From Microbacter margulisiae (GTDB lineage Bacteria; Bacteroidota; Bacteroidia; Bacteroidales; Paludibacteraceae), in assembly GCF_014192515.1 (NCBI RefSeq), contig NZ_JACHYB010000002.1:930001-994000 (forward strand): a DNA stretch of 64,000 nt. The letters run 5' to 3'. Made by a program: the position numbers and the translations under genes. Below, piece by piece: positions 1 to 64,000 of this stretch. The notes beneath the pieces are model-generated. The model did no database searches and was not told where the DNA came from. It was given only the letters and a program-made list of their open reading frames with translations. The first letter of the stretch is position 1, and each line of letters opens with the position of its first letter.

Positions 1-803
1 GAGGAACTCCTGCCGAAGACTGGACAAGTAAAGCTGCCTTAGATGGCAATCCGGAACTTAAACATCTGGCAGAACATTACGATTCGGTTATGGATGCGCA
101 CTGGCATCCGGAGGGTGAAGTCATGAACGGATTGTACAATGGAATGATCTACCCGCTTATTCCTTTTGCTGTAAAAGGAGTAGCATGGTATCAGGGAGAA
201 AACAACAGTTGGCGCCCCAGGCAGTATGCCATTGTGCTGGCAAATATGATTAAAGACTGGCGGCAAGATTTTCATCAGGGCAATTTCCCATTTCTGATCG
301 TTCAGATAACTCCCAACAAAGACATGGTTCCCGAATTAAGGGAATCTCAATTCAAAGTATCTCAAAAGATAAAAAATACAGCTTTGATCGTGACCACTGA
401 CTGTGGGGATGCCAATCAGATCCATTCTCCACACAAACAACCGGTAGGTGAAAGACTAGCCCTTGCCGCCAGAGCACTGGCCTACAAAGAAAAAATTGAG
501 TATTCGGGGCCTACTTTCCATTCGTTCAAAATTGAAAAGAATAAAATTATTCTCCATTTCACCCACACTGGAGAAGGGTTATCCACCAAAGGAACCGGAG
601 TATTGAGAGGATTTACCATTGCTGGAAACAATAATCGTTTCGTGCCGGCAACTGCAATAATGAAAGACCGGGAAGTGATAGTGTACAGCAATCAGATTCA
701 GAACCCTGTTGCTGCACGGTATGGATGGGCAAATGTTCCTGATGTCAATTTATATAACAGCGAAGGACTTCCTGCCTCGCCTTTCAGTACAGATAGTAAT
801 TAA
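1..803 (+). CDS. Sialate/xylan O-acetylesterase, C-terminal part
   Basis: The frame is open from the window edge (base 3), so the 5' part of this gene lies outside. The visible part begins with a GTPAEDW stretch, followed by WYQGENN near base 190, both typical of the SASA/SGNH-like sialate O-acetylesterase family. A DCGD...IHSPHKQPVGERLAL segment near base 405-465 carries the family's late Asp/His region. Such enzymes remove acetyl groups from sialic acids or hemicelluloses in the periplasm or outside the cell. The neighbouring GH2, DUF1593 and GH31 genes favour plant hemicellulose as substrate, but this is inference. An internal ATG at 90 is not the real start. Confidence 0.85.
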   Translation, partial: GTPAEDWTSKAALDGNPELKHLAEHYDSVMDAHWHPEGEVMNGLYNGMIYPLIPFAVKGVAWYQGENNSWRPRQYAIVLANMIKDWRQDFHQGNFPFLIVQITPNKDMVPELRESQFKVSQKIKNTALIVTTDCGDANQIHSPHKQPVGERLALAARALAYKEKIEYSGPTFHSFKIEKNKIILHFTHTGEGLSTKGTGVLRGFTIAGNNNRFVPATAIMKDREVIVYSNQIQNPVAARYGWANVPDVNLYNSEGLPASPFSTDSN

Positions 804-1392
804 AGATGTTTATGACCGAAGAAAATAATAGTTCTATCTAACGGTTACAACAAACATCTTCTGATTTTTAGCTGCAAAAGCAAAACAAGTTTCACCCTAA
901 AACTGAAATTATAACCAGGAGAAATTACGATCTACCCTGGATTCTCTTAAGATTGCAGTACTGCGTTTCGTTTTTCGTGTTATTTCTTCTTTCGTTTTCA
1001 ATTCTTTACAACTTATCCTTCCAAATTAAATCCTGCTCTGTTGCCTCATCCATGCCGGGTTCGAGGTGTCGCTCATTGTGGCATTGCTCAACATCAAAAA
1101 AAGAATCGCTTTATGTGTTCCGGTCGAACATCAGGAAGAAGCTGGAACTGGATAAAGATGAGAATCTCTCCTCATTTCTTGCCAAAAAACAGGTGCCTTT
1201 TCAGGGCAATTTATAGGGCTTTTTGATCAGTTAATATGCTTACATTTTCAAAAGCCTGTATTTGATTGAATATTAACTAAATGCGAATCGTTAAATAACG
1301 CAAAGTTAATATGTCGGTTTTTTTGAACTGTACAGTCCAACTCTGTTATTATCCCTTACTTTGTGGCGCCCACCCATTCAAAATCAAATACT
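804..1392. other. Intergenic stretch without a convincing gene
   Basis: About 590 bases between the esterase and the heptad-repeat gene. Short frames are open at 953-1216 and 1041-1226, but they start at TTG or overlap in different frames and show no recognisable domain. The last part is AT-rich and probably holds the promoter of the next gene. Confidence 0.5.
1356..1363 (+). promoter_or_regulatory. Possible -7 element of the heptad-repeat gene
   Basis: TTACTTTG resembles the Bacteroidota -7 consensus TAnnTTTG with one mismatch and sits 30 bases before the ATG at 1393. A matching -33 element is not clear, so this is tentative. Confidence 0.3.
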
Positions 1393-1944
1393 ATGAGCGC
1401 TGCTTATTTTTATCCAGAATCTGCTTTACTGCCATTTCGTTCGATTATTCATCCGATGCAACAGATGAATATTGTTCCCGATATAAACCGGCAAACATCA
1501 ATATCCATTGCTATGCTTCTCCGCACAGTCCGGGTCTTACAAAATGACATAGCTTTTATGCAATCCGGGATTTACCCTATGCAATGTTACACAGACTCTG
1601 TGCAACGTGGAATTCACCCTGTGTCATGTTACACAGGTGCAATGCAACGTAACATTTACACTGTACCATGTTACCCAGATACAATACCACGTAACATTAA
1701 CCTTATGCAGCGTTCCATAAGAACTGTGCAACGTGGAATTTATCTTATGCAATGTTCTACTGACATTATACAACATGGAATTTTCCTTGTGCACCATTAC
1801 ATCGGTAGTATGCAACGTGGAATTCACCCTGTGCAACGTTGCACAGACCTTATACAACGTCGCACAGACAGTTTACATTCTATGCTTTACATCATGGGCA
1901 GTGATACACATAGCGTTCTTATAAACAATCAATTATTCACTTAA
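1393..1944 (+). CDS. Heptad-repeat protein of unknown function
   Basis: I do not recognise this gene. The frame is open from GTG 1363, but ATG 1393 just after the promoter-like site is the better start (183 residues). From base 1558 to 1893 it consists of sixteen consecutive 21-bp units, each giving seven residues that start with Met, Val, Ile or Leu. Units alternate between a MQRGIHP-like and a VQCYTDS-like type, so the larger period is 14 residues. There is no signal peptide or membrane segment. The stop lies 12 bases before the fibronectin-III-like gene at 1957, suggesting co-transcription. Tandem units like these can gain or lose copies. It could be a non-coding repeat that happens to be open, as a reverse frame (1624-1857) is also free of stops. 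Confidence 0.5.
   Translation: MSAAYFYPESALLPFRSIIHPMQQMNIVPDINRQTSISIAMLLRTVRVLQNDIAFMQSGIYPMQCYTDSVQRGIHPVSCYTGAMQRNIYTVPCYPDTIPRNINLMQRSIRTVQRGIYLMQCSTDIIQHGIFLVHHYIGSMQRGIHPVQRCTDLIQRRTDSLHSMLYIMGSDTHSVLINNQLFT
1558..1893 (+). repeat. Sixteen 21-bp tandem repeats
   Basis: Units start every 21 bases from 1558 (for example 1600, 1726, 1810, 1831, 1852). The best-conserved core is a TGCAACGTGGAATT-like sequence alternating with a TGCAATGTTACACAGA-like sequence. Units are diverged from one another, so the array is old or fast-evolving. Bases 1829-1846 form a perfect 18-bp palindrome. Confidence 0.85.
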
Positions 1945-1956
1945 ATTTTTATTTTT

Positions 1957-2571
1957 ATGAAGAAAATCAGAGCACTTTACGACTTTATCCGGTTTCCTAT
2001 TCCGGTAAAAATCACGTTTTGTTCCAGCGTGCTTGAACAACTCACAGGAAATATTTTATTCCCGGAACCTGATGTTCCCCTCGCTGAAGCCAAGACAAAG
2101 GTAGATAAGTTAAATACTACCTACCTGGCGTCCAAAGACGGAAGTCATACGGCAGTCTCGGCCATGCATGATGCAGAAGAAGAGGTCGATTATGATTTCC
2201 GCATTTTGGCTGCTTATGTGAACCGGATTGCCAATGGTGATGAAACAGCTATTTTAAGCAGCGGTTTTCATATCATGAAGCAACCTGTTTCGATTCAGAA
2301 ACCGGTTTTGGCAGCCATTGACGGTGACAATTCCGGTTATGTTTACCTGATAGCAAAAGCCGTCAGTACCGCAGGTTCTTATATCTGGCAGATGGCAAAG
2401 GATAAATTGCCCGAAACGGAAGAGGGATGGTCAATTGCCGGTTATAGCACACAGGCCTATTTTCAGGTGAAAGGGTTGGACGTAGCTGCCAGGTATTACT
2501 TCAGGATGGCTGCCATCACTCCTACAAAAACCACCGATTACACTCCTGCCGTAATGAAAGTGGTGATGTAG
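1957..2571 (+). CDS. Fibronectin type III-like domain protein
   Basis: A 204-residue protein without a signal peptide. The N-terminal ~100 residues are helical and begin with an FIRFPIPVK motif followed by a segment with GNILFPEPD and spaced Leu residues. The C-terminal half (about residues 118-204) looks like a fibronectin type III fold, with paired aromatic positions (YIWQM, YYFRMAAI). The same architecture occurs in the truncated gene at 36670-37264, for example the shared ...DES/DETAILSxGF/Y... segment. Proteins of this type are common but uncharacterised in Bacteroidota. It follows the heptad-repeat gene by 12 bases and ends before a hairpin at 2637-2667. Function unknown. Confidence 0.7.
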   Translation: MKKIRALYDFIRFPIPVKITFCSSVLEQLTGNILFPEPDVPLAEAKTKVDKLNTTYLASKDGSHTAVSAMHDAEEEVDYDFRILAAYVNRIANGDETAILSSGFHIMKQPVSIQKPVLAAIDGDNSGYVYLIAKAVSTAGSYIWQMAKDKLPETEEGWSIAGYSTQAYFQVKGLDVAARYYFRMAAITPTKTTDYTPAVMKVVM

Positions 2572-2636
2572 GAAAGAACAGAAAAAAAATAAAAAGATAA
2601 GAACGCACGAATTTTTTTTCTGTTCTTGCTGTTTTA

Positions 2637-2667
2637 CTGATCGGATGACTGAGAGTCATCCGGTCAG
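2637..2667. terminator. Hairpin terminator after the fibronectin-III-like gene
   Basis: A 14-bp stem (2637-2650 with 2654-2667, one G-T pair) and a 3-base loop, followed by TTTGCTTG. It lies between two convergent genes (1957-2571 plus and the GH2 gene minus) and may serve both. Confidence 0.65.
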
Positions 2668-2714
2668 TTTGCTTGTATGATTTTTATTCTATGGCTCTAA
2701 TAAACATTTTGAGT

Positions 2715-5153
2715 TTATGGGTTGTGAGCCATCTGTTTCTTTGTCTTGATAACCAAGAAAGCATCAGGCATTCCTGCCGAGCTTACTGTAAGTCTTATAT
2801 TGCCTGGCTTTCGGGTACTTTTAACCACCACAAGAGCACGTCCATGCCATGCTTTTCGGGTGAGACCTGCATATGGATCAGGATCTTGTAAATTGGCATT
2901 CGCTACACCGGCAATAACTCCCTGCCCTGCAATCTTACATTGTAACCTGTTACCGGCGTTGGGTTGGGGAACTCCGTTTTTGTCCGTTATCTCGATAGTG
3001 ATAAACGACAGATCTTCTCCATTGGCCAATAATGTCTTTCGATCGGGAATGAGTTGTATTTTTGCCGGCGCTCCGGCTGTCCTTAAAGTTTTTGATTCCG
3101 TTTCTTGATTCCCCATAACGCCTACTGCCTTCAATACACCGGGAGTATACGGAACGGGAAAGGTGGCTTTAAATTCCTGTGCCTGGGTTGTCGGCTTCTC
3201 CCCGATAAGCTTATTGTTGAGATATAATCTGACCCGGGGGTATTTAGAATATACTTCAACTTGCAATGTTTTTCCTTCATATCCCGGCCATGTCCAACTT
3301 TCCCAGGTAGGCCAGACTGCCCATGAGGTTAGTTGAATCTCACCACTGGCAGGATTGGGTTCCTGAACTGCAAGGTATAGCTTCTCGGTGTTGTTCCACA
3401 AAATATCGCGATAGTGGGAGACTGGCTTTCTCCATCCTGTAAGGTCTATATCGCCGCAATAGGAACCATGCCAGGGGAATAAATTCGCTTCCCAGGATTC
3501 TCCTTTGGGTTCCCAGGGATAATAGTATCGCCCGATGCCCGATTCTCCCAGATAGTCCATGGCTGTCCATACAAAATCTCCTATAATATATGGATGGCTA
3601 TGCACCATATCCCAGTTCTTAAAAGCATCTTTGGGATAGGATTCGGTTTGAACGATAACACGGGAAGGAACGCGCTGATGGTCGGAAGGGGCACGGAATA
3701 GCTCGTAGTTATATCCGCAAATGTCAAGTGTAGCCATCAGTGAATCTAATATTGCCCATTTATTGTCCCAGGTTGGTATCGCAGAGGTAACCGGACGTGT
3801 CGGATCCATCTTGTGTATGGCGCCAACGAGCATCTTGGCCGTTTGAATGGCTTCGGGCGATTCCCTTTCGATGATCTCGTTCCCTATGCTCCACATAATT
3901 ACTGAAGGATGGTTACGGTCGCGCAATACCATTGCTGCAAGATCGCGTTGATTCCACTGGTCAAAGAAACGGGCATAGTCATATTTATTTTTTCCTACAC
4001 GCCAACAATCGAATGCCTCGTCTACAACCATTAGCCCCAACTTGTCACATGCATTCAGAAAAGCTTCCGAAGGTGGATTGTGTGCCGTACGTACTGCATT
4101 AAACCCGGCTGACTTCAGCAACTCTATCTTTCTTTCTTCTGCCCTGTCATAGGCGGCAGCTCCCAGGCAGCCATTATCGTCATGCACGCATCCTCCGTCA
4201 AGCTTTATGGAATTCCCGTTGAGCTGCAGGCCCTTTTCTGCTGAATAGGTTATCGAACGAATGCCAAATGTCTTCTGTAATCGTCCTATGATTTTGTCTC
4301 CCTGCTTAAGATTAAATGCCGCCTGATACAGACTGGGCGTTTCGGGGCTCCAGAGCAGGGGTTTGTGTACGGTTATGGCCTGGGATACTTCCTTTTCTTC
4401 GTTCGCCTGTAAATGTACAGATACCTGATTCTCTCCTGCCATCTTATTGTGTTTGTCGGTTAGATGGGTAGTGAGCATAATGGTCTGCGGTTTGCCTGTT
4501 TCGTTTTTTATGCAGGTTTTTATCCGGACGATTGCTTGTTGGGAAGAGACCTCCGGTGTTGTTATTTCCACTCCCCAGTGGGCTATGTGTACCGGGTTGG
4601 CCTTTATTAACCATACATGCCGGTAGATGCCTGAACCGCTATACCAGCGGCAATTCACTTGTTGGGAATTATCCACCCGCACGGCAATAATGTTTTTCTT
4701 GTTGTACTTCAGATAGGGGGTAAGGTCGTAAGCAAACGAGGTGAAGCCATAGGGATGGACTCCCAGAAGTTGACCATTAACAAACACTTTGGAATCCATA
4801 TAGACTCCTTCGAAATATATAGATACTTCTTCTCCCTGCCACGTTGAAGGCACATAAAATTCCTTACGGTACCAGCCTATCCCGGTTGGGAAATATCCTC
4901 CGGCTTCTCCGGAGGGATTGTTTTTATCTATTTTACCTTCAATGCTCCAGTCATGGGGTAAATTCAATGTTCTCCAATGGCTGTCGTTAAAATCAGTGTT
5001 ACTGGCAGCCGGAGAATCGCCTAACGCAAACTTCCAATGATAATCAAAGAGCTGTTTGCGTTGCGCATACTGCTGTCCCTCTACTTGGAAGGCAAATAAT
5101 AGTAGAAACAAAAACGGAAAGATACAAGATCTGTTTTTCATGGTATATATCAC
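2715..5153 (-). CDS. GH2 family beta-galactosidase, secreted
   Basis: 812 residues from ATG 5153; an internal ATG at 5141 gives the cleaner signal peptide (MKNRSCIFPFLFLLLF...). The sugar-binding jelly-roll domain spans about residues 35-195, an immunoglobulin-like domain about 196-300, and the TIM barrel about 300-580. The acid/base Glu is E426 in WSIGNE and the nucleophile E504 in VQTESYP. The C-terminal part resembles DUF4982 plus a bacterial Ig-like domain (ANGEDLSFITIEITDKNG). Family members release beta-linked galactose or glucuronate from oligosaccharides in the periplasm. It probably acts with the GH31 enzyme and the esterase nearby on hemicellulose side chains. A -7 element lies 70 bases upstream. 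Confidence 0.93.
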   Translation of the reverse strand: MIYTMKNRSCIFPFLFLLLFAFQVEGQQYAQRKQLFDYHWKFALGDSPAASNTDFNDSHWRTLNLPHDWSIEGKIDKNNPSGEAGGYFPTGIGWYRKEFYVPSTWQGEEVSIYFEGVYMDSKVFVNGQLLGVHPYGFTSFAYDLTPYLKYNKKNIIAVRVDNSQQVNCRWYSGSGIYRHVWLIKANPVHIAHWGVEITTPEVSSQQAIVRIKTCIKNETGKPQTIMLTTHLTDKHNKMAGENQVSVHLQANEEKEVSQAITVHKPLLWSPETPSLYQAAFNLKQGDKIIGRLQKTFGIRSITYSAEKGLQLNGNSIKLDGGCVHDDNGCLGAAAYDRAEERKIELLKSAGFNAVRTAHNPPSEAFLNACDKLGLMVVDEAFDCWRVGKNKYDYARFFDQWNQRDLAAMVLRDRNHPSVIMWSIGNEIIERESPEAIQTAKMLVGAIHKMDPTRPVTSAIPTWDNKWAILDSLMATLDICGYNYELFRAPSDHQRVPSRVIVQTESYPKDAFKNWDMVHSHPYIIGDFVWTAMDYLGESGIGRYYYPWEPKGESWEANLFPWHGSYCGDIDLTGWRKPVSHYRDILWNNTEKLYLAVQEPNPASGEIQLTSWAVWPTWESWTWPGYEGKTLQVEVYSKYPRVRLYLNNKLIGEKPTTQAQEFKATFPVPYTPGVLKAVGVMGNQETESKTLRTAGAPAKIQLIPDRKTLLANGEDLSFITIEITDKNGVPQPNAGNRLQCKIAGQGVIAGVANANLQDPDPYAGLTRKAWHGRALVVVKSTRKPGNIRLTVSSAGMPDAFLVIKTKKQMAHNP

Positions 5154-5223
5154 TAATAATAGATTGATTTGATCAAATATTCATTAAAGCCGAATCTTTA
5201 CTTCACTCAAAGCTTTTCGAATA

Positions 5224-5231
5224 CAAATATA
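5224..5231 (-). promoter_or_regulatory. -7 element for the GH2 gene
   Basis: On the minus strand this reads TATATTTG, an exact match to TAnnTTTG, about 70 bases upstream of the GH2 start. No clear -33 element was seen. Confidence 0.5.
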
Positions 5232-5272
5232 CACCTCTGTGTGTGTATATTAAAATCGAAGCTTTATATCAT

Positions 5273-5872
5273 TCAAAACCGGTAAGATAATGTCAGGTTT
5301 GCTGTATTATTCAGATTAAAAGCAAACTTAGAAGTTCTCGTTTTGGTTGTGGTTCCATTACCCATGGTTTTATTTATTATGTAGGAATACATAACATTAG
5401 GCTCCACTTCTGCATCTAAATAGATAGTAGAACTTATTTTATAGCTTAATCCCAGTACGACGCCTAACCCGCCATTCACCTGGAATATTGTGTTTTTCCA
5501 ACTATTTTCATTGTTAGTATAGGAATAATTAAACGAAGGTAGTAATTCAAGCCCATCATAAAATGAGAGGCTATTGTTAATCGGTTTCCGCTTTTCAAAT
5601 CCTATAGCAAAACCGAATCCGGCCCCTGAATTTAAAGATCCTGAAGAGCTTGGAGTATCTTTCGCATACGATCCATTCAATACAAGTCCAGTGATACGGT
5701 AAAGGGTCGTATCATTTCCCCATTTATACCTCAATCCAAAATAATTCAGATTATTAAAACTAATTCCTATCTCATGAATAGGGGCAGGTTGAACATCTTG
5801 CGCCTGCAAGCAAAAAGGAGCAATAATAGATACTCCTACTAAAATGAAGACTCTGCTGATGAATTTTTTCAT
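5273..5872 (-). CDS. Small outer-membrane beta-barrel protein
   Basis: 199 residues with an N-terminal signal peptide ending near LQAQ (residue 25). The rest alternates polar and hydrophobic residues with many Gly/Tyr/Asn turns (GAGFGFAIGFEKR, NGGLGVVLGLSYK) and ends in LTLSYRF, the terminal aromatic signature of outer-membrane barrels. Length fits an eight-stranded porin-like/OmpX-type barrel. It lies between the GH2 and DUF1593 genes on the same strand with gaps of 119 and 224 bases, so a separate promoter is possible. Substrate or role is unknown. Confidence 0.75.
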   Translation of the reverse strand: MKKFISRVFILVGVSIIAPFCLQAQDVQPAPIHEIGISFNNLNYFGLRYKWGNDTTLYRITGLVLNGSYAKDTPSSSGSLNSGAGFGFAIGFEKRKPINNSLSFYDGLELLPSFNYSYTNNENSWKNTIFQVNGGLGVVLGLSYKISSTIYLDAEVEPNVMYSYIINKTMGNGTTTKTRTSKFAFNLNNTANLTLSYRF

Positions 5873-6096
5873 GTGGAAATAAATTTATTTAGTATGACTG
5901 ATTGACATATATACCCCAGGTACTATTTCCCAAATTTCAGTTTTTAGAATGACATGAGGATAATGTTCTTTGACAATATTTGATGTGACATAAAAAATTG
6001 AATTACCAGAATCAATGATTGATACTTTAAATGTGTCCTTTGTCTTAATTGACCTTACGACTGAAAAACTTTTCTTTTTTACCTAGAGTTGTGCTT

Positions 6097-7548
6097 TTAC
6101 CTTGGTAGTATAGTCACAAAGACTCTTTTATATCTTGATAATGGAGGTGTACCTTTGTCTGTGACTCTCAAAATAAATTGAACAGTTACTTTTTTGTTAA
6201 CCTCTGGTGCTATGGCATAGACGCTATGACTATTTTCAGCTCCGAGAATTTTTATCGTTTTTTTATATGATCCGGCTTCCGGATAGTCAAACCACAGATA
6301 ACTAAGGTTATCTCCGTCAGGATCGGTTGCTGTGGCATCCAAATTAAAGCCTTCCCCCGATTTTACAATTATATGCTCCGGTACCAATAACCTAGGAACT
6401 GGGGGATGATTTGCTTGTCTATATGATTCTGTACACCAGCCCATCCGAGCAGCAAAATCATTCTGAAAATCATCCCGCCACCGGAATAAGGTTGCTTTAT
6501 TACTGGTAAATGTAACAGTGTCCAATCGAACTGTTCGTCCATATTCACTACGAATATATGGTGTATATTTGTCAACTGCATTTGTCCATATCTCTCTGGG
6601 TTCAGGTTCATTCGGCACACCTGAACTTCCCCTTTTAAGAGAATCAAATTTAGGCTTATATAATTCGTAACGGCCGCCCCAGCCACCCCAATCAGGATGT
6701 TCCGGATAATTTAATCCGTTTGGAATTAAATTCAACCACGATGGGGTATCGCCTTCCATTCCCCATGAAACATCAGGATATGCAGCTCCAAGAGCACCAT
6801 GACCTTGTTGAACATTTTTAGCCAGCCAAGTGTTACTTATCACTTCATTATTTATTCCTTTTATATAACTATTAATTGCACTCCATGTTGCGCTTCCGTA
6901 ATCATCTCCAGGACTTACAATGTAAAATAAATTGGGAAACTTTTTCCTAAGCCAAATGCCGCTGTCGTCCTGATCGGATATGGTATAAACTCTTAGTTTA
7001 GCGATCAACTGATTTACTTCTTTTTCTGATTTTGTCTTGCTAATATCATACAACGCCTGAGCAAGAGTATTCACTCCTCCCCACACGCATATCCATAAAG
7101 GGCGATCATCTTTTTCTTCAAGAACTTTAATTATTAATTTGGATCCCGGAGAGTCTTTTCCTTTGCCGACGCCTTGCATGCCGTATGCTGCTATGCCATG
7201 TGTTACTTCTTTTAACAGCGATTCTGCACTCGGAAATCCGGATTCATTTTGATTAAGATTAGGCTGTACTTTACCATAAGCCTGAACTATGCTTCTGATA
7301 TATTCGGGATGTGTTACCGTTTTTTGCCAACAAGATGTCGTAGCAATTAATCCGTCAATTTCAATCTCATTTGAATATAAAAGTAAATGAACCATTGATT
7401 CGGAATCATCTGGGTCTGCTCCGATATCTGATAATATTATTACTCTATTTTGGCGATTTACATCCGTATATCTTTGATTTGCCTTTACAAAAGCAGAACA
7501 GGACAAACCCACTATAGAAAATAAAACTAAACAAACAACAGTCTTCAT
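6097..7548 (-). CDS. DUF1593 nucleoside-hydrolase-like protein, secreted
   Basis: 483 residues with a hydrophobic leader whose GLSC could be a weak lipobox. Residues about 30-300 form the DUF1593 domain, related in fold to nucleoside hydrolases, with the Asp cluster SDIGADPDDSES that corresponds to the calcium/ribose-binding motif. Residues about 385-483 form the C-terminal beta domain of Sde182-type cellulose-binding proteins (DATATDPDGDNLSYLWF). Relatives are found in polysaccharide-degrading clusters and some bind cellulose; the reaction is not firmly known. It sits between the barrel gene and GH31, separated from the latter by a strong terminator. Confidence 0.85.
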   Translation of the reverse strand: MKTVVCLVLFSIVGLSCSAFVKANQRYTDVNRQNRVIILSDIGADPDDSESMVHLLLYSNEIEIDGLIATTSCWQKTVTHPEYIRSIVQAYGKVQPNLNQNESGFPSAESLLKEVTHGIAAYGMQGVGKGKDSPGSKLIIKVLEEKDDRPLWICVWGGVNTLAQALYDISKTKSEKEVNQLIAKLRVYTISDQDDSGIWLRKKFPNLFYIVSPGDDYGSATWSAINSYIKGINNEVISNTWLAKNVQQGHGALGAAYPDVSWGMEGDTPSWLNLIPNGLNYPEHPDWGGWGGRYELYKPKFDSLKRGSSGVPNEPEPREIWTNAVDKYTPYIRSEYGRTVRLDTVTFTSNKATLFRWRDDFQNDFAARMGWCTESYRQANHPPVPRLLVPEHIIVKSGEGFNLDATATDPDGDNLSYLWFDYPEAGSYKKTIKILGAENSHSVYAIAPEVNKKVTVQFILRVTDKGTPPLSRYKRVFVTILPR

Positions 7549-7614
7549 ATCTATATTTTTAACTCCTTATTATAAATAGACACCCAAACAACATTATACC
7601 CCTAAATAAAAATT

Positions 7615-7644
7615 AATAATGCGGGTCAGTTGACCCGCATTATT
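7615..7644 (-). terminator. Terminator downstream of the GH31 gene
   Basis: A perfect 14-bp inverted repeat (7615-7628 with 7631-7644, 2-base loop) with GC-rich core GCGGGTCA. Read on the minus strand it is followed by a T-rich run (AATTTTTATTTAGG), so it ends transcription of the GH31 gene. Confidence 0.8.
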
Positions 7645-7714
7645 AACAGGAAAATCCATATCTGTTTTTCCTTCAGAAAAGATTATCCTTTTCTATCCCA
7701 AAAATTCACTTGGC

Positions 7715-10186
7715 TTACAATTTGATGGTCTGTTCAGCGCCATTGTATTGAACGGTCTTATCGGGATCTTTGGTTATTGCAACACCTGTTCCCTTTGCCG
7801 GAGTAACAATGATAATATGGAATGTCCGGTTTTGCAACATGCCCGGAAAACTTCCCTGCCGCTTGCCAATGATCAATTCGTGTCTGGCATCGTTCCATTT
7901 GAAAGAAATAGTGGCATAAACGCCTTTTTCATAATCATAGGTATTGTTTTCATCTTCGTAAAGCACGAAACTTCCGTCAGCACCAGGGTAGATACGAATC
8001 TCGAGCGGATTAGCAGGTTTCTCAGTTGCGTATTGCAGGAATGGCCCCATAGGGACTATCGATCCGGCTTTCATGAAGAGTGGCAATGTTTCAATAGGCG
8101 CTTTGGCATCAATCGTCTGTCCTCCTTGATATTTCTCTCCTGTCCAGAAATCATACCAGATAGTCTCTTTGGGAAGATACACTTTCCGGGTGTCTTCCAT
8201 TTTGGTGCCATTTTCCTGACCCATCATGCTATAGGTGACCGGGTTTACAAGGAAAGCTGGCCCAAACATATATTCATCGGGAATAGAGTCAATCGCGGCA
8301 TCATTTTTGAAATCAAATGCAAGTGCACGCATGATAGTGTAGCCCTGATGAGTCACTTTCCATCCAAGCGAATAGATGTAAGGCATCAACCGGTAACGCA
8401 GGTTGTCGTAATTCAGCAGGATGGCTTTCGTTTTTGCATCCCAGTTATCGGAATATAAAGCTCTTTCTCCTTTCCCGTGGATACGGAAGATCGGACAGAA
8501 TGTGCCAAACTGAAACCATCGCGTAAACAATTCACGGTTGGCAGGCGTTGACCAGTCGGGAGCTGCCCAATTTAAGTGGTAACCGCCAATGTCAGATGTC
8601 CAGTAAGGGATTCCCGAAGCGCAGGCATTGATTCCCTGTGGCACCTGGCTCTTGAAAGCTCTCCAGGTGCAGGTGACATCCGATGACCATAAGGTGGTGG
8701 CATTTCGTTGTTGCCCGGCAAAAGCCTGACGTACCAGGAAAAAAGCCCGCTTTCCGGGGATATCTTTTCTCCAGTTGGTGTATAATCCGGTGGTATGCAT
8801 TAATGAATAGGTGTTGAAGTAATCAATTCCTTTTCCAATAGCAAAGTTGCATGTCTTCCGCAATGCTATGCGGTCATTCCCCACGTCGGGTTCGCACTGA
8901 TCTACCCACCAGGCATCCCATCCATCACGGGATATCAATTGACTGTTGGCCTTGTTCCAATACATCGTTCTTGCTTTTTTGCTATAAACATCATAATAAT
9001 AATCCCAGTGATTGGTTACCACATTTTTCCAATCCAACGTAGTTAAATTACCGGCATCAAGCATGGCTTTATAATTGGCAGAACCTTTTCCGAAAACAGG
9101 CCAGATAGAGATCATCGCGTGAATATGGGCCTTATGTAACTCATTAACCATTTCTTTGGGATTGGGATACCTTTCCGCATACATTACATTGGAACCAATC
9201 GGCTCGGGCTCCCAGTAATACCAGTCCTGAACAATGCAGTCTACCGGAATATGATTATTGCGGTAATTGTCCTTTACGGATAATACTTCTGCCTGGCTTT
9301 TGTACCTGTCCTGTGACTGAAAGAGTCCGAACGCCCATTTTGGAAACATGGGAGCTTCCCCGGTAGCAATGCGGTAAGATGCGACAACTTTGTCAAGGCT
9401 TGGCCCGTACATAAAGTAGTAATCTACCATTTTGCCGCTTTCGGAAACATATTTATACTTGGTATTATGATCCAGTTTTCCATAAAAATCTGATGCCGAA
9501 TAGTTATCCCACATCAGGCCGTACCCTTTATTGGACAGAAGAACAGGAATGGCTCCGGTCAAATACATAATGGCCAATGACTGGTTGCGCCCTTTGTAGT
9601 CAATGGAAAGCGTATCCGTCGGATGACATCCCAGCCCATAAAGCGCTTCGTTTGACGGAGAATTAAATTCCGTACTGCAATTATACGTTGCAATTCCGTC
9701 GATGGTAGCGGGATTCATGGTTGTTCCGTTAGCGCCATCCTCGCTCAGAATCAAATCTCCCTGAAGATTAAAAAACTGAATTCCGTTGGTAGCTTTATCA
9801 ACATGAACAACCAGATTCCGGGTAGAGATAACAATCTCATTTTTTGTCTCGGAAACCTTAAACTGAGGGTGCGTTTCCCATGGATTGACAACAACCAGTG
9901 ATTTCTTAACCGGGAGGGTTTTAAAAATGGTATATCTGACTTCAACCATGTTGTCCAGGCAGATATTTACTTTCATCGTTCCTTTATCCAGCTTAAACAG
10001 GACTCCGTCGTTTTCTTTCTGGAAAGAAGTTACGGATGCCTTTGCAGGATTGGGAACAGCAATAGCAAACATTAAGGCAATGCTTGCAAGAATCTTTGAG
10101 GTCATTCGTGTCATAGAATATAGGGTTAAGTTACACATTAATGATTTACATGTTCTTTGGAAGAAATAAACCGGCATCAAATGCAA
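7715..10186 (-). CDS. GH31 family alpha-xylosidase or alpha-glucosidase, secreted
   Basis: The frame opens at 10186, but ATG 10114 or 10105 is the likely start because a signal peptide (TSKILASIALMFAIAVPNPAKA region) follows directly. The N-terminal beta-sandwich spans about residues 60-270 and the TIM barrel about 280-620. The nucleophile is D429 in WWVDQCEPD and the acid/base D503 in LWSSDVTCTW (numbers from 10186). The YWTSDIGGY and RIHGKGERALY segments are typical of alpha-xylosidases of the YicI/XylS type. With the acetylesterase and GH2 gene nearby, xyloglucan-type side chains are a plausible substrate; this is inference. The C-terminal domains complete a full-length enzyme of about 800 residues. 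Confidence 0.93.
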   Translation of the reverse strand: MHLMPVYFFQRTCKSLMCNLTLYSMTRMTSKILASIALMFAIAVPNPAKASVTSFQKENDGVLFKLDKGTMKVNICLDNMVEVRYTIFKTLPVKKSLVVVNPWETHPQFKVSETKNEIVISTRNLVVHVDKATNGIQFFNLQGDLILSEDGANGTTMNPATIDGIATYNCSTEFNSPSNEALYGLGCHPTDTLSIDYKGRNQSLAIMYLTGAIPVLLSNKGYGLMWDNYSASDFYGKLDHNTKYKYVSESGKMVDYYFMYGPSLDKVVASYRIATGEAPMFPKWAFGLFQSQDRYKSQAEVLSVKDNYRNNHIPVDCIVQDWYYWEPEPIGSNVMYAERYPNPKEMVNELHKAHIHAMISIWPVFGKGSANYKAMLDAGNLTTLDWKNVVTNHWDYYYDVYSKKARTMYWNKANSQLISRDGWDAWWVDQCEPDVGNDRIALRKTCNFAIGKGIDYFNTYSLMHTTGLYTNWRKDIPGKRAFFLVRQAFAGQQRNATTLWSSDVTCTWRAFKSQVPQGINACASGIPYWTSDIGGYHLNWAAPDWSTPANRELFTRWFQFGTFCPIFRIHGKGERALYSDNWDAKTKAILLNYDNLRYRLMPYIYSLGWKVTHQGYTIMRALAFDFKNDAAIDSIPDEYMFGPAFLVNPVTYSMMGQENGTKMEDTRKVYLPKETIWYDFWTGEKYQGGQTIDAKAPIETLPLFMKAGSIVPMGPFLQYATEKPANPLEIRIYPGADGSFVLYEDENNTYDYEKGVYATISFKWNDARHELIIGKRQGSFPGMLQNRTFHIIIVTPAKGTGVAITKDPDKTVQYNGAEQTIKL

Positions 10187-10320
10187 AGCAAGTTATATGG
10201 CTTCTGATTATTTTATTGGCGTCACAATGGGCACCTATATCATAGACACCTCAACAGGCGAAAATCCCCAAAAGCCATCGAAAAAAAATAGAATAAAATG
10301 ATATCAGCGCTATATCATGT

Positions 10321-10848
10321 TTATCCACAGTGATAATTTGAGGCAAAGTGATCACGGATTTTTCGCAATGCGATACTCATTTGTGACTCTACTGTTTTAA
10401 TTGAGATATTCAGTGAATCTGCTATTTGCCGATATGTAAGTTGTTCTTTCCGGCTAAGATCAAAGATCTGACGGCAACGTGTGGGTAAATTTTCAATTGC
10501 TATTTGTAGTTGAGGAATCAACTCGTCGTAATTCAAAACGTCATTGCCCTGTTTTTGCAGAAGCTCTTCCTCAGACCATGCCTCCAAAAATGTAGCCTGA
10601 CGTTGTCTATCGCGAAGGTAATTCAATGCACGATAACGTGCTGCAGAAAAAAGATAGGTTTTAATATGCTCAATGTGCAGACGATCCCGATCTTCCCAGA
10701 GGGTTACAAACACATCTTGCACAATTTCTTCAATAGCCTGTGCATCACGTGTATAGTAATTCAACGATCGGCATAAAGGTTCGTAATAGAGATCAAACAA
10801 CTTACGAAACGACTTTGGAGTGATCGCAAAGAACACCGCGTCTTCCAT
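10321..10848 (-). CDS. ECF sigma-70 family RNA polymerase sigma factor, orphan
   Basis: ATG 10848 is chosen over upstream in-frame ATGs because a -7 element lies at 10871-10878 and family similarity begins with FRKLFDLYYEPL. Region 2 (LFDLYYEPLCRSLNYYTRD...EEIVQDVFVTLWE) and region 4 (LTYRQIADSLNISIKTVESQ) are intact, giving 175 residues. This is the RpoE-like Bacteroidota type that usually works with a FecR anti-sigma factor. No FecR or SusC gene is adjacent here; it lies upstream of and in the same direction as the GH31 gene, which it may control. Target promoters are unknown. Confidence 0.88.
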   Translation of the reverse strand: MEDAVFFAITPKSFRKLFDLYYEPLCRSLNYYTRDAQAIEEIVQDVFVTLWEDRDRLHIEHIKTYLFSAARYRALNYLRDRQRQATFLEAWSEEELLQKQGNDVLNYDELIPQLQIAIENLPTRCRQIFDLSRKEQLTYRQIADSLNISIKTVESQMSIALRKIRDHFASNYHCG

Positions 10849-10870
10849 AGCAAAGATTAGATTATAGGGG

Positions 10871-10878
10871 CAAACATA
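10871..10878 (-). promoter_or_regulatory. -7 element for the orphan sigma factor
   Basis: Reads TATGTTTG on the minus strand, exact TAnnTTTG match, about 22 bases before ATG 10848. Its position supports that start. Confidence 0.5.
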
Positions 10879-11161
10879 GGCATAATTTTTCGATATCATT
10901 ACAGGCAGATTCAAATTTAAGAAGCACATCATTTACCTTATTGTCCATTCTTATATATAGTTGTAGTGCTGTTATCCCTGCAATAATACCACCTTCCCAT
11001 TCGTTTTATTGTCAAATTGTACAATATGATCATAAACAATAATTAAGCAGGCACAGACAATCCATTAACATTGACAAACTATTTTACAATCCAAACAAAA
11101 GGGAACTTATTTCCTGCAATATCAGTCTGAATAATTTTCAAATGCAAACAGAATTATTTTG

Positions 11162-11169
11162 TATCTTTG
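11162..11169 (+). promoter_or_regulatory. -7 element for the DUF2723 gene
   Basis: TATCTTTG, exact match to TAnnTTTG, about 48 bases before ATG 11218. The upstream region is AT-rich; the -33 element is unclear. Confidence 0.55.
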
Positions 11170-11217
11170 CCAGCATAAAAAGTATAATCACAAATTGATA
11201 AGCCTAAATTGTCTCTT

Positions 11218-14200
11218 ATGAAGCGTTTTAAACGGATCAATGTCCTGCTGGGATGGATGGTTTTTATCATCGCGGCTATTGTCTATCTGCTTACAATGGA
11301 ACCAACAGTAAGCTTTTGGGACTGCCCGGAATTCATTACTACTGCATACAAACTAGAAATTGGACATCCACCCGGATATCCGTTTTTTTCGTTAGTAGGT
11401 CACTTATTTTCACTGTTTGCATCTGATCCTGCACACGTAAGTACCTGGGTCAACAGAATCTCTGTTTTAAATAGCGCCGGTGCAGTATTATTCCTGTTCT
11501 GGACGATTACGATTCTTGCCCGTAAACTTTTAATCAAGAATGAAGAAGATTACACCATGGGCAAAATGCTCACCATCTGGGGTGCGGGATTAGTAGGTGC
11601 TCTGGCTTTTGCCTTTACTGATTCTTTCTGGTTTTCAGCTACCGAAACAGACGTATTCAGTTTTGCAGCGTTATCTACAGCATTCAGTTTCTGGGCAATG
11701 TTGCGATGGTCGGAAGTCGCTGACGAGCCTCACTCTGATCGTTGGTTATTATTGATTGCTTATGCCATAGGGATTTCTATTGGTGTTCATCTCTTGAGTT
11801 TGTTGACTATTCCGGCATTAGTAATGATATTTTATTTCCGGAAACATCAACATACTAGAAAAAGCGCTTTCATAGCCTTTTTGGTTGCGATTTCCATTTT
11901 AGCCGCCGTCTTTTATGGCATGATTCCAAGTTTCTTCTGGCTATCCAGCTTTTTGGAACTTTTCTTTGTCAACACATTAGGATTACCTTTCAACAGCGGC
12001 GTCATCGCTTATGCCATCATTGTAGCCATTGTGTTTATCTGGGCAATTTATGCAACACAAAAAGGAAAAAACGAAGCGCAGGCTCGTTTTGCTTTTATTC
12101 TTGCCATTGCTCTTTCCGGGGTTCCCTTCCTAGGAAAAAGTGTCTGGGTAGCCGTTATCATTCTTTTCCTGTTGGTATATCTTCTCTTGGTCAAGAAAGT
12201 TCGTGTATCCCGTCGGATATTAAACCTGATTATTCTTGCACTTGCAATGATTCTGATCGGATATTCACAATTTACAATTGTGTTGATTCGTTCTTCGGCC
12301 CAACCTCCTATGGATGAAGATGCTCCGAGCGATGTGTTTGCTCTGATGAGTTACCAAAGCCGCGAACAGTACGGAGATGTCCATCCTATATTCTATGGTC
12401 CAATGTATACTGCCGATTATAAATATCAGCCGGCCGGCAACGGTATGTGTGCTCCAGTTCAAAAAAACGGAAGTCCTATCTGGAATAAGAAGCCCAAAAC
12501 ACATCCGGGAGATAAAGATCAGTATATTATCACAGGATATAAACAAACGCCTGTGTATGATCCTGTTTTCTATATGTTTTTCCCCCGTATGTTCAGTGAC
12601 CAACCAAACCATGTGCAAGCTTACGAATCGTGGGTTGGAAAACCAGCGCTCAATGTAGATTATTCACCTTGCGGACAAGATGCCGTTGGTAAAATGCCAA
12701 CATTTGGGCAAAATCTGAAGTTCTTCCTGAGTTACCAGCTAGATTTCATGTATTTCCGCTATTTCATGTGGAACTTTAGTGGTAGGCAAAATGATAAACA
12801 GTCCTATGGCGAAATCGATCGCGGTAACTGGATCACCGGCTTCAATTTTATCGACAACTGGTTGGTAGGAAATCAAAGTACTTTGCCTAAAGATATGAAA
12901 AACAACAAAGGGCGCCATACTTACTTCATGCTTCCTTTAATAATGGGAATTATAGGGCTGCTCTTTTTGTTAATGTATGCGGGCAAAGAAGGGAAACAAA
13001 CCTTCTGGATCGTATTTACGCTCTTCTTCATGACGGGTGTTGCAATCATTATCTATCTGAATCAAACGCCATTACAGCCTCGTGAACGAGATTATTCTTA
13101 CACAGGATCGTTCTACGCGTTCTGTATATTCATAGGATTCGGAGTGTTGGCTATTGCAAATTATCTGCGCAATAAGCTAGCATCATCGCCAAGTGCGATT
13201 CTTGCAACTGTTATCGGATTAATTGTGCCAGCCATTTTAATTTCACAAAACTGGAAAAGTAACGATAGATCCGATCGTTACACAGCGCGTGATTTTGGCG
13301 CCAACTATCTGAATTCACTGGCACCCAATGCAATTATCTTTACTAATGGCGATAATGACACGTTCCCACTATGGTATAGTATCGAAGTGGAAGGACTCCG
13401 GCGCGATGTACGTGTATGTAATCTAAGTTATTTACAAACAGACTGGTACATCGATCAAATGAAACGTCCTGTATATTCCTCTGCACCGCTTCCTATTTCA
13501 TGGACGCCGGCACAATATGCAGAAGGAAATCACGATGTGGCTTATGTTGCTAATCCTAAGGATACCACTAAAATTGATCTTTCGCTGGCCTTGCAATTCA
13601 TCCTGAGCAAGAATCCTCAAACAAAAGATCCATTAGGGCACGACATATTCCCAACTTCTCATTTGGTATTGAAAGTAAATAAAGATGAAGTGCTTCGTAC
13701 CCATACGGTGGATTCAACCCTGGCAAATCAGATTGTTCCTGAAATGAATATAACGCTGAGACGTCAGGTTACGAAAGCCGATATGATGATTCTCGACATG
13801 TTGCAAACCAACCATTGGAAACGTCCGATCTATTTTGCCAACACGGTAGGCAATGATATGTATCTGGGATTAAGCAACTATTTCCAACAGGAAGGTATCG
13901 CACAACGTATTGTCCCGATCTGGAAAGATGGCGGCTCAGTGAATACCAAAGCGATGTATGACAATATGATGCATAAATTCCGTTGGGGGGATATTCAGAA
14001 TCCGAAAGTCTATCTGGATGAAAATATTTTACGGATGTGCACCACATTCCGGATGCAATTCGGAGTGTTAGCCGAAGGATTAATAGCAGAAAATAAACGT
14101 GATTCTGCTCTACAGGTGCTGAATTATGCCATGAAAGTAATTCCTCCGACAACAGTACCTAACGACTATTTCTCAACATTCCTGGCCGGATCATATTATG

Positions 14201-14448
14201 AATTAGGGAAGATGCCACAGGGAGATGCTATTCTTGATGACGTAGCAAACGAAAGTTCACAAAACTTAACCTGGTATGCTGCTCTGACAAACAACCAGAT
14301 GAATACAGTTACAGAACAAATATCAACTAATTTGGCTGCTTTGCGCAACGCATTGTATTACTTCCATCAATACAACAGAAAAGCTTTGTTTGATAAGTAT
14401 TATGCTAAGTTTGTGCAATTTGCCACTGAATTTCATGTTCAATCTTAA
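11218..14448 (+). CDS. TMEM260-like DUF2723 protein O-mannosyltransferase family
   Basis: The frame is open from TTG 11209, but ATG 11218 (MKRFKRINVLLGW) is the natural start. The N-terminal ~180 residues are DUF2723 (SFWDCPEFITTAYKLEIGHP, HPPGYPFF), the glycosyltransferase-C-like membrane domain related to TMEM260. About a dozen membrane segments follow to residue ~680, with the acidic DCPE loop as likely active region. The C-terminal ~400 residues are soluble, with an NGDNDTFPLWY motif and helical repeats. In Bacteroidota such proteins are implicated in O-glycosylation of exported proteins; this is knowledge of the family, not shown here. It is a large protein of usual length, and a hairpin terminator follows it. 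Confidence 0.87.
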   Translation: MKRFKRINVLLGWMVFIIAAIVYLLTMEPTVSFWDCPEFITTAYKLEIGHPPGYPFFSLVGHLFSLFASDPAHVSTWVNRISVLNSAGAVLFLFWTITILARKLLIKNEEDYTMGKMLTIWGAGLVGALAFAFTDSFWFSATETDVFSFAALSTAFSFWAMLRWSEVADEPHSDRWLLLIAYAIGISIGVHLLSLLTIPALVMIFYFRKHQHTRKSAFIAFLVAISILAAVFYGMIPSFFWLSSFLELFFVNTLGLPFNSGVIAYAIIVAIVFIWAIYATQKGKNEAQARFAFILAIALSGVPFLGKSVWVAVIILFLLVYLLLVKKVRVSRRILNLIILALAMILIGYSQFTIVLIRSSAQPPMDEDAPSDVFALMSYQSREQYGDVHPIFYGPMYTADYKYQPAGNGMCAPVQKNGSPIWNKKPKTHPGDKDQYIITGYKQTPVYDPVFYMFFPRMFSDQPNHVQAYESWVGKPALNVDYSPCGQDAVGKMPTFGQNLKFFLSYQLDFMYFRYFMWNFSGRQNDKQSYGEIDRGNWITGFNFIDNWLVGNQSTLPKDMKNNKGRHTYFMLPLIMGIIGLLFLLMYAGKEGKQTFWIVFTLFFMTGVAIIIYLNQTPLQPRERDYSYTGSFYAFCIFIGFGVLAIANYLRNKLASSPSAILATVIGLIVPAILISQNWKSNDRSDRYTARDFGANYLNSLAPNAIIFTNGDNDTFPLWYSIEVEGLRRDVRVCNLSYLQTDWYIDQMKRPVYSSAPLPISWTPAQYAEGNHDVAYVANPKDTTKIDLSLALQFILSKNPQTKDPLGHDIFPTSHLVLKVNKDEVLRTHTVDSTLANQIVPEMNITLRRQVTKADMMILDMLQTNHWKRPIYFANTVGNDMYLGLSNYFQQEGIAQRIVPIWKDGGSVNTKAMYDNMMHKFRWGDIQNPKVYLDENILRMCTTFRMQFGVLAEGLIAENKRDSALQVLNYAMKVIPPTTVPNDYFSTFLAGSYYELGKMPQGDAILDDVANESSQNLTWYAALTNNQMNTVTEQISTNLAALRNALYYFHQYNRKALFDKYYAKFVQFATEFHVQS

Positions 14449-14456
14449 AAAGGAAA

Positions 14457-14491
14457 GTTGTCGGCTATAAGCCGGCAACTTCTTTTTCTTT
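14457..14491 (+). terminator. Terminator or attenuator between DUF2723 gene and deacetylase
   Basis: A 9-bp GC-rich stem (14457-14465 with 14471-14479, one G-T pair), loop TATAA, followed by TTCTTTTTCTTT. It starts 9 bases after the DUF2723 stop and ends just before ATG 14494, so the deacetylase relies on read-through or an internal promoter. Confidence 0.75.
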
Positions 14492-14493
14492 GT

Positions 14494-15102
14494 ATGTTTA
14501 TTGAGCGTCCGTTGTTTTTTCTGCCTTGGTTATTCCCAAAGGCATGGTGGAGAAAAGATAAAAACCGGAAAGTAGTTTATCTGACTTTCGATGATGGGCC
14601 TGTACCCGAAATCACTCCGGTAATACTGAAGATGCTGGATGAGTTCCAGATTAAAGCGACATTCTTCTGTGTAGGAGATAATGTCAGAAAACACCCGGAG
14701 GTGTTTCAACAGGTGATTAAACAAGGACATCGCGTAGGAAATCATACCTTTAATCATATAAAGGGGTTTTCCTGGAGTGTTGAGGCATACCTTGAAAATG
14801 TCGAAAAAGCAGCATCGCTCATTAACTCAGACTTAATACGGCCCCCGCATGGGCAGTTATCGCAAAAATTATACCGGGCGTTGAACGAACGTTATCAGGT
14901 GGTAATGTGGGATGTAATTACACGTGACTATAATCAGGCGTTACAGCCTGAACGCATTCTGAAAAATGTAAAGAAATACGTGCGTAACGGATCCATTGTT
15001 GTATTTCACGATTCGCTAAAAGCAAAACAAAATGTGCTTACCGTTTTGCCCGATGCAATCCGGTTTCTTCAACAACAAGGATATCAATTTAAAACACTGT
15101 AA
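14494..15102 (+). CDS. Polysaccharide deacetylase (NodB domain)
   Basis: ATG 14494 is preferred over TTG 14458 because the latter lies in the terminator hairpin. The 202-residue protein has a short hydrophobic N-terminus (RPLFFLPWLFPKAWW) and then a NodB domain. Visible motifs are TFDDGP (metal and catalytic Asp), HTFNH (metal His pair), RPPHGQ and VVFHDS (catalytic His). Such enzymes remove N- or O-acetyl groups from peptidoglycan or other surface glycans at the membrane. It is followed three bases later by the PAP2-like gene, suggesting an operon. Confidence 0.9.
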   Translation: MFIERPLFFLPWLFPKAWWRKDKNRKVVYLTFDDGPVPEITPVILKMLDEFQIKATFFCVGDNVRKHPEVFQQVIKQGHRVGNHTFNHIKGFSWSVEAYLENVEKAASLINSDLIRPPHGQLSQKLYRALNERYQVVMWDVITRDYNQALQPERILKNVKKYVRNGSIVVFHDSLKAKQNVLTVLPDAIRFLQQQGYQFKTL

Positions 15103-15105
15103 GCT

Positions 15106-15711
15106 ATGAAACGACTTGCATCTATTCTTTCAATTATTTTCAGTCCGCTACTGGTACCAACTTATGGTATCTTACTCTTTTTTACAACAAGACGATTTGA
15201 GGTTGTTCCTTTCTTGCCAAAGCTTATTGTAGGTATTATCGTTTTTGTATGTACGGGATTATTGCCGGGAGTGATTCTCTATTTCTTTATGAAAACAGGG
15301 AAAGTAAGCTCTGTGAATCTTGAAAAAAAAGAAGAACGCACTCTTCCTTACATCTTTTCATTAGTGCTCTATCTTTTCTGTGCATTATATCTCTGGAAAG
15401 TCAATATGCCACTCTGGTTTGTAATGATGGTGGTAGGAAGTACTGTTGCTTTGGTTGTTTTAATGCTCGTCAATCTAAAATGGAAGATGAGTGCCCATTT
15501 ATCAGCTCTGGGAGGTGTTTTTGGAGGTATCTTCGTGGTAGCTATGCATTATGTCCTCAACCCTGTTGCTTTAATTGTAGGAACGCTATTTATTGCTGCG
15601 GCTGTAGCAACATCACGATTGATTCTTGGAGTTCACACTCCTTTACAGACGCTGGCCGGATTTGTCAACGGATTTGTCCTCGTAATGTTATTCGGCCTTC
15701 TTTTCGGATAG
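15106..15711 (+). CDS. PAP2-like integral membrane protein
   Basis: 201 residues with six predicted membrane segments. The C-terminal half resembles the PAP2/type-2 phosphatidic acid phosphatase fold: SAHLSALGG stands where PSGH is expected, and SRLILGVHTPLQ matches SR-x5-H but with Gln in place of the usual Asp. The catalytic His is therefore present but the set is degenerate, a state common in Bacteroidota members. A role in lipid or undecaprenyl-phosphate turnover would fit the deacetylase just upstream, but this is inference. Confidence 0.7.
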   Translation: MKRLASILSIIFSPLLVPTYGILLFFTTRRFEVVPFLPKLIVGIIVFVCTGLLPGVILYFFMKTGKVSSVNLEKKEERTLPYIFSLVLYLFCALYLWKVNMPLWFVMMVVGSTVALVVLMLVNLKWKMSAHLSALGGVFGGIFVVAMHYVLNPVALIVGTLFIAAAVATSRLILGVHTPLQTLAGFVNGFVLVMLFGLLFG

Positions 15712-15723
15712 GAGCTAAACTTT

Positions 15724-16422
15724 TTAAAGGCGCTTTAACTGCATAATATGACAGGCGGCAATACCTGCTGTTTCGGTGCGTAGTCTGTTCTTCCCTAACG
15801 ACACAGGTTGAAATCCATACGAAAAAGACGCTGTTATCTCTTCCTGAGAAAAATCTCCTTCGGGACCAATCAACACAATGGCATCCTTATCCGGAGTATA
15901 AATATCCTGTAGCAAAACCCGCTCTTCTTCGTAACAATGAGCAATGAACCGTTGTTTCTCGGTGCTCTCTTTCAATAATTCCGTAAACGTTATGGCGGGA
16001 TTAAGCTTAGGAAGATAAGCGCGCTGCGATTGCTTCATAGCAGCAATGACGATTTTTTCAAGGCGTTCGAAAGCTATACTTCTGCGTTCCGAAAAATGAC
16101 AAACGACAGGCGTTATGATGTCAACACCTAATTCTGTAGCCTTTTCTGCAAACCACTCCAGCCGTTCCTTATTTTTTGTCGGGGCAATAGCAATATGTGT
16201 CAGTGTTGTTTCCTCACGTGTCTCATAATACTGTTCCACTATTTCCACCATGGTATGTTTTGGATGTGCCTCAACAATACGCATTACAAAATGGGTACCT
16301 TTTCCATCGGAAACCGCGATAAGCGTTCCCAGACCCAATCGCAATACCTTCGTACAATGCAGGGATTCTTCTTCAGGCAAGCAAAGGCTATTCAGGATAT
16401 CCGGAGCATAAAATAAATGCAT
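15724..16422 (-). CDS. rsmE: 16S rRNA (uracil(1498)-N(3))-methyltransferase
   Basis: 232 residues, the usual length for RsmE. The N-terminal PUA-like domain (HLFYAPDI...LRLGLGTLIAVSDG) precedes a SPOUT methyltransferase domain. The knot motifs VLIGPEGDFSQEE and SLGKNRLRTETA are intact and form the S-adenosylmethionine site. It methylates U1498 of 16S rRNA in the assembled small subunit. It follows hisF by 20 bases on the same strand and is convergent with the PAP2-like gene. Confidence 0.95.
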   Translation of the reverse strand: MHLFYAPDILNSLCLPEEESLHCTKVLRLGLGTLIAVSDGKGTHFVMRIVEAHPKHTMVEIVEQYYETREETTLTHIAIAPTKNKERLEWFAEKATELGVDIITPVVCHFSERRSIAFERLEKIVIAAMKQSQRAYLPKLNPAITFTELLKESTEKQRFIAHCYEEERVLLQDIYTPDKDAIVLIGPEGDFSQEEITASFSYGFQPVSLGKNRLRTETAGIAACHIMQLKRL

Positions 16423-16442
16423 AACAGAGAGGATTTCAATAA

Positions 16443-17201
16443 TTAACGACGAACCTCAATACCTTTGTCATAGAGAAATTGTTTCAAGGCAGGTAACTCA
16501 ATCTCTCCATAATGGAAAATTCCTGCGGCTAAAGCTGCATCTGCCTTGCCTTGATTAAACACATCTACAAAATGCTCCATTTTACCAGCGCCACCACTTG
16601 CAATAACGGGCACATTAACACTTTCGGATACTTCCCGGGTCAGGTCAATGGCAAATCCGTTTTTTGTCCCGTCATGATCCATGGATGTTAAAAGAATCTC
16701 TCCGGCACCCAGGTCAACGGCATTTTGCACCCATTCCAACGTACGGATTTCAGTTGGTATACGTCCTCCATTCAGGAACACAATCCATTCACCATTCACG
16801 AATTTAGTATCTACAGCCAGAACAACGCATTGGGAACCAAACTGGAGCGCTAATTCTTCAATTAGCTTAGGATTGCGAACTGCAGCTGAATTTACTGAAA
16901 TTTTATCTGCTCCGGCCTGCAACAAAGTAGACACATCACTCACACTCGAAATACCACCACCTACTGTAAAAGGTATATTAATATGATGTGCAATACGGGT
17001 AACGAGGTCCGAGAGTGTCTTACGCTTTTCGTGTGTGGCTGTAATATCCAGAAAAACCAATTCATCGGCTCCCATTTGTGCGTAGCGGCTTCCCAGTTCC
17101 ACCGGATCACCTACAGCACGAATATTCAGAAAATTGATTCCCTTTACCGTTTGTCCGTCTTTAATATCCAAACAGGGAATGATACGTTTAGTCAGCGGCA
17201 T
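16443..17201 (-). CDS. hisF: Imidazole glycerol phosphate synthase cyclase subunit
   Basis: 252 residues, a complete (beta-alpha)8 barrel. Catalytic Asp residues D12 (PCLDIKDG) and D131 (LAVDTKF) are present, as are the phosphate-binding GGGI and ASGGAG motifs. HisF uses ammonia from HisH to make IGP and AICAR in histidine synthesis. No other histidine gene is in this window, although in many Bacteroidota hisF lies in a his cluster, so the pathway genes must be elsewhere. It is likely co-transcribed with rsmE. Confidence 0.97.
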
Positions 17202-17259
17202 ACTATTGAATTACTATTTGATAATATCACAAAACTCTTTTGATTTCAATTTTTACAAA

Positions 17260-17299
17260 CAAAAAACGGCAACCGGAATAATTTCTGTCCGCCTGCCGT
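17260..17299 (-). terminator. Terminator downstream of the DksA-like gene
   Basis: On the minus strand an ACGGCA...TGCCGT stem with an inner GCGGA/TCCG pairing is followed by TTTTTTG. It lies just after the stop at 17321 and separates the ileS/DksA-like pair from hisF. Confidence 0.65.
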
Positions 17300-17320
17300 A
17301 TTCGTATATCAAGAATGTGT

Positions 17321-17698
17321 TTATTTTCCCGTTGATTTCGCTTCGATACTCAACGTAGCATGAGGAACAGCCCGCAAGCGCTCTTTTGGAATTAATTTTC
17401 CTGTTTCACGGCAAATGCCATAGGTCTTGTTTTCAATACGTACCAATGCGGCCTGCAAATGCTGGATAAATTTCATCTGCCGTTGTGCTAAACGTCCTGC
17501 TTCTTCTTTTGACAAAGTGGAAGCACCTTCTTCCAACACCTTGAATGTTGGCGACGTATCAGTAGTGTCGTTACCATCCATATTGGTTAAACTCAACTTA
17601 AGCAGCTCATAATCATGTTCTGCTTTTTCAAGTTTTTCTAAAATTAGAGCACGAAATTCCTCTAATTCTGCATCTGAGTATCTTGTTTTTTCTGACAT
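17321..17698 (-). CDS. DksA/TraR-like protein with degenerate zinc finger
   Basis: ATG 17698 (MSEKTRYSD) is chosen over 17707. The 125-residue protein has a long helical hairpin (about residues 8-85) and a C-terminal DksA-type finger, YGICRETGKLIPKERL...ATLSIEAK. Only the first of four cysteines remains; the others are Thr, Ser and Ala, so zinc binding is unlikely. Such cysteine-poor homologues are common in Bacteroidota and presumably still bind RNA polymerase near its secondary channel. It follows ileS by about 95 bases; lspA, which often comes next in related genomes, is absent. Confidence 0.85.
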   Translation of the reverse strand: MSEKTRYSDAELEEFRALILEKLEKAEHDYELLKLSLTNMDGNDTTDTSPTFKVLEEGASTLSKEEAGRLAQRQMKFIQHLQAALVRIENKTYGICRETGKLIPKERLRAVPHATLSIEAKSTGK

Positions 17699-17793
17699 GG
17701 TCAACACATTTTAAGACGTTATTTCGGACTGCTAAATTAGCCATTCAAACAGATATAGCCATATAATTTATTATATTTAACATCATTAAGATT

Positions 17794-20700
17794 TCACGCT
17801 TTTCCAATATAAAGGTAGACTTTAAACGACTCAAAATCAACTTCTATATTTTCCGTCAACTGTGAAACAAAGGTAATGCTGTTTGCCAAAGTCTGACCGG
17901 ATATGTAATCGGCATACGTTTTAACAGCTTCTTCGATATATTCCGATCGTAAAAACCGGATCACAATTCGATCGGTAATTTCATATCCGTTTGTTTTACG
18001 GAGATTTTGAATACGATTCACCAGTTCACGGGCAATGCCTTCCTGCAGAAGCGATTCTGTGAGAGTAATATCCAGAGCAACCGTCAGGTTACCTTCGTTG
18101 GCGACAAGCCATCCCGGAATATCCTCGGAGATAATCTCTACATCTGATGCTTCGACAGAGACTTGCTGATTGTCAATCATACATGACCAAACCCCATCTT
18201 GTTCAAGAAGCATGATCTCTTCCTGAGTCATAGCAGCAATAGTACTGGATAACTGCTTCATAATCTTGCCGAATTTTGGGCCTAACTTCTTGAAATCAGG
18301 TTTCACCCGTTTTACCAGAATTCCTGCCGTATTCTCGACAAAACGAAGTTCTTTAACATTCGTTTCACTCAGGATCAACGGTTGCACGGATTCGATATGC
18401 TCGCGAACAACAGCATCTTTCACGGGTAACAGAATGGATGAAAGCGGTTGGCGAACTTTTATATTAACCTTTTTGCGCAACGACAATACCATGGATGAAA
18501 TGGATTGCGCCAGATTCATTCGTTCTTCGAGCGTTTTGTCAATATATTGCATATTCGCTTCGGGGAATGAAGCCAGATGCACGGATACTGTATCTCCTTT
18601 TCCTGTCACGGAAATCAAATCGAGATACAAACGGTCAGCATAGAAAGGCGAAATGGGAGCCATCAGCCGTGCTACTGTTTCAAGGCAGGTATACAAAGTT
18701 TGGTAAGCTGATATCTTATCCTGATTGTAACCACCACCCCAAAAACGTTTCCGGTTGAGACGCACATACCAGTTGCTCAAATGATCATTGACAAATTCTG
18801 CAATAGCACGACCGGCTCGCGTCGGTTCATAGGTATTATAATAGGTGTTGGTTTCGTCAATCAACGTATTCAGCAATGAAAGAATCCAACGGTCAATTTC
18901 AGGACGTTCGTTCAATGGGATCTCATCTTCACGGTAAGCAAACCCGTCAACATTGGCATAAAGGGCAAAGAAGGAATAGGTATTATAAAGCGTTCCGAAG
19001 AATTTTCTCCGCACCTCTTCAATGCCGTCAACATCAAATTTCAGGTTGTCCCATGGCGACGCATTTGTAATCATATACCAGCGCAACGGATCCGAACCAT
19101 ATTTTTCGATGGTGGAAAACGGATCGACGGCATTGCCCAAACGTTTCGACATCTTGTTACCGTTTTTATCCAGCACCAAACCATTTGAGACGACTGCCTT
19201 GAAGGAAACACTGTCAAAAGCCATCGCAGCAATCGCATGCAGCGTGAAGAACCATCCCCTTGTCTGATCGACACCTTCGGCAATAAAATCAGCCGGGAAT
19301 GCTGTCTTCCCATCAATCAGCTCTCTGTTTTCAAAAGGATAATGCACCTGAGCATAGGGCATCGAACCCGAGTCAAACCATACGTCAATCAGGTCGGATT
19401 CCCGTTTCATCGGCTTTCCGCTACCGGAAACCAGGATGATATCATCCACATACGGCCGGTGCAGGTCAATCTTATCATAATTGGGTTTTGAAAAATCCTC
19501 AGGGACAAATCCTTTATCTTTGAAAGGATTGCTCTTCATCACGCCGGCGGCAACCGCTTGTTCAATCTCAGCATATAGTTCGTTAAGCGAGCCTATACAC
19601 TTTTCTTCAGCACCATCTTCCGTACGCCAGATCGGAAGGGGCGTCCCCCAGTAACGGCTACGTGACAGGTTCCAGTCCTGAAGATTTTCAAGCCATTTGC
19701 CAAAACGTCCTGTTCCAGTTGATTGCGGTTTCCAGTTGATTGTTTCGTTCAGCTCCATCATACGTTCACGACAGGCCGTTGTACGGATAAACCAGCTATC
19801 AAGCGGATAATACAATACAGGTTTGTCTGTTCTCCAGCAATGGGGATAACTGTGCACATGCTTCTCGATCTTGAATGCAAGTCCTTGTTGTTTTAGCATA
19901 ACCGACAGGTCAACATCCAGTGGAGCATCATCTTCTGTCAATGTATCATCATAGCTATTTTTCACATAACGCCCGGCATACTCCTTATATACAGGAATAT
20001 TAACTGATTTTACCACAAAATCAGCATCCAAATCTTCAACTTTATAAAATTTTCCAGTCAGATCGACCATAGGTCGTTGGTTACCGTCTTTGTCGGTCAG
20101 CAACATAGGGGGAACGCCATTGGCTTTAGCAACGCGGTCATCATCGGCACCAAAAGTAGGCGCAATATGAACAATCCCCGTTCCGTCTTCTGTTGTAACA
20201 AAATCGCCGGTAATCACGCGGAAAGCATTCTTTTCAATCTTAACAAACGGGATCAGCTGTTCATAGGTAACCCCTTCCAATTGTTTTCCCACATATTCTC
20301 CAACTACCTTAAAGGGAATCAGTTTGTCTCCAGTCTTATAAGCATCCAATGGAATATCGGCAGCTTTCGGATTGAAATGCTGCGAAAGTAACTCTTTAGC
20401 CAAAATATAAGTAGCAGGAGTCCCCGTATACGGATTGTAGGATTGCACAGCGACATACGTAATGGATGGGCCGACGCAGAGAGCTGTATTGGATGGCAAT
20501 GTCCACGGCGTTGTAGTCCATGCCAGGAAATAAGCGTCGCCCCATTGTTTCCATTCCGGCTTCGGGTCATTAATCCGGAATTGAGCTACACACGTCGTAT
20601 CTTTTACATCGCGATAACAGCCGGGCTGGTTCAGTTCATGAGTGCTCAACCCTGTACCGGCGGCCGGAGAATAAGGCTGAATGGTATATCCCTTATAAAG

Positions 20701-21225
20701 ATATCCTTTCTCATAAAGCCGTTTCAATAAAAACCACAATGTCTCGATGTAATGATTGTCATAGGTAATGTAGGGATGTTGCATATCGACCCAATAACCC
20801 ATCTTCCGGGTCAGGTCTTCCCATTCACGGGTATATTGCATCACATCCTTGCGGCAGGCGGCATTGTATTCTTCCACCGAAATGGTTTTTCCGATATCTT
20901 CCTTTGTGATCCCCAGTCGCTTCTCAACGCCAAGTTCCACGGGAAGTCCATGTGTATCCCATCCTGCTTTCCGCTCCACATAATATCCTTTCATTGTCTT
21001 GTAGCGGCAAAAAATATCTTTTATCGTACGCGCCATGACATGGTGAATACCCGGCATTCCATTAGCGGAAGGCGGGCCTTCATAGAAAACAAATGAAGGA
21101 TTTCCTTTGCGCGTTTCAAGACTCTGGCGAAAAACATCCTGTTTATCCCATTGTTCCAGAATTTCTTTATTCATCCCGGCAAGATCGAAAGCATTATGTT
21201 CGGTAAATTTCTTACTCATAATCAA
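17794..21225 (-). CDS. ileS: Isoleucyl-tRNA synthetase
   Basis: 1143 residues from 21225, with ATG 21219 (MSKKFTEHNAFDLAG) an equally good start. The class I signatures are present: GIHH within PPSANGMPGIHH (residues 51-62) and KMSKR (residues 691-695). An editing CP1 domain lies between, and a long C-terminal anticodon-binding region follows. The length and sequence fit the longer, eukaryote-like type 2 IleRS typical of Bacteroidota, a type often less sensitive to mupirocin (family knowledge, not tested). It charges tRNA-Ile in the cytoplasm. Confidence 0.97.
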   Translation of the reverse strand: MIMSKKFTEHNAFDLAGMNKEILEQWDKQDVFRQSLETRKGNPSFVFYEGPPSANGMPGIHHVMARTIKDIFCRYKTMKGYYVERKAGWDTHGLPVELGVEKRLGITKEDIGKTISVEEYNAACRKDVMQYTREWEDLTRKMGYWVDMQHPYITYDNHYIETLWFLLKRLYEKGYLYKGYTIQPYSPAAGTGLSTHELNQPGCYRDVKDTTCVAQFRINDPKPEWKQWGDAYFLAWTTTPWTLPSNTALCVGPSITYVAVQSYNPYTGTPATYILAKELLSQHFNPKAADIPLDAYKTGDKLIPFKVVGEYVGKQLEGVTYEQLIPFVKIEKNAFRVITGDFVTTEDGTGIVHIAPTFGADDDRVAKANGVPPMLLTDKDGNQRPMVDLTGKFYKVEDLDADFVVKSVNIPVYKEYAGRYVKNSYDDTLTEDDAPLDVDLSVMLKQQGLAFKIEKHVHSYPHCWRTDKPVLYYPLDSWFIRTTACRERMMELNETINWKPQSTGTGRFGKWLENLQDWNLSRSRYWGTPLPIWRTEDGAEEKCIGSLNELYAEIEQAVAAGVMKSNPFKDKGFVPEDFSKPNYDKIDLHRPYVDDIILVSGSGKPMKRESDLIDVWFDSGSMPYAQVHYPFENRELIDGKTAFPADFIAEGVDQTRGWFFTLHAIAAMAFDSVSFKAVVSNGLVLDKNGNKMSKRLGNAVDPFSTIEKYGSDPLRWYMITNASPWDNLKFDVDGIEEVRRKFFGTLYNTYSFFALYANVDGFAYREDEIPLNERPEIDRWILSLLNTLIDETNTYYNTYEPTRAGRAIAEFVNDHLSNWYVRLNRKRFWGGGYNQDKISAYQTLYTCLETVARLMAPISPFYADRLYLDLISVTGKGDTVSVHLASFPEANMQYIDKTLEERMNLAQSISSMVLSLRKKVNIKVRQPLSSILLPVKDAVVREHIESVQPLILSETNVKELRFVENTAGILVKRVKPDFKKLGPKFGKIMKQLSSTIAAMTQEEIMLLEQDGVWSCMIDNQQVSVEASDVEIISEDIPGWLVANEGNLTVALDITLTESLLQEGIARELVNRIQNLRKTNGYEITDRIVIRFLRSEYIEEAVKTYADYISGQTLANSITFVSQLTENIEVDFESFKVYLYIGKA

Positions 21226-21275
21226 CTAATTGTATGAAAAACAACCCCGTAAGGGTCCTCTCAAAAAAATTGTCA

Positions 21276-21283
21276 CAAAGTTA
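21276..21283 (-). promoter_or_regulatory. -7 element for ileS
   Basis: Reads TAACTTTG on the minus strand, an exact TAnnTTTG match, about 55 bases upstream of the ileS start. Confidence 0.5.
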
Positions 21284-21475
21284 GTCATTTTCTGCGAAAA
21301 AGCGTACGGTTGCGACACTCAGCTGTCCGGGTAATACCATATATCATTCAAGAAAATAAAGGGTTGCATCTTATTCTTTAAAGTGGTCAGACAGAGTATG
21401 ACTCCTTCCCCAAATATTTCTTACTCCGAAATCCGGAATAGGATTAGCGATCGGATAAATGCAAAATAATTCATT

Positions 21476-21483
21476 TATCTTTG
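21476..21483 (+). promoter_or_regulatory. -7 element for the secreted esterase
   Basis: TATCTTTG, exact match, about 160 bases before ATG 21641. The intervening leader contains no recognised structure. Bases 21284-21475 show no gene. Confidence 0.45.
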
Positions 21484-21640
21484 CCGTGTTATTTCTTGTA
21501 CATCAATCATTAACCTGGTTAAAAACTAAGCAGATAGTAGTGATCATCCTTTGTTCAGGAATTTCTGTAACTTCTTGCTGTTTTGTCGCTCAATGTCTAA
21601 ACGAGAATCTCACGTACTCATCAAGATAAATTATCAACCT

Positions 21641-22423
21641 ATGAAAACATTCAAACCCATCTATCCGCTTGCCATGACATTATTGCTATTTTGCCTTGGC
21701 AGTTCATTCTCTTTTGCCCAAACATCCCGCTTCAGTTCTGCAAAATATGTCGATTCAAAAGGCGATACGCTTAACTATCGGATTTTGACCCCCGACTATG
21801 ATACACTACGAACTTATCCACTTGTCATCTTTCTGCACGGATCAGGTGAACGGGGAAACGACAATGAGGCACAACTAAAATGGGGAGTGATGAACTTTGC
21901 AACCGATCGCGCCCTGACAATGCATCCGGCAATTATCGTCGCACCGCAATGTCCTGACAATGAAGATTGGTCAAACTTCAGCGAAGACAGTATTACACAC
22001 CAGCTTCATCTATTGTCTGAACCGTCGATGCCCATGCGTCTTGTCATTCAACTGATTCATCAACTTATCAGGACGCTTCCGGTCGATACAAACCGGATCT
22101 ATATTACCGGACTCTCTATGGGAGGATATGGAACCTATGATGCTATAGAACGCTATCCAGGGTTATTCGCAGCGGCAGTTCCAGTATGCGGAGCAGGCGA
22201 TACGACAAAAGTTGCATCCTTTGCCCATATTCCCATCTGGATTTTCCATGGAGCCGAAGATGCAGCAGTAAATCCATCCTATGCTTTGGAAATGCTCGAA
22301 GCATTGAAAAAAGCAGGAGCGCATCCCGGATTCACTTTCTATCCGGAAGTGGGACATTTCTCCTGGCTGGCGGCTTACAGCGACCCACTCATGATGGAAT
22401 GGCTGTTTCGACAACACAAATAG
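21641..22423 (+). CDS. Secreted alpha/beta-hydrolase (esterase/dienelactone-hydrolase-like)
   Basis: The frame opens at 21551, but ATG 21641 begins a clear signal peptide (TLLLFCLGSSFSFAQ), giving 260 residues. The oxyanion motif IFLHGSGERG, nucleophile S159 in GLSMGGYG, D207 in HGAEDAAV and H239 in EVGHFSW form a complete catalytic triad. It resembles the predicted-peptidase/phospholipase-type carboxylesterases often found in carbohydrate loci, where they may remove acyl or feruloyl groups. The substrate is unknown and no polysaccharide gene is adjacent. Confidence 0.85.
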   Translation: MKTFKPIYPLAMTLLLFCLGSSFSFAQTSRFSSAKYVDSKGDTLNYRILTPDYDTLRTYPLVIFLHGSGERGNDNEAQLKWGVMNFATDRALTMHPAIIVAPQCPDNEDWSNFSEDSITHQLHLLSEPSMPMRLVIQLIHQLIRTLPVDTNRIYITGLSMGGYGTYDAIERYPGLFAAAVPVCGAGDTTKVASFAHIPIWIFHGAEDAAVNPSYALEMLEALKKAGAHPGFTFYPEVGHFSWLAAYSDPLMMEWLFRQHK

Positions 22424-22756
22424 TCCGTTTTCAGGCGAAGATATACCTTCCTGTAATGATGGCTTTGCCGGGAATTAATATCAGGAAGTGCAATAAACTA
22501 TAACCTTCAATCTAAAGGGACGTAGTCCTGCAATCTTCGTAGAAGAAAATACCAAACAACAGATGAAGATTGCAGGACTGACGGTTTGAGGGAGTGGAGG
22601 TTATCACTTCCTCAATTTCTCATCTTCTGTAACTTCTTCAACTGACTGTTGTTTTGTCAGTCATTCAGTTATTCACTCGTCCATCCGGGAGCTATATTTG
22701 CCCGTTTGATCATTTTTGTGCTTTTCTGCTCCCGATAAGCGTTGTATATTTGTGGT
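22424..22756. other. Intergenic region with a pair of REP-like repeats
   Basis: Bases 22515-22543 carry an AGGGACGTAGTCCTG element followed by CAATCTTCGTAGA; 22565-22580 carries its inverted partner GAAGATTGCAGGACTG. Both belong to the same family as the array at 37.6-40.5 kb. A -7 element follows at 22693. Confidence 0.6.
22693..22700 (+). promoter_or_regulatory. -7 element for the two-component operon
   Basis: TATATTTG, exact match, 57 bases before ATG 22757. A second TATATTTG at 22745-22752 is so close to the start codon that it would give a nearly leaderless transcript; the first is preferred. Confidence 0.45.
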
Positions 22757-23845
22757 ATGATGAAGAAAAAAATAGATTACAGGGTAGCCCTTATTTCGTC
22801 GCTAATCATTGCACTCATAACAAGCGTCAACCGCATCGCAACATTGAGCTACCACGACTGGTATCCGGTCTTCTTTATCTTTGTGCTCAATTTCAGTGCA
22901 TCGATTGCCTGTTGGGGTGTGGTTTACCTTGCTGAGTATATTCTTCACAGAACATTCGGCAGGCCCAAGCAGCCCATGACACGCTTATCAAAAATCATTA
23001 GATACCAAATCATTAAATTCATTGCTTCTTCCATTATCGGTTTGGGCATTCTATTGACCGCCACCGGATCAATGTATTCATTTTTTATTCATCACGATCC
23101 TTTCCTGTTTAATGCCAACCTTGCGTTCGATCAATACCTTACTATTGCCGGCATCCGTTTCATAACGCTGATTATCGCCATTCAAATGATTAAGAATATG
23201 TTCGACCTGCTTGCCGAACGGCAAAGGATCCTTGTGGAAAATGAAAAGCTCAAACTGGCCACGCTCAATGCCCAGTTCCAGTCATTGAAGCAACAATTGA
23301 ATCCTCATTTTCTGTTCAACTCCCTCAACACGCTTAAAAGCATGGTAAAAAGCAATGATGTCCATGCAGAAGCTTTTGTGCTGAGGCTTTCGGAAATCTA
23401 TCGGTATATCCTGCAAAACCAGCATAACGATCTGGTTAGTATCCGTGAGGAGCTGAACATCTTGCAGGCCTATATTTTTATGTTGAAGGCGCGTTTTGAA
23501 GATAGCCTTACTGTAAACATCACCATCGACGAGGCTATTCTCGATTCCTGCCTGCTTCCGCCTTTCACCATGCAATTGCTGATTGAAAACGCGACCAAAC
23601 ACAATATTGTCTCGCAGGCAAAACCGCTTTGCATTAACGTATATAACATAGGCAGTGACCGGATCGTGGTAAAGAATAGCCTTCAACCAAAGCGGAATAC
23701 GGAAACATCGACGGGGGTCGGACTTGAGAATATTCATAAACGATGTACTTACCTTTGCGGAAGAGGCATCGAAATCACCAAAACAACCGGTGAGTTTATT
23801 GTCGAAATTCCTTTAATCACGAAAAATGAAAATCGTTATTCTTGA
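22757..23845 (+). CDS. LytS-type sensor histidine kinase
   Basis: ATG 22757 (MMKKKIDYRV) is chosen over TTG 22742. Four membrane segments occupy about residues 10-145, followed by a short coiled region and the His_kinase domain. The phosphorylated His is H184 in LNPHFLFNSLN. The ATPase part has PFTMQLLIENATKHN and GVGLENIHKR. Such YehU/LytS-type kinases have no dedicated extracellular domain and sense through the membrane. The stop overlaps the response-regulator gene by 20 bases, so the two are translationally coupled. Confidence 0.93.
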   Translation: MMKKKIDYRVALISSLIIALITSVNRIATLSYHDWYPVFFIFVLNFSASIACWGVVYLAEYILHRTFGRPKQPMTRLSKIIRYQIIKFIASSIIGLGILLTATGSMYSFFIHHDPFLFNANLAFDQYLTIAGIRFITLIIAIQMIKNMFDLLAERQRILVENEKLKLATLNAQFQSLKQQLNPHFLFNSLNTLKSMVKSNDVHAEAFVLRLSEIYRYILQNQHNDLVSIREELNILQAYIFMLKARFEDSLTVNITIDEAILDSCLLPPFTMQLLIENATKHNIVSQAKPLCINVYNIGSDRIVVKNSLQPKRNTETSTGVGLENIHKRCTYLCGRGIEITKTTGEFIVEIPLITKNENRYS

Positions 23846-24587
23846 AGATGAAGCCAAAACAGCCGCCGATCTCAAAGAAACATTGATACAACTGGACAAA
23901 TCGGCAGAGATCGTGAAAATTTTCGATAGCGTGGAAGCCTCCATCGACTATTTCCGGGAAAATGAGATGCCGGATATTCTCTTTTCAGATATCCAACTGG
24001 CCGACGGACTATCATTCGAATTGTTTGATGCCATTAACATTACCTGTCCTGTCATCTTCTGCACGGCGTTTGACGAATATGCCATCGAGGCATTCCGCAC
24101 CAAAGGAATCGATTACATCCTGAAACCTTTCGATGAACAATCCATCAGGAAGAGTCTGGAAAAAGTGAAACAACTCGAACAACATTTCACTTCGCAGAAC
24201 CATCTGCTGAAAACGTTGGGAGAAGCGTTGCTACAACAGAAAAACTATAAGACGGCTTTCCTGATTTCGTTCCAGGGGAAAATGATTCCGGTGGCAACGT
24301 CAGACATTGCCTGTTTTTACATCGCCGACGAAATGGTCTATCTCCACACTTTCTCCAATAAAAAATATGTAACCGACTATTCGCTTGACGAGATCGAACA
24401 CATGATCGATCCGAAGCAATATTATCGTGCCAACCGGCAATTTATTATCCATTTCAATGCCATCGTGGAAGTTGAACCCTTCTTTGCCCGTAAACTGGCG
24501 GTGAAAACCAACCTTCACCTCCCTTCTTCCATCGTTATCAGCAAGGCAAAAGCCACCGACTTTCTGGATTGGATGGAAAACCGGTAA
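23826..24587 (+). CDS. LytTR-family response regulator
   Basis: 253 residues. The receiver domain covers residues 1-120 with phospho-acceptor D55 (LFSDIQL), the acidic pair EDE near residue 8 and the Lys in LKPFD. The LytTR DNA-binding domain covers about residues 150-253 (FYIADEMVYLHTFSNKKY, YRANRQFIIHFNAI). It is the partner of the kinase it overlaps. The TolC/RND operon starts 228 bases downstream on the same strand and is the obvious candidate target. Confidence 0.95.
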   Translation: MKIVILEDEAKTAADLKETLIQLDKSAEIVKIFDSVEASIDYFRENEMPDILFSDIQLADGLSFELFDAINITCPVIFCTAFDEYAIEAFRTKGIDYILKPFDEQSIRKSLEKVKQLEQHFTSQNHLLKTLGEALLQQKNYKTAFLISFQGKMIPVATSDIACFYIADEMVYLHTFSNKKYVTDYSLDEIEHMIDPKQYYRANRQFIIHFNAIVEVEPFFARKLAVKTNLHLPSSIVISKAKATDFLDWMENR

Positions 24588-24677
24588 TCATGGCACTTCA
24601 CTGCCTGATGCTCGTTGCATAAGTTTCTTTCCTTGTTTCCCCTGTGCGCTACCGGCATCGCTTGTCCGGTTCACCAT

Positions 24678-24685
24678 TAAATTTG
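24678..24685 (+). promoter_or_regulatory. Possible -7 element of the efflux operon
   Basis: TAAATTTG, exact match to TAnnTTTG, 130 bases before the TolC gene. The region between should hold the LytTR binding sites if the operon is controlled by its neighbour; no clear direct repeat was identified. Confidence 0.35.
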
Positions 24686-24815
24686 CCCGCTCTCCCTCCT
24701 TTTCTCTTTCCGGCTCCTGCCTGAGGTTCTAATTTTGAACGCAAAACGAATGGACGGGGTTTCCTGAACCGGAATCATCTCCCGATCACCTATCTCCAAT
24801 CTATTTTACGTTCAT

Positions 24816-26153
24816 ATGAAAATAAAACAGATCTTTTTCATCTTCCTTTTTTCGGTTTGTGCGGCAACAGCAGGTGCCCAGGCTGACTACTCACTCACGG
24901 ATTGCATTCAATACAGCCTTTCTCACCACATGTCAGCGCGCATTTACGGCAATGACCTCAGGATTGCCAAAGCGCAATCAAACCAGGTAGTTTCTTCCTA
25001 TTTGCCGCAAATCAGCAACTCGGTTCAGTTTATCAATAACCTGAGTCTGGCAACTACCGTGATCCCGGCGGGTATCATTTCGAAAACGCCCCTGGATGTA
25101 CAATTCGGACAAAAATACAATGCCAACCTTTCCCTGGATGTGATGCAACCCATTTATGATCAGGAAAAAATTGACGCCATCCGTGCCAATCGTTCCAACC
25201 TGAAGATTGCTTCCCTGCAAGACAAGCAAAACCAGGAAAACCTGATCTATAACACGGCAATGGCTTATTTTCAGGTATTGATATACAAAGAACTGGAACA
25301 TAAACTGAATACAACAGAACAGACATACCGGCAGTTGATGAAGATTATCGATCTGCAGATTCAGAAAGGAGTGGCCATACAGACGGATGCCGACCGTTTG
25401 CAGGTAAGCCTGAACGCTACCTCCTATCAACTGGACGAAACCAGGGCGCAGGAGAAAGTGGCATACAATACGCTGAAAAACGCCATGGGCTTCCCGCTCG
25501 ATTCTACCATTCAGATTACCGATACGCTCGGGCTCGACTCGTATGTCAACATGCCGTTCAACCAGCCGATGGTAACCGACAGCCTTTTCAGCTATCACAT
25601 CAATCAGGCAAATGTAGAATTGCAAAAGCTGAATTACCAATCGAAGAAAGCAGCTTTCCTTCCCACCATTAATGCCGTTGCGCACTGGGGTGACCAGGCC
25701 CAGAACAATGATTTGTCGCGTGTGTTCAACACCTGGCATATGAACACCTATGTGGGCGTTGCAGTGACACTTCCGTTAAATAGCTTTTGGGAAAAGACAA
25801 GCAAGATTCACGAAAGCCAGCTCCAGTATGAAAATGCCAAACTTTCGCTGCAATTGTCGGAACAAAACTACAAGTTGCAGTACGAAAATGCGCAAAAGGA
25901 ACTCCTCACAGCCTTCAATGCCTACCTGAACAACAGGAATAACCTGGCGTTGGCAAAAAGGGTGCTTGATGACACTGACCTCAGTTATCAAAAAGGCACA
26001 TCCACGCTGTCTGATTTCCTGAACGATGACAATGCTTACAAAAATGCCCAGACCAATTACATCAGCAGCCTCTATTCCTACATGAGCGCCCGGCTCGATT
26101 ACGAAAAAGCCAAAGGAACGCTTTTTTCTTTTTATCAACACTTACGCAACTAA
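24816..26153 (+). CDS. TolC-family outer-membrane efflux protein
   Basis: 445 residues with a signal peptide (FFIFLFSVCAATAGAQA). Two outer-membrane-efflux-protein repeats, each with long coiled helices rich in Gln/Asn/Ala, span about residues 30-215 and 240-440. It forms the trimeric channel tunnel through the outer membrane. Its gene opens a three-gene efflux operon, 13 bases before the adaptor gene. Confidence 0.95.
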   Translation: MKIKQIFFIFLFSVCAATAGAQADYSLTDCIQYSLSHHMSARIYGNDLRIAKAQSNQVVSSYLPQISNSVQFINNLSLATTVIPAGIISKTPLDVQFGQKYNANLSLDVMQPIYDQEKIDAIRANRSNLKIASLQDKQNQENLIYNTAMAYFQVLIYKELEHKLNTTEQTYRQLMKIIDLQIQKGVAIQTDADRLQVSLNATSYQLDETRAQEKVAYNTLKNAMGFPLDSTIQITDTLGLDSYVNMPFNQPMVTDSLFSYHINQANVELQKLNYQSKKAAFLPTINAVAHWGDQAQNNDLSRVFNTWHMNTYVGVAVTLPLNSFWEKTSKIHESQLQYENAKLSLQLSEQNYKLQYENAQKELLTAFNAYLNNRNNLALAKRVLDDTDLSYQKGTSTLSDFLNDDNAYKNAQTNYISSLYSYMSARLDYEKAKGTLFSFYQHLRN

Positions 26154-26166
26154 AAACATATCACCA

Positions 26167-27231
26167 ATGAAGCGCAAAACAGCCATACCCGTTACTATCT
26201 TCAGCATAGTGGTAGTCGCCATTGCAGCGACTTTAACCGTAAACAAGAAAAAAATCGATGCTGCCAACCAGATTGTCGACCGGTCGCTGATTCCCGTATC
26301 GGTCACCGTTTCCAAAGTAACAAATCAACCGATGACCATCAATCTTACGTTGCCGGCCATCCTGAATCCTTACGAATCGGCTAATATCTCGGTGCAGACA
26401 CCGGGAATCATCAGTTCGTTATCCATTGACAAAGGGAGTCGTGTTGCACAAGGCGAAATAATAGGCGCCATCGATATGCGGGTTGCACGATTGAATCTGG
26501 ATGCTGCCCAACTGAACAGCGAAAAGCTGAAAGAAGACTATCAGCGTACCAAAGCCCTTTATGAAGGAAACGCCGCCAGCAAAGTGAATTCCATCGACAC
26601 AAAGTATGCCTATGAAAACGCGGGCATACAGGTAAAACAGATCAAACAGCAGATCGCCAATGCCAACATAGTTGCTCCCATCAGCGGCATCATCAATGCA
26701 CGCAACCTGCGGGCGGGAGAATTTGTCAATCCGGGAATGACCATTGCTTCGGTGGTCAATATCTACCAGTTGAAGGCAAGCGTGTATGTGGATGAAGCGG
26801 ATGTGTACCAGTTACACCTGGGAGAAACCGCTACGGTGACCACCACTGTGTTACCTGGTCAATCATTGACAGGAAAGGTCATTTTTATCAGTCCGCAGGG
26901 AGACGACAACCACAATTACCAGGTGGATATCCTGCTGGACAACAGAACCAAGCCGATGCTGAAAGCCGGAACCAACGTGAATGTCTCGTTCGACTTCAGT
27001 CCAAAAGGCAATGTGCTGCAAATACCCAAAATTGCCCTTGTGGATGATCATCAGCGTCCTTACGTCTATGTTATCAACGGAAACAGAGCCGAAGGGAGGT
27101 ATATCACCACAGGAGCAGATCAGGGAGAATACATCCAGGTAACGAACGGATTGAAAGAAGGCGACGAAGTGGTCGTTTCGGGGCAAATCAATCTCCAAAA
27201 CGGAAGCCTCATTACCATTGTCAACCACTAA
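26167..27231 (+). CDS. RND efflux periplasmic adaptor (membrane fusion protein)
   Basis: 354 residues with an N-terminal membrane anchor (VTIFSIVVVAIAATLTV). Barrel-sandwich/lipoyl halves (GIISSLSIDKGSRVAQGEIIG and IVAPISGIINARNLRAGE) flank a short helical hairpin. A beta-barrel and membrane-proximal domain follow (ATVTTTVLPGQSLTGKV, KEGDEVVVSGQINLQNG). It links the RND pump to the TolC channel. No lipobox is seen, so it is anchored by its signal helix. Confidence 0.94.
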   Translation: MKRKTAIPVTIFSIVVVAIAATLTVNKKKIDAANQIVDRSLIPVSVTVSKVTNQPMTINLTLPAILNPYESANISVQTPGIISSLSIDKGSRVAQGEIIGAIDMRVARLNLDAAQLNSEKLKEDYQRTKALYEGNAASKVNSIDTKYAYENAGIQVKQIKQQIANANIVAPISGIINARNLRAGEFVNPGMTIASVVNIYQLKASVYVDEADVYQLHLGETATVTTTVLPGQSLTGKVIFISPQGDDNHNYQVDILLDNRTKPMLKAGTNVNVSFDFSPKGNVLQIPKIALVDDHQRPYVYVINGNRAEGRYITTGADQGEYIQVTNGLKEGDEVVVSGQINLQNGSLITIVNH

Positions 27232-27241
27232 ACCCACAAGC

Positions 27242-30200
27242 ATGTCAATTACAGAACTGTCGGTCAAACGGCCATTGCTGATCACCATTGTTTTCCTGGC
27301 GCTGATCCTGTTCGGGGTGATCAGCTACTTCAATCTGAATTACGAATTGTTGCCTAACTTCGATGCAGGAGTTATTTCCGTGAATACGACCTATCCCGGA
27401 GCTTCTGCCGAAGACATCAAGAATGATATTACGAAACCCATCGAAGATGCCGTTTCAACCATTGAAGGAATCGATATCATCACTTCCAAATCGATGGAAA
27501 ACGCTTCTTCAATCATCATACGGCTCAAACCCGGGGTCGACGACGTCATTGCACAGCAGGATGTGGAACGAAGCATCAACCGGATTAAGTCAACATTGCC
27601 CGCAAACGCCAATGATCCCGTGGTAAGCCGTTTCAGTACCGAACAATACCCCGTGCTTAATCTCTCCGTATCGGCGAAAACCTCCGATGCAACCCTCTAC
27701 CAATTGCTTCAGGATAACATCCTGCCGGAACTTTCCAATGTGGACGGCGTCGGACAGGTATCGCTCATCGGGGGCGACCCGAGAGAGATACAAGTCAACC
27801 TCAACAATGATGCATTGAATGCCTACCATCTTTCTGCCGGACAAGTCTACCAGATCTTATCGGCCAATGCCGCTTCACTTCCCGGAGGAAGCATTAAAAC
27901 CAGCCGGCGCCAGCTTTCGATCTCAGTAGATGCCGATCTGACAAAAGCGCAGACCATCCGTAACATGGTGCTCCGTTCCAATCCCGATGGCAGCCGTGTC
28001 CTGCTTAAAGACGTGGCCAGCGTCACCGACGGACAGGCGGAAATCACCACCCTCAACCGGATGAACGGAAAAGAAGGGATTGGTTTGCAGGTATATAAAA
28101 CCAACGACGCCAATTCGGTCAATGTAAGCCGGGGCGTAAAGGAGAAACTGGAAGAAATTAAAAAAGAGTATGCCTCTTATGGATTTGATTACCGGATTGC
28201 GTCCGACCAGTCCATTTATACGCTCGCTTCTGCCCATGCCGTAGTGGATGACCTGATGATGGCTGTCCTGATTGTAGGACTCGTGATGCTTGTCTTCCTC
28301 CATAGCGTGCGAAGCTCCATGTTTGTACTGGTAGCTATCCCTTCGGCCATGATTCCTACCTTTATTCTGATGGAACTCTTCGGTTTTTCACTCAATTTAA
28401 TGACACTTACGGCGCTTTCCCTGGTGGTTGGTATTTTGGTGGATGATAGTATTGTGATTCTTGAAAATATTTTCCGCCATCTTGAGATGGGGAAGAACAG
28501 AGTACAGGCGGCACTGGACGGAAGAAGTGAAATCGGGTTCACGGCAGTTGCCATTACGATGGTCGATCTTGTCGTCTTCCTTCCTATGGCGCTAACCGGC
28601 GGATTGATCGGCAATATTGTACGGGAGTTTGCACTCGTGGTGGTCTTTTCCACCCTGATGAGCCTTTTTGTCTCCTTTACGCTCACCCCCATGCTGGCAT
28701 CCCGTTTTGGCAAACTGTCACACTCAGATATGCCCGGATTCTGGGGTAAGTTAAACGCCGGATTCGAACAGATACTCACCCATGTAAAGGATTTCTATGC
28801 CGGCCTCCTGAAGTGGACATTACATCATAAACGTTATCTTGTTATGCTGGTTGTGCTGCTCATCATTGGTGCCGTCTCCCTCGTTCCAGCCGGTTTCATC
28901 GGAGCTTCTTTTATCGGTAACAGCGACCGCGGCGAGTTAAGCCTGAAACTGGAAACATCCGCCGACATGCCATTATATCAGACCAACCTGATGGTGAAAC
29001 GGGCAGAAGCCATCATCATGCAACACCCCGAAGTGACAAATGAATATACCCTGGTGGGGACGCAAACCGGCGTAATGGGAAATGTGTCAAGCAGTAACCT
29101 TGCTGAGATTGATGTCTCGCTGGTGGATAAGACAAAACGGAATATCAGTACCGATGAGTTCGGCGTCATGTTACGAAACGAACTGGAAAAGATTCCGGGT
29201 CTTCAGGTGACAGTAATCCCGGTCAATATTACCGGATCATCCAATTCACCGATACAAATCGTGGTAAAGGGAGCTAATATCGACTCGGTGTCCATAGCGG
29301 CCAACCTGATTAAAGGCGTCATGCAGCGAACTCCGGGAACCGATTACATCCGGTTCAGCACCAAAACGCCTTCACGCCAGATCCGTATTATTCCCGACCG
29401 GCAACAGATAGCTTCCATGGGATTTACCGTGCAGGATATCGCCACCGCCGTCAATCTGGCTTTCAGCGGCAATGACAAGACGCAACTGAAAGAAAGCAAT
29501 GACGATTACGGCATCAATCTGCAACTTTCGCCTTCCGACCGGCAGGACGCAAGTGATGTGGAACACCTTATGCTGGTAAGCAAGTCGGGAGCCTCCGTGA
29601 TGTTGTCGCAAGTGGCGCGTGTGGAAGAAGTTGTTTCTCCTACCGTACTGGAACGGACAGACCGTCTGCCGTCCATCACTATTACTTCCTCGGCAGTGGG
29701 GCGTCCTTCGGGAACCATCGTACAGGATATCCAAAACAACCTGAAGTCAGTCTCGCTGCCTTCGGATGTCTCCATCGTTTACCAGGGTGATGTCAAGAAC
29801 CAAAAGGATGCTTTCAGAAGTCTCGGCTTTGCCCTTATCATTGCCATCATATTGGTCTATATGATTATGGCTGCCCTGTACGAAAGCCTTGTCTATCCCT
29901 TTGTGGTCATTTTCTCCGTTCCTGTAGCTATCATCGGCGCATTTCTCGCCCTGGCCATGACCATGAACCAACTGACGATCCTCACCATTACCGGAATGAT
30001 CATGTTGCTTGGACTGGTAACCAAAAACGGCATTTTGATTGTCGACTTTGCCAACCATTTGAAAGAAAAAGGCACCCCGGTGGTCGATGCACTGATAGAA
30101 GCAGGCAAAGAACGGTTCCGCCCCATCATTATGACCACGTTTGCCATGATTCTGGGCATGATGCCTCTTGCTTTCTCGCGGAGTCCGGGTTCCGAGATCA

Positions 30201-30337
30201 AAAGCGGTATGGCGTGGGTATTAATCGGAGGACTTACCAGTTCGTTCCTCTTTACTTTATTACTTGTCCCAAGTGTTTATCTCATCGTGGAGGAGATCAA
30301 ACTTCGCTTTATGCGGAAAAGGAAAAATCAGAAGTAA
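27242..30337 (+). CDS. RND-family efflux transporter permease
   Basis: The frame is open from TTG 27218, overlapping the adaptor gene, but ATG 27242 (MSITELSVKRPLLIT) matches the family start. 1031 residues with twelve membrane segments in two halves and two large periplasmic loops, as in AcrB/MdtB-type pumps. TM4 carries the proton-relay region VVGILVDDSIVILENIFRH with the two Asp residues. It exports drugs, bile-acid-like compounds or lipids driven by protons; the substrate cannot be read from sequence. Last gene of the operon. Confidence 0.96.
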   Translation: MSITELSVKRPLLITIVFLALILFGVISYFNLNYELLPNFDAGVISVNTTYPGASAEDIKNDITKPIEDAVSTIEGIDIITSKSMENASSIIIRLKPGVDDVIAQQDVERSINRIKSTLPANANDPVVSRFSTEQYPVLNLSVSAKTSDATLYQLLQDNILPELSNVDGVGQVSLIGGDPREIQVNLNNDALNAYHLSAGQVYQILSANAASLPGGSIKTSRRQLSISVDADLTKAQTIRNMVLRSNPDGSRVLLKDVASVTDGQAEITTLNRMNGKEGIGLQVYKTNDANSVNVSRGVKEKLEEIKKEYASYGFDYRIASDQSIYTLASAHAVVDDLMMAVLIVGLVMLVFLHSVRSSMFVLVAIPSAMIPTFILMELFGFSLNLMTLTALSLVVGILVDDSIVILENIFRHLEMGKNRVQAALDGRSEIGFTAVAITMVDLVVFLPMALTGGLIGNIVREFALVVVFSTLMSLFVSFTLTPMLASRFGKLSHSDMPGFWGKLNAGFEQILTHVKDFYAGLLKWTLHHKRYLVMLVVLLIIGAVSLVPAGFIGASFIGNSDRGELSLKLETSADMPLYQTNLMVKRAEAIIMQHPEVTNEYTLVGTQTGVMGNVSSSNLAEIDVSLVDKTKRNISTDEFGVMLRNELEKIPGLQVTVIPVNITGSSNSPIQIVVKGANIDSVSIAANLIKGVMQRTPGTDYIRFSTKTPSRQIRIIPDRQQIASMGFTVQDIATAVNLAFSGNDKTQLKESNDDYGINLQLSPSDRQDASDVEHLMLVSKSGASVMLSQVARVEEVVSPTVLERTDRLPSITITSSAVGRPSGTIVQDIQNNLKSVSLPSDVSIVYQGDVKNQKDAFRSLGFALIIAIILVYMIMAALYESLVYPFVVIFSVPVAIIGAFLALAMTMNQLTILTITGMIMLLGLVTKNGILIVDFANHLKEKGTPVVDALIEAGKERFRPIIMTTFAMILGMMPLAFSRSPGSEIKSGMAWVLIGGLTSSFLFTLLLVPSVYLIVEEIKLRFMRKRKNQK

Positions 30338-31076
30338 AAGAAGATGCATTCAATGAAGAATGAAGATCAGAAGTTACAGGAAGTTGAGAAGTTAAGGAAG
30401 TTATAACCTTCAATCCTTGTTTAGGTTGCCTCCTGTTTTTGTATTTATATGTTACAGACCTAACAGGTTTTGAAAACCTGTTAGGTCTCTACGCTGAACT
30501 ACTTCCTTCTTGTGTCAAGGCTGCCATGGTTGCCAAAACATGATGTCCTGGTGCTGTCCCCTTTGGTTAAAGGGGACGAGCGGAGCGGAGGGGTTGGAAA
30601 TCAAATAACTGAATAATAGAACCATTTATAGGGGCGTTAGCCCTGTAATCTTCGTAGAAAGGAATCCCAAAGGAAGAAAGGGGCGTTAGCCCTGCGACCT
30701 GTTTTATTCATGTGGACCGGATTCCCAAATTATAAACGGACAGAAGATGTCACCGCTACGCGGCTATTTTGATGCAATTGGCATCATTTCCTATGAAGAT
30801 GCCAGAGCTACGCTCCTTATGATGCTGAAGATTCGACAGATTTTCTCCCCGCCTTTGGAGGTAATGGAGGAGGTCAAGCGCTGCCTGACTGATCGGATTT
30901 GTAAATCCAGCGTGGAGGGTGACAGAAGAAAACAGGTAACAAAACGGTCAACGATATTCAGGCATGGACACCTTTTACACTTTACACCTTAAACTTTCAA
31001 CCATAGTTCTCTTTGGACTGCTGTTTACACTTCACTCTTTTATCCCGCCGTTTCTCCTGCAATCCAATAATCTGTT
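30338..31076. other. Repeat-rich intergenic region without a gene
   Basis: Contains a perfect long palindrome (30456-30488), three REP-like elements (30630-30660, 30679-30701 and, inverted, 30795-30824), a GGGGACGAGCGGAGCGGAGG element at 30572-30600 that recurs at 32462-32491, and a segment at about 30977-31030 that recurs at about 32597-32645. The open frame 30747-30992 runs through these repeats and is not considered a gene. Confidence 0.65.
30456..30488. repeat. 33-bp near-perfect palindrome
   Basis: Arms AGACCTAACAGGTTTT and AAAACCTGTTAGGTCT around a single G. It lies 119 bases after the RND stop. No T-run follows, so it is either a weak terminator or a mobile/extragenic repeat. Confidence 0.8.
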
Positions 31077-31084
31077 TACCTTTG
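31077..31084 (+). promoter_or_regulatory. -7 element for anmK
   Basis: TACCTTTG, exact TAnnTTTG match, 19 bases before ATG 31104. TTTC at 31051-31054 may be the -33 element. Confidence 0.5.
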
Positions 31085-31103
31085 CAGTCATAATCAGGAA
31101 AAC

Positions 31104-32192
31104 ATGCCATCATTGGAAACTTATACCGTCATTGGCCTTATGTCGGGGACATCGTTGGATGGACTTGATATGGCATGTTGTGAATTTTCGGAACCATCCC
31201 CGGGACGTTACACCTATAACATCATTGCTGCCGAAACGGTTCCCTACACAGAGGAATGGAAGCAACGCCTCAGCACGCTCGAGAATGCTTTTGCCTACGA
31301 TTATGTATTCACTAACGCCCAATTGGGAGAATATATCGGGGAAAAGGTACATGCTTTCATTGCAAGGAATGACTTGCATCCCTGCCTGATAGCATCCCAC
31401 GGCCATACCATCTTTCATCAGCCGCAACATGGCTTTTCTTCGCAGATAGGCGACGGCAATGCCATTCTGGTCAAAACAGGTATTCCGGTTATCTATGACT
31501 TCCGTTCGCTGGATGTAGCGCTTGGCGGTCAGGGAGCTCCCCTTGTACCGGTTGGTGACCAGCTTCTCTTTTCCGGTTATGAGGCCTGCCTCAATTTGGG
31601 AGGCATTTCCAATATTTCGTACAACCGCGACGGGAAACGGGTAGCATATGATATCTCTTTGTGTAATATCCCCCTCAATTACCTTGCCCGTCAGTTGGGA
31701 AAAGAGTATGACCACAACGGTGAAGAGGCCCGGGCGGGCGTTGTCAACCCTACCCTGTTCCAGGCTATGAACCGGCAGGACTATTTCAAGGAGCAAGGCC
31801 CGAAATCATTGGGAAAAGAATGGTTTGTAGATATATTCCGTCCTTTGCTCGACGAATACAATCTGCCGGTGCAGGATAAACTCCGCACAACCGTTGAGCA
31901 TATCGCCTTTCAAATCACCCGTGACCTTGCATCATTGCCACAGGGTAAAATTCTAATCACAGGCGGCGGCGCATTCAATGCCTTTTTAATTGAACAGATG
32001 CAACAACTGACCCATCACCGGTTGTTTGTGCCCGATGCATTGCTGGTAAACTATAAAGAAGCCCTGGCCTTTGCATTTCTCGGAATGTTGAGAATGACAA
32101 ACAAGATCAACACCCTTGCTTCGGTAACGGGAGCTTCTGAAGATAGTTGCAGCGGCTCCATCACCGGATTACCCGCCCCAATGCTATCCTGA
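31104..32192 (+). CDS. anmK: Anhydro-N-acetylmuramic acid kinase
   Basis: 362 residues, the usual length. The signature GLMSGTSLDGLD lies at residues 9-20, and ASHGHTIFHQP, LNLGGISNIS and ITGGGAFN complete the sugar-kinase/Hsp70-like ATP site. AnmK phosphorylates and opens 1,6-anhydro-MurNAc to MurNAc-6-phosphate in peptidoglycan recycling. No MurQ etherase gene is adjacent. The gene stands alone between repeat-rich spacers. Confidence 0.95.
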   Translation: MPSLETYTVIGLMSGTSLDGLDMACCEFSEPSPGRYTYNIIAAETVPYTEEWKQRLSTLENAFAYDYVFTNAQLGEYIGEKVHAFIARNDLHPCLIASHGHTIFHQPQHGFSSQIGDGNAILVKTGIPVIYDFRSLDVALGGQGAPLVPVGDQLLFSGYEACLNLGGISNISYNRDGKRVAYDISLCNIPLNYLARQLGKEYDHNGEEARAGVVNPTLFQAMNRQDYFKEQGPKSLGKEWFVDIFRPLLDEYNLPVQDKLRTTVEHIAFQITRDLASLPQGKILITGGGAFNAFLIEQMQQLTHHRLFVPDALLVNYKEALAFAFLGMLRMTNKINTLASVTGASEDSCSGSITGLPAPMLS

Positions 32193-32782
32193 TTCCGGGA
32201 ATATCCATTAGCCGGAAGTTTAAGGACAACGCATTCAATTGACAATGGATAGTTGACAATGAAAATTTGAAGAAATGAAGTTACAGGAAGAGGAGAAGAC
32301 AACAACTGCAAAGTAGTCTAGTAGATAGTAGACAGTAGATAGTAGGAATCTGAAAATATGAAATTTACCCTAAATCCCTGAAGGGACTTTTAAACGCCAA
32401 ATGATTGAAGAAGAAGTTAGGAAAGTTAGAACCCTCAATCACTCAATCCTTCAATCTTTCCGGGGACAAGCGAAGCGCAGGGGTTGGAAATCAGTTGACC
32501 CTGTTAATTCAAAATTTCCATAACAGATTGTCTTGGTTCTTGGCTCTTGACTCTTTTGAATAACAGATTGACCTTAGACTTTAGACCTGCTGTTTACTTT
32601 CAACTTTACCCCTTAAACTTTCAACCGTAGTTCTCTTTAGACCTTAGGTTTTTATTTCATTACTTCAATCCATTGATCAAAAATACCTCAACAGAGCATT
32701 CCTTCAAGAATCCAAAGCAAAAAGAGTTGATGTCTGATTTTTACTATGAGCTTTACATAATTGCGTTACAGCATTTCCTGTT
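32193..32782. other. Repeat-rich spacer without a gene
   Basis: Low-complexity and repeated pieces: AGTAGATAGTAGACAGTAG-type short repeats around 32312-32346, a second copy of the GGGGACAAGCGAAGCGCAGG element (32462-32491), and a second copy of the segment found before anmK (about 32597-32645). No open frame is convincing. Confidence 0.6.
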
Positions 32783-32894
32783 TCAGCAGAAATCGGTGAG
32801 CATGTCGATACAAGAGGGAATCAGGTAGGTCATCATGAAGAAGCAGATTTTCCGATAGGCAGAACAGACCACATGCATGGACGGGGCATTGATC
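32783..32894 (-). pseudogene. Detached 3' end of the LuxR-type gene
   Basis: On the minus strand, immediately outside the first IS256 copy, a frame reads KINAPSMHVVCSAYRKI... and stops at 32783. Its first bases, GATCAATG, are the 8-bp sequence at which the LuxR-type gene is cut at 35212-35219. Joining the two pieces with one copy of the 8 bp keeps the frame and gives a 264-residue protein. It is therefore the missing C-terminus of that gene, separated by IS insertion and inversion. Confidence 0.75.
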
Positions 32895-34344
32895 GGTAGT
32901 GTCCAAAAATTTGTGTAAACGCATTCTTATCTCATTTATTATTATTTTTTCTTTTCGAATCCCCTCTCAAAATTTTTGAGGGGTTTGAAAAGAAAAAACT
33001 TCCGTTTTTATTTTATTCTTAAACTAGTGTCACTAATATTTGCTCTATCAGGATATAAAATCATAAACTGATTGGCAATCAATGGCCAGTTGGAAACTTT
33101 TGCACTCCAAGATATTGAGGCTTGTTGGATCGCCAGATACACTGCTTTTTTCATTGCCTGATCATCAGGAAACATCAATTTATTTTTGGTGTATTTGCGT
33201 ATGCTTCGATTTAGATTTTCAATCACATTAGTGGTATAGATAATCTTTCGTATTTCGGCTGGATAGGTAAAATAGGCTGTCAGATTTTCCCAATTTGCAA
33301 TCCAGGATTTAATGGCATAAGGATATTTCTCTCCCCATTTAGTTTCCAATTCAGCAAAAGCTTCCCCAGCAGCATCTAAGTTTCGGGCCTGATACACTTG
33401 TTGAAGATCATGCATAAAACTCCGTTTTTCCTTTGTCCCAATATAGTTCATCGTGTTTCTTATCTGATGAACAATACATAATTGTGTTACTGTTTCCGGA
33501 AACACAGCCTGAATAGCCTGGGTTAGCCCTTTCAGATTATCTGAACAGGCAATTAAAATATCTTTCACCCCTCGTTTCTTCAAATCATCCAACACGTTCA
33601 TCCAAAATGAAGCCGATTCAGTTTCATTGATCCACATACTAATAACTTCTCTATGTCCATTGGTATTTAAACCGATAATCAGATAAACGCTTTTACTTAT
33701 TATCTTACCTCCTGAACGAACTTTGATACGAATACCATCTAACCAAACAATCAGATAAGTATCATCCAATGGACGGGTTTGCCAGGCTTCTACATCGCTC
33801 ATTACCTGATCTGTGATATTGGATATGGACGAAGAACTGATAGTGACACCATAAATGTCTTTTATCTGAGCTTCTATGTCACGAGTCGACATGCCTCGTG
33901 CATACAAAGAAATCACAACGCTTTCTATCTTGTCTATTACTTTTTGACGCTTGGGCAAAACGATGGGATTAAACTCACCCTGACGATCGCGGGGAACCTC
34001 TATAATTATTTCTCCACTACTGCTCTTTACTAACTTGCGGGTTTTTCCATTACGAGAGTTCCCACTGCCATTTCCTTTGACTGAGTGCTTGTCGTAGCCA
34101 AGATGTTCGCTCAACTCACTTTCTAACATCTTTTCTACTCCCCGCTTAAATAGCTTATCCATAAAACCATTTATGTCTTGCATGGTCTTGAAACCCTTGA
34201 AAAAATCTGTTGGTAACTGGGAGAAAAGTGCCTCATCTTCTGCACTCAATTTTGATAATACTGATTTCTGCTTTTTCATGTCCTTTTTTTTCTGTTATAA
34301 AAATAAGCATTTATTTCTATTTACACAGTTTTTTGGACGGTCTC
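32895..34344 (-). mobile_element. IS256-family insertion sequence, copy 1
   Basis: 1450 bp bounded by imperfect ~25-bp inverted ends that begin GGTAGTGTCC (outer) and GAGACCGTCC (inner); both share GTCCAAAAA and TGTGTAAA. It carries one transposase gene. An identical-looking copy lies inverted at 35220-36669. The flanking 8 bp CATTGATC on the left is not repeated on its right but is found, inverted, beside copy 2, showing that the segment between has been inverted. Confidence 0.9.
33008..34279 (-). CDS. IS256-family (mutator-type) transposase
   Basis: 423 residues. Catalytic DDE residues are D181 (IVWLDGIRIKV), D247 (ILIACSDNLKG) and E354 (NVIENLNRSIRK), with the conserved CIVHQIRN motif between the second Asp and the Glu. 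The protein is identical to that of the second copy, so the duplication is recent. A promoter-like sequence at 34464-34471 in the inverted segment points into this gene. Confidence 0.95.
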   Translation of the reverse strand: MKKQKSVLSKLSAEDEALFSQLPTDFFKGFKTMQDINGFMDKLFKRGVEKMLESELSEHLGYDKHSVKGNGSGNSRNGKTRKLVKSSSGEIIIEVPRDRQGEFNPIVLPKRQKVIDKIESVVISLYARGMSTRDIEAQIKDIYGVTISSSSISNITDQVMSDVEAWQTRPLDDTYLIVWLDGIRIKVRSGGKIISKSVYLIIGLNTNGHREVISMWINETESASFWMNVLDDLKKRGVKDILIACSDNLKGLTQAIQAVFPETVTQLCIVHQIRNTMNYIGTKEKRSFMHDLQQVYQARNLDAAGEAFAELETKWGEKYPYAIKSWIANWENLTAYFTYPAEIRKIIYTTNVIENLNRSIRKYTKNKLMFPDDQAMKKAVYLAIQQASISWSAKVSNWPLIANQFMILYPDRANISDTSLRIK

Positions 34345-34463
34345 AGCCATTTCTTTTTGTGTCTGAATAACTGTTTGTCATCTAAGAATATATAAAATGG
34401 TAATATTTATACGCTGAAATATTATGGTTATTTATGTATAAATACAAGCCCATTGTTTGGTGG

Positions 34464-34471
34464 CAAAGATA
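34464..34471 (-). promoter_or_regulatory. -7 element now facing IS copy 1
   Basis: CAAAGATA on the plus strand reads TATCTTTG on the minus strand. In the present arrangement it points toward the first IS256 transposase; before the inversion it would have pointed toward the fibronectin-III-like gene. Confidence 0.4.
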
Positions 34472-34528
34472 ATTATCCCGTATTTTGAAAAAAATAGCGA
34501 AAAGGGTGATGTTTTTATATTTAATACT

Positions 34529-35269
34529 ATGCATTCATTGATAAAAAAATTTGAACAACTGGTGTCAGAGTACGAATGTGAGGTGACGCCCGAAATGGAA
34601 GCAAAATGGGAAGGGATACGCCATGCATTGGAAGTGTCGGCACGCCATGTAGACCGCCACAGCACAGTATTTGACCTGCATGAGGGGAGCTACCGGATCC
34701 ATCCGTTTATGGAAGAGGGATTGACCTCGACAAAGCAGATTATGAAACGAATTCTGGATAAAACGCACCCCGACGACAGGTTCCATGCTATTGATACCGA
34801 GCTGAAAGGCTACGAATACCTGCAATCCATGCCACCGGGGCAATGCAACAATTTCCGGCTTTCATACCAGAGGCGTTATATCGACCATGAAGGCAACTAT
34901 CAGATATGTCTCCATTCGTCTGTGGTACTGTTGACGGATGTGGCACAAAAGCCATGGCTGATCCTGACCCATACCGAAAAATGGTATAACCCGAAACTGG
35001 AGCGGTTCAACCCGATGCGGCAGTGCCTGCCTTTTCCGCCGCGAGGGATACCTCACCCGTTTTATGCCTTCAAAAAACGGTCATGCTTCACCTCGCGCGA
35101 AAAACAAATAATGAAACTCAAGGAAAAGGGCTACTCCATCAACGGGATTGCCTCGATGCTGGATATTGACATCAACACCGTGAAAACACACCTGAGCAAT
35201 TTGCTGAAAAAGATCAATGGAGACCGTCCAAAAAACTGTGTAAATAGAAATAAATGCTTATTTTTATAA
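34529..35269 (+). pseudogene. LuxR-type regulator with PAS-like sensor part, 3' end replaced by IS sequence
   Basis: The frame is open from TTG 34457, but ATG 34529 (MHSLIKKFEQ) is the better start. Residues about 30-190 resemble a PAS-like sensor (HPDDRFHAID..., FRLSYQRRYIDHEGNY), and the end is a LuxR/GerE helix-turn-helix (FTSREKQIMKLKEKGYSING...NTVKTHLSNLLKKIN). From 35220 the frame enters IS copy 2, so the last 16 residues (GDRPKNCVNRNKCLFL) are IS-derived. The original C-terminus is at 32783-32894 on the minus strand. The recognition helix survives, so partial function is possible. It probably once lay divergent from the fibronectin-III-like gene. Confidence 0.8.
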
Positions 35270-36669
35270 CAGAAAAAAAAGGACATGAAAAAGCAGAAAT
35301 CAGTATTATCAAAATTGAGTGCAGAAGATGAGGCACTTTTCTCCCAGTTACCAACAGATTTTTTCAAGGGTTTCAAGACCATGCAAGACATAAATGGTTT
35401 TATGGATAAGCTATTTAAGCGGGGAGTAGAAAAGATGTTAGAAAGTGAGTTGAGCGAACATCTTGGCTACGACAAGCACTCAGTCAAAGGAAATGGCAGT
35501 GGGAACTCTCGTAATGGAAAAACCCGCAAGTTAGTAAAGAGCAGTAGTGGAGAAATAATTATAGAGGTTCCCCGCGATCGTCAGGGTGAGTTTAATCCCA
35601 TCGTTTTGCCCAAGCGTCAAAAAGTAATAGACAAGATAGAAAGCGTTGTGATTTCTTTGTATGCACGAGGCATGTCGACTCGTGACATAGAAGCTCAGAT
35701 AAAAGACATTTATGGTGTCACTATCAGTTCTTCGTCCATATCCAATATCACAGATCAGGTAATGAGCGATGTAGAAGCCTGGCAAACCCGTCCATTGGAT
35801 GATACTTATCTGATTGTTTGGTTAGATGGTATTCGTATCAAAGTTCGTTCAGGAGGTAAGATAATAAGTAAAAGCGTTTATCTGATTATCGGTTTAAATA
35901 CCAATGGACATAGAGAAGTTATTAGTATGTGGATCAATGAAACTGAATCGGCTTCATTTTGGATGAACGTGTTGGATGATTTGAAGAAACGAGGGGTGAA
36001 AGATATTTTAATTGCCTGTTCAGATAATCTGAAAGGGCTAACCCAGGCTATTCAGGCTGTGTTTCCGGAAACAGTAACACAATTATGTATTGTTCATCAG
36101 ATAAGAAACACGATGAACTATATTGGGACAAAGGAAAAACGGAGTTTTATGCATGATCTTCAACAAGTGTATCAGGCCCGAAACTTAGATGCTGCTGGGG
36201 AAGCTTTTGCTGAATTGGAAACTAAATGGGGAGAGAAATATCCTTATGCCATTAAATCCTGGATTGCAAATTGGGAAAATCTGACAGCCTATTTTACCTA
36301 TCCAGCCGAAATACGAAAGATTATCTATACCACTAATGTGATTGAAAATCTAAATCGAAGCATACGCAAATACACCAAAAATAAATTGATGTTTCCTGAT
36401 GATCAGGCAATGAAAAAAGCAGTGTATCTGGCGATCCAACAAGCCTCAATATCTTGGAGTGCAAAAGTTTCCAACTGGCCATTGATTGCCAATCAGTTTA
36501 TGATTTTATATCCTGATAGAGCAAATATTAGTGACACTAGTTTAAGAATAAAATAAAAACGGAAGTTTTTTCTTTTCAAACCCCTCAAAAATTTTGAGAG
36601 GGGATTCGAAAAGAAAAAATAATAATAAATGAGATAAGAATGCGTTTACACAAATTTTTGGACACTACC
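35220..36669 (+). mobile_element. IS256-family insertion sequence, copy 2
   Basis: 1450 bp, same ends as copy 1 but opposite orientation, inner end GAGACCGTCC at 35220 and outer end GGACACTACC at 36669. No matching target duplication flanks it: the right flank TCACATTC has no partner. Its right end lies inside the fibronectin-III-like gene, so an adjacent deletion is likely. Confidence 0.9.
35285..36556 (+). CDS. IS256-family (mutator-type) transposase
   Basis: 423 residues, identical to the product at 33008-34279, with the same DDE residues (D181, D247, E354). Starts at ATG 35285, 65 bases inside the IS. Intact and presumably active. Confidence 0.95.
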   Translation: MKKQKSVLSKLSAEDEALFSQLPTDFFKGFKTMQDINGFMDKLFKRGVEKMLESELSEHLGYDKHSVKGNGSGNSRNGKTRKLVKSSSGEIIIEVPRDRQGEFNPIVLPKRQKVIDKIESVVISLYARGMSTRDIEAQIKDIYGVTISSSSISNITDQVMSDVEAWQTRPLDDTYLIVWLDGIRIKVRSGGKIISKSVYLIIGLNTNGHREVISMWINETESASFWMNVLDDLKKRGVKDILIACSDNLKGLTQAIQAVFPETVTQLCIVHQIRNTMNYIGTKEKRSFMHDLQQVYQARNLDAAGEAFAELETKWGEKYPYAIKSWIANWENLTAYFTYPAEIRKIIYTTNVIENLNRSIRKYTKNKLMFPDDQAMKKAVYLAIQQASISWSAKVSNWPLIANQFMILYPDRANISDTSLRIK

Positions 36670-37264
36670 TCACATTCGCTACACAGATAGCGATCTGAAT
36701 GTGAAAGCGACGGTCATTGAGGAGAGTCTTACCGACAATCCCAATTTTCCGACGCTTGCCACCGAGGTGCCTCTCATCAAGGGCCTGAATGACCAGCTTG
36801 CAACTGCAATCATTAAGGCAAAAGATGGAGGGCATCAGGATGTGTTTAACAAAAATGAAGCCCGCAAGGCTTTGGAGGCGCAACTGAAGTCAACAGGCCT
36901 GCTGGTGCAAAATGTCAGCAAAGGCGACGAGTCGCTGATCCTGAGCGCGGGCTATGATGTAAACAAAACGCCTTTGCCGATAGGCCCGCTTCCTAAGCCG
37001 GAAAACCTGAAGGCAAAGGCCGGCGACAACCATGGAAGCCTTATCGTAAGCTGGAATGTGATACCGGGTGCTTACCTTTATGAGGTAGAATACATGGAAT
37101 CGCCTGTGACAGCAACCAGTGTCCGCATGCACGTTTCGTGCAGCAAACACAGTGTGACTATTGATAACCTGACCCCGGGGAAAATGTACAGCATTTTCGT
37201 GGCAGGGGCCGGCTCCGACCCGCGGCGGGTGTGGAGCGACGAACTGACCAGTTACATTATGTAA
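36670..37264 (+). pseudogene. Fibronectin type III-like protein, 5' end removed by IS copy 2
   Basis: The frame is open from the IS edge and reads HIRYTDSDLNVKATVIEES before the GTG at 36701; no proper start remains. The N-terminal helical region (NPNFPTLATEVPLIKGLNDQL...) resembles residues 30-75 of the protein at 1957-2571. A fibronectin-III-like domain follows (about LKAKAGDNHGSLIVSW to YSIFVAGAGSDPRRVW). About ten codons and the promoter appear to be lost. A strong terminator follows at 37345. GTG 36701 could still allow translation if transcription comes from the IS. Confidence 0.75.
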
Positions 37265-37344
37265 CAGGTTCTCTCTTCAGCACATGTTCCCGCGACAGGG
37301 CTTGAAGCTGTAACCTATTTTCTGCACATAAAGAACCGGGATGG

Positions 37345-37387
37345 CCGCTCCGTCATAAAAAAACGAATGACGGGGCGGTTTTTTTAT
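37345..37387 (+). terminator. Strong terminator after the truncated fibronectin-III-like gene
   Basis: 12-bp stem (37345-37356 with 37367-37378, one G-T pair), loop of ten bases, followed by nine T residues. Confidence 0.9.
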
Positions 37388-38426
37388 CTATTTTCCGAAG
37401 AGGAATCCTTTATTTTAGCTTGTGTAAATATTCTACCTCATAACCTTTAGATTACAAAATATTAAGTGTATGTTTGTGGGGAGAAAAGGGATATAAGATT
37501 TTTTCCAGTCGGATTTGCAAAACCGACGAGAAGGGAATTTATACAGTAGCGAAAAAGCAACAGGAAACAGGATAATAAAACAGATCGCAGGGCTAACGCC
37601 CCTTATTATCAACGAAGGAACCATTTGCTATTAAGATTACAGGACTACGTCCCTATAGATTGAAGGATCGAAGGATTGAAGGAATGAGGATATAGAATGT
37701 TGAAACAAACAACATCATAAGGAGCGTAGCTCTGGCATCTTCGTAGGATAAAACGATAAACAACATAAAAAGGGGCATAGCCCTGACATCTTAATATTAT
37801 GGCAAAATATACCTGACTCCCTTTTCCTGTTAGATTTGTAATTGACGGAATAATATCATCTAATACAAGCATACGGAAACAAAAACAACGGCAAACAGGA
37901 TAATAAATTAGATCACAGGGCTAACGCCCCTTATTATCAACGAAGGAACTATTTGCTATTAAGATTACAGGACTACGTCCCTATAGATTGAAGGATCGAA
38001 GGATTGAAGGAATGAGGGTATAGAATGTTGAAACAAACAACATCATAAGGAGCGTAGCTCTGGCATCTTCGTAGAATAAAACGATAAACAACACAAAAAG
38101 GGGCGTAGCCCTGACATCTTAATAATATGGCAAAATATACCTGACTCCCTTTTCCTGTTAGATTTGTAATTGACGGAATAATATCATCTAATACAAGCAT
38201 ACGGAAACAAAAACAACGGCAAACAGGATAATAAAACAGATCGCAGGGCTAACGCCCCTTATTATCAACGAAGGAACCATTTGCTATTAAGATTACAGGA
38301 CTACGTCCCTATAGATTGAAGGATCGAAGGATTGAAGGAATGAGGGTATAGAATGTTGAAACAAACAACATCATAAGGAGCGTAGCTCTGGCATCTTCGT
38401 AGGATAAAACGATAAACAATATAAAA

Positions 38427-38448
38427 AGGGGCGTAGCCCTGACATCTT
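38427..38448 (+). repeat. REP element upstream of the HUH transposase
   Basis: AGGGGCGTAGCCCT palindrome followed by GACATCTT, directly before the transposase start codon. It pairs in inverted orientation with the element at 38921-38943. Confidence 0.75.
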
Positions 38449-38454
38449 AATAAT

Positions 38455-38922
38455 ATGGCAAATACATACACCCAACTTTACGTACAATTCGTTTTTTCTG
38501 TCAAAGACAGGGAAAATCTGATCAAAGAAAAATTCAGGAATGAATTGGAAAAGGAAATATGTGGCATTATTTCCAACAATAAATCAAAAACTTATGCTAT
38601 TTATTGCAATCCCGATCATACGCATGTTTTCGTGGGGATGCACCCTGCAATATCTCCTTCAAAACTGATGGAACAGGTAAAATCAGGTTCATCAAACTGG
38701 ATGAATGAGAAAAAAGTTATTCCGGGAAAATTCTCCTGGCAAGATGGTTTTGGTGCATTTACCTACTCCAAATCACATATTGACAAAGTGGTGAAATACA
38801 TCCTAAACCAACCTAAGCATCATAGAAAGCAATCATTTCGGGAGGAATACCTATCGTTCCTGGAAAAATTTGAGGTTGATTATGATCCTAACTATCTTTT
38901 TGAATGGTATGCCAATGATTAG
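38455..38922 (+). CDS. REP-associated IS200-like tyrosine (HUH/Y1) transposase
   Basis: 155 residues. The HUH motif is H55-T-H57 in CNPDHTHVFVG, and the catalytic Tyr is probably Y115 in KYILNQPKHH. Such RAYT proteins cut single-stranded DNA at REP hairpins. This gene is bounded on both sides by inverted REP elements and sits in the third unit of the repeat array. The start ATGGCAAA is shared with the non-coding version in all other units. Intact, so it may be the agent that spreads these repeats. Confidence 0.9.
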   Translation: MANTYTQLYVQFVFSVKDRENLIKEKFRNELEKEICGIISNNKSKTYAIYCNPDHTHVFVGMHPAISPSKLMEQVKSGSSNWMNEKKVIPGKFSWQDGFGAFTYSKSHIDKVVKYILNQPKHHRKQSFREEYLSFLEKFEVDYDPNYLFEWYAND

Positions 38923-38943
38923 ATCACAGGGCTAACGCCCCTT
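38921..38943 (-). repeat. REP element downstream of the HUH transposase
   Basis: CAGGGCTAACGCCCCTT, inverted relative to the upstream element; overlaps the transposase stop codon. Confidence 0.75.
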
Positions 38944-40477
38944 ATTATCAACGAAGGAACCATTTGCTATTAAGATTACAGGACTACGTCCCTATAGATT
39001 GAAGGATCGAAGGTTTGAAGGAATGAGGGTATAGAATGTTGAAACAAACAACATCATAAGGAGCGTAGCTCTGGCATCTTCGTAGAATAAAACGATAAAC
39101 AACACAAAAAGGGGCGTAGCCCTGACATCTTAATATTATGGCAAAATATACCTGACTTCCTTTTCCTGTTAGATTTGTAATTGACGGAATAATATTATCT
39201 AATACAAGCATACGGAAACAAAAACAACGGCAAACAGGATAATAAATTAGATCGCAGGGCTAACGCCCCTTATTATCAACGAAGGAATCATTTGCTATTA
39301 AGATTACAGGACTACGTCCCTATAGATTGAAGGATCGAAGGATTGAAGGAATGAGGGTATAGAATGTTAAAACAAACAACATCATAAGGAGCGTAGCTCT
39401 GGCATCTTCGTAGGATAAAACGATAAACAACACAAAAAGGGGCGTAGCCCTGACATCTTAATATTATGGCAAAATATACCTGACTCCCTTTTCCTGTTAG
39501 ATTTGTAATTGACGGAATAATATCATCTAACACAAGCATACGGAAACAAAAACAACAGGGAACAGGATAATAAAACAGATCGCAGGGCTAACGCCCCTTA
39601 TTATCAACGAAGGAACTATTTGCTATTAAGATTACAGGACTACGTCCCTATAGATTGAAGGATCGAAGGATTGAAGGAATGAGGGTATAAAATGTTGAAA
39701 CAAACAACATCATAAGGAGCGTTAGCTCTGGCATCTTCGTAGAATAAAACGATAAACAATATAAAAAGGGGCGTAGCCCTGACATCTTAATATTATGGCA
39801 AAATATACCTGACTTCCTTTTCCTGTTAGATTTGTAATTGACGGAATAATATCATCTAATACAAGCATACGGAAACAAAAACAACGGCAAACAGGATAAT
39901 AAAACAGATCACAGGGCTAACGCCCCTTATTATCAACGAAGGAACTATTTGCTATTAAGATTACAGGACTACGTCCCTATAGATTGAAAGGATTGAAGGA
40001 TTGAAGGAATGAGGGTATAGAATGTTGCAACAAACAACATCATAAGGAGCGTAGCTCTGGCATCTTCGTAGAATAAAACGATAAACAACACAAAAAGGGG
40101 CGTAGCCCTGACATCTTAATATTATGGCAAAATATACCTGGCTTCCTTTTCCTGTTAGATTTGTAATTGACGGAATAATATCATCTAATACAAGCATACG
40201 GAAACAAAAACAACGGCAAACAGGATAATAAAACAGATCGCAGGGCTAACGCCCCTTATTATCAACGAAGGAACCATTTGCTATTAAGATTACAGGACTA
40301 CGTCCCTATAGATTGAAGGATTGAAGGAATGAGGGTATAGAATGTTGAAACAAACAACATCATAAGGAGCGTAGCTCTGGCATCTTCGTAGAATAAAACG
40401 ATAAACAACATAAAAAGGGGCGTAGCCCTGACATCTTAATATTATGGCAAAATATACCTGACTCCTTTTTCCTGACC

Positions 40478-40505
40478 CGTCGGATTTACAAATCCGACAA
40501 GACGG
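40478..40505. repeat. GTCGGATTTACAAATCCGAC palindrome, one of five or more copies
   Basis: Inverted repeat GTCGGATTT/AAATCCGAC followed by AAGACGG. Related copies: about 37499-37528 (diverged), 41130-41159, 43141-43170 and a partial one near 30893. They mark the borders of the repeat array and of the following orphan genes. Confidence 0.7.
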
Positions 40506-40563
40506 AAGCAAATAAGCATATTGATCGATACTGTTGATACTATTCACATTAAATCTTTAGATT

Positions 40564-41076
40564 ATGAAAGCAATTCATTTTTTACTGGGTTCATTCTTTC
40601 TATTGAGCAGTTGTGCTACTGTGAAATTCTACAGTGACGCGATTTTGAAAACAGAAACCGGAATTAAGGTGTATTCCACCAAACCGTATCTTTTAGTAGT
40701 TCATACTAAAAAAGCGCCCAAAGATGCTTCTCAGGATAGTTTAACCACGCAAGTCAGCATCATTTACCTTCCTGATTTAAGAAATCCCACCTATGTGAAA
40801 CAAACACCGGGGATTGGCACGAGTGATCTGAAAATTTCCTTACAAAACGGGGTTCTTACATCCTATGGGCTCACAACAGATACAAAAATCCCTGATATGA
40901 TAACGGCAACCACCGGATTGGTTTCCGGGCTTGCTTCTGCAGGAAATATTTTGAAAAAGAGTCCCGGCACAAGTATGGAATCTCCTGAAAAGGTAGCAAA
41001 ACCTTATTTTGAGTTATACGAGTTTATTGTTGATCAGGATAATAGGGTTACATTGCAACAAGTTGAAGTAAAATGA
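40564..41076 (+). CDS. Putative lipoprotein of unknown function
   Basis: 170 residues with a signal peptide and lipobox LLSSC (Cys at about residue 17). The rest holds beta-rich segments (GIKVYSTKPYLLVVHTKK, VSIIYLPDL) and a hydrophobic stretch MITATTGLVSGLASAGNI in the middle that could bind or insert. I do not recognise the family. It lies between the repeat array and the IS4 element and has palindromic repeats on both sides, as other orphan genes here do. Confidence 0.6.
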   Translation: MKAIHFLLGSFFLLSSCATVKFYSDAILKTETGIKVYSTKPYLLVVHTKKAPKDASQDSLTTQVSIIYLPDLRNPTYVKQTPGIGTSDLKISLQNGVLTSYGLTTDTKIPDMITATTGLVSGLASAGNILKKSPGTSMESPEKVAKPYFELYEFIVDQDNRVTLQQVEVK

Positions 41077-41255
41077 TCAGGATAAAACAGCCAACAACAC
41101 AAACAGGGGCGTAGCCCTGAAAACCTGACCCGTTGGATTTACAAATCCGACGAGACGGGACATAAGACAGAACCCTCTCCCCCAATGTCATTAAGTTAGC
41201 GATATAATTATCTGATTATCAACAATAAACGCTTGTGTATATGAGTTATTTTTTG

Positions 41256-41263
41256 TATATTTG
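41256..41263 (+). promoter_or_regulatory. -7 element of the IS4 transposase
   Basis: TATATTTG, exact TAnnTTTG match, 25 bases before ATG 41288. Confidence 0.5.
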
Positions 41264-41287
41264 TTTCAGAATCAAATAGTTATTATC

Positions 41288-42617
41288 ATGAAAAAAAACG
41301 CCGGAAAGTATATTGGAACTGATAAGGAAAAGAGTATTTTCGCAAGAAATAGTTTTACAGTTCAAAATGTTAGAGACAGATTTTACAAGAAACAGGAAGC
41401 AATCATTTCATAGTGCTATTGTCTTTATGATAAATTTTCTCACTAAAAGTCTTTCGGTTGAGATAACTAACTTTATTAGTTTCATAAAGTACAATATGCC
41501 TGGTGCTTCGATAAATGGTATTACAAAAAGTGCTTTTGTACAGTATCGAAAAAAAATAAAACCTGAAGTATTTAAGTCACTTTCAGATAGTTTGATTGAG
41601 GAGTTTTATACAGACAATGATGCATCGATAAAGCTCTGGAATGGATTTAGGTTGTTGGCTATTGATGGGTCAAGATTGGTTTTGCCCGATACACAGGAGT
41701 TAGAAAGCATTTATGGTAAGACCAGAAATCAATCTGAAACCGGGGTGGTACAGGCCAGAATATCGGTATTGTACGATGTTTTGAATCGGTTTGCCATAGA
41801 TGGTGTTTTAGCTCCACTGTCAACTGGAGAGAGTGTTTTGGCGTTGAATCATTTGGTTTTTGCAAAAGCTAACGACTTGATTATTTACGATAGAGGTTAT
41901 CCTTCTTTCAATTTGATTTATGAGCATTTTGAAAAAGGAGTAGATTTTCTCATTCGGGTTAAAGCTGATTTTAGTAACCTCACCCGGGAATTTTACCAGA
42001 GTGGACTACAGTCAGCTATTGCTCGAATGCAACCTGGAAAGAACATAAAACTGTCGGATAAACAGTATTCGAAGAATGCATTCAAAGAAGTTCGGTTGGT
42101 TCGGGTTGAACTACCTGATGGAGAAATAGAAATACTAATAACTTCTTTGTTTGATTCAAAAAAATATCCAGTCTCTTTATTTAAAGAACTGTATTTTTTA
42201 AGGTGGGGAGTAGAAACATTTTATGATGAATTGAAGAACAAGATAAAAATAGAACATTTTTCAGGCTATTCAGAGCATTGTATATTGCAGGATTTTTATG
42301 CAGCCTTATTTGTGTCAAACGTTCAGAGTTTAATCGTTGGAGACATAAATGATGAATTAGCCAAAGAGTCAACCAAATATCAATATCAATATCAATACAA
42401 AGTCAATAGCAATTTATCATACGGCTTTCTCAAAGACAGGATAATTTTATTGTTTTTCTCGGAAAAGGATATGGACGAAATAGTATCAGAACTCAAAGCG
42501 TTGTTTAAAAAACACACAATACCAATACGACCAAATAGAAGATTTGAAAGAGATACTGACAAATACAGAAAAAGAGGTAAACCGAAGTTGCTGAAAAACA
42601 ATAAAAATACTTTCTGA
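41288..42617 (+). CDS. IS4-family transposase, start obscured by a frame change at A8
   Basis: The main frame (from TTG 41313) encodes 434 residues with DDE residues D118 (LLAIDGSR), D193 (IIYDRGYP) and E301, the last in the YREK signature Y294-R297-E301-K308. The only good ATG (41288) is in another frame and ends after 43 codons. Between them is a run of eight A residues (41291-41298); with seven A, ATG 41288 would run into the main frame as MKKTPESILELIRKR. Either transcriptional slippage at the A-run, use of TTG, or a small deletion/insertion explains this. Full length otherwise. Confidence 0.85.
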
Positions 42618-42685
42618 TGGCCTTAACTTAATGACATTGCCCTCTCCCCGGCGAGAGAAAGTTTTCCTTTTAATACAATGTGTAT

Positions 42686-43126
42686 ATGAGATTGTTGAGT
42701 TTAATTATTGTTCTTCTTTTATTTACAAATCATGGCATAGCAAAAACAAGAGAAACTCGTTGGAATAGTTATCCTCCCATAGTTATTACAAATTTACACG
42801 AACAAGAAGTTATAAAAATGCCTAATGATCTGCATAATGATACAATAGATGGACAGGTGGTTTTGACATTTGTGGTTTCATTTGACAACTTGAAGATTGA
42901 CAAAATCAGAATAGATCGATTTAAGTTATGTAATACAAAAACAAAGCAGGAACTATACTTATATTTGAACACGCATTTTGATTTTAATGTCCATCATTAT
43001 CCTACGATCGTGAGAAAGTATTACGTATTATTTCAAACATATATCCATACATTAAAGATTAAACGTATGAATAATTCTCCAGACAATAAGAAAACAACTT
43101 ATACTATTATTAAGTATTTTCATTAG
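42686..43126 (+). CDS. Hypothetical secreted protein
   Basis: ATG 42686 is preferred over GTG 42680. 146 residues with a signal peptide (LSLIIVLLLFTNHGIA). The remainder contains a beta-rich segment (GQVVLTFVVSFDNLKIDKIRIDRF) somewhat like TonB C-terminal-type folds, but no motif I can name. It starts directly after the repeat interrupted by the IS4 element, so its former upstream region was changed by that insertion. Function unknown. Confidence 0.5.
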   Translation: MRLLSLIIVLLLFTNHGIAKTRETRWNSYPPIVITNLHEQEVIKMPNDLHNDTIDGQVVLTFVVSFDNLKIDKIRIDRFKLCNTKTKQELYLYLNTHFDFNVHHYPTIVRKYYVLFQTYIHTLKIKRMNNSPDNKKTTYTIIKYFH

Positions 43127-43233
43127 TAATATTAGCCTGATCCGTCAGATTTACAAATCCGACGAGATGGGAAAGAAAAAAACAAACAAAAACGCCGGCA
43201 ATCTATTGATTAGGCTGCCGACGTTTCATCATG

Positions 43234-43304
43234 TTGTTCTGCTAGGATTCGAACCCAGACAAACAGAATCAGAATCTGCTGTGCTACCGTTACACCACAG
43301 AACA
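43234..43304 (-). tRNA. tRNA-Gln (anticodon CTG)
   Basis: On the minus strand a full cloverleaf: acceptor stem TGTTCTG/CAGAACA, D arm GTGTAACGGTAGCAC, anticodon stem GCAGA/TCTGT with loop TTCTGAT (anticodon CTG), T arm CTGGG-TTCGAAT-CCTAG, discriminator A. The CCA end is not encoded. It lies between repeat elements and orphan genes. Confidence 0.88.
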
Positions 43305-43418
43305 ATGAAGCTGCAAAGATACGTGTTTAATAGTTATGTGTAATATTACAGAGGAGAGAATTATAAAATATTTACTGTCGCTGACGCGGGCCACTGTTCC
43401 CCGCCAAACTAAAAGCGT

Positions 43419-44099
43419 ATGAAATTCTATTCTACATTATTCATATTCGTCTTATTTTCCATTGCTTCTTGCCATGGAAGAAACGTGCAGGAAGATGAAA
43501 TTTGCGGAAAACAAATTTCAAAAGCCCTGGGAGATATTAATAACTATTACTTCACAAAGCAAACCGCTTACTTGGATAGCGCCATATTCATCCTGAAAAG
43601 CATTGAAAACAAAAGTGATAAATACAGGAATATCATCTATAGCGATGAAGTTCATGCGTATTTTTTGCATAAGGATTTTTCTTTAGCCCTAACAGCATTA
43701 AATAAAGTTCCTGCTTCGGTTTATCCATTCCCGGCTTTTAAGGATATCCTTGAGGATAAAATAAAAGCCAAAGAAGCAGAAACAAAGGGAGATAAACCAA
43801 CTCAGATAAAATTTTTCAGGGCATTAATATTAATCTATCAGCATTACATAAACGAAAACTACCAAGTCTTTGTAACGACATTAAGACAAACTGATCCTGA
43901 CAAGATAGATAACAGTCAGATTGATTTTATTGTTACTGAATTATACTATTATATTGCACAAACAGAAGGGATTCATAACGCAATCAATCAATTGAATGTT
44001 TTTCAAAAAAGCATCAAGGGTAATAGGTCTTATTTCAGTGAATTGAAAAAATATATACAATCCAATAATGCCAGTTCAATGGGCATATTATTATATTAA
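43419..44099 (+). CDS. Putative lipoprotein with helical repeats, unknown function
   Basis: 226 residues with signal peptide and lipobox SIASC (Cys at residue 18). The mature part is mostly helical with TPR-like spacing (YLDSAIFILKSIENKSDKYR, FSLALTALNKVPAS). Similar small lipoproteins of Bacteroidota are uncharacterised. It has its own spacing from neighbours and ends before a second copy of the CCTCTCCCC repeat. Confidence 0.55.
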   Translation: MKFYSTLFIFVLFSIASCHGRNVQEDEICGKQISKALGDINNYYFTKQTAYLDSAIFILKSIENKSDKYRNIIYSDEVHAYFLHKDFSLALTALNKVPASVYPFPAFKDILEDKIKAKEAETKGDKPTQIKFFRALILIYQHYINENYQVFVTTLRQTDPDKIDNSQIDFIVTELYYYIAQTEGIHNAINQLNVFQKSIKGNRSYFSELKKYIQSNNASSMGILLY

Positions 44100-44140
44100 G
44101 CAAGTAGTCAGAATTTTGAATACTCTTGTCGTTAATGCAA

Positions 44141-44203
44141 GACATAAGACAGAACCCTCTCCCCGGCGAGAGAAAGTTTTCCTTTTAATACAATGTGTAT
44201 ATA
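44141..44203. repeat. Uninterrupted copy of the IS4 target repeat
   Basis: A 63-bp sequence running GACATAAGACAG...CCCTCTCCCCGGCGAGAG...ATGTGTATAT, the same as 41159-41182 joined to 42650-42686. It contains a CTCTC/GAGAG hairpin. It documents the state of the other copy before the IS4 insertion. Confidence 0.85.
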
Positions 44204-44268
44204 AAGTGGGTAATATTGGGGGACAATAAATCCAACAGGAAACGAAAGCAACTAAAACAACAAACAAG

Positions 44269-44838
44269 ATGAAGACATTTCTTAGATTAAGGCACTGGCA
44301 ACTCTTTAGCCTTTTTGTAGTGCCGCCATTGGTTTTGCAATTCATTACCATTTGGCATGATGACTCTTACACATGGGGCAACTTTACGGTCACACTCTTG
44401 CTGATGATTGTGTTCGGCGCTTTATTGTTGGGATGGCTTTATGCCCTTGGGAAAAACCTGCATACAAAACTCCCGCCAACCATAACCATGAGCCTGAAAC
44501 TATTTAAAATCTTCTTTTTCGTTCCGGCCATCTACATATTGCTGGGGGCCATCATCATGATCGCTGGCGAACCCTATTTTATCGTGCACGGAAAAAGTAG
44601 TCTTGTCATACTTTCCATAATCTTTTTGCTCCATCTATTTTCGATGTTTGGCATCCTGTACTGTTTTTACTTTATTGCCAAAGCATTGAAATCGACAGAA
44701 CTGCAAAAGCCTGTAAGATTTAGCGACTTTACAGGAGAGTTTTTCCTGATCTGGTTCTTTCCCGTTGGCATTTGGGTTATTCAGCCGAGAATCAATAAAT
44801 TGTTTGGGAAATCAAAATCCTACCCATCCAATGAATAG
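44269..44838 (+). CDS. Multi-pass membrane protein of unknown function
   Basis: 189 residues with four to five predicted membrane segments (LFSLFVVPPLVLQFI, VTLLLMIVFGALLLGWLYAL, IFFFVPAIYILLGAIIMIAG, VILSIIFLLHLFSMFGILYCFYFIA, and EFFLIWFFPVGIWVIQPRI). No catalytic motif was seen. The last segment resembles DUF4234-like small membrane proteins, but I cannot name it with confidence. It follows the second copy of the CCTCTCCCC repeat. Confidence 0.55.
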   Translation: MKTFLRLRHWQLFSLFVVPPLVLQFITIWHDDSYTWGNFTVTLLLMIVFGALLLGWLYALGKNLHTKLPPTITMSLKLFKIFFFVPAIYILLGAIIMIAGEPYFIVHGKSSLVILSIIFLLHLFSMFGILYCFYFIAKALKSTELQKPVRFSDFTGEFFLIWFFPVGIWVIQPRINKLFGKSKSYPSNE

Positions 44839-45029
44839 AAATTCTCGGATGAGTGATCAGATATTTGCAAAAAAAGGTCTTGCGGCATTACCTTTGAGGA
44901 AGAAAAAAATGAAGAACAGGGGAATGATATCCCACATAAACGCCTGCTTTCCAACATAACCTCACATCGGAACAAAGGGAAACTCAAACGAGAAAATGCG
45001 GTAAAAATTCACACATAACCTATTGAATT

Positions 45030-45608
45030 ATGAATACAATTCCAGATGCGCTTAACGACCGAGAGAATATTCGCTTGCATAAAATCAAATATGGAGCCAT
45101 GGGCAAAAGCGATCTGCTGATGCTGTTAAAAAAGTCAGGCATTAAACTCAATGAGCATGCCGATGCGCTTTTTTCCAGCGACCGTTTCATGGTTTCGGCG
45201 GTAAAACAGCAGGCCATGTTGCTTGAACTCTCTGTGATGGATCTTGGCCTTCCCGGCGGAGGAACCATACAGGAGATTGAAAAGCATGCCCGGCAGCATG
45301 GACTCCGGGAATGTCCGCTTGAAATAGCACCGCATTTCCGCCTCCAATATACCGATCAAAACGAAAAAGAAGAAACCCGGCGCAACAAAGCCCCGTTGGG
45401 ATCGGTTACCGTCTTCTCCAAACCGCTGACAGAGGAAGATGATTTCCCAAAAGGATTCTATTTGCGCCGCATTGAAGGAGAACTGTGGTTGCGGGGATAT
45501 GTTTGCCCGAAAGATCATGTGTGGAGCCCTGAAGATCGTTTCGTCTTCATGATGGATAAAATCCAGGATGAAGAATTCACACCCCGAAGAAGCGCTGGGA
45601 ATGATTAG
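45030..45608 (+). CDS. Conserved-looking soluble protein of unknown function
   Basis: 192 residues without a signal peptide. Residues about 25-60 (MGKSDLLMLLKKSGIKLNEHADALFSS) look helical, and a segment with GLPGGGTIQEIEKHARQHGL and a C-terminal part FYLRRIEGELWLRGYVCPKDHVW follow. The base composition is richer in GC than its neighbours. I do not recognise the family. It stands between the orphan membrane gene and the promoter of the polysaccharide locus. Confidence 0.5.
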   Translation: MNTIPDALNDRENIRLHKIKYGAMGKSDLLMLLKKSGIKLNEHADALFSSDRFMVSAVKQQAMLLELSVMDLGLPGGGTIQEIEKHARQHGLRECPLEIAPHFRLQYTDQNEKEETRRNKAPLGSVTVFSKPLTEEDDFPKGFYLRRIEGELWLRGYVCPKDHVWSPEDRFVFMMDKIQDEEFTPRRSAGND

Positions 45609-45728
45609 GGAGAGGACAATCTTGTACATAAATTGGAATTAAATCATGCAATCAGATAAGTGCGTGATAACGGTTTCTGCTTCGTGAAAAAGAAAAACAT
45701 GTATCGTGTAGGATATTGTAATAAATTG

Positions 45729-45736
45729 TATATTTG
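45729..45736 (+). promoter_or_regulatory. -7 element for the sigma/FecR operon
   Basis: TATATTTG, exact match, 84 bases before ATG 45820. Confidence 0.5.
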
Positions 45737-45819
45737 ACCACTCAAAATCAGAATCTATACCGGAATAATTATAATGATAATTTTAATCATATTAGAACCA
45801 GCTAATTGATATAGTTATT

Positions 45820-46395
45820 ATGAATGAAGAGCACTACTTGCTAGCAGAGCTTGGACAGGGAAACAAAGAAGCGTTTTCCCTATTGTTCAGGAAATACTAT
45901 AAAGACATGGTTCTGTTTGGCGGCAATTACTTGTATGATAAAACCCGTTGCGAGGATATTGTCCAAACCATCTTCGCGCAATTGTGGGAAAACCGGGAAA
46001 CATTAGTAATAGAGACTTCGTTAAAATCCTTCTTACTCCGGTCAGTCAGGAATGGCTGCATTGATGAATTACGCCACAGGCAAAGCATCAGGGAACATGA
46101 ATCATATACGGAAGCTTTTGGGCCGCTTGGCGATCTGGATACAGAGAACTACATCTTATACTCCGATTTACAGGCACATCTGGATGAAGCTCTGGATAAA
46201 TTACCCGAAGCCTACAAGCAAGCATTTGTAATGAATCGTTTTGACGGTTTAAAATATAAGGAAATAGCACTAAAACTGGAGATTTCGGAACGAACAGTGG
46301 AAGTTCGTATCGGCAAAGCCATTGGATTGCTGAGACATCACCTGAAAGATTTTCTCATCCTAATCCTTGTCATTCTTTCTCTTAATAAATTATAA
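45820..46395 (+). CDS. ECF sigma factor of the polysaccharide locus
   Basis: 191 residues. Region 2 (LFRKYYKDMVLFGGNYLYDK...DIVQTIFAQLWENRE) and region 4 (GLKYKEIALKLEISERTVEVRIGKA) are complete. Bacteroidota sigma factors of this kind are released from FecR-type anti-sigma factors when the partner SusC-like transporter, through its N-terminal signalling domain, senses substrate. The FecR gene follows 54 bases later and the matching transporter after that, so the circuit is complete here. Confidence 0.95.
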   Translation: MNEEHYLLAELGQGNKEAFSLLFRKYYKDMVLFGGNYLYDKTRCEDIVQTIFAQLWENRETLVIETSLKSFLLRSVRNGCIDELRHRQSIREHESYTEAFGPLGDLDTENYILYSDLQAHLDEALDKLPEAYKQAFVMNRFDGLKYKEIALKLEISERTVEVRIGKAIGLLRHHLKDFLILILVILSLNKL

Positions 46396-46449
46396 TCGAT
46401 TGTGGACAATCAGCAGAATTACGTCACTTATAAGTAAGGCAAAAAAGAG

Positions 46450-47490
46450 ATGCAAAAAGAGGAATACATAATAGACGAACTGATAGCCAAATGGCTTTCG
46501 AAAGAAATTGGAGCCGAAGAAAAACAATTTTTGCTTCAATGGATACAGGAAAGCGCTGAAAACAAAGCATATTTCGACCAGATGAAAAATATTTGGCAAA
46601 TCAGTCATCCTGCATTTCATCCTGCGAGTATCGATACGGAACAAGCCATGTCAAACGTGATGAATCGCATTGAAACCCGCAAATGGACAAAAATGCCAGT
46701 TATTGTCTGGTGGCAAAGGATTGCAGCCATTCTGCTTTTGCCTATATTGCTAATAGCTGGCTATGTGCTGACTACGCACCCGTTGCCATACAATAATCAA
46801 CCAACAGCTATGGTTTATCAGGAAATTAGTTCTCCTTTCGGAGTGACTTCGAAAATAAATCTCCCAGATGGCTCTGTCGTATGGCTAAATTCAGGAAGTA
46901 AATTGAAATTCCCTATTGCTTTTGTAGGTAAAGAACGAAATGTTTACCTTTCCGGAGAAGCTTATTTTCAGGTACATTCCGACAAACAGCATCCTTTCAT
47001 TGTAGAGACCAAACATTTAAATGTGACAGCTACTGGGACACAATTCGATGTTGAGTCCTACTCTTCTGACACGATTATATCGGTAACTCTTATAAAAGGC
47101 GTTGTCAATGTAAATATGGGTAAGAATCAAAAAATTATACTACATCCCAGCCAGCATTTGGTATTCAATGCAATATCGAATCAGTACAATAAAATGACAA
47201 CAGATATTCAGGAATGGGAATTATGGAAAGACGGTATATTGGCATTCAGAGAAGAACCATTGGGGGAAGTATTTAAGAGAATCGGCAGAGCATTTAATGT
47301 AGATATTATAATTACAGATGCAAGTGTCGCCCGTCAGCCATACAGAGCTACTTTTAAGAATGAATCTCTCGATGAAATCTTACAGCTTTTACAACAGACA
47401 GCGCCCATCCAATATAAAGTAATAGGAAGAAATAATCTTGGCAATAACTACTATAGCAAAGAAAAAATAGAGGTACTTAAAGCTAACTAA
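46450..47490 (+). CDS. FecR-family anti-sigma factor
   Basis: 346 residues. A cytoplasmic N-terminal part (about 1-85) precedes one membrane segment (IAAILLLPILLIAGYVL, about 90-107). The periplasmic FecR domain (SPFGVTSKINLPDGSVVWLN...GEAYFQV...) and a C-terminal DUF4974 domain (FREEPLGEVFKRIGRAFNVDI) follow. It binds the sigma factor from the inside and the transporter signal domain from the outside. Followed by a terminator-like hairpin, so the SusC gene probably has its own promoter. Confidence 0.95.
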   Translation: MQKEEYIIDELIAKWLSKEIGAEEKQFLLQWIQESAENKAYFDQMKNIWQISHPAFHPASIDTEQAMSNVMNRIETRKWTKMPVIVWWQRIAAILLLPILLIAGYVLTTHPLPYNNQPTAMVYQEISSPFGVTSKINLPDGSVVWLNSGSKLKFPIAFVGKERNVYLSGEAYFQVHSDKQHPFIVETKHLNVTATGTQFDVESYSSDTIISVTLIKGVVNVNMGKNQKIILHPSQHLVFNAISNQYNKMTTDIQEWELWKDGILAFREEPLGEVFKRIGRAFNVDIIITDASVARQPYRATFKNESLDEILQLLQQTAPIQYKVIGRNNLGNNYYSKEKIEVLKAN

Positions 47491-47508
47491 TTGTGCTTTT
47501 TGTAGACG

Positions 47509-47560
47509 AATCCCACATTGAAAATGTAAAATAAGCATTTTTCATGTGGGATTCTTTTTT
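47509..47560 (+). terminator. Terminator between FecR and SusC genes
   Basis: Long stem with ends AATCCCACAT and ATGTGGGATT, extended imperfectly inward, followed by a CTTTTTT run. The sigma/FecR pair is thus a separate unit from the SusCD operon. Confidence 0.75.
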
Positions 47561-47630
47561 GGATACGTCTTATTTATAGTAAGCAAAACTTAGAGTTGCT
47601 TCTGATTATTAATCTAAAACATAAATTATC

Positions 47631-47801
47631 ATGAAAATCCACACACGGGCATCTCCTCTATCTGTTCTATCATTACTAAGATTAAGGTTCCCATTACATT
47701 CTCTAGCCTATTTTTTACGACGAACTATCTTTTTTGAAGCCTTTGCATCACAAGAGGTTCTTTTTAACCAACAAGTCATTCATCAACCAGTGAGTTGTTA
47801 A
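47631..47801 (+). CDS. Possible small ORF upstream of SusC
   Basis: A 56-codon frame starting ATG 47631 (MKIHTRASPLSV...) and ending 16 bases before the SusC start. It is rich in Leu, Arg and Phe without a typical signal peptide. It lies in the region between the terminator and SusC where the sigma-dependent promoter should be, so it may be part of an untranslated leader or a coincidental frame. Confidence 0.25.
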   Translation: MKIHTRASPLSVLSLLRLRFPLHSLAYFLRRTIFFEAFASQEVLFNQQVIHQPVSC

Positions 47802-47816
47802 AAATATTCATTAACT

Positions 47817-50800
47817 ATGAAACACAAAAACTATTACAAAAACATTACTTTCTGCCGGATATTTTTTATCCGATCGGGTATAATGATTGCACTATGTTTA
47901 TTGTTGCAAGCGATAGGTATTAAAACATACGCTCAAACCGCTACAGTAACATTAATTTTTAAAAATTCCACAATAGAGCAAGTCATTAATGCCATTGAAT
48001 CTCAAACTCCGTACCATTTTCTTTTCAATCAGGAAGATATCAATGTAAGCCACAAAGTGAGCATAAATGTCAAAAAACAGAATATCAATGATGTTCTTGT
48101 TCAGCTTTTTAAGGGAACAGATATTGACTTTCAAATTGAAGGAAAACAAATTGTACTCATTCTTAAGTCAAAAAAAACTGTTTCAAGAACAGAAGGTATT
48201 CATGAAATTACAGGAAAAGTAATTGATGCTAAAGGTCAACCTTTGCCAGGAGTAACTGTGATAATTCAGGGTACTACCAAAGGAACGATTACCGATGCTA
48301 ATGGGTATTATTCTTTGGGAAATGTTTCTTCCGAACAAACACTAGAATTTTCGTTTGTAGGCATGCAGAAAAGCATGGCTTTAGTAGGGAATCGGAGTGT
48401 GATTAATGTAACAATGTCTGAAGCTACTACTGGATTGAATGAAGTAGTGGTTGTTGGTTATGGCACTCAAATAAAAAAGGTCATGACTGGAGCAACAGTA
48501 CAGGTGAAAGGAGATGACCTACAAAAATTGAATACAGTTTCGGCAATGGATGCACTCCAGGGAACTACGCCAGGAGTTTCTATTACTAAAACTGATGCAC
48601 AACCTGGTGACGGAACAAAAGTATACATACGCGGTATTGGCACAATTAATAACGCTACACCACTTTATGTAGTAGATGGTGTAGTGGTTAGTAATATTGA
48701 TTATTTGTCTCCATCAGATATTCAGAGCATAGACGTATTAAAAGATGCTACTGCAGCAATTTATGGATCACGGGCAGCAAACGGAGTTATTTTAGTTACA
48801 ACCAAACAAGGGAGAGGAAAACAAAAGCCTTCCATTAGCTATGATGGTTATTATGGAGTACAGAATCTTTACAAAAAAGAGCAAGTACTCAATGCCCAAC
48901 AATATTTAACTATTATTCAAGAAGCACGAGTTAATTCAGGATTGCTACCTTTTACAAACGATTATATCATACAAAACGTGCCTGATGGACAAAGTTTTTT
49001 AGATGGAACCAATAAAGGGACAAATTGGCTAGATGCAATTACTAATAATAATGCACCTATTCAAAGTCATGCTCTTAACATTACAGGAGGGAATGACATG
49101 TCCATCTATTCTATAGGGCTTTCATATGTATCGCAAGATGGTATTTTAGGGAAACCAGTTGCTTCTCACTATGATCGATATAACTTTCGAATTAATAGTG
49201 ATCATAAGTTAATTACAAATAAAGAGAGAGCTATACTAAAAATAGGAGAGACTCTCAATTATGATTATAGTGAAAAAAGTGGAATTGCAATTAGTGATGG
49301 TTTTTATAATGACATCTCAGATTGTATTAATGCTTGTCCTTTTATGCCCGTATACGATGAATCAGGGAATTATTCTTCTGTTCTTCTTGGCTGGGATTCC
49401 AGTGGAAGTAACCCTATTGGACTAATGGTTGCTCGTGGCCATAATCTGCAAAAAACGCATAATTTGATAGGCAATATCTATTTTGAAGTTCAACCAATAA
49501 AAAATTTAATTTGGCGTAGTGTGTTTAGTTACAATGTATATGCTGGAAGCTATCGTTCATACGCTCCTGCATACGATTTTGGACCAAGATCTATAAGTCC
49601 ATACGATATTACTAGCCAAAGTATGTCAGTAGGGCTTGGCTGGACATGGGACAATACCGTTTCATATAAATATTCTGTTGCTAAAAATAACTTTTCCATT
49701 TTAGCAGGAACGTCTGCTGAGCGTGATGGCTTAGGAGAATCTATAAGTGGTTCAAATGGCGGTAGCATATTTAATTCTTTTCAATATGCTTATTTGATCA
49801 ATAATCCTACTATTTATAATAATGGAGAAACTACATTAACTGGTTCACCCTGGGGAAAGAGTGGCATCCTTTCTTACTTTGGACGTTTGAATTACGATTA
49901 CAATAATACTTATCTTTTACAAGGAATTATACGTGCCGATGGATCATCCAATTTTGATATTGGACATCGATGGGGCACATTTCCTGCTTTTTCTGCCGGA
50001 TGGGTTATGACAAATGAGCCATTTATGAAAAATATTAATTGGCTAGATTTTTTGAAAATTCGTGGAAGTTGGGGAAAGAATGGAAATCAAGCGATTTCTC
50101 CTTTTCAATACCTGACAACTATTTCTTCTGGTGCTAAATATTTCTATGGAACGGACAAAGTTACACCCTCTATTGGAGCTTACCCCTCCATCGTTCCAAA
50201 CCCAAATGTAACGTGGGAAACATCCAATCAAACTGATTTTGGCTTTGATGCTAACTTGCTATCTAATCGATTAACATTAACATTTGATTGGTATAATAAA
50301 ATTACTAAGAACTGGTTGGTACAAGCACCTTTAGAAGAAGTCTACGGCACGAATGCTCCTTATATTAATGGCGGTGATATCGACAACCGTGGATACGAAA
50401 TTGCTTTAGGATGGAGAAGCGAAATTGGAAAATTGAAATACAACATCAACGCAAATATCGCTTTTAATCATAACCGTGTTATTCGAATTGCAAATAGCGA
50501 AGGCATCATCGAAGGACAGTATGATTTTTACGGGAATAACGACACATGGTACAGAGCACAAGTAGGTTATCCTATTGGCTATTTTTATGGGTACAAAACA
50601 GATGGCATCTTTCAAACGGAAGCTGATGTACAAGCATATATAAATTCCAAAACAGGGAAAGAAATTATGCCCAATGCCGTTCCAGGCGATGTTAAATTTG
50701 TCGATTTGAACGGAAATGGAGTCATAGACAGCAATGACCGGACAGAAATTGGAGATCCACACCCGCATTATACCTATGGAGTTACTGCGAATCTGGAATA

Positions 50801-51254
50801 CAAAGGATTTGACTTTTCTGTAGTAGGAGTAGGAGTAAGCGGAAATCAAATTGTTGATGCAATGGATTACTCAAGTATAATGGATTTATATAGCAACTAT
50901 ACGGCTGCTGTTTTAAATCGTTGGCATGGGCCTGGCACATCTAATTATTATCCGCGTGTAGTATCAGGGGCTAGCATCAACACCCAATACTTCTCCGATT
51001 TGTACATGAAGAGCGGTGCTTATTTTCGCATTTCAAATATCACATTAGGCTATGATTTCAAACAATTATTGCCCATGATTCCTTTGCAACAAATTCGCTT
51101 TTATGTAACCATTCAAAATTTACACACTTTTACCAAATACCCTGGAATGGATCCAGAAGTAGGATATGCTCCTGATGGATGGTCACAAGGTATAGACATT
51201 GGTAATTATCCTTCGCCAAGAACGATAATGATTGGCGCAAGTCTTAAATTTTAA
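47817..51254 (+). CDS. SusC-like TonB-dependent outer-membrane transporter
   Basis: 1145 residues. After a signal region (IRSGIMIALCLLLQAIG), an STN signalling domain (about 45-120) is followed by a carboxypeptidase-like Ig domain (ITGKVIDAKGQPLPGVTV), the SusC signature NEVVVVGYGTQ, the plug domain and the 22-strand barrel ending in a MIGASLKF-type terminal Phe. The STN domain matches the sigma/FecR pair upstream. It imports oligosaccharides with the SusD partner, powered by TonB. DNA here is AT-richer than in the first 30 kb. Confidence 0.96.
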   Translation: MKHKNYYKNITFCRIFFIRSGIMIALCLLLQAIGIKTYAQTATVTLIFKNSTIEQVINAIESQTPYHFLFNQEDINVSHKVSINVKKQNINDVLVQLFKGTDIDFQIEGKQIVLILKSKKTVSRTEGIHEITGKVIDAKGQPLPGVTVIIQGTTKGTITDANGYYSLGNVSSEQTLEFSFVGMQKSMALVGNRSVINVTMSEATTGLNEVVVVGYGTQIKKVMTGATVQVKGDDLQKLNTVSAMDALQGTTPGVSITKTDAQPGDGTKVYIRGIGTINNATPLYVVDGVVVSNIDYLSPSDIQSIDVLKDATAAIYGSRAANGVILVTTKQGRGKQKPSISYDGYYGVQNLYKKEQVLNAQQYLTIIQEARVNSGLLPFTNDYIIQNVPDGQSFLDGTNKGTNWLDAITNNNAPIQSHALNITGGNDMSIYSIGLSYVSQDGILGKPVASHYDRYNFRINSDHKLITNKERAILKIGETLNYDYSEKSGIAISDGFYNDISDCINACPFMPVYDESGNYSSVLLGWDSSGSNPIGLMVARGHNLQKTHNLIGNIYFEVQPIKNLIWRSVFSYNVYAGSYRSYAPAYDFGPRSISPYDITSQSMSVGLGWTWDNTVSYKYSVAKNNFSILAGTSAERDGLGESISGSNGGSIFNSFQYAYLINNPTIYNNGETTLTGSPWGKSGILSYFGRLNYDYNNTYLLQGIIRADGSSNFDIGHRWGTFPAFSAGWVMTNEPFMKNINWLDFLKIRGSWGKNGNQAISPFQYLTTISSGAKYFYGTDKVTPSIGAYPSIVPNPNVTWETSNQTDFGFDANLLSNRLTLTFDWYNKITKNWLVQAPLEEVYGTNAPYINGGDIDNRGYEIALGWRSEIGKLKYNINANIAFNHNRVIRIANSEGIIEGQYDFYGNNDTWYRAQVGYPIGYFYGYKTDGIFQTEADVQAYINSKTGKEIMPNAVPGDVKFVDLNGNGVIDSNDRTEIGDPHPHYTYGVTANLEYKGFDFSVVGVGVSGNQIVDAMDYSSIMDLYSNYTAAVLNRWHGPGTSNYYPRVVSGASINTQYFSDLYMKSGAYFRISNITLGYDFKQLLPMIPLQQIRFYVTIQNLHTFTKYPGMDPEVGYAPDGWSQGIDIGNYPSPRTIMIGASLKF

Positions 51255-51266
51255 AAACTTACAGCT

Positions 51267-53012
51267 ATGAGAAAAATAGAAATTTATATCATTACAATTT
51301 TGGTATTAGTACTTTCGGGATGTTCTCAAAGTTTTTTGAATACGCAAGATTTGACACAAAAAACAGATGCTACTTTTTATCTAACACCAGATGATGCCGC
51401 ACAGGCATTGACTGGAATATACTCTTCTTTGCCAAATGCAATGTCACCTAATTTAGGAATAGATATTTTTATAGCCTCCGAGCAAATGTCAGATGAATGT
51501 TATGGAGGAGGTGGTCAAATTGACCATGAAGGGGCAATCGACCAATTCCAGGAAACCGATATTAATGAAGGTGACAATGCTTGGAAGTATTATTATCAAG
51601 GAATTTTTCGCGCTAACACTTTGATCAAGAAATTTTCTCAAATTACAGGTTGGAGCAGTGATGATGTAAAAAACCAAACACTCGGAGAGGCTTATTTTTT
51701 GAGAGCTTATTATTATTTTGACTTAATGAAAATGTTTGGTGGCCCGGTTAATGGGAAAATGACGGGTGTACCTTTAATTACAGATCCATCAGCACCAACA
51801 TCAAAAAGAGCAGATGTGGATTCTGTGTATGCACAAATTGCTTCTGACCTTAAAGAGGCCATCACGATAATGCCTGCCTCTAATTTTACTTCATTAGTAG
51901 GTAGTGGAAGCGGGACAAATGGTCATGCTACAAAGTGGGCAGCAGAAGCTTTGATGGCACGTGTATTTTTATTTTACAATGGGGAAGCTTATGGAAGAGA
52001 TTGCAGCCAACTTGGGTCAAATGCAACCATGCCTTTAGTAGGTGGCGGTAAAGTTACCAATACTGAAGTTGTAGGTTGGATTGATGATTGTGTCACCAAT
52101 AGCGGCTATAAATTAGCTAGTGATTTTCGTAATTTATGGCCATACTCTTATTCAAATGAAGATTATGGTTATGCAAAAAACAACCACCTTAAATGGGTAA
52201 CGGAAGATGTTGGAGCTAATACTGAAGCAATCTTTGATATTAATTATTCTAATTTGAATACTAATAATTATTATAATATGAATGATTTGTATCTTGGTTG
52301 GCGTATGCAAACACAAATGCCTTTTGGCTATGGTTGGGGTTTTTGCACTGTAAGCGCGTATGCCACATGGAACTCATGGGATAATGCTGATTTGCGCAAA
52401 GCAGGTTCTATTTGTGATGTTAATAATCCAGACGAAGGAATATCAGGATATACTTGGCATGGAGACTTGATGAATGAAACCGGCTACTGGCAAAAAAAAT
52501 ATCTGCCTGTTAATGTTAAGTCACCTGTTGACGGTCATCTTCTCAACTATAGTTGTATACTATATGGAACTCCAGAAAACATTATGACTGACAATACTCA
52601 AAGCATGATGCTTATCCGTTTTGCTGATGTATTATTAATGGGAGCTGAACTGGGAAGTTCCCATGCACAGCAATATTTAGATATGGTAAGAAGCAGGGCA
52701 GGACTACCTTCCATACCTGTTACTTTAGCAAACATTCAACAAGAAAGAAAGCATGAACTTGCTTTTGAAGGCATTCGCTATTGGGATGAAATACGTTGGG
52801 GGACCTTAGAGGCTGATCTTAAAACAGCATCAGGAGAACCTATGTGGAATGCAGGTGTTTCATCTACTTACACTCCAAATCTGACTCGTTTGTCTAAAAC
52901 CAAAGGATTTTTACCAATTCCAACCTCGCAAATTACCCTTTCTAATGGAAAGCTTCAACAAAACGACGGATGGAATGATGCAGATGCAGACCGCATGTAT
53001 ACTACAAATTAA
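51267..53012 (+). CDS. SusD-like surface glycan-binding lipoprotein
   Basis: 581 residues with lipobox VLSGCSQ (Cys at residue 19). Tetratricopeptide-like helices form the SusD fold (YLTPDDAAQALTGIYSSLP, GEAYFLRAYYYFDLMKMFGG, QERKHELAFEGIRYWDEIRWG). It caps the SusC channel at the cell surface and delivers the glycan. It starts 12 bases after SusC. Confidence 0.96.
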   Translation: MRKIEIYIITILVLVLSGCSQSFLNTQDLTQKTDATFYLTPDDAAQALTGIYSSLPNAMSPNLGIDIFIASEQMSDECYGGGGQIDHEGAIDQFQETDINEGDNAWKYYYQGIFRANTLIKKFSQITGWSSDDVKNQTLGEAYFLRAYYYFDLMKMFGGPVNGKMTGVPLITDPSAPTSKRADVDSVYAQIASDLKEAITIMPASNFTSLVGSGSGTNGHATKWAAEALMARVFLFYNGEAYGRDCSQLGSNATMPLVGGGKVTNTEVVGWIDDCVTNSGYKLASDFRNLWPYSYSNEDYGYAKNNHLKWVTEDVGANTEAIFDINYSNLNTNNYYNMNDLYLGWRMQTQMPFGYGWGFCTVSAYATWNSWDNADLRKAGSICDVNNPDEGISGYTWHGDLMNETGYWQKKYLPVNVKSPVDGHLLNYSCILYGTPENIMTDNTQSMMLIRFADVLLMGAELGSSHAQQYLDMVRSRAGLPSIPVTLANIQQERKHELAFEGIRYWDEIRWGTLEADLKTASGEPMWNAGVSSTYTPNLTRLSKTKGFLPIPTSQITLSNGKLQQNDGWNDADADRMYTTN

Positions 53013-53091
53013 AAAAGAATAAAAGGAAGCTCTTGCTTTCAAAGGGCTTCCCCATAAGTCTATTATTCATAACTTTTATATTGCTACAACT

Positions 53092-53997
53092 ATGAAACAT
53101 ATATGGTATAATAATTTAGTAATTGTTCTACTCCTACTTGCATCATGCACACCCATTGACGAAAAAAAAAGTCTTGGCCCCCTCCTTACGCCTTCAGACA
53201 TCAAACTTGATGTACATGGTATTACTACGGGGAGTAACAAAATTGTCATGATCAATAACACTCCCAATGTAGGAGGAATGTGGTATTACGGAATCAATAC
53301 TTCCATACGGCAAAATGACACTATTTTGTTGCCATTTCTTGGAAATACAACGATTTACTTTTATGCAACCACTTCAGGTGGAATTACGAAAGACAGCGTC
53401 ATAGTTAATGTTACAAAGATTGATTATCCTACAGCTCCGCAATGGGAATATTTAGCGGGGTCAGGCACAGCAGGGAAAACATGGGTTTGGGCAACTGATG
53501 TTCTTCCTCCCAGTGGATTTCCTAATTTTCCATCTGGTCAGTGTTTTGGATGTGGCGGATATCTTGCTAGCGAATTTGTGGCTCCCAATTGGAGTACACA
53601 TGGATTGTTAGATCTTACGAAATGGGGTGTCGCTAATGATCAAATGATATTCGATTTAAATGGAGGAGCCAATTTTACCTTAGTAACAGGAAATACAGGC
53701 GTTGGTGGATTGCCAGCCGGAACCTATCATGGGACATTTAGTTTCGATATGTCAAAGACATTAGTCGGAGACAATCCGCCTACACTTTGGTCAATTGGAC
53801 AATTGACACTTACCGGTGCAACCGTTAGCGAGGGCTTTAATAGAGATAATAATAATGCTCTTATTTATACTTATGACATTTTGGTGCTTAATGATGATGA
53901 AATGATATTAGCATCTCCGGATCCAGGGGCAGCATCAGCATGGGATACAGCATGGATTTGGATATTTAAGCACCAGGGATACTCCTTCGTTCAATAA
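53092..53997 (+). CDS. Surface lipoprotein, probable glycan-binding protein of the locus
   Basis: 301 residues with lipobox LLASC (Cys about 18). An N-terminal Ig/PKD-like part (IKLDVHGITTGSNKIVMINN...) precedes a beta-rich C-terminal domain with many Trp and Gly residues (WVWATDVLPPSGFPNF, YLASEFVAPNWSTHG, WDTAWIWIFKHQGYSFVQ) that could bind sugar. It occupies the position of SusE/SusF-type proteins, 79 bases after SusD. The family is not named with certainty. Confidence 0.75.
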   Translation: MKHIWYNNLVIVLLLLASCTPIDEKKSLGPLLTPSDIKLDVHGITTGSNKIVMINNTPNVGGMWYYGINTSIRQNDTILLPFLGNTTIYFYATTSGGITKDSVIVNVTKIDYPTAPQWEYLAGSGTAGKTWVWATDVLPPSGFPNFPSGQCFGCGGYLASEFVAPNWSTHGLLDLTKWGVANDQMIFDLNGGANFTLVTGNTGVGGLPAGTYHGTFSFDMSKTLVGDNPPTLWSIGQLTLTGATVSEGFNRDNNNALIYTYDILVLNDDEMILASPDPGAASAWDTAWIWIFKHQGYSFVQ

Positions 53998-54464
53998 TGC
54001 AAAAGAGAGGTTTTATTGTTTCCTATAAATTAAGCAAGCCCGTAATACAATAATATTATTCTTCCCTCTTTCGAATTCAACCCTACATACAGGCATACAT
54101 ATATAATTAAATCCAAAAGAGGGAAGTCTTTATCTTTTCATATGAATAGGAGTGTTTATTAAATCAAAGCAATAATACTGTTGCAATAAAACCATATTTT
54201 ACTGTTTTTTTATGTAGCTCTCAGAACAAACAGAGATTTGTTGATTTGATAAATGCAGATTGTTATAGAATTCAATTGTCAGGGTATAAAAATATGTTGT
54301 TTGATAATCATTTATACTTTGGAGATACGCTTTGATGGGTTACAGTGGTGATCTAGTATAGATGCTTATTGCCTAAATTTATTGAAGGGAATGATAGTTC
54401 TAATATTACAGTTAACCAATTATATACAAAGAATAAACACGAACAAATTAACATAATCAAAAAC
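53998..54464. other. Intergenic region with an imperfect hairpin
   Basis: Bases 54062-54070 (TTCCCTCTTT-like) and 54117-54127 (AAGAGGGAAG) can pair over a ~45-base loop and are followed by T-rich TCTTTATCTTTT, a possible terminator for the SusCD operon. The rest is AT-rich without a gene; the GH42 promoter should be here, and only ATACTTTG at 54314-54321 resembles a -7 element. Confidence 0.45.
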
Positions 54465-56807
54465 ATGCAGAAAATATTTCATTTAACACTTGTATTACTA
54501 CTCATTTTTTCTGGCTCGCTAGCTGCACAGGAGAAGTATAACATTAACAAAGAGGATTTTTTTCCTTTATCTGTCTGGTACAGTGGTGGAAAAGCAAGAG
54601 CTCCCATGCTGTCTTCCATATCTATAAATTCAAAAGAAGAATGGAAACAGGACCTGGAACAGATTAAAAACCTTGGATTTAATTCAGTTAAGACTTGGGT
54701 TGAATGGTCTCAGTGTGAACCACAAGACGGAGTGTATCATTTTGAAAACCTGAAAATGATTTTGAATTTAGCTAATGAAATAGGCCTTAAAGTAATCATT
54801 CAAGTTTACGCCGAAGGTGCTCCCGAATGGGTAGGTAAGAAATTTCCAAATGCGTTATTTGAAGCACAAAATGGATATAAAATTCAACCACAAATTGTAC
54901 CAGGTTATTGTGTTGATAATAAAGGAGTGCGAAATGTCATAACAAACTTTTATCAAGAGGTAGCCAAAATAGCGATACAATATCCGAGTTTCTATGGATG
55001 GGATTTATGGAGCGAGCCTCATATGGTACAATGGGGACACCCAGAGTGGATCAATAATGTTCAATATGGATTTAATCCAGCTACACAGGAGCGATTTCGG
55101 CAATGGTTAAAAGCAAAATATGGCACTTTAGAAGAATTAAACAAAGTTTGGCATCGTAATTTCGAAAAATGGGAAGATGTTGAAGCTCCAAGGTTTAGCA
55201 CAATCCTCACCTATTCAGATTTTATTGATTGGAAGGACTTTATCTTCCAAAAAATGGCAGGAGACCTTAAACTACGCTATGATGCCATTAGATCAATTGA
55301 CAAAACCCACATTACCTCTTCGCATGCCTCTCCGGTATCTTTATTTGAAACCCCGTTTGACCCAGAAGGCCCTGCGAATGATTTTCTTATGGCAAAACAG
55401 GTCGATTACTATGGACTTTCGCAGTATCCGAAACATAACCAACCGGGAGATTGGATACCTTGGAGGTTTATGGCAGCAGCTGATTTTTCATATAGTGCAA
55501 ACAAATCGAATGGAGGCTATTATGTAGGAGAACTTCAAGCTGGATTTGGTACTGTAGGATTAAATGTAGGTGATCCTGTAACCTCAGAAGACGAGCAGAT
55601 ATGGGTATTATCCAGTTTAGCAACAGGAGCTAAAGGAATTTTCTCTTATGCCTATTACCCTATGTCATCCGGTTATGAATCAGGTGGATATGGTTTGATT
55701 AATTTAGATGGATCAATTACAAAGAGGGCGGTTGAGCTTGGAAAACTAGCAAAGATGATTAATAGTAGAATGAACATTTTTGCCACAGCAACACCAGTTA
55801 AAGCAGAAATTGCTCTTCTATATAATCCATTATCTCAAATGGTAGGAGGTGAAAATCGTGTAGGAAAACAAGGAGGCCTCACAAATTCACTCATCGGATA
55901 TTACCGTTACCTGACAGATCAAAATATTCCCGTAGAATTTATTGATTTAGCGGATCTGGAGAATGGGGATTTATCTCAATATAAATTGATCATAATGCCG
56001 TATGCTTTGATGATATCTAAAAAAGCTGCTGAAGGGCTTGAATCATTTGTGGAGAAAGGTGGATATGTCATGTCTGAAGCACGATTAGCTTGGAATGACG
56101 AACATGGCAATACGTCAACCGTAATTCCTGGATTAGGCCTCAGTAAGATGTTTGGAGTACGTGAGAGCAAAGTTAAATCCTTGCCCATTGTGCTGATGAA
56201 AGTATCTGATCGGGCTAATCCTTCAATGGCAAATTTAAAATTAAATGATACACTAAAAGGTTCCCTTTTTGCAGAGTCCTTAGAGCTATTAAAAGACAAT
56301 AATAGTGTAAGAGTGCTAGCCAGATTGCAAGATAATACGCCTGTTATTGTTACTTCTAATTATGGAAAAGGGCATACGATGTATGTAGGGTCTTTCCTTT
56401 GTCTTGCGGGATCTACAGGTTCTCTATGGGATCAATCAACTCAACACCTTACAATTCAGAATCCAGCCAATCAAAACACAAACAAGTTTATAGACGGGTT
56501 AGTTAAATGGGCAAAAATTCAAAGGCCATTTAATGTAATTCAGGGTGATAAAACAGAGAATACCTTAGTGGTACGTCTTCAAAACTATCCTGAAGGCTAT
56601 CTTTTGTATGTCTTAAATCAAGGAAAAATAAGTGCAAGAGCAAAAATTCAGTTATTTGTCAAGGAAAAAGGAACTTATTTATTAGAAGAACTTATGCAGC
56701 ATAAAAAAATAAAAGTAGCCACTCAAAACAAAACAATTGAGTTTAGTACATCAGAGATATCTGTAAAAGATGGAGAAATATGGCAGATTGAGAAGGTAAA
56801 TGATTAG
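54465..56807 (+). CDS. GH42 family beta-galactosidase, secreted
   Basis: The frame is open from 54369, but ATG 54465 begins a clean signal peptide (FHLTLVLLLIFSGSLAAQ), leaving 780 residues. The TIM barrel starts with WKQDLEQIKNLGFNSVKTW. Acid/base is E184 in WDLWSEP and nucleophile E356 in VGELQAGFG (from this start). A trimerisation/amidotransferase-like domain (about 440-650) and a small C-terminal beta domain follow, as usual for GH42. It probably splits terminal beta-galactose from oligosaccharides brought in by SusCD. Confidence 0.93.
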   Translation: MQKIFHLTLVLLLIFSGSLAAQEKYNINKEDFFPLSVWYSGGKARAPMLSSISINSKEEWKQDLEQIKNLGFNSVKTWVEWSQCEPQDGVYHFENLKMILNLANEIGLKVIIQVYAEGAPEWVGKKFPNALFEAQNGYKIQPQIVPGYCVDNKGVRNVITNFYQEVAKIAIQYPSFYGWDLWSEPHMVQWGHPEWINNVQYGFNPATQERFRQWLKAKYGTLEELNKVWHRNFEKWEDVEAPRFSTILTYSDFIDWKDFIFQKMAGDLKLRYDAIRSIDKTHITSSHASPVSLFETPFDPEGPANDFLMAKQVDYYGLSQYPKHNQPGDWIPWRFMAAADFSYSANKSNGGYYVGELQAGFGTVGLNVGDPVTSEDEQIWVLSSLATGAKGIFSYAYYPMSSGYESGGYGLINLDGSITKRAVELGKLAKMINSRMNIFATATPVKAEIALLYNPLSQMVGGENRVGKQGGLTNSLIGYYRYLTDQNIPVEFIDLADLENGDLSQYKLIIMPYALMISKKAAEGLESFVEKGGYVMSEARLAWNDEHGNTSTVIPGLGLSKMFGVRESKVKSLPIVLMKVSDRANPSMANLKLNDTLKGSLFAESLELLKDNNSVRVLARLQDNTPVIVTSNYGKGHTMYVGSFLCLAGSTGSLWDQSTQHLTIQNPANQNTNKFIDGLVKWAKIQRPFNVIQGDKTENTLVVRLQNYPEGYLLYVLNQGKISARAKIQLFVKEKGTYLLEELMQHKKIKVATQNKTIEFSTSEISVKDGEIWQIEKVND

Positions 56808-56868
56808 CCATATTTGTGGCTGATAGATGATACAAATTGCACTCAAAAAACAGTTAAGATATAATTAT

Positions 56869-57831
56869 ATGAAGTTAATTGGCATTGATCTGGGTGGAAC
56901 CAAAGTAACAGGAGCAATGTTTGATTCCAATGGTTCTTTGTTGTATAAAACGACAAGATTGATAGAAGGGCGTAAGGGCTTGGAGGTTGGATCTTTAATG
57001 AAAAATATAATTGACTTTTTGATTAAAGTTCATTCAGAAGGCATTGATGCAATAGCTGCCATTGGGATCTGCGTACCAGGCATTGTTAATTCTAAAACGG
57101 GAAAAGTTTGGGCGCCAAATATCTCCGGGTGGGAAGAATATGCATTGCAACAAGAAATTGAAGAATATATTAACCAACCACATATCAAAGTGAGCGTTGA
57201 TAACGATCGTACCTGTTATATTTTAGGAGAAGTTTGGAAAGGGGCCGCACAAGGATGCGACAATGCCATTTTTGTTGCAGTTGGTACAGGAATAGGAGCG
57301 GGAATTTTGATAGATGGTCGCATTCTTCACGGGTTGGGTGATATTGTAGGAGCTGCTGGATGGATGGCATTGGAAACACCTTACTCAGAAGAATATAAGG
57401 CTTGTGGTTATTTTGAAACTTTAGCATCGGGAAATGGGATTGCCAAACAAGCAAAAAAAATGATTCAAAACGGTGTGTTTCAAAAAAGTATCATGAACCA
57501 AAAACCAACGGATAGCCTCACCGCATATGATGTATTTGCTGCTTACGAACAAGGAGATGATCTGGCAACTCAAATTCTAGATAAAGCAGTCCAGGTATGG
57601 GGGATGGGGGCTGCCAACCTAGTAAGCCTTTTCAATCCTGAGAAAATTATTTGGGGAGGAGGAGTATTTGGCCCTGCAAAACAATTCATTGAACGTATTT
57701 ACGACGAAGCTTACAAATGGGCACAACCTATTAGCATTGCTCAAGTTAAGTTTGAAGCCTCAAAGCTATCTAGTGATGCAGGTTTATTTGGGGCAGCATA
57801 TTTAGCTTTGTCATCAAGTAAAATACAATAA
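56869..57831 (+). CDS. ROK-family sugar kinase
   Basis: ATG 56869 (MKLIGIDLGGTKV) is chosen over 56827. 320 residues with the phosphate loop GIDLGGTKVTGAM, the catalytic Asp in VSVDNDRT, the ATP-site VAVGTGIGAGI and a partial zinc-type region near ACGYFETLASG. ROK proteins are kinases for glucose, GlcNAc, ManNAc, allose or fructose, or repressors; no helix-turn-helix is present, so this is a kinase. It follows the GH42 gene by 62 bases and precedes the permease gene by 24. Confidence 0.92.
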   Translation: MKLIGIDLGGTKVTGAMFDSNGSLLYKTTRLIEGRKGLEVGSLMKNIIDFLIKVHSEGIDAIAAIGICVPGIVNSKTGKVWAPNISGWEEYALQQEIEEYINQPHIKVSVDNDRTCYILGEVWKGAAQGCDNAIFVAVGTGIGAGILIDGRILHGLGDIVGAAGWMALETPYSEEYKACGYFETLASGNGIAKQAKKMIQNGVFQKSIMNQKPTDSLTAYDVFAAYEQGDDLATQILDKAVQVWGMGAANLVSLFNPEKIIWGGGVFGPAKQFIERIYDEAYKWAQPISIAQVKFEASKLSSDAGLFGAAYLALSSSKIQ

Positions 57832-57855
57832 CAAAAACAGATACATATAAGACTT

Positions 57856-59013
57856 ATGTATAATAAAAAGTTAGTGTTTTTAGCTGCTTGTATTGGAATG
57901 GCTTTTTTTGGAGTCGCATTTATTGTGATGGGGTCCGTATTGCCATTGTTAACTCAAAAATATAACCTTGATGAAATAGGAGCATCTTCTTTGGTTACAT
58001 TCTTACCTATTGGTATTCTATTGGGATCTCTTATTTTTGGCCCTATTGTGGATCGATTTGGATATAAAAAATTACTAGTAGTTAGTTCGCTAATTACTAT
58101 TATTGGGATCGAAGGTCTTACTTTTTTTGATAAGCTAAACGTGTTGCGTTCATGTATCTTTCTAATTGGATTTGGAGGCGGTATTCTTAATGGAGAGACT
58201 AATGCTTTGACTTCCAATATTTATGACGATCATGAACGCGGAGCTAAATTAAGTTTACTTGGTTTTTTTTATGGGTTAGGAGCGCTAGGAATTCCTCTCC
58301 TATTAGGCGTATTATCAAAGATATATTCTTATGAAGTAATTTTAAAAGGAACAGGGGTAGTTATGCTATTGTCTGTTGTTTATTTTTTATTTATTCAATT
58401 TCCACGGCCAAAACAATCACAGAGCCTCTCAATAAGGGAGAGTTTTGCTTTGATAAAAGCACCAGCTTTACTTTTGTTTAGTTTTATCTTGTTTTTTCAA
58501 AGTGGAATGGAAGGTCTATGTAATAATTGGACAACGTTGTATCTTAGTAAAACAACTTCAATTTCAAGCGATAAAACAGTTTTCATCCTTACATTTTTTG
58601 TAACAGGTATGGTGCTTGCCCGTTTGCTAATGTCGTATATATTACTTCATTTAAAATCCTTTTTAGTGTTATATACCGGCATGTTGATAGCTCTATCTGG
58701 CTTTCTCCTACTTTATTTTTCAGCTAGTTTTACAATGGCAGCTATTAGCTTATTTTTGATAGGATTTGGTCTAGCCGAAGGCTTTCCTCTAGTACTTAGT
58801 TTTGTGGGTAATACTTATAAAGAACTTTCTGGCACAGCATTTAGTATTGCATTATTCATCGCTCTTGTTGGTAATTCATTATTAAACTATTTAATGGGGT
58901 TTGTGGCAAAAACATTCGATTTTACGGTCTTCCCATTGTTCCTTGCCATTAATTTGATATTACAAGCAATTATTTTATTCGTAGCTTTGAGATTATTTAT
59001 ATACAAAAATTAA
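57856..59013 (+). CDS. MFS sugar permease (FucP-like)
   Basis: 385 residues with twelve predicted membrane segments. The MFS motif between segments 2 and 3 is visible as GPIVDRFGYKKLLV. It resembles the fucose/glucose permease group of Bacteroidota. It probably carries the monosaccharide released by the GH42 enzyme across the inner membrane for phosphorylation by the ROK kinase next door. Confidence 0.88.
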   Translation: MYNKKLVFLAACIGMAFFGVAFIVMGSVLPLLTQKYNLDEIGASSLVTFLPIGILLGSLIFGPIVDRFGYKKLLVVSSLITIIGIEGLTFFDKLNVLRSCIFLIGFGGGILNGETNALTSNIYDDHERGAKLSLLGFFYGLGALGIPLLLGVLSKIYSYEVILKGTGVVMLLSVVYFLFIQFPRPKQSQSLSIRESFALIKAPALLLFSFILFFQSGMEGLCNNWTTLYLSKTTSISSDKTVFILTFFVTGMVLARLLMSYILLHLKSFLVLYTGMLIALSGFLLLYFSASFTMAAISLFLIGFGLAEGFPLVLSFVGNTYKELSGTAFSIALFIALVGNSLLNYLMGFVAKTFDFTVFPLFLAINLILQAIILFVALRLFIYKN

Positions 59014-59024
59014 ATTAAATTATT

Positions 59025-59786
59025 ATGTTAGCATTAGAATGGTTAAATAACGCGAGAGACGTTATGCAAAAAATCGAAAACACTCAGATCGAAAACATCA
59101 AAAAAGCAGCGCTAGTTATGGCTGATAGCATTGAGTCTAAGCATTGGGTTCATACCTTTGGCTGTGGTCATGCTACAATTCCAATTGAAGAGATGTACCC
59201 CCGTATCGGTGGGTTTGTAGGATTTCATCCTATTCTTGAATTGCCATTGACTTTTTTTACTCATATTTTTGGCGAAATGGGAATTCACCAATTCTTGTTT
59301 CTTGAAAGAGCAGAAGGCTTCGGAAATGAAATTATGAAAAACTATAATTTTGACAAACAAGATACGATGTGGATATTTTCCCATACTGGAATCAATAATG
59401 TTAATATTGATGTCGCATTAAAGGCAAAAGAAGCCGGCATGAAAGTTATAGTATATGGATCAGCCGCAGAAGCAGTAGGAAAAACAACACGTCACTCATG
59501 CGGGAAGACTTTATTTGAATTAGCAGATATTGTTGTAGATTCTTGTGTTCCAGTTGTCGATGCTTCTGTAACTCTTAAGAATCATATTGACAAAATCGGA
59601 CCAATCTCTACTCTCGGTTTTGTTACTTTGGTATGGATGACAATTACAACCGTAGCTGAAATTTTAGCTGATAGGGGTGTCAAATTATATATTCACCCAT
59701 CCCATAATGTACCAGGAGATGTTACAGCCCACGAACGCCTTGATGCATGCTTAGCGGAATATAAGAAACGTGTTGCTTGCATTTGA
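59025..59786 (+). CDS. SIS-domain sugar-phosphate protein (UPF0309-like)
   Basis: 253 residues with one SIS domain. The sugar-phosphate loop TFGCGHATIPIEEM and the SHTGINNVNIDVAL segment fit the UPF0309 branch; the C-terminal part contains SHNVPGDVTAHERLDAC. Relatives isomerise or split phosphosugars, but this branch is poorly studied. It lies 11 bases after the permease gene, so a phosphosugar made by the ROK kinase is its likely substrate. Confidence 0.85.
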   Translation: MLALEWLNNARDVMQKIENTQIENIKKAALVMADSIESKHWVHTFGCGHATIPIEEMYPRIGGFVGFHPILELPLTFFTHIFGEMGIHQFLFLERAEGFGNEIMKNYNFDKQDTMWIFSHTGINNVNIDVALKAKEAGMKVIVYGSAAEAVGKTTRHSCGKTLFELADIVVDSCVPVVDASVTLKNHIDKIGPISTLGFVTLVWMTITTVAEILADRGVKLYIHPSHNVPGDVTAHERLDACLAEYKKRVACI

Positions 59787-59839
59787 TTGCCTTAATGGAG
59801 TCTCTTGATTTTTGTCGTATCGCTCGCTCTTGCAGAGCT

Positions 59840-59847
59840 TAAATTTG
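59840..59847 (+). promoter_or_regulatory. Possible -7 element for the creatininase-family gene
   Basis: TAAATTTG, exact match, 164 bases before ATG 60011; distance leaves this tentative. Confidence 0.3.
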
Positions 59848-60010
59848 TATATATGATACTTTAATGCTACACTGATCTGCTCTTATTGGTATGTTCATGA
59901 ATTCTCAAAGCTTCATAGCATATAGTAAGAAATTGAAGTATTAAACAAACTCAAGTTTAGCAGGAGCGAGATTACAACTTAAGCTGATTGGACATTTCAA
60001 AATAATATAT

Positions 60011-60775
60011 ATGATAACGCAAACTGAACTCAACACTACTTCACTGACCGTAATACAAAAGAAGCACATCGATCTTGTCTTATTGCCTTGGGGAGCCACA
60101 GAACCACACAATCTGCATTTGCCTTATGGAACTGACACCATCTTAAGCAATGATATTGCGTTAGAAGCTGCTAGTAAAGCTGCATCGAAAGGAATTCATG
60201 CGATAATCTTGCCTGCCATCCCTTTTGGATCTCAAAATCCAGGCCAAATAGACGAACCCCTCTGTATCCATGCTCGCTACGAAACACAGAAGGCAATCCT
60301 AACTGATATTGTAGCCGCCTTGGATCGACAACATTTCCGCAAACTAATTCTTGTTAATGGGCACGGTGGAAATAATTTCAAAAATATGATCCGTGATTTA
60401 GCTATTGACTTTCCCAAGATTACCCTGGTAGTAGTTGACTGGTTTGCTATCGAACCTCAATCGTCCTATTTTAAATATAATGATGAGCATGCTGGAGAGA
60501 TGGAGACCTCAGTAATGATGCATTTTCATCCTGAATGGGTATTACCTTTAGAGCAAGCAGGAGAGGGTATTGGTCGTCCATTTGCTATAGCATCTCTTAA
60601 TAAAAAAATAGCATGGACACCTCGTCATTGGAATTTTGCTACGACTGACACAGGTATAGGTAATCCTAAAGAAGCAACAGCAGAAAAAGGAAAGCATTAT
60701 GCTAAAGTGGTGACTGATAAAATAGCAATTTTGTTTGAGGAAATGGCAAAAAGCGAAATTTACCTCGATCTATAA
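60011..60775 (+). CDS. Creatininase-family metal-dependent hydrolase
   Basis: 254 residues. Metal ligands are visible in PWGATEPHNLHLPYGTDT (Glu, His, Asp), VNGHGGNN (His) and DEHAGEMETS (Glu). The family includes creatininase, FAPy deformylase, mycofactocin MftE and the inosose hydrolase IolN, so C-N or ring C-C/C-O hydrolysis cannot be decided. Its place after kinase, permease and SIS genes suggests a sugar- or amide-related substrate rather than creatinine. A 224-base gap separates it from the SIS gene. Confidence 0.9.
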   Translation: MITQTELNTTSLTVIQKKHIDLVLLPWGATEPHNLHLPYGTDTILSNDIALEAASKAASKGIHAIILPAIPFGSQNPGQIDEPLCIHARYETQKAILTDIVAALDRQHFRKLILVNGHGGNNFKNMIRDLAIDFPKITLVVVDWFAIEPQSSYFKYNDEHAGEMETSVMMHFHPEWVLPLEQAGEGIGRPFAIASLNKKIAWTPRHWNFATTDTGIGNPKEATAEKGKHYAKVVTDKIAILFEEMAKSEIYLDL

Positions 60776-60950
60776 TATAAATTATATCACTAAGCAAAAA
60801 TGTATTGTAAAGTTATATTCATTTTGGTAGTTTCCTTGAAAAATAAGACGAAAGCAATATGATTGAAACTATCCAAGTTCTATCAGAAACAAATTACTCC
60901 TAGAGAGCAAAGCCGATAAATCTACACAATGTCTCATCATTAAATCGAAA

Positions 60951-60985
60951 GAATGCTGCTCCGTGAGGAGCGGCATTCTTGTTAT
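60951..60985 (+). terminator. Hairpin terminator after the polysaccharide locus
   Basis: A 12-bp stem (60951-60962 with 60967-60978, one G-T pair), loop GTGA, followed by TTGTTAT. Confidence 0.7.
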
Positions 60986-61241
60986 ATAAGAAGCGACACC
61001 AAAAGAACTCAGGCTCATCAACAGGCATGGTACAAAAGAAAGCAGCAAGATAATTCTCTGTTTTACATTTGACAAATTATGCCTTCTTTTTTGACATTTT
61101 ATTCTCTTGGCTTTGAAAAGGAAATGCTATGTTTGCATCCAATTAATATTTTTAGATTTCCGGATCTTCCATTTTAGCCATAGATACATAAAAGATGTAT
61201 CATTCAACAATTTAAGCACAAAATTCAAAATACTGGTACCA

Positions 61242-62381
61242 ATGAATTACATTTCCTCAGCATCGTTTTCAGACAGTAAAAGCCACTACGAGATATTGGA
61301 TGGGTTGCGTGGCGTGGCAGCAGTCGTCGTCGTCATGTTCCATCTTATGGAAACCTTTACGGGAGGAGACAACATGAAACAGATCATCAACCATGGATAC
61401 CTGGCTGTTGATTTTTTCTTTGTCCTTTCCGGGTTTGTGATTGGCTACGCCTATGACGACCGTTGGGGAAAAATGAGCTTAAAGGGTTTTTTCAAGCGTC
61501 GTCTGATCCGGCTTCATCCCATGATTATTGCCGGAATGGTGATCGGAGCCATCACATATTATTTTCAGGCAGGTGCAGCTTTCCCAATCATCAGCCAGAC
61601 CCCTGTCTGGAAACTATTACTTATCATGCTGATTGGATTTACCCTGCTTCCGACTCCTCCATCCATGGATATCAGAGGGTGGGGAGAAATGCATACGCTG
61701 GATGGACCTGCCTGGTCGCTTTTCTTTGAATACATAGCCAATATCCTTTATGCACTCATCATCCGTAAATTTTCAACTAAATTGTTGGCCGTATTTGTAT
61801 TCCTGGCAGGATGTGCTTTAATACAACTTGCCGTGTTTGGTCATCATGGAGACATTATCGGCGGCTGGTCACTCGACCCCGCAGAGCTACGTATTGGTTT
61901 TACCCGATTGCTTTATCCGTTTTTTGCCGGATTGCTGCTTTCACGCATTTCCAGGCCAGGGCATATCAAACATGCCTTTTTATGGTGCAGCCTGTTGCTC
62001 GTTATTATCCTTGCTGTACCAAGATTGGGCGGGACAGGACATGTTTGGGTGAATGGTCTCTACGATGCGCTGAGTATTATATTCGTTTTTCCTTTCATTG
62101 TTTATCTTGGCGCCAGCGGCGAAACAAAAGGACGATTTTCATCAAAGGCCAGCAAATTCCTCGGTGACCTCTCTTATCCATTATATATTACGCATTACCC
62201 ATTTATATACATGTTTACGGCCTGGGTGGCAAATCATCATATTTCGTTGATACAATCATTACCTGTTGCATTCCTTACCTTCATTGCAAGTATAACTGTT
62301 GCTTATGCGTGCGTAAAACTATATGATATTCCGGTCAGGAAATGGCTGACAAAACGGTTTATGGCTGATACAAAAAGATAA
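61242..62381 (+). CDS. Acyltransferase 3 family membrane protein
   Basis: ATG 61242 is chosen over 61107 because family similarity starts with YEILDGLRGVAAVVVVMFH. 379 residues with about ten membrane segments; the conserved Arg and His are in LDGLRG and VMFHLME. Such enzymes O-acetylate or succinylate surface sugars or lipids. No glycan-synthesis genes are adjacent, so the acceptor is unknown. GC content returns to the level of the housekeeping part of the window. Confidence 0.88.
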   Translation: MNYISSASFSDSKSHYEILDGLRGVAAVVVVMFHLMETFTGGDNMKQIINHGYLAVDFFFVLSGFVIGYAYDDRWGKMSLKGFFKRRLIRLHPMIIAGMVIGAITYYFQAGAAFPIISQTPVWKLLLIMLIGFTLLPTPPSMDIRGWGEMHTLDGPAWSLFFEYIANILYALIIRKFSTKLLAVFVFLAGCALIQLAVFGHHGDIIGGWSLDPAELRIGFTRLLYPFFAGLLLSRISRPGHIKHAFLWCSLLLVIILAVPRLGGTGHVWVNGLYDALSIIFVFPFIVYLGASGETKGRFSSKASKFLGDLSYPLYITHYPFIYMFTAWVANHHISLIQSLPVAFLTFIASITVAYACVKLYDIPVRKWLTKRFMADTKR

Positions 62382-62451
62382 CAACAAAAGGATGGGTCAT
62401 TGGAAAGAATCTTTTGTATTTAAACAACTGAAAACTTCCGTTAACAAGAAA

Positions 62452-63462
62452 TCAGGATAACAACCGCCTTGTTGCTTCGGTAATCTTTAAGGAAAGATCA
62501 TCCATTAAGGCGTATCGCCGGAGATGAAGCGCCCGTCTGCTTGTCTTGATTTCATGAATGTCACGACGAACCAGTTTCAATGGTAACTCATACCACCCAT
62601 CTTTTACCAGAGTTCCACCCGATTCTTCCCAAAAAGCATCGTAGTCAAACGGGATTTTGTGAAACATGGGAATATGGATAAGGTGTTTGCGCCGATACGC
62701 CTGAATAGAATCCGACGTCCCATAAATAGCCGAAAAGCCCAATTCTCTTACCAACTCCTGAACAGCAAATACAACCAATGATTTCGGACGAAGGCCATGT
62801 AGCAGCTTTTGTGCTGTTTTCGCAGCATATAAGTCATTTTTTTTATGTCCCTGAATACACCCGACCCAACAAACCCATTGATCAATAGCTATTTCTTCAA
62901 AAGAAAACGCCACAGAGGCAATAGACCCTCCAAGTTGTTCGCATTCAAAAGATAAAACCAATTCACCTTCTTTCCGATACCGGGTATCATACCCTAACGC
63001 CAACAAACCCTCCATATCTTCCTGTAGTTGAATGCGGGCTATTTCAATATGCTTATCTGTGATTACAGGGACGAAGGCTTGATGTTCCAGAATAAACCGA
63101 TAGGTATCCAAAATGACCTTTACCTTTTGCCATCTTGTCCACCGGATTGAAATATACACCCGGAATGGTTTAAAATAAAGACGTGGTCTATATTTTGTAA
63201 TAAAAAGAAAATCAGGAGATTTCAGAAGATCAAACCACCAGGAAGCAAAACGTGGGCTGAGCAAGGCATAAAAGAAACTTTTGTGCTCCTGCTTTCTCCG
63301 ATAACTTTTATGTTCATTAGCAAATGCATGTGATGCAAAGTTCCGTCCCTGAACGGCAACTGAAAGGAAATGAATGTGTCTTATGATAAATCCAGCACAA
63401 ACATGAAATTTTCTAGCACAAGTTGTAGCTTTTAACAATGCCTGCTTAACGATATTTGCCAT
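62452..63462 (-). CDS. DUF535 (VirK/YbjX-like) protein
   Basis: 336 residues, the usual length, without a signal peptide. The DUF535 core is recognised from the segments CWVGCIQGHKK and AAKTAQKLLHGLRPKSLVVFAVQ and the acidic/aromatic end FDYDAFWEESGG. Relatives VirK and YbjX are linked to virulence-factor export or envelope stress in enterobacteria; the mechanism is unknown. Convergent with the acyltransferase gene. Confidence 0.85.
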   Translation of the reverse strand: MANIVKQALLKATTCARKFHVCAGFIIRHIHFLSVAVQGRNFASHAFANEHKSYRRKQEHKSFFYALLSPRFASWWFDLLKSPDFLFITKYRPRLYFKPFRVYISIRWTRWQKVKVILDTYRFILEHQAFVPVITDKHIEIARIQLQEDMEGLLALGYDTRYRKEGELVLSFECEQLGGSIASVAFSFEEIAIDQWVCWVGCIQGHKKNDLYAAKTAQKLLHGLRPKSLVVFAVQELVRELGFSAIYGTSDSIQAYRRKHLIHIPMFHKIPFDYDAFWEESGGTLVKDGWYELPLKLVRRDIHEIKTSRRALHLRRYALMDDLSLKITEATRRLLS

Positions 63463-63871
63463 CTTTATTTTTCGATTACTTTAATGCAATCTGATCAATC
63501 TTTTTGCTCAGAAAACGCCAATATCCAATTAAGCAAATATCTCACTCACAAAGCAATAGAAAGAATAAAATTTGAGATATTTCAAAGATAATCTGGCATA
63601 TTATTTAACAGCAAAGTTAAATCACAAGAATCTTACGTTGTATATTAAATTCTATGATTTTTATGGCTCAAATTATTAAATAAAATCATTGAATTCTGCA
63701 TAAACAGGAGGTTTGACTAATGCAGAAATCTTTTCCTACAAATCATGAGACCCAAATACAGATAATTAACATTTGAATTTTAAACTTCTCATCCTCTTGC
63801 TAATCATATACATGACAATAGTCATGAAAAGAACAACAATTCAGTATTTATTCATTTAAAACGTATTGATT
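63463..63871. other. AT-rich divergent intergenic region
   Basis: About 400 bases between two divergent genes. Holds the -7 element at 63612-63619 for the DUF535 gene; the promoter of the plus-strand gene is not obvious. No other structure seen. Confidence 0.5.
63612..63619 (-). promoter_or_regulatory. -7 element for the DUF535 gene
   Basis: Reads TAACTTTG on the minus strand, exact match, about 150 bases upstream of the start codon. Confidence 0.35.
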
Positions 63872-64000
63872 ATGGCAACAAAGAAAGTAGTAGTTTTAAG
63901 CGTATTGTTTTCTGCCTTCTGTGTAGTAGTGTCATCTGCACAAGTAACCAAAACACCCCCCACTCCCCAAACCAGAGCAGAAAAAGCAACAGTGCGCATG
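63872..64000 (+). CDS. Secreted protein, N-terminal fragment
   Basis: Runs off the window after 43 codons. A signal peptide (VVVLSVLFSAFCVVVSSAQ) is followed by VTKTPPTPQTRAEKATVRM. The start of the mature part, rich in Lys/Arg/Ala, is compatible with DUF4890-like small periplasmic proteins, but too little is visible to say more. Confidence 0.6.
   Translation, partial: MATKKVVVLSVLFSAFCVVVSSAQVTKTPPTPQTRAEKATVRM

Follow-up and report, generated by a model that had tools for sequence, protein, structure and literature searches.

The window analysed is a stretch of 64,000 nucleotides of the Microbacter margulisiae genome. At the locus of interest, two copies of an IS256-family element enclose an 875-bp segment carrying the 5′ part of a LuxR-type regulator gene (luxR), the 3′ end of which lies to the left of the first copy, while a truncated fn3 gene adjoins the second. 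The features are as follows.

32783–32894, minus strand: luxR 3′ end with its stop codon; includes a single copy of the 8-bp duplication (from frame and stop; the tail comparison is weak)
32887–32894: CATTGATC, the duplicated target on the left side of IS copy 1 (flank comparison)
32895–34344, plus strand: IS256-family element, copy 1 (transposase on the minus strand, 33008–34279)
34345–35219: 875-bp segment, running opposite to the flanking DNA (from the swapped duplication and the divergent layout of homologous pairs)
34345–34486, minus strand: luxR upstream DNA, 89 % identical to G000:C1:2161470-2161610, which lies directly left of another IS copy
34529–35219, plus strand: luxR 5′ part, 230 complete codons (HTH match ends at position 46 of the 57 of PF00196)
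35212–35219: GATCAATG, partner of the duplication at 32887–32894 (flank comparison)
35220–36669, minus strand: IS256-family element, copy 2 (transposase on the plus strand, 35285–36556)
36669–36670: deletion junction, about 490 bp missing compared with the related locus L038 (about 10 codons of fn3, the rest intergenic)
36671–37264, plus strand: fn3 gene without its 5′ end (Pfam PF00041; homologues P0001 and P0002; alignment; frames)

The transposase of copy 2 matches the NCBIfam model transpos_IS256 (NF033543; 424 bits, cut-off 150), the transposase also matches PF00872 (383.5 bits), and IS256-type terminal inverted repeats are present (the two ends agree at 19 of their 25 terminal bases by visual count). 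Both window copies retain an open transposase frame, and each is the perfect reverse complement of the other along its 1,450 bp; the first-pass annotation had described them as inverted, with identical proteins. The genome contains nine copies of the element, two of them 29 bp apart; a 44-bp IS-end fragment at G000:C2:1250395 (93 % identity) was left out of this count and of the array analysis. All seven copies outside the window are flanked by a target duplication of their own, self-paired over 8 bp in five and over 9 bp in two. The genome also harbours a second IS256 element with a 41 % identical transposase, the tenth copy of which is nested inside an element of the window type.

Within the window, copy 1 shows an IS256-type target duplication only after re-inversion of 34345–35219, and copy 2 shows none in either orientation. 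The 8-mer CATTGATC and its reverse complement were both located directly at the IS boundaries, where the first-pass annotation had placed them. Exact 8-bp pairing among the 18 outer IS ends was limited to the five self-paired copies and to the left end of window copy 1 with the right end of window copy 2, the swapped duplication being unique to this pair among the nine copies. Re-inversion of the segment creates a normal duplication at copy 1 and brings the luxR pieces into a single frame as had been proposed, 34529–35219 and 32886–32783 joining in frame across the 8 bp to give a gene of 795 bases (691 + 104) and 264 residues. The proposal that the inversion itself split the regulator gene did not hold: this was done by the insertion of copy 1, and the inversion merely scattered the pieces.

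The PF00196 (GerE) match of the 5′ part is incomplete (profile positions 3–46 of 57; 41.4 bits, cut-off 23.5), and the remainder of the HTH domain probably sits apart at 32886–32783. A close uninterrupted luxR homologue was found neither in 60 relatives and the own genome, where only distant matches occurred in 11 of the 61 genomes, nor in the protein database at E ≤ 1e-3 among 133 candidates, nor in the genome contigs searched. The distant homologues are 21–47 % identical, the upper values over the HTH alone, and it was against these that the comparison of C-termini named as a refuting test in the first-pass annotation was made: the C-terminal piece fits them weakly, with a summed similarity score of −4.1 (rows L004, L008, L010 and L011 were omitted, as was L006, which had no placement in the alignment). 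A score as good is reached by only 2.2 % of stop-free six-frame windows, a share that rises to 5.4 % when the two shared residues are left out; the ending that luxR now has from the IS scores −10, below the C-terminal piece. Some LuxR homologues also have a PAS-like domain. For the LuxR homologues, PADLOC gave only weak CARF matches, over the HTH part of two.

Homologues of fn3 are patchily distributed (E ≤ 1e-10: 20 of 200 genomes of the family, 18 of 295 of the order). Among 39 sampled fn3 homologues from the family and from named genomes, 27 have a LuxR match upstream, divergent in every one of the 27 (19 of 30 family and 8 of 9 named loci, among the matches listed), and 12 have none, L174 being the miss among the named loci. 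The nine named loci are the Bacteroidetes ones of 15, six from other groups (L181–L186) having been left out; the family, named and order sets overlap in part, and each set of 30 loci is a subset of the matches. In the order sample, a script count covering about 1.5 kb upstream listed 27 of 30 fn3 loci without a LuxR match; of its three hits, L195 is a 7-residue match that we disbelieve. L189 has a weak LuxR match (E 0.008) in the other orientation. All five LuxR/fn3 pairs that were inspected are divergent (ORFs viewed for three), and at the window the two genes lie on opposite strands and face apart only after re-inversion. The swapped duplication, the common frame and the restored divergent layout together support well both the inversion and the view that the two pieces are one LuxR-type gene. 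LuxR homologues were also found without fn3 (L040, L078 and L079). In three relatives, the pair was not found beside AnmK (AnmK at 72–73 % identity; no luxR/fn3 match within 10.5–11.5 kb).

Tandem arrays with a period of 21 bp, the units of which differ between loci, lie upstream of fn3 at 25 of 30 family and 21 of 30 order loci among the matches listed. The family search accepted periods of 20, 22 and multiples of 21, and all 25 loci have a multiple of 21. The family loci lacking an array are L150, L155 (contig end cuts it), L160, L161 and L167; the nine order loci comprise four with a contig end (L195, L201, L211 and L213), the window itself (L205), and L189, L190, L212 and L214. L213 bears a strong period-20 array (score 333), which speaks against a strict 21, and the match at L192 is a period-126 repeat more than 1 kb upstream, with similar repeats downstream, and is probably coding. 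A further 21-bp array lies downstream at L198, extra repeats of other periods occur at L177, L197, L209 and L210, and L167, L168 and L169 have weak downstream repeats (score 50–65). Rfam gave no match in six array loci.

Upstream of the window fn3 gene a 21-bp array is absent, and no unit resembling those of L038 is present in the window. At L038 the 142-bp upstream part and an fn3 start are both preserved, spaced 492 bp, and the intergenic region bears a degenerate 21-bp array; it is from this single related locus that the deletion and its size derive. Judged by the sequence of L038, the intergenic DNA lost at the window would have contained an array, which was probably deleted with it. The N-terminus of the fn3 homologues is about 10 residues longer than that of the window protein, the frame of which has no ATG, GTG or TTG within the IS end, its earliest possible start being an internal GTG at 36701. 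The structure predicted for fn3 consists of helices and an fn3 domain (pLDDT 84, pTM 0.51), and its PDB matches were fn3 domains or proteins containing them, indicating no function; PADLOC had no match for fn3.

All six insertion sites of the element outside the window lie 4–199 bp from a 21-bp array, while none of 20 control IS loci, taken from 51 DDE_Tnp_1 matches and including several copies of the same elements, has such an array within 1.5 kb. Some control loci contain weak short repeats of period 17, 22, 23 or 27–28. In a 400-kb systematic sample of the genome, which contains one counted IS site (L088 covers L081) and one pair (L091 covers L075), 0.5–0.9 % of the DNA is no more than 200 bp away from an array of this kind. 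Six of six by chance would have a probability below 1e-6 even if only 10 % of the genome tolerated insertion, which is an assumption, and the six sites used to count the association are also those that first drew attention to it. A serious contender, which we rate a little below even, is that the arrays simply mark long dispensable intergenic DNA where insertions survive, with no targeting involved. It accords with the range of distances and the differing sequences of the duplications, by which insertion would be at most regional, and with the behaviour of other elements. At three of the nine loci of the second IS256 element there is an array of a multiple of 21 bp (score at least 100), its distance to the transposase frame being about 0.6, 1.3 and 2.5 kb, and a fourth locus has a weak array (score 56), so that the association is not tight; the two distant transposase relatives likewise have no 21-bp array within 4.2 and 2.7 kb around. 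These two (54 and 53 % identity) were the only relatives at E ≤ 1e-150 in 393 order genomes, and 199 other family genomes had none. The affinity is seen in one genome only. Passive survival is opposed by the small share of the sample near arrays, the empty controls and the low chance value under the assumed tolerance.

Considering these results, we regard the locus as quite probably the wreck of a divergent luxR/fn3 module that was split by the IS, partly deleted, and had its middle segment inverted between the IS copies. The intact module would have comprised luxR and fn3 on opposite strands and, between them, an intergenic region of the kind that usually holds a 21-bp array in relatives; LuxR may have controlled fn3 by binding its own array as a putative multi-site operator with 21 bp, two helical turns, per site. 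Copy 2, which lies on the other side of luxR and inverted to copy 1, would have landed in the intergenic region beside an array, like other copies of the IS, and copy 1, which sits inside luxR about 34 codons before the stop with CATTGATC as its duplication, would have arrived by a short hop. An adjacent deletion may then have removed the array and the fn3 start, and crossing-over between the identical inverted copies would have flipped the 875-bp segment. The outcome would be a luxR lacking the end of its DNA-binding domain, an fn3 lacking its start, and a promoter region facing away.

Against this history stand the absent second duplication, the weak fit of the luxR tail, the derivation of the deletion from one related locus, the fn3 loci with no LuxR match and the LuxR homologues found without fn3. 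The other flank pair, AGCCATTT at 34345 and TCACATTC at 36670, mismatches in both orientations, hence the event was no simple inversion involving two insertions that were both intact; the duplication was exchanged between the copies for copy 1 and not for copy 2. The missing partner of copy 2 was found at none of the other IS copies (up to one mismatch, 18 ends). The site at L038 (AATGGCTT) was rejected as an exchange partner, being shifted by one base, with the IS oppositely oriented and the flanking DNA 89 % identical, and by its sequence it is taken for a separate, second insertion into a target of similar kind. Recombination between the copies had been put forward as the natural cause; the inversion is borne out by the swapped duplication, while the mechanism is not, as it may have been replicative inversion, in which copy 1 in luxR transposed intramolecularly to the intergenic region and so produced copy 2 and the inversion at one stroke, with target DNA lost in the same event or afterwards. 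Replicative inversion would likewise leave the duplication of copy 1 swapped, would account for the closeness of the two identical inverted copies, and suits the open transposase frames, but it should also have made a new duplication at 34345/36670, and there is none. Because both mechanisms predict this second duplication, its absence leaves them indistinguishable. IS256 elements move by circles and are not known to do so mainly by replicative fusion, and the seven other copies each have a direct duplication as in simple insertions; we consider the replicative route unlikely.

Still less probable is an assembly artefact, the true order being the re-inverted one, with the 875-bp segment misplaced between the 1,450-bp inverted repeats. 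Segments between long inverted repeats are ambiguous to short reads, but the assembly has two contigs and resolves nine IS copies, including the two 29 bp apart, together with the 51 DDE_Tnp_1 matches, which suggests that it was made from long reads. That there was no inversion, the 8-mer match being coincidental and the frames unrelated, is hardly credible: copy 2 has no duplication anyway and the luxR tail fits weakly, but a random 8-bp match has a chance of 4^-8 (about 1.5e-5) per comparison, before the handful of possible pairings, the seven other copies all have perfect duplications, and the single luxR frame and the layout of the relatives are recovered.

A broader reading, which we offer tentatively and think rather less probable than not, is that some Bacteroidales contain many copies of an undescribed regulatory module, a helical-bundle/fn3 protein with a hypervariable array, and that an IS256-family element homes to these arrays irrespective of their sequence. 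The family of the window would often add a divergent LuxR-type regulator, and each regulator would keep its own phased operator, the units varying while the period stays 21 bp. The IS would sense bound protein or DNA shape and inactivate modules, and the window would contain one so destroyed. If this holds, the modules are repeated regulator–target pairs in which the putative operator diverges in sequence and the spacing stays at two helical turns, and the IS has regional targeting to arrays that share a period and mostly not a sequence, a pattern suggesting that the signal is a bound protein or the shape of the DNA.

The inversion by itself is an ordinary, textbook IS rearrangement. Inversions in which two inverted IS copies exchange their target duplications are part of general IS biology, and the locus resembles them in its identical inverted copies, turned segment and one exchanged duplication, but differs in having lost the second duplication along with adjacent DNA. 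What sets the element apart from the IS256 family is that its six sites outside the window all lie beside 21-bp arrays. A literature search, with most subscription journals outside its scope, found neither such an array preference or IS256 beside tandem arrays nor the fn3/array/LuxR module. Iterons of plasmid origins are binding sites in tandem, about two helical turns apart, beside a gene for a DNA-binding protein. The module arrays are alike in spacing and neighbourhood, but they are chromosomal, their neighbour is of LuxR type and their sites are putative. Another likeness is to BrickBuilt of Porphyromonas gingivalis, according to the abstract of its description a minisatellite MITE with a 23-nt unit and inverted-repeat ends (PMC4596501), with which the arrays share an intergenic minisatellite character, a unit of about two helical turns, occurrence in Bacteroidales and many loci. 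The words 'fibronectin' and 'LuxR' do not occur in the main text of that paper. Compared with BrickBuilt, the arrays have a 21-bp period instead of the 23-nt unit, their units are locus-specific, and they lie upstream of an fn3 gene, often with a divergent LuxR gene.

The genome that carries the window (3.56 Mb, two contigs) contains seven further copies of the same IS, five of them identical and full-length, one slightly lower-scoring and one interrupted by another IS, together with a 44-bp end fragment. The two copies in the window, assigned to the IS256 family, are exact reverse complements across 1,450 bp. The features of the region are as follows:

32783–32894, minus strand: 3′ part of luxR, a LuxR-type regulator gene
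32895–34344: IS copy 1, left flank CATTGATC, right flank AGCCATTT
34345–35219: 875-bp segment between the copies
34529–35219, plus strand: 5′ part of luxR
35220–36669: IS copy 2, inverted; flanks in IS orientation, L end GAATGTGA, R end CATTGATC
36671–37264, plus strand: fn3 gene without its 5′-end

All seven copies outside the window are flanked by a direct duplication of their own, 8 bp long in five cases and 9 bp long in the other two. When the flanks of both window copies were compared, an own direct duplication was not found at either of them as assembled. CATTGATC is common to both copies, so one original duplication is now split between copies 1 and 2, exactly the effect of inverting the intervening DNA. 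The first-pass annotation had placed these flanking 8-mers at the two copies, and its coordinates and arithmetic proved to be correct. Two other arrangements of the IS were seen in the genome: at L080 (6426–9354) two same-orientation copies, each with its own duplication, lie 29 bp apart and adjoin an array, while at L084 (6117–9089) a related IS256 element (transposase 41% identical) is nested within a copy. The window also contains a DDE_Tnp_1 transposase ORF from another IS family (41313–42617; G000:C2:971643).

The fn3 gene sits beyond copy 2 and, as assembled, is directed in the same way as luxR, while re-inverting 34345–35219 makes the two genes divergent. This is the layout of the relatives: in all five inspected cases from the own genome and genus-mates (ORFs checked in three) the fn3 homologue lies beside an opposite-strand LuxR gene. 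A LuxR match was located at most about 1.5 kb upstream of fn3 at 19 of 30 listed family loci and within 2.5 kb at eight of nine loci of named genomes, and in these overlapping sets the orientation was divergent at all 27 fn3 loci with an upstream LuxR match. In the order-wide fn3 sample LuxR was hardly in evidence, with automated counting giving three of 30 listed loci, one of which is not believable; LuxR homologues without fn3 occur at L040, L078, and L079. The divergent layout of the relatives is independent evidence for the inversion, which the first-pass annotation had proposed from the exchanged CATTGATC.

The same annotation had joined the two luxR frames into one gene. The plus-strand frame from 34529 has a LuxR-type HTH match (PF00196, 41.4 bits) ending at profile position 46 of 57, and the minus-strand piece (32886–32783) stays in that frame on crossing the 8 bp, terminating in a stop codon. 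Set alone against the tails of 11 LuxR homologues, the C-terminal piece beats 97.8% of the stop-free six-frame windows of the stretch, or 94.6% without two shared residues; its score is itself below zero (−4.1), against −10 for the IS-derived continuation that is there now. The comparison thus weakly favors the minus-strand piece as the luxR end, as no close luxR homologue was found in the genomes and the protein database searched and the tails come from distant ones.

Comparison with L038, a related locus with another copy of the IS (G000:C1:2161470), suggested that the inversion is not the whole event. The right flank of copy 1 (34345–34486) is 89% identical to the DNA immediately left of the L038 IS, and copy 2 is followed on its right by 50 bp with 90% identity to DNA located 492 bp right of that IS. 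Since the flanks match both sides of the L038 IS at this distance, the window lacks, relative to L038, about 490 bp beside copy 2, comprising the remaining intergenic DNA and some ten codons from the start of fn3. L038 retains the intergenic region and the fn3 start, its fn3 being a remnant that ends soon. The homologues of fn3 start about ten residues earlier than the window gene, an in-frame start codon was not found within the IS end ahead of it, and its translation could begin no earlier than at an internal GTG (36701). The luxR gene and the fn3 gene therefore both look broken. The first-pass annotation missed this deletion; its observation was borne out, and its interpretation was mostly right, but incomplete.

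These traces suggest that, in this or another order, copy 2 inserted into the luxR–fn3 intergenic region and copy 1 into luxR, 875 bp away, DNA adjoining copy 2 was deleted, and the two copies recombined. With the second duplication lost, a replicative inversion would look no different.

Such a rearrangement is ordinary. Of more interest are the recurring module of fn3, 21-bp array and LuxR gene and the closeness of the IS to such arrays, no account of which was found in the parts of the open-licence literature searched. The L038 region corresponding to the missing DNA contains a tandem array, degenerate and with a 21-bp period. Arrays of that period are present at all five inspected luxR/fn3 pairs, with a different unit in each, and arrays with a period that is a multiple of 21 lie upstream of fn3 at 25 of 30 family, eight of nine named and 21 of 30 order loci among those listed (at L213, from the order set, the strong array has a period of 20). 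Some of the misses fall at contig ends, and one of the hits is doubtful. For comparison, a systematic 400-kb genome sample contained three strong arrays (score 100 or more). Several units appear near-palindromic by eye, and the array consensus of L074, an intact pair, contains an 18-bp perfect palindrome, CATTACGGATCCGTAATG. We infer that the array is a putative phased operator of the neighboring LuxR protein. The units of L080 and L038 are similar. The 21-bp arrays of L081, L083, L084, L109, and L110 had no fn3 or LuxR match in the neighboring DNA examined, so such arrays exist outside the module as well.

At the six insertion sites outside the window (seven copies), the nearest array lies 87, 4, 121, 9, 199, and 33 bp from an IS end; in the 400-kb sample, 0.5 to 0.9% of positions, depending on the score threshold, have such an array at most 200 bp away. 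No 21-bp array was found within 1.5 kb on each side of 20 DDE_Tnp_1 transposase loci (20 of 51 matches). L038 and L082 have an fn3 gene, which was undetectable at the other four sites, and the HTH match at L080 is weak (E 0.0037) and lies within a larger frame; with fn3 undetectable at four of six sites, the IS is associated with the arrays, not solely with the module. The target duplications are mostly unlike each other in sequence, and any preference would therefore be regional. Counting against a general rule, the association was seen in a single genome, the second IS256 element of this genome has no tight array association, and two distant IS relatives in other genomes had no 21-bp array in the flanking DNA examined.

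Two arrays lie elsewhere in the window. One of 42/21-bp period (1570–1877) is immediately upstream of a second fn3-like ORF (1957–2571), and before position 2715 the minus strand has no ORF reaching 100 aa, hence no divergent LuxR frame. The other, downstream of fn3 (37553–40474), is built of a 328-bp unit repeated eight to nine times in tandem and includes an IS200-like transposase ORF (Y1_Tnp, PF01797; 38455–38922).
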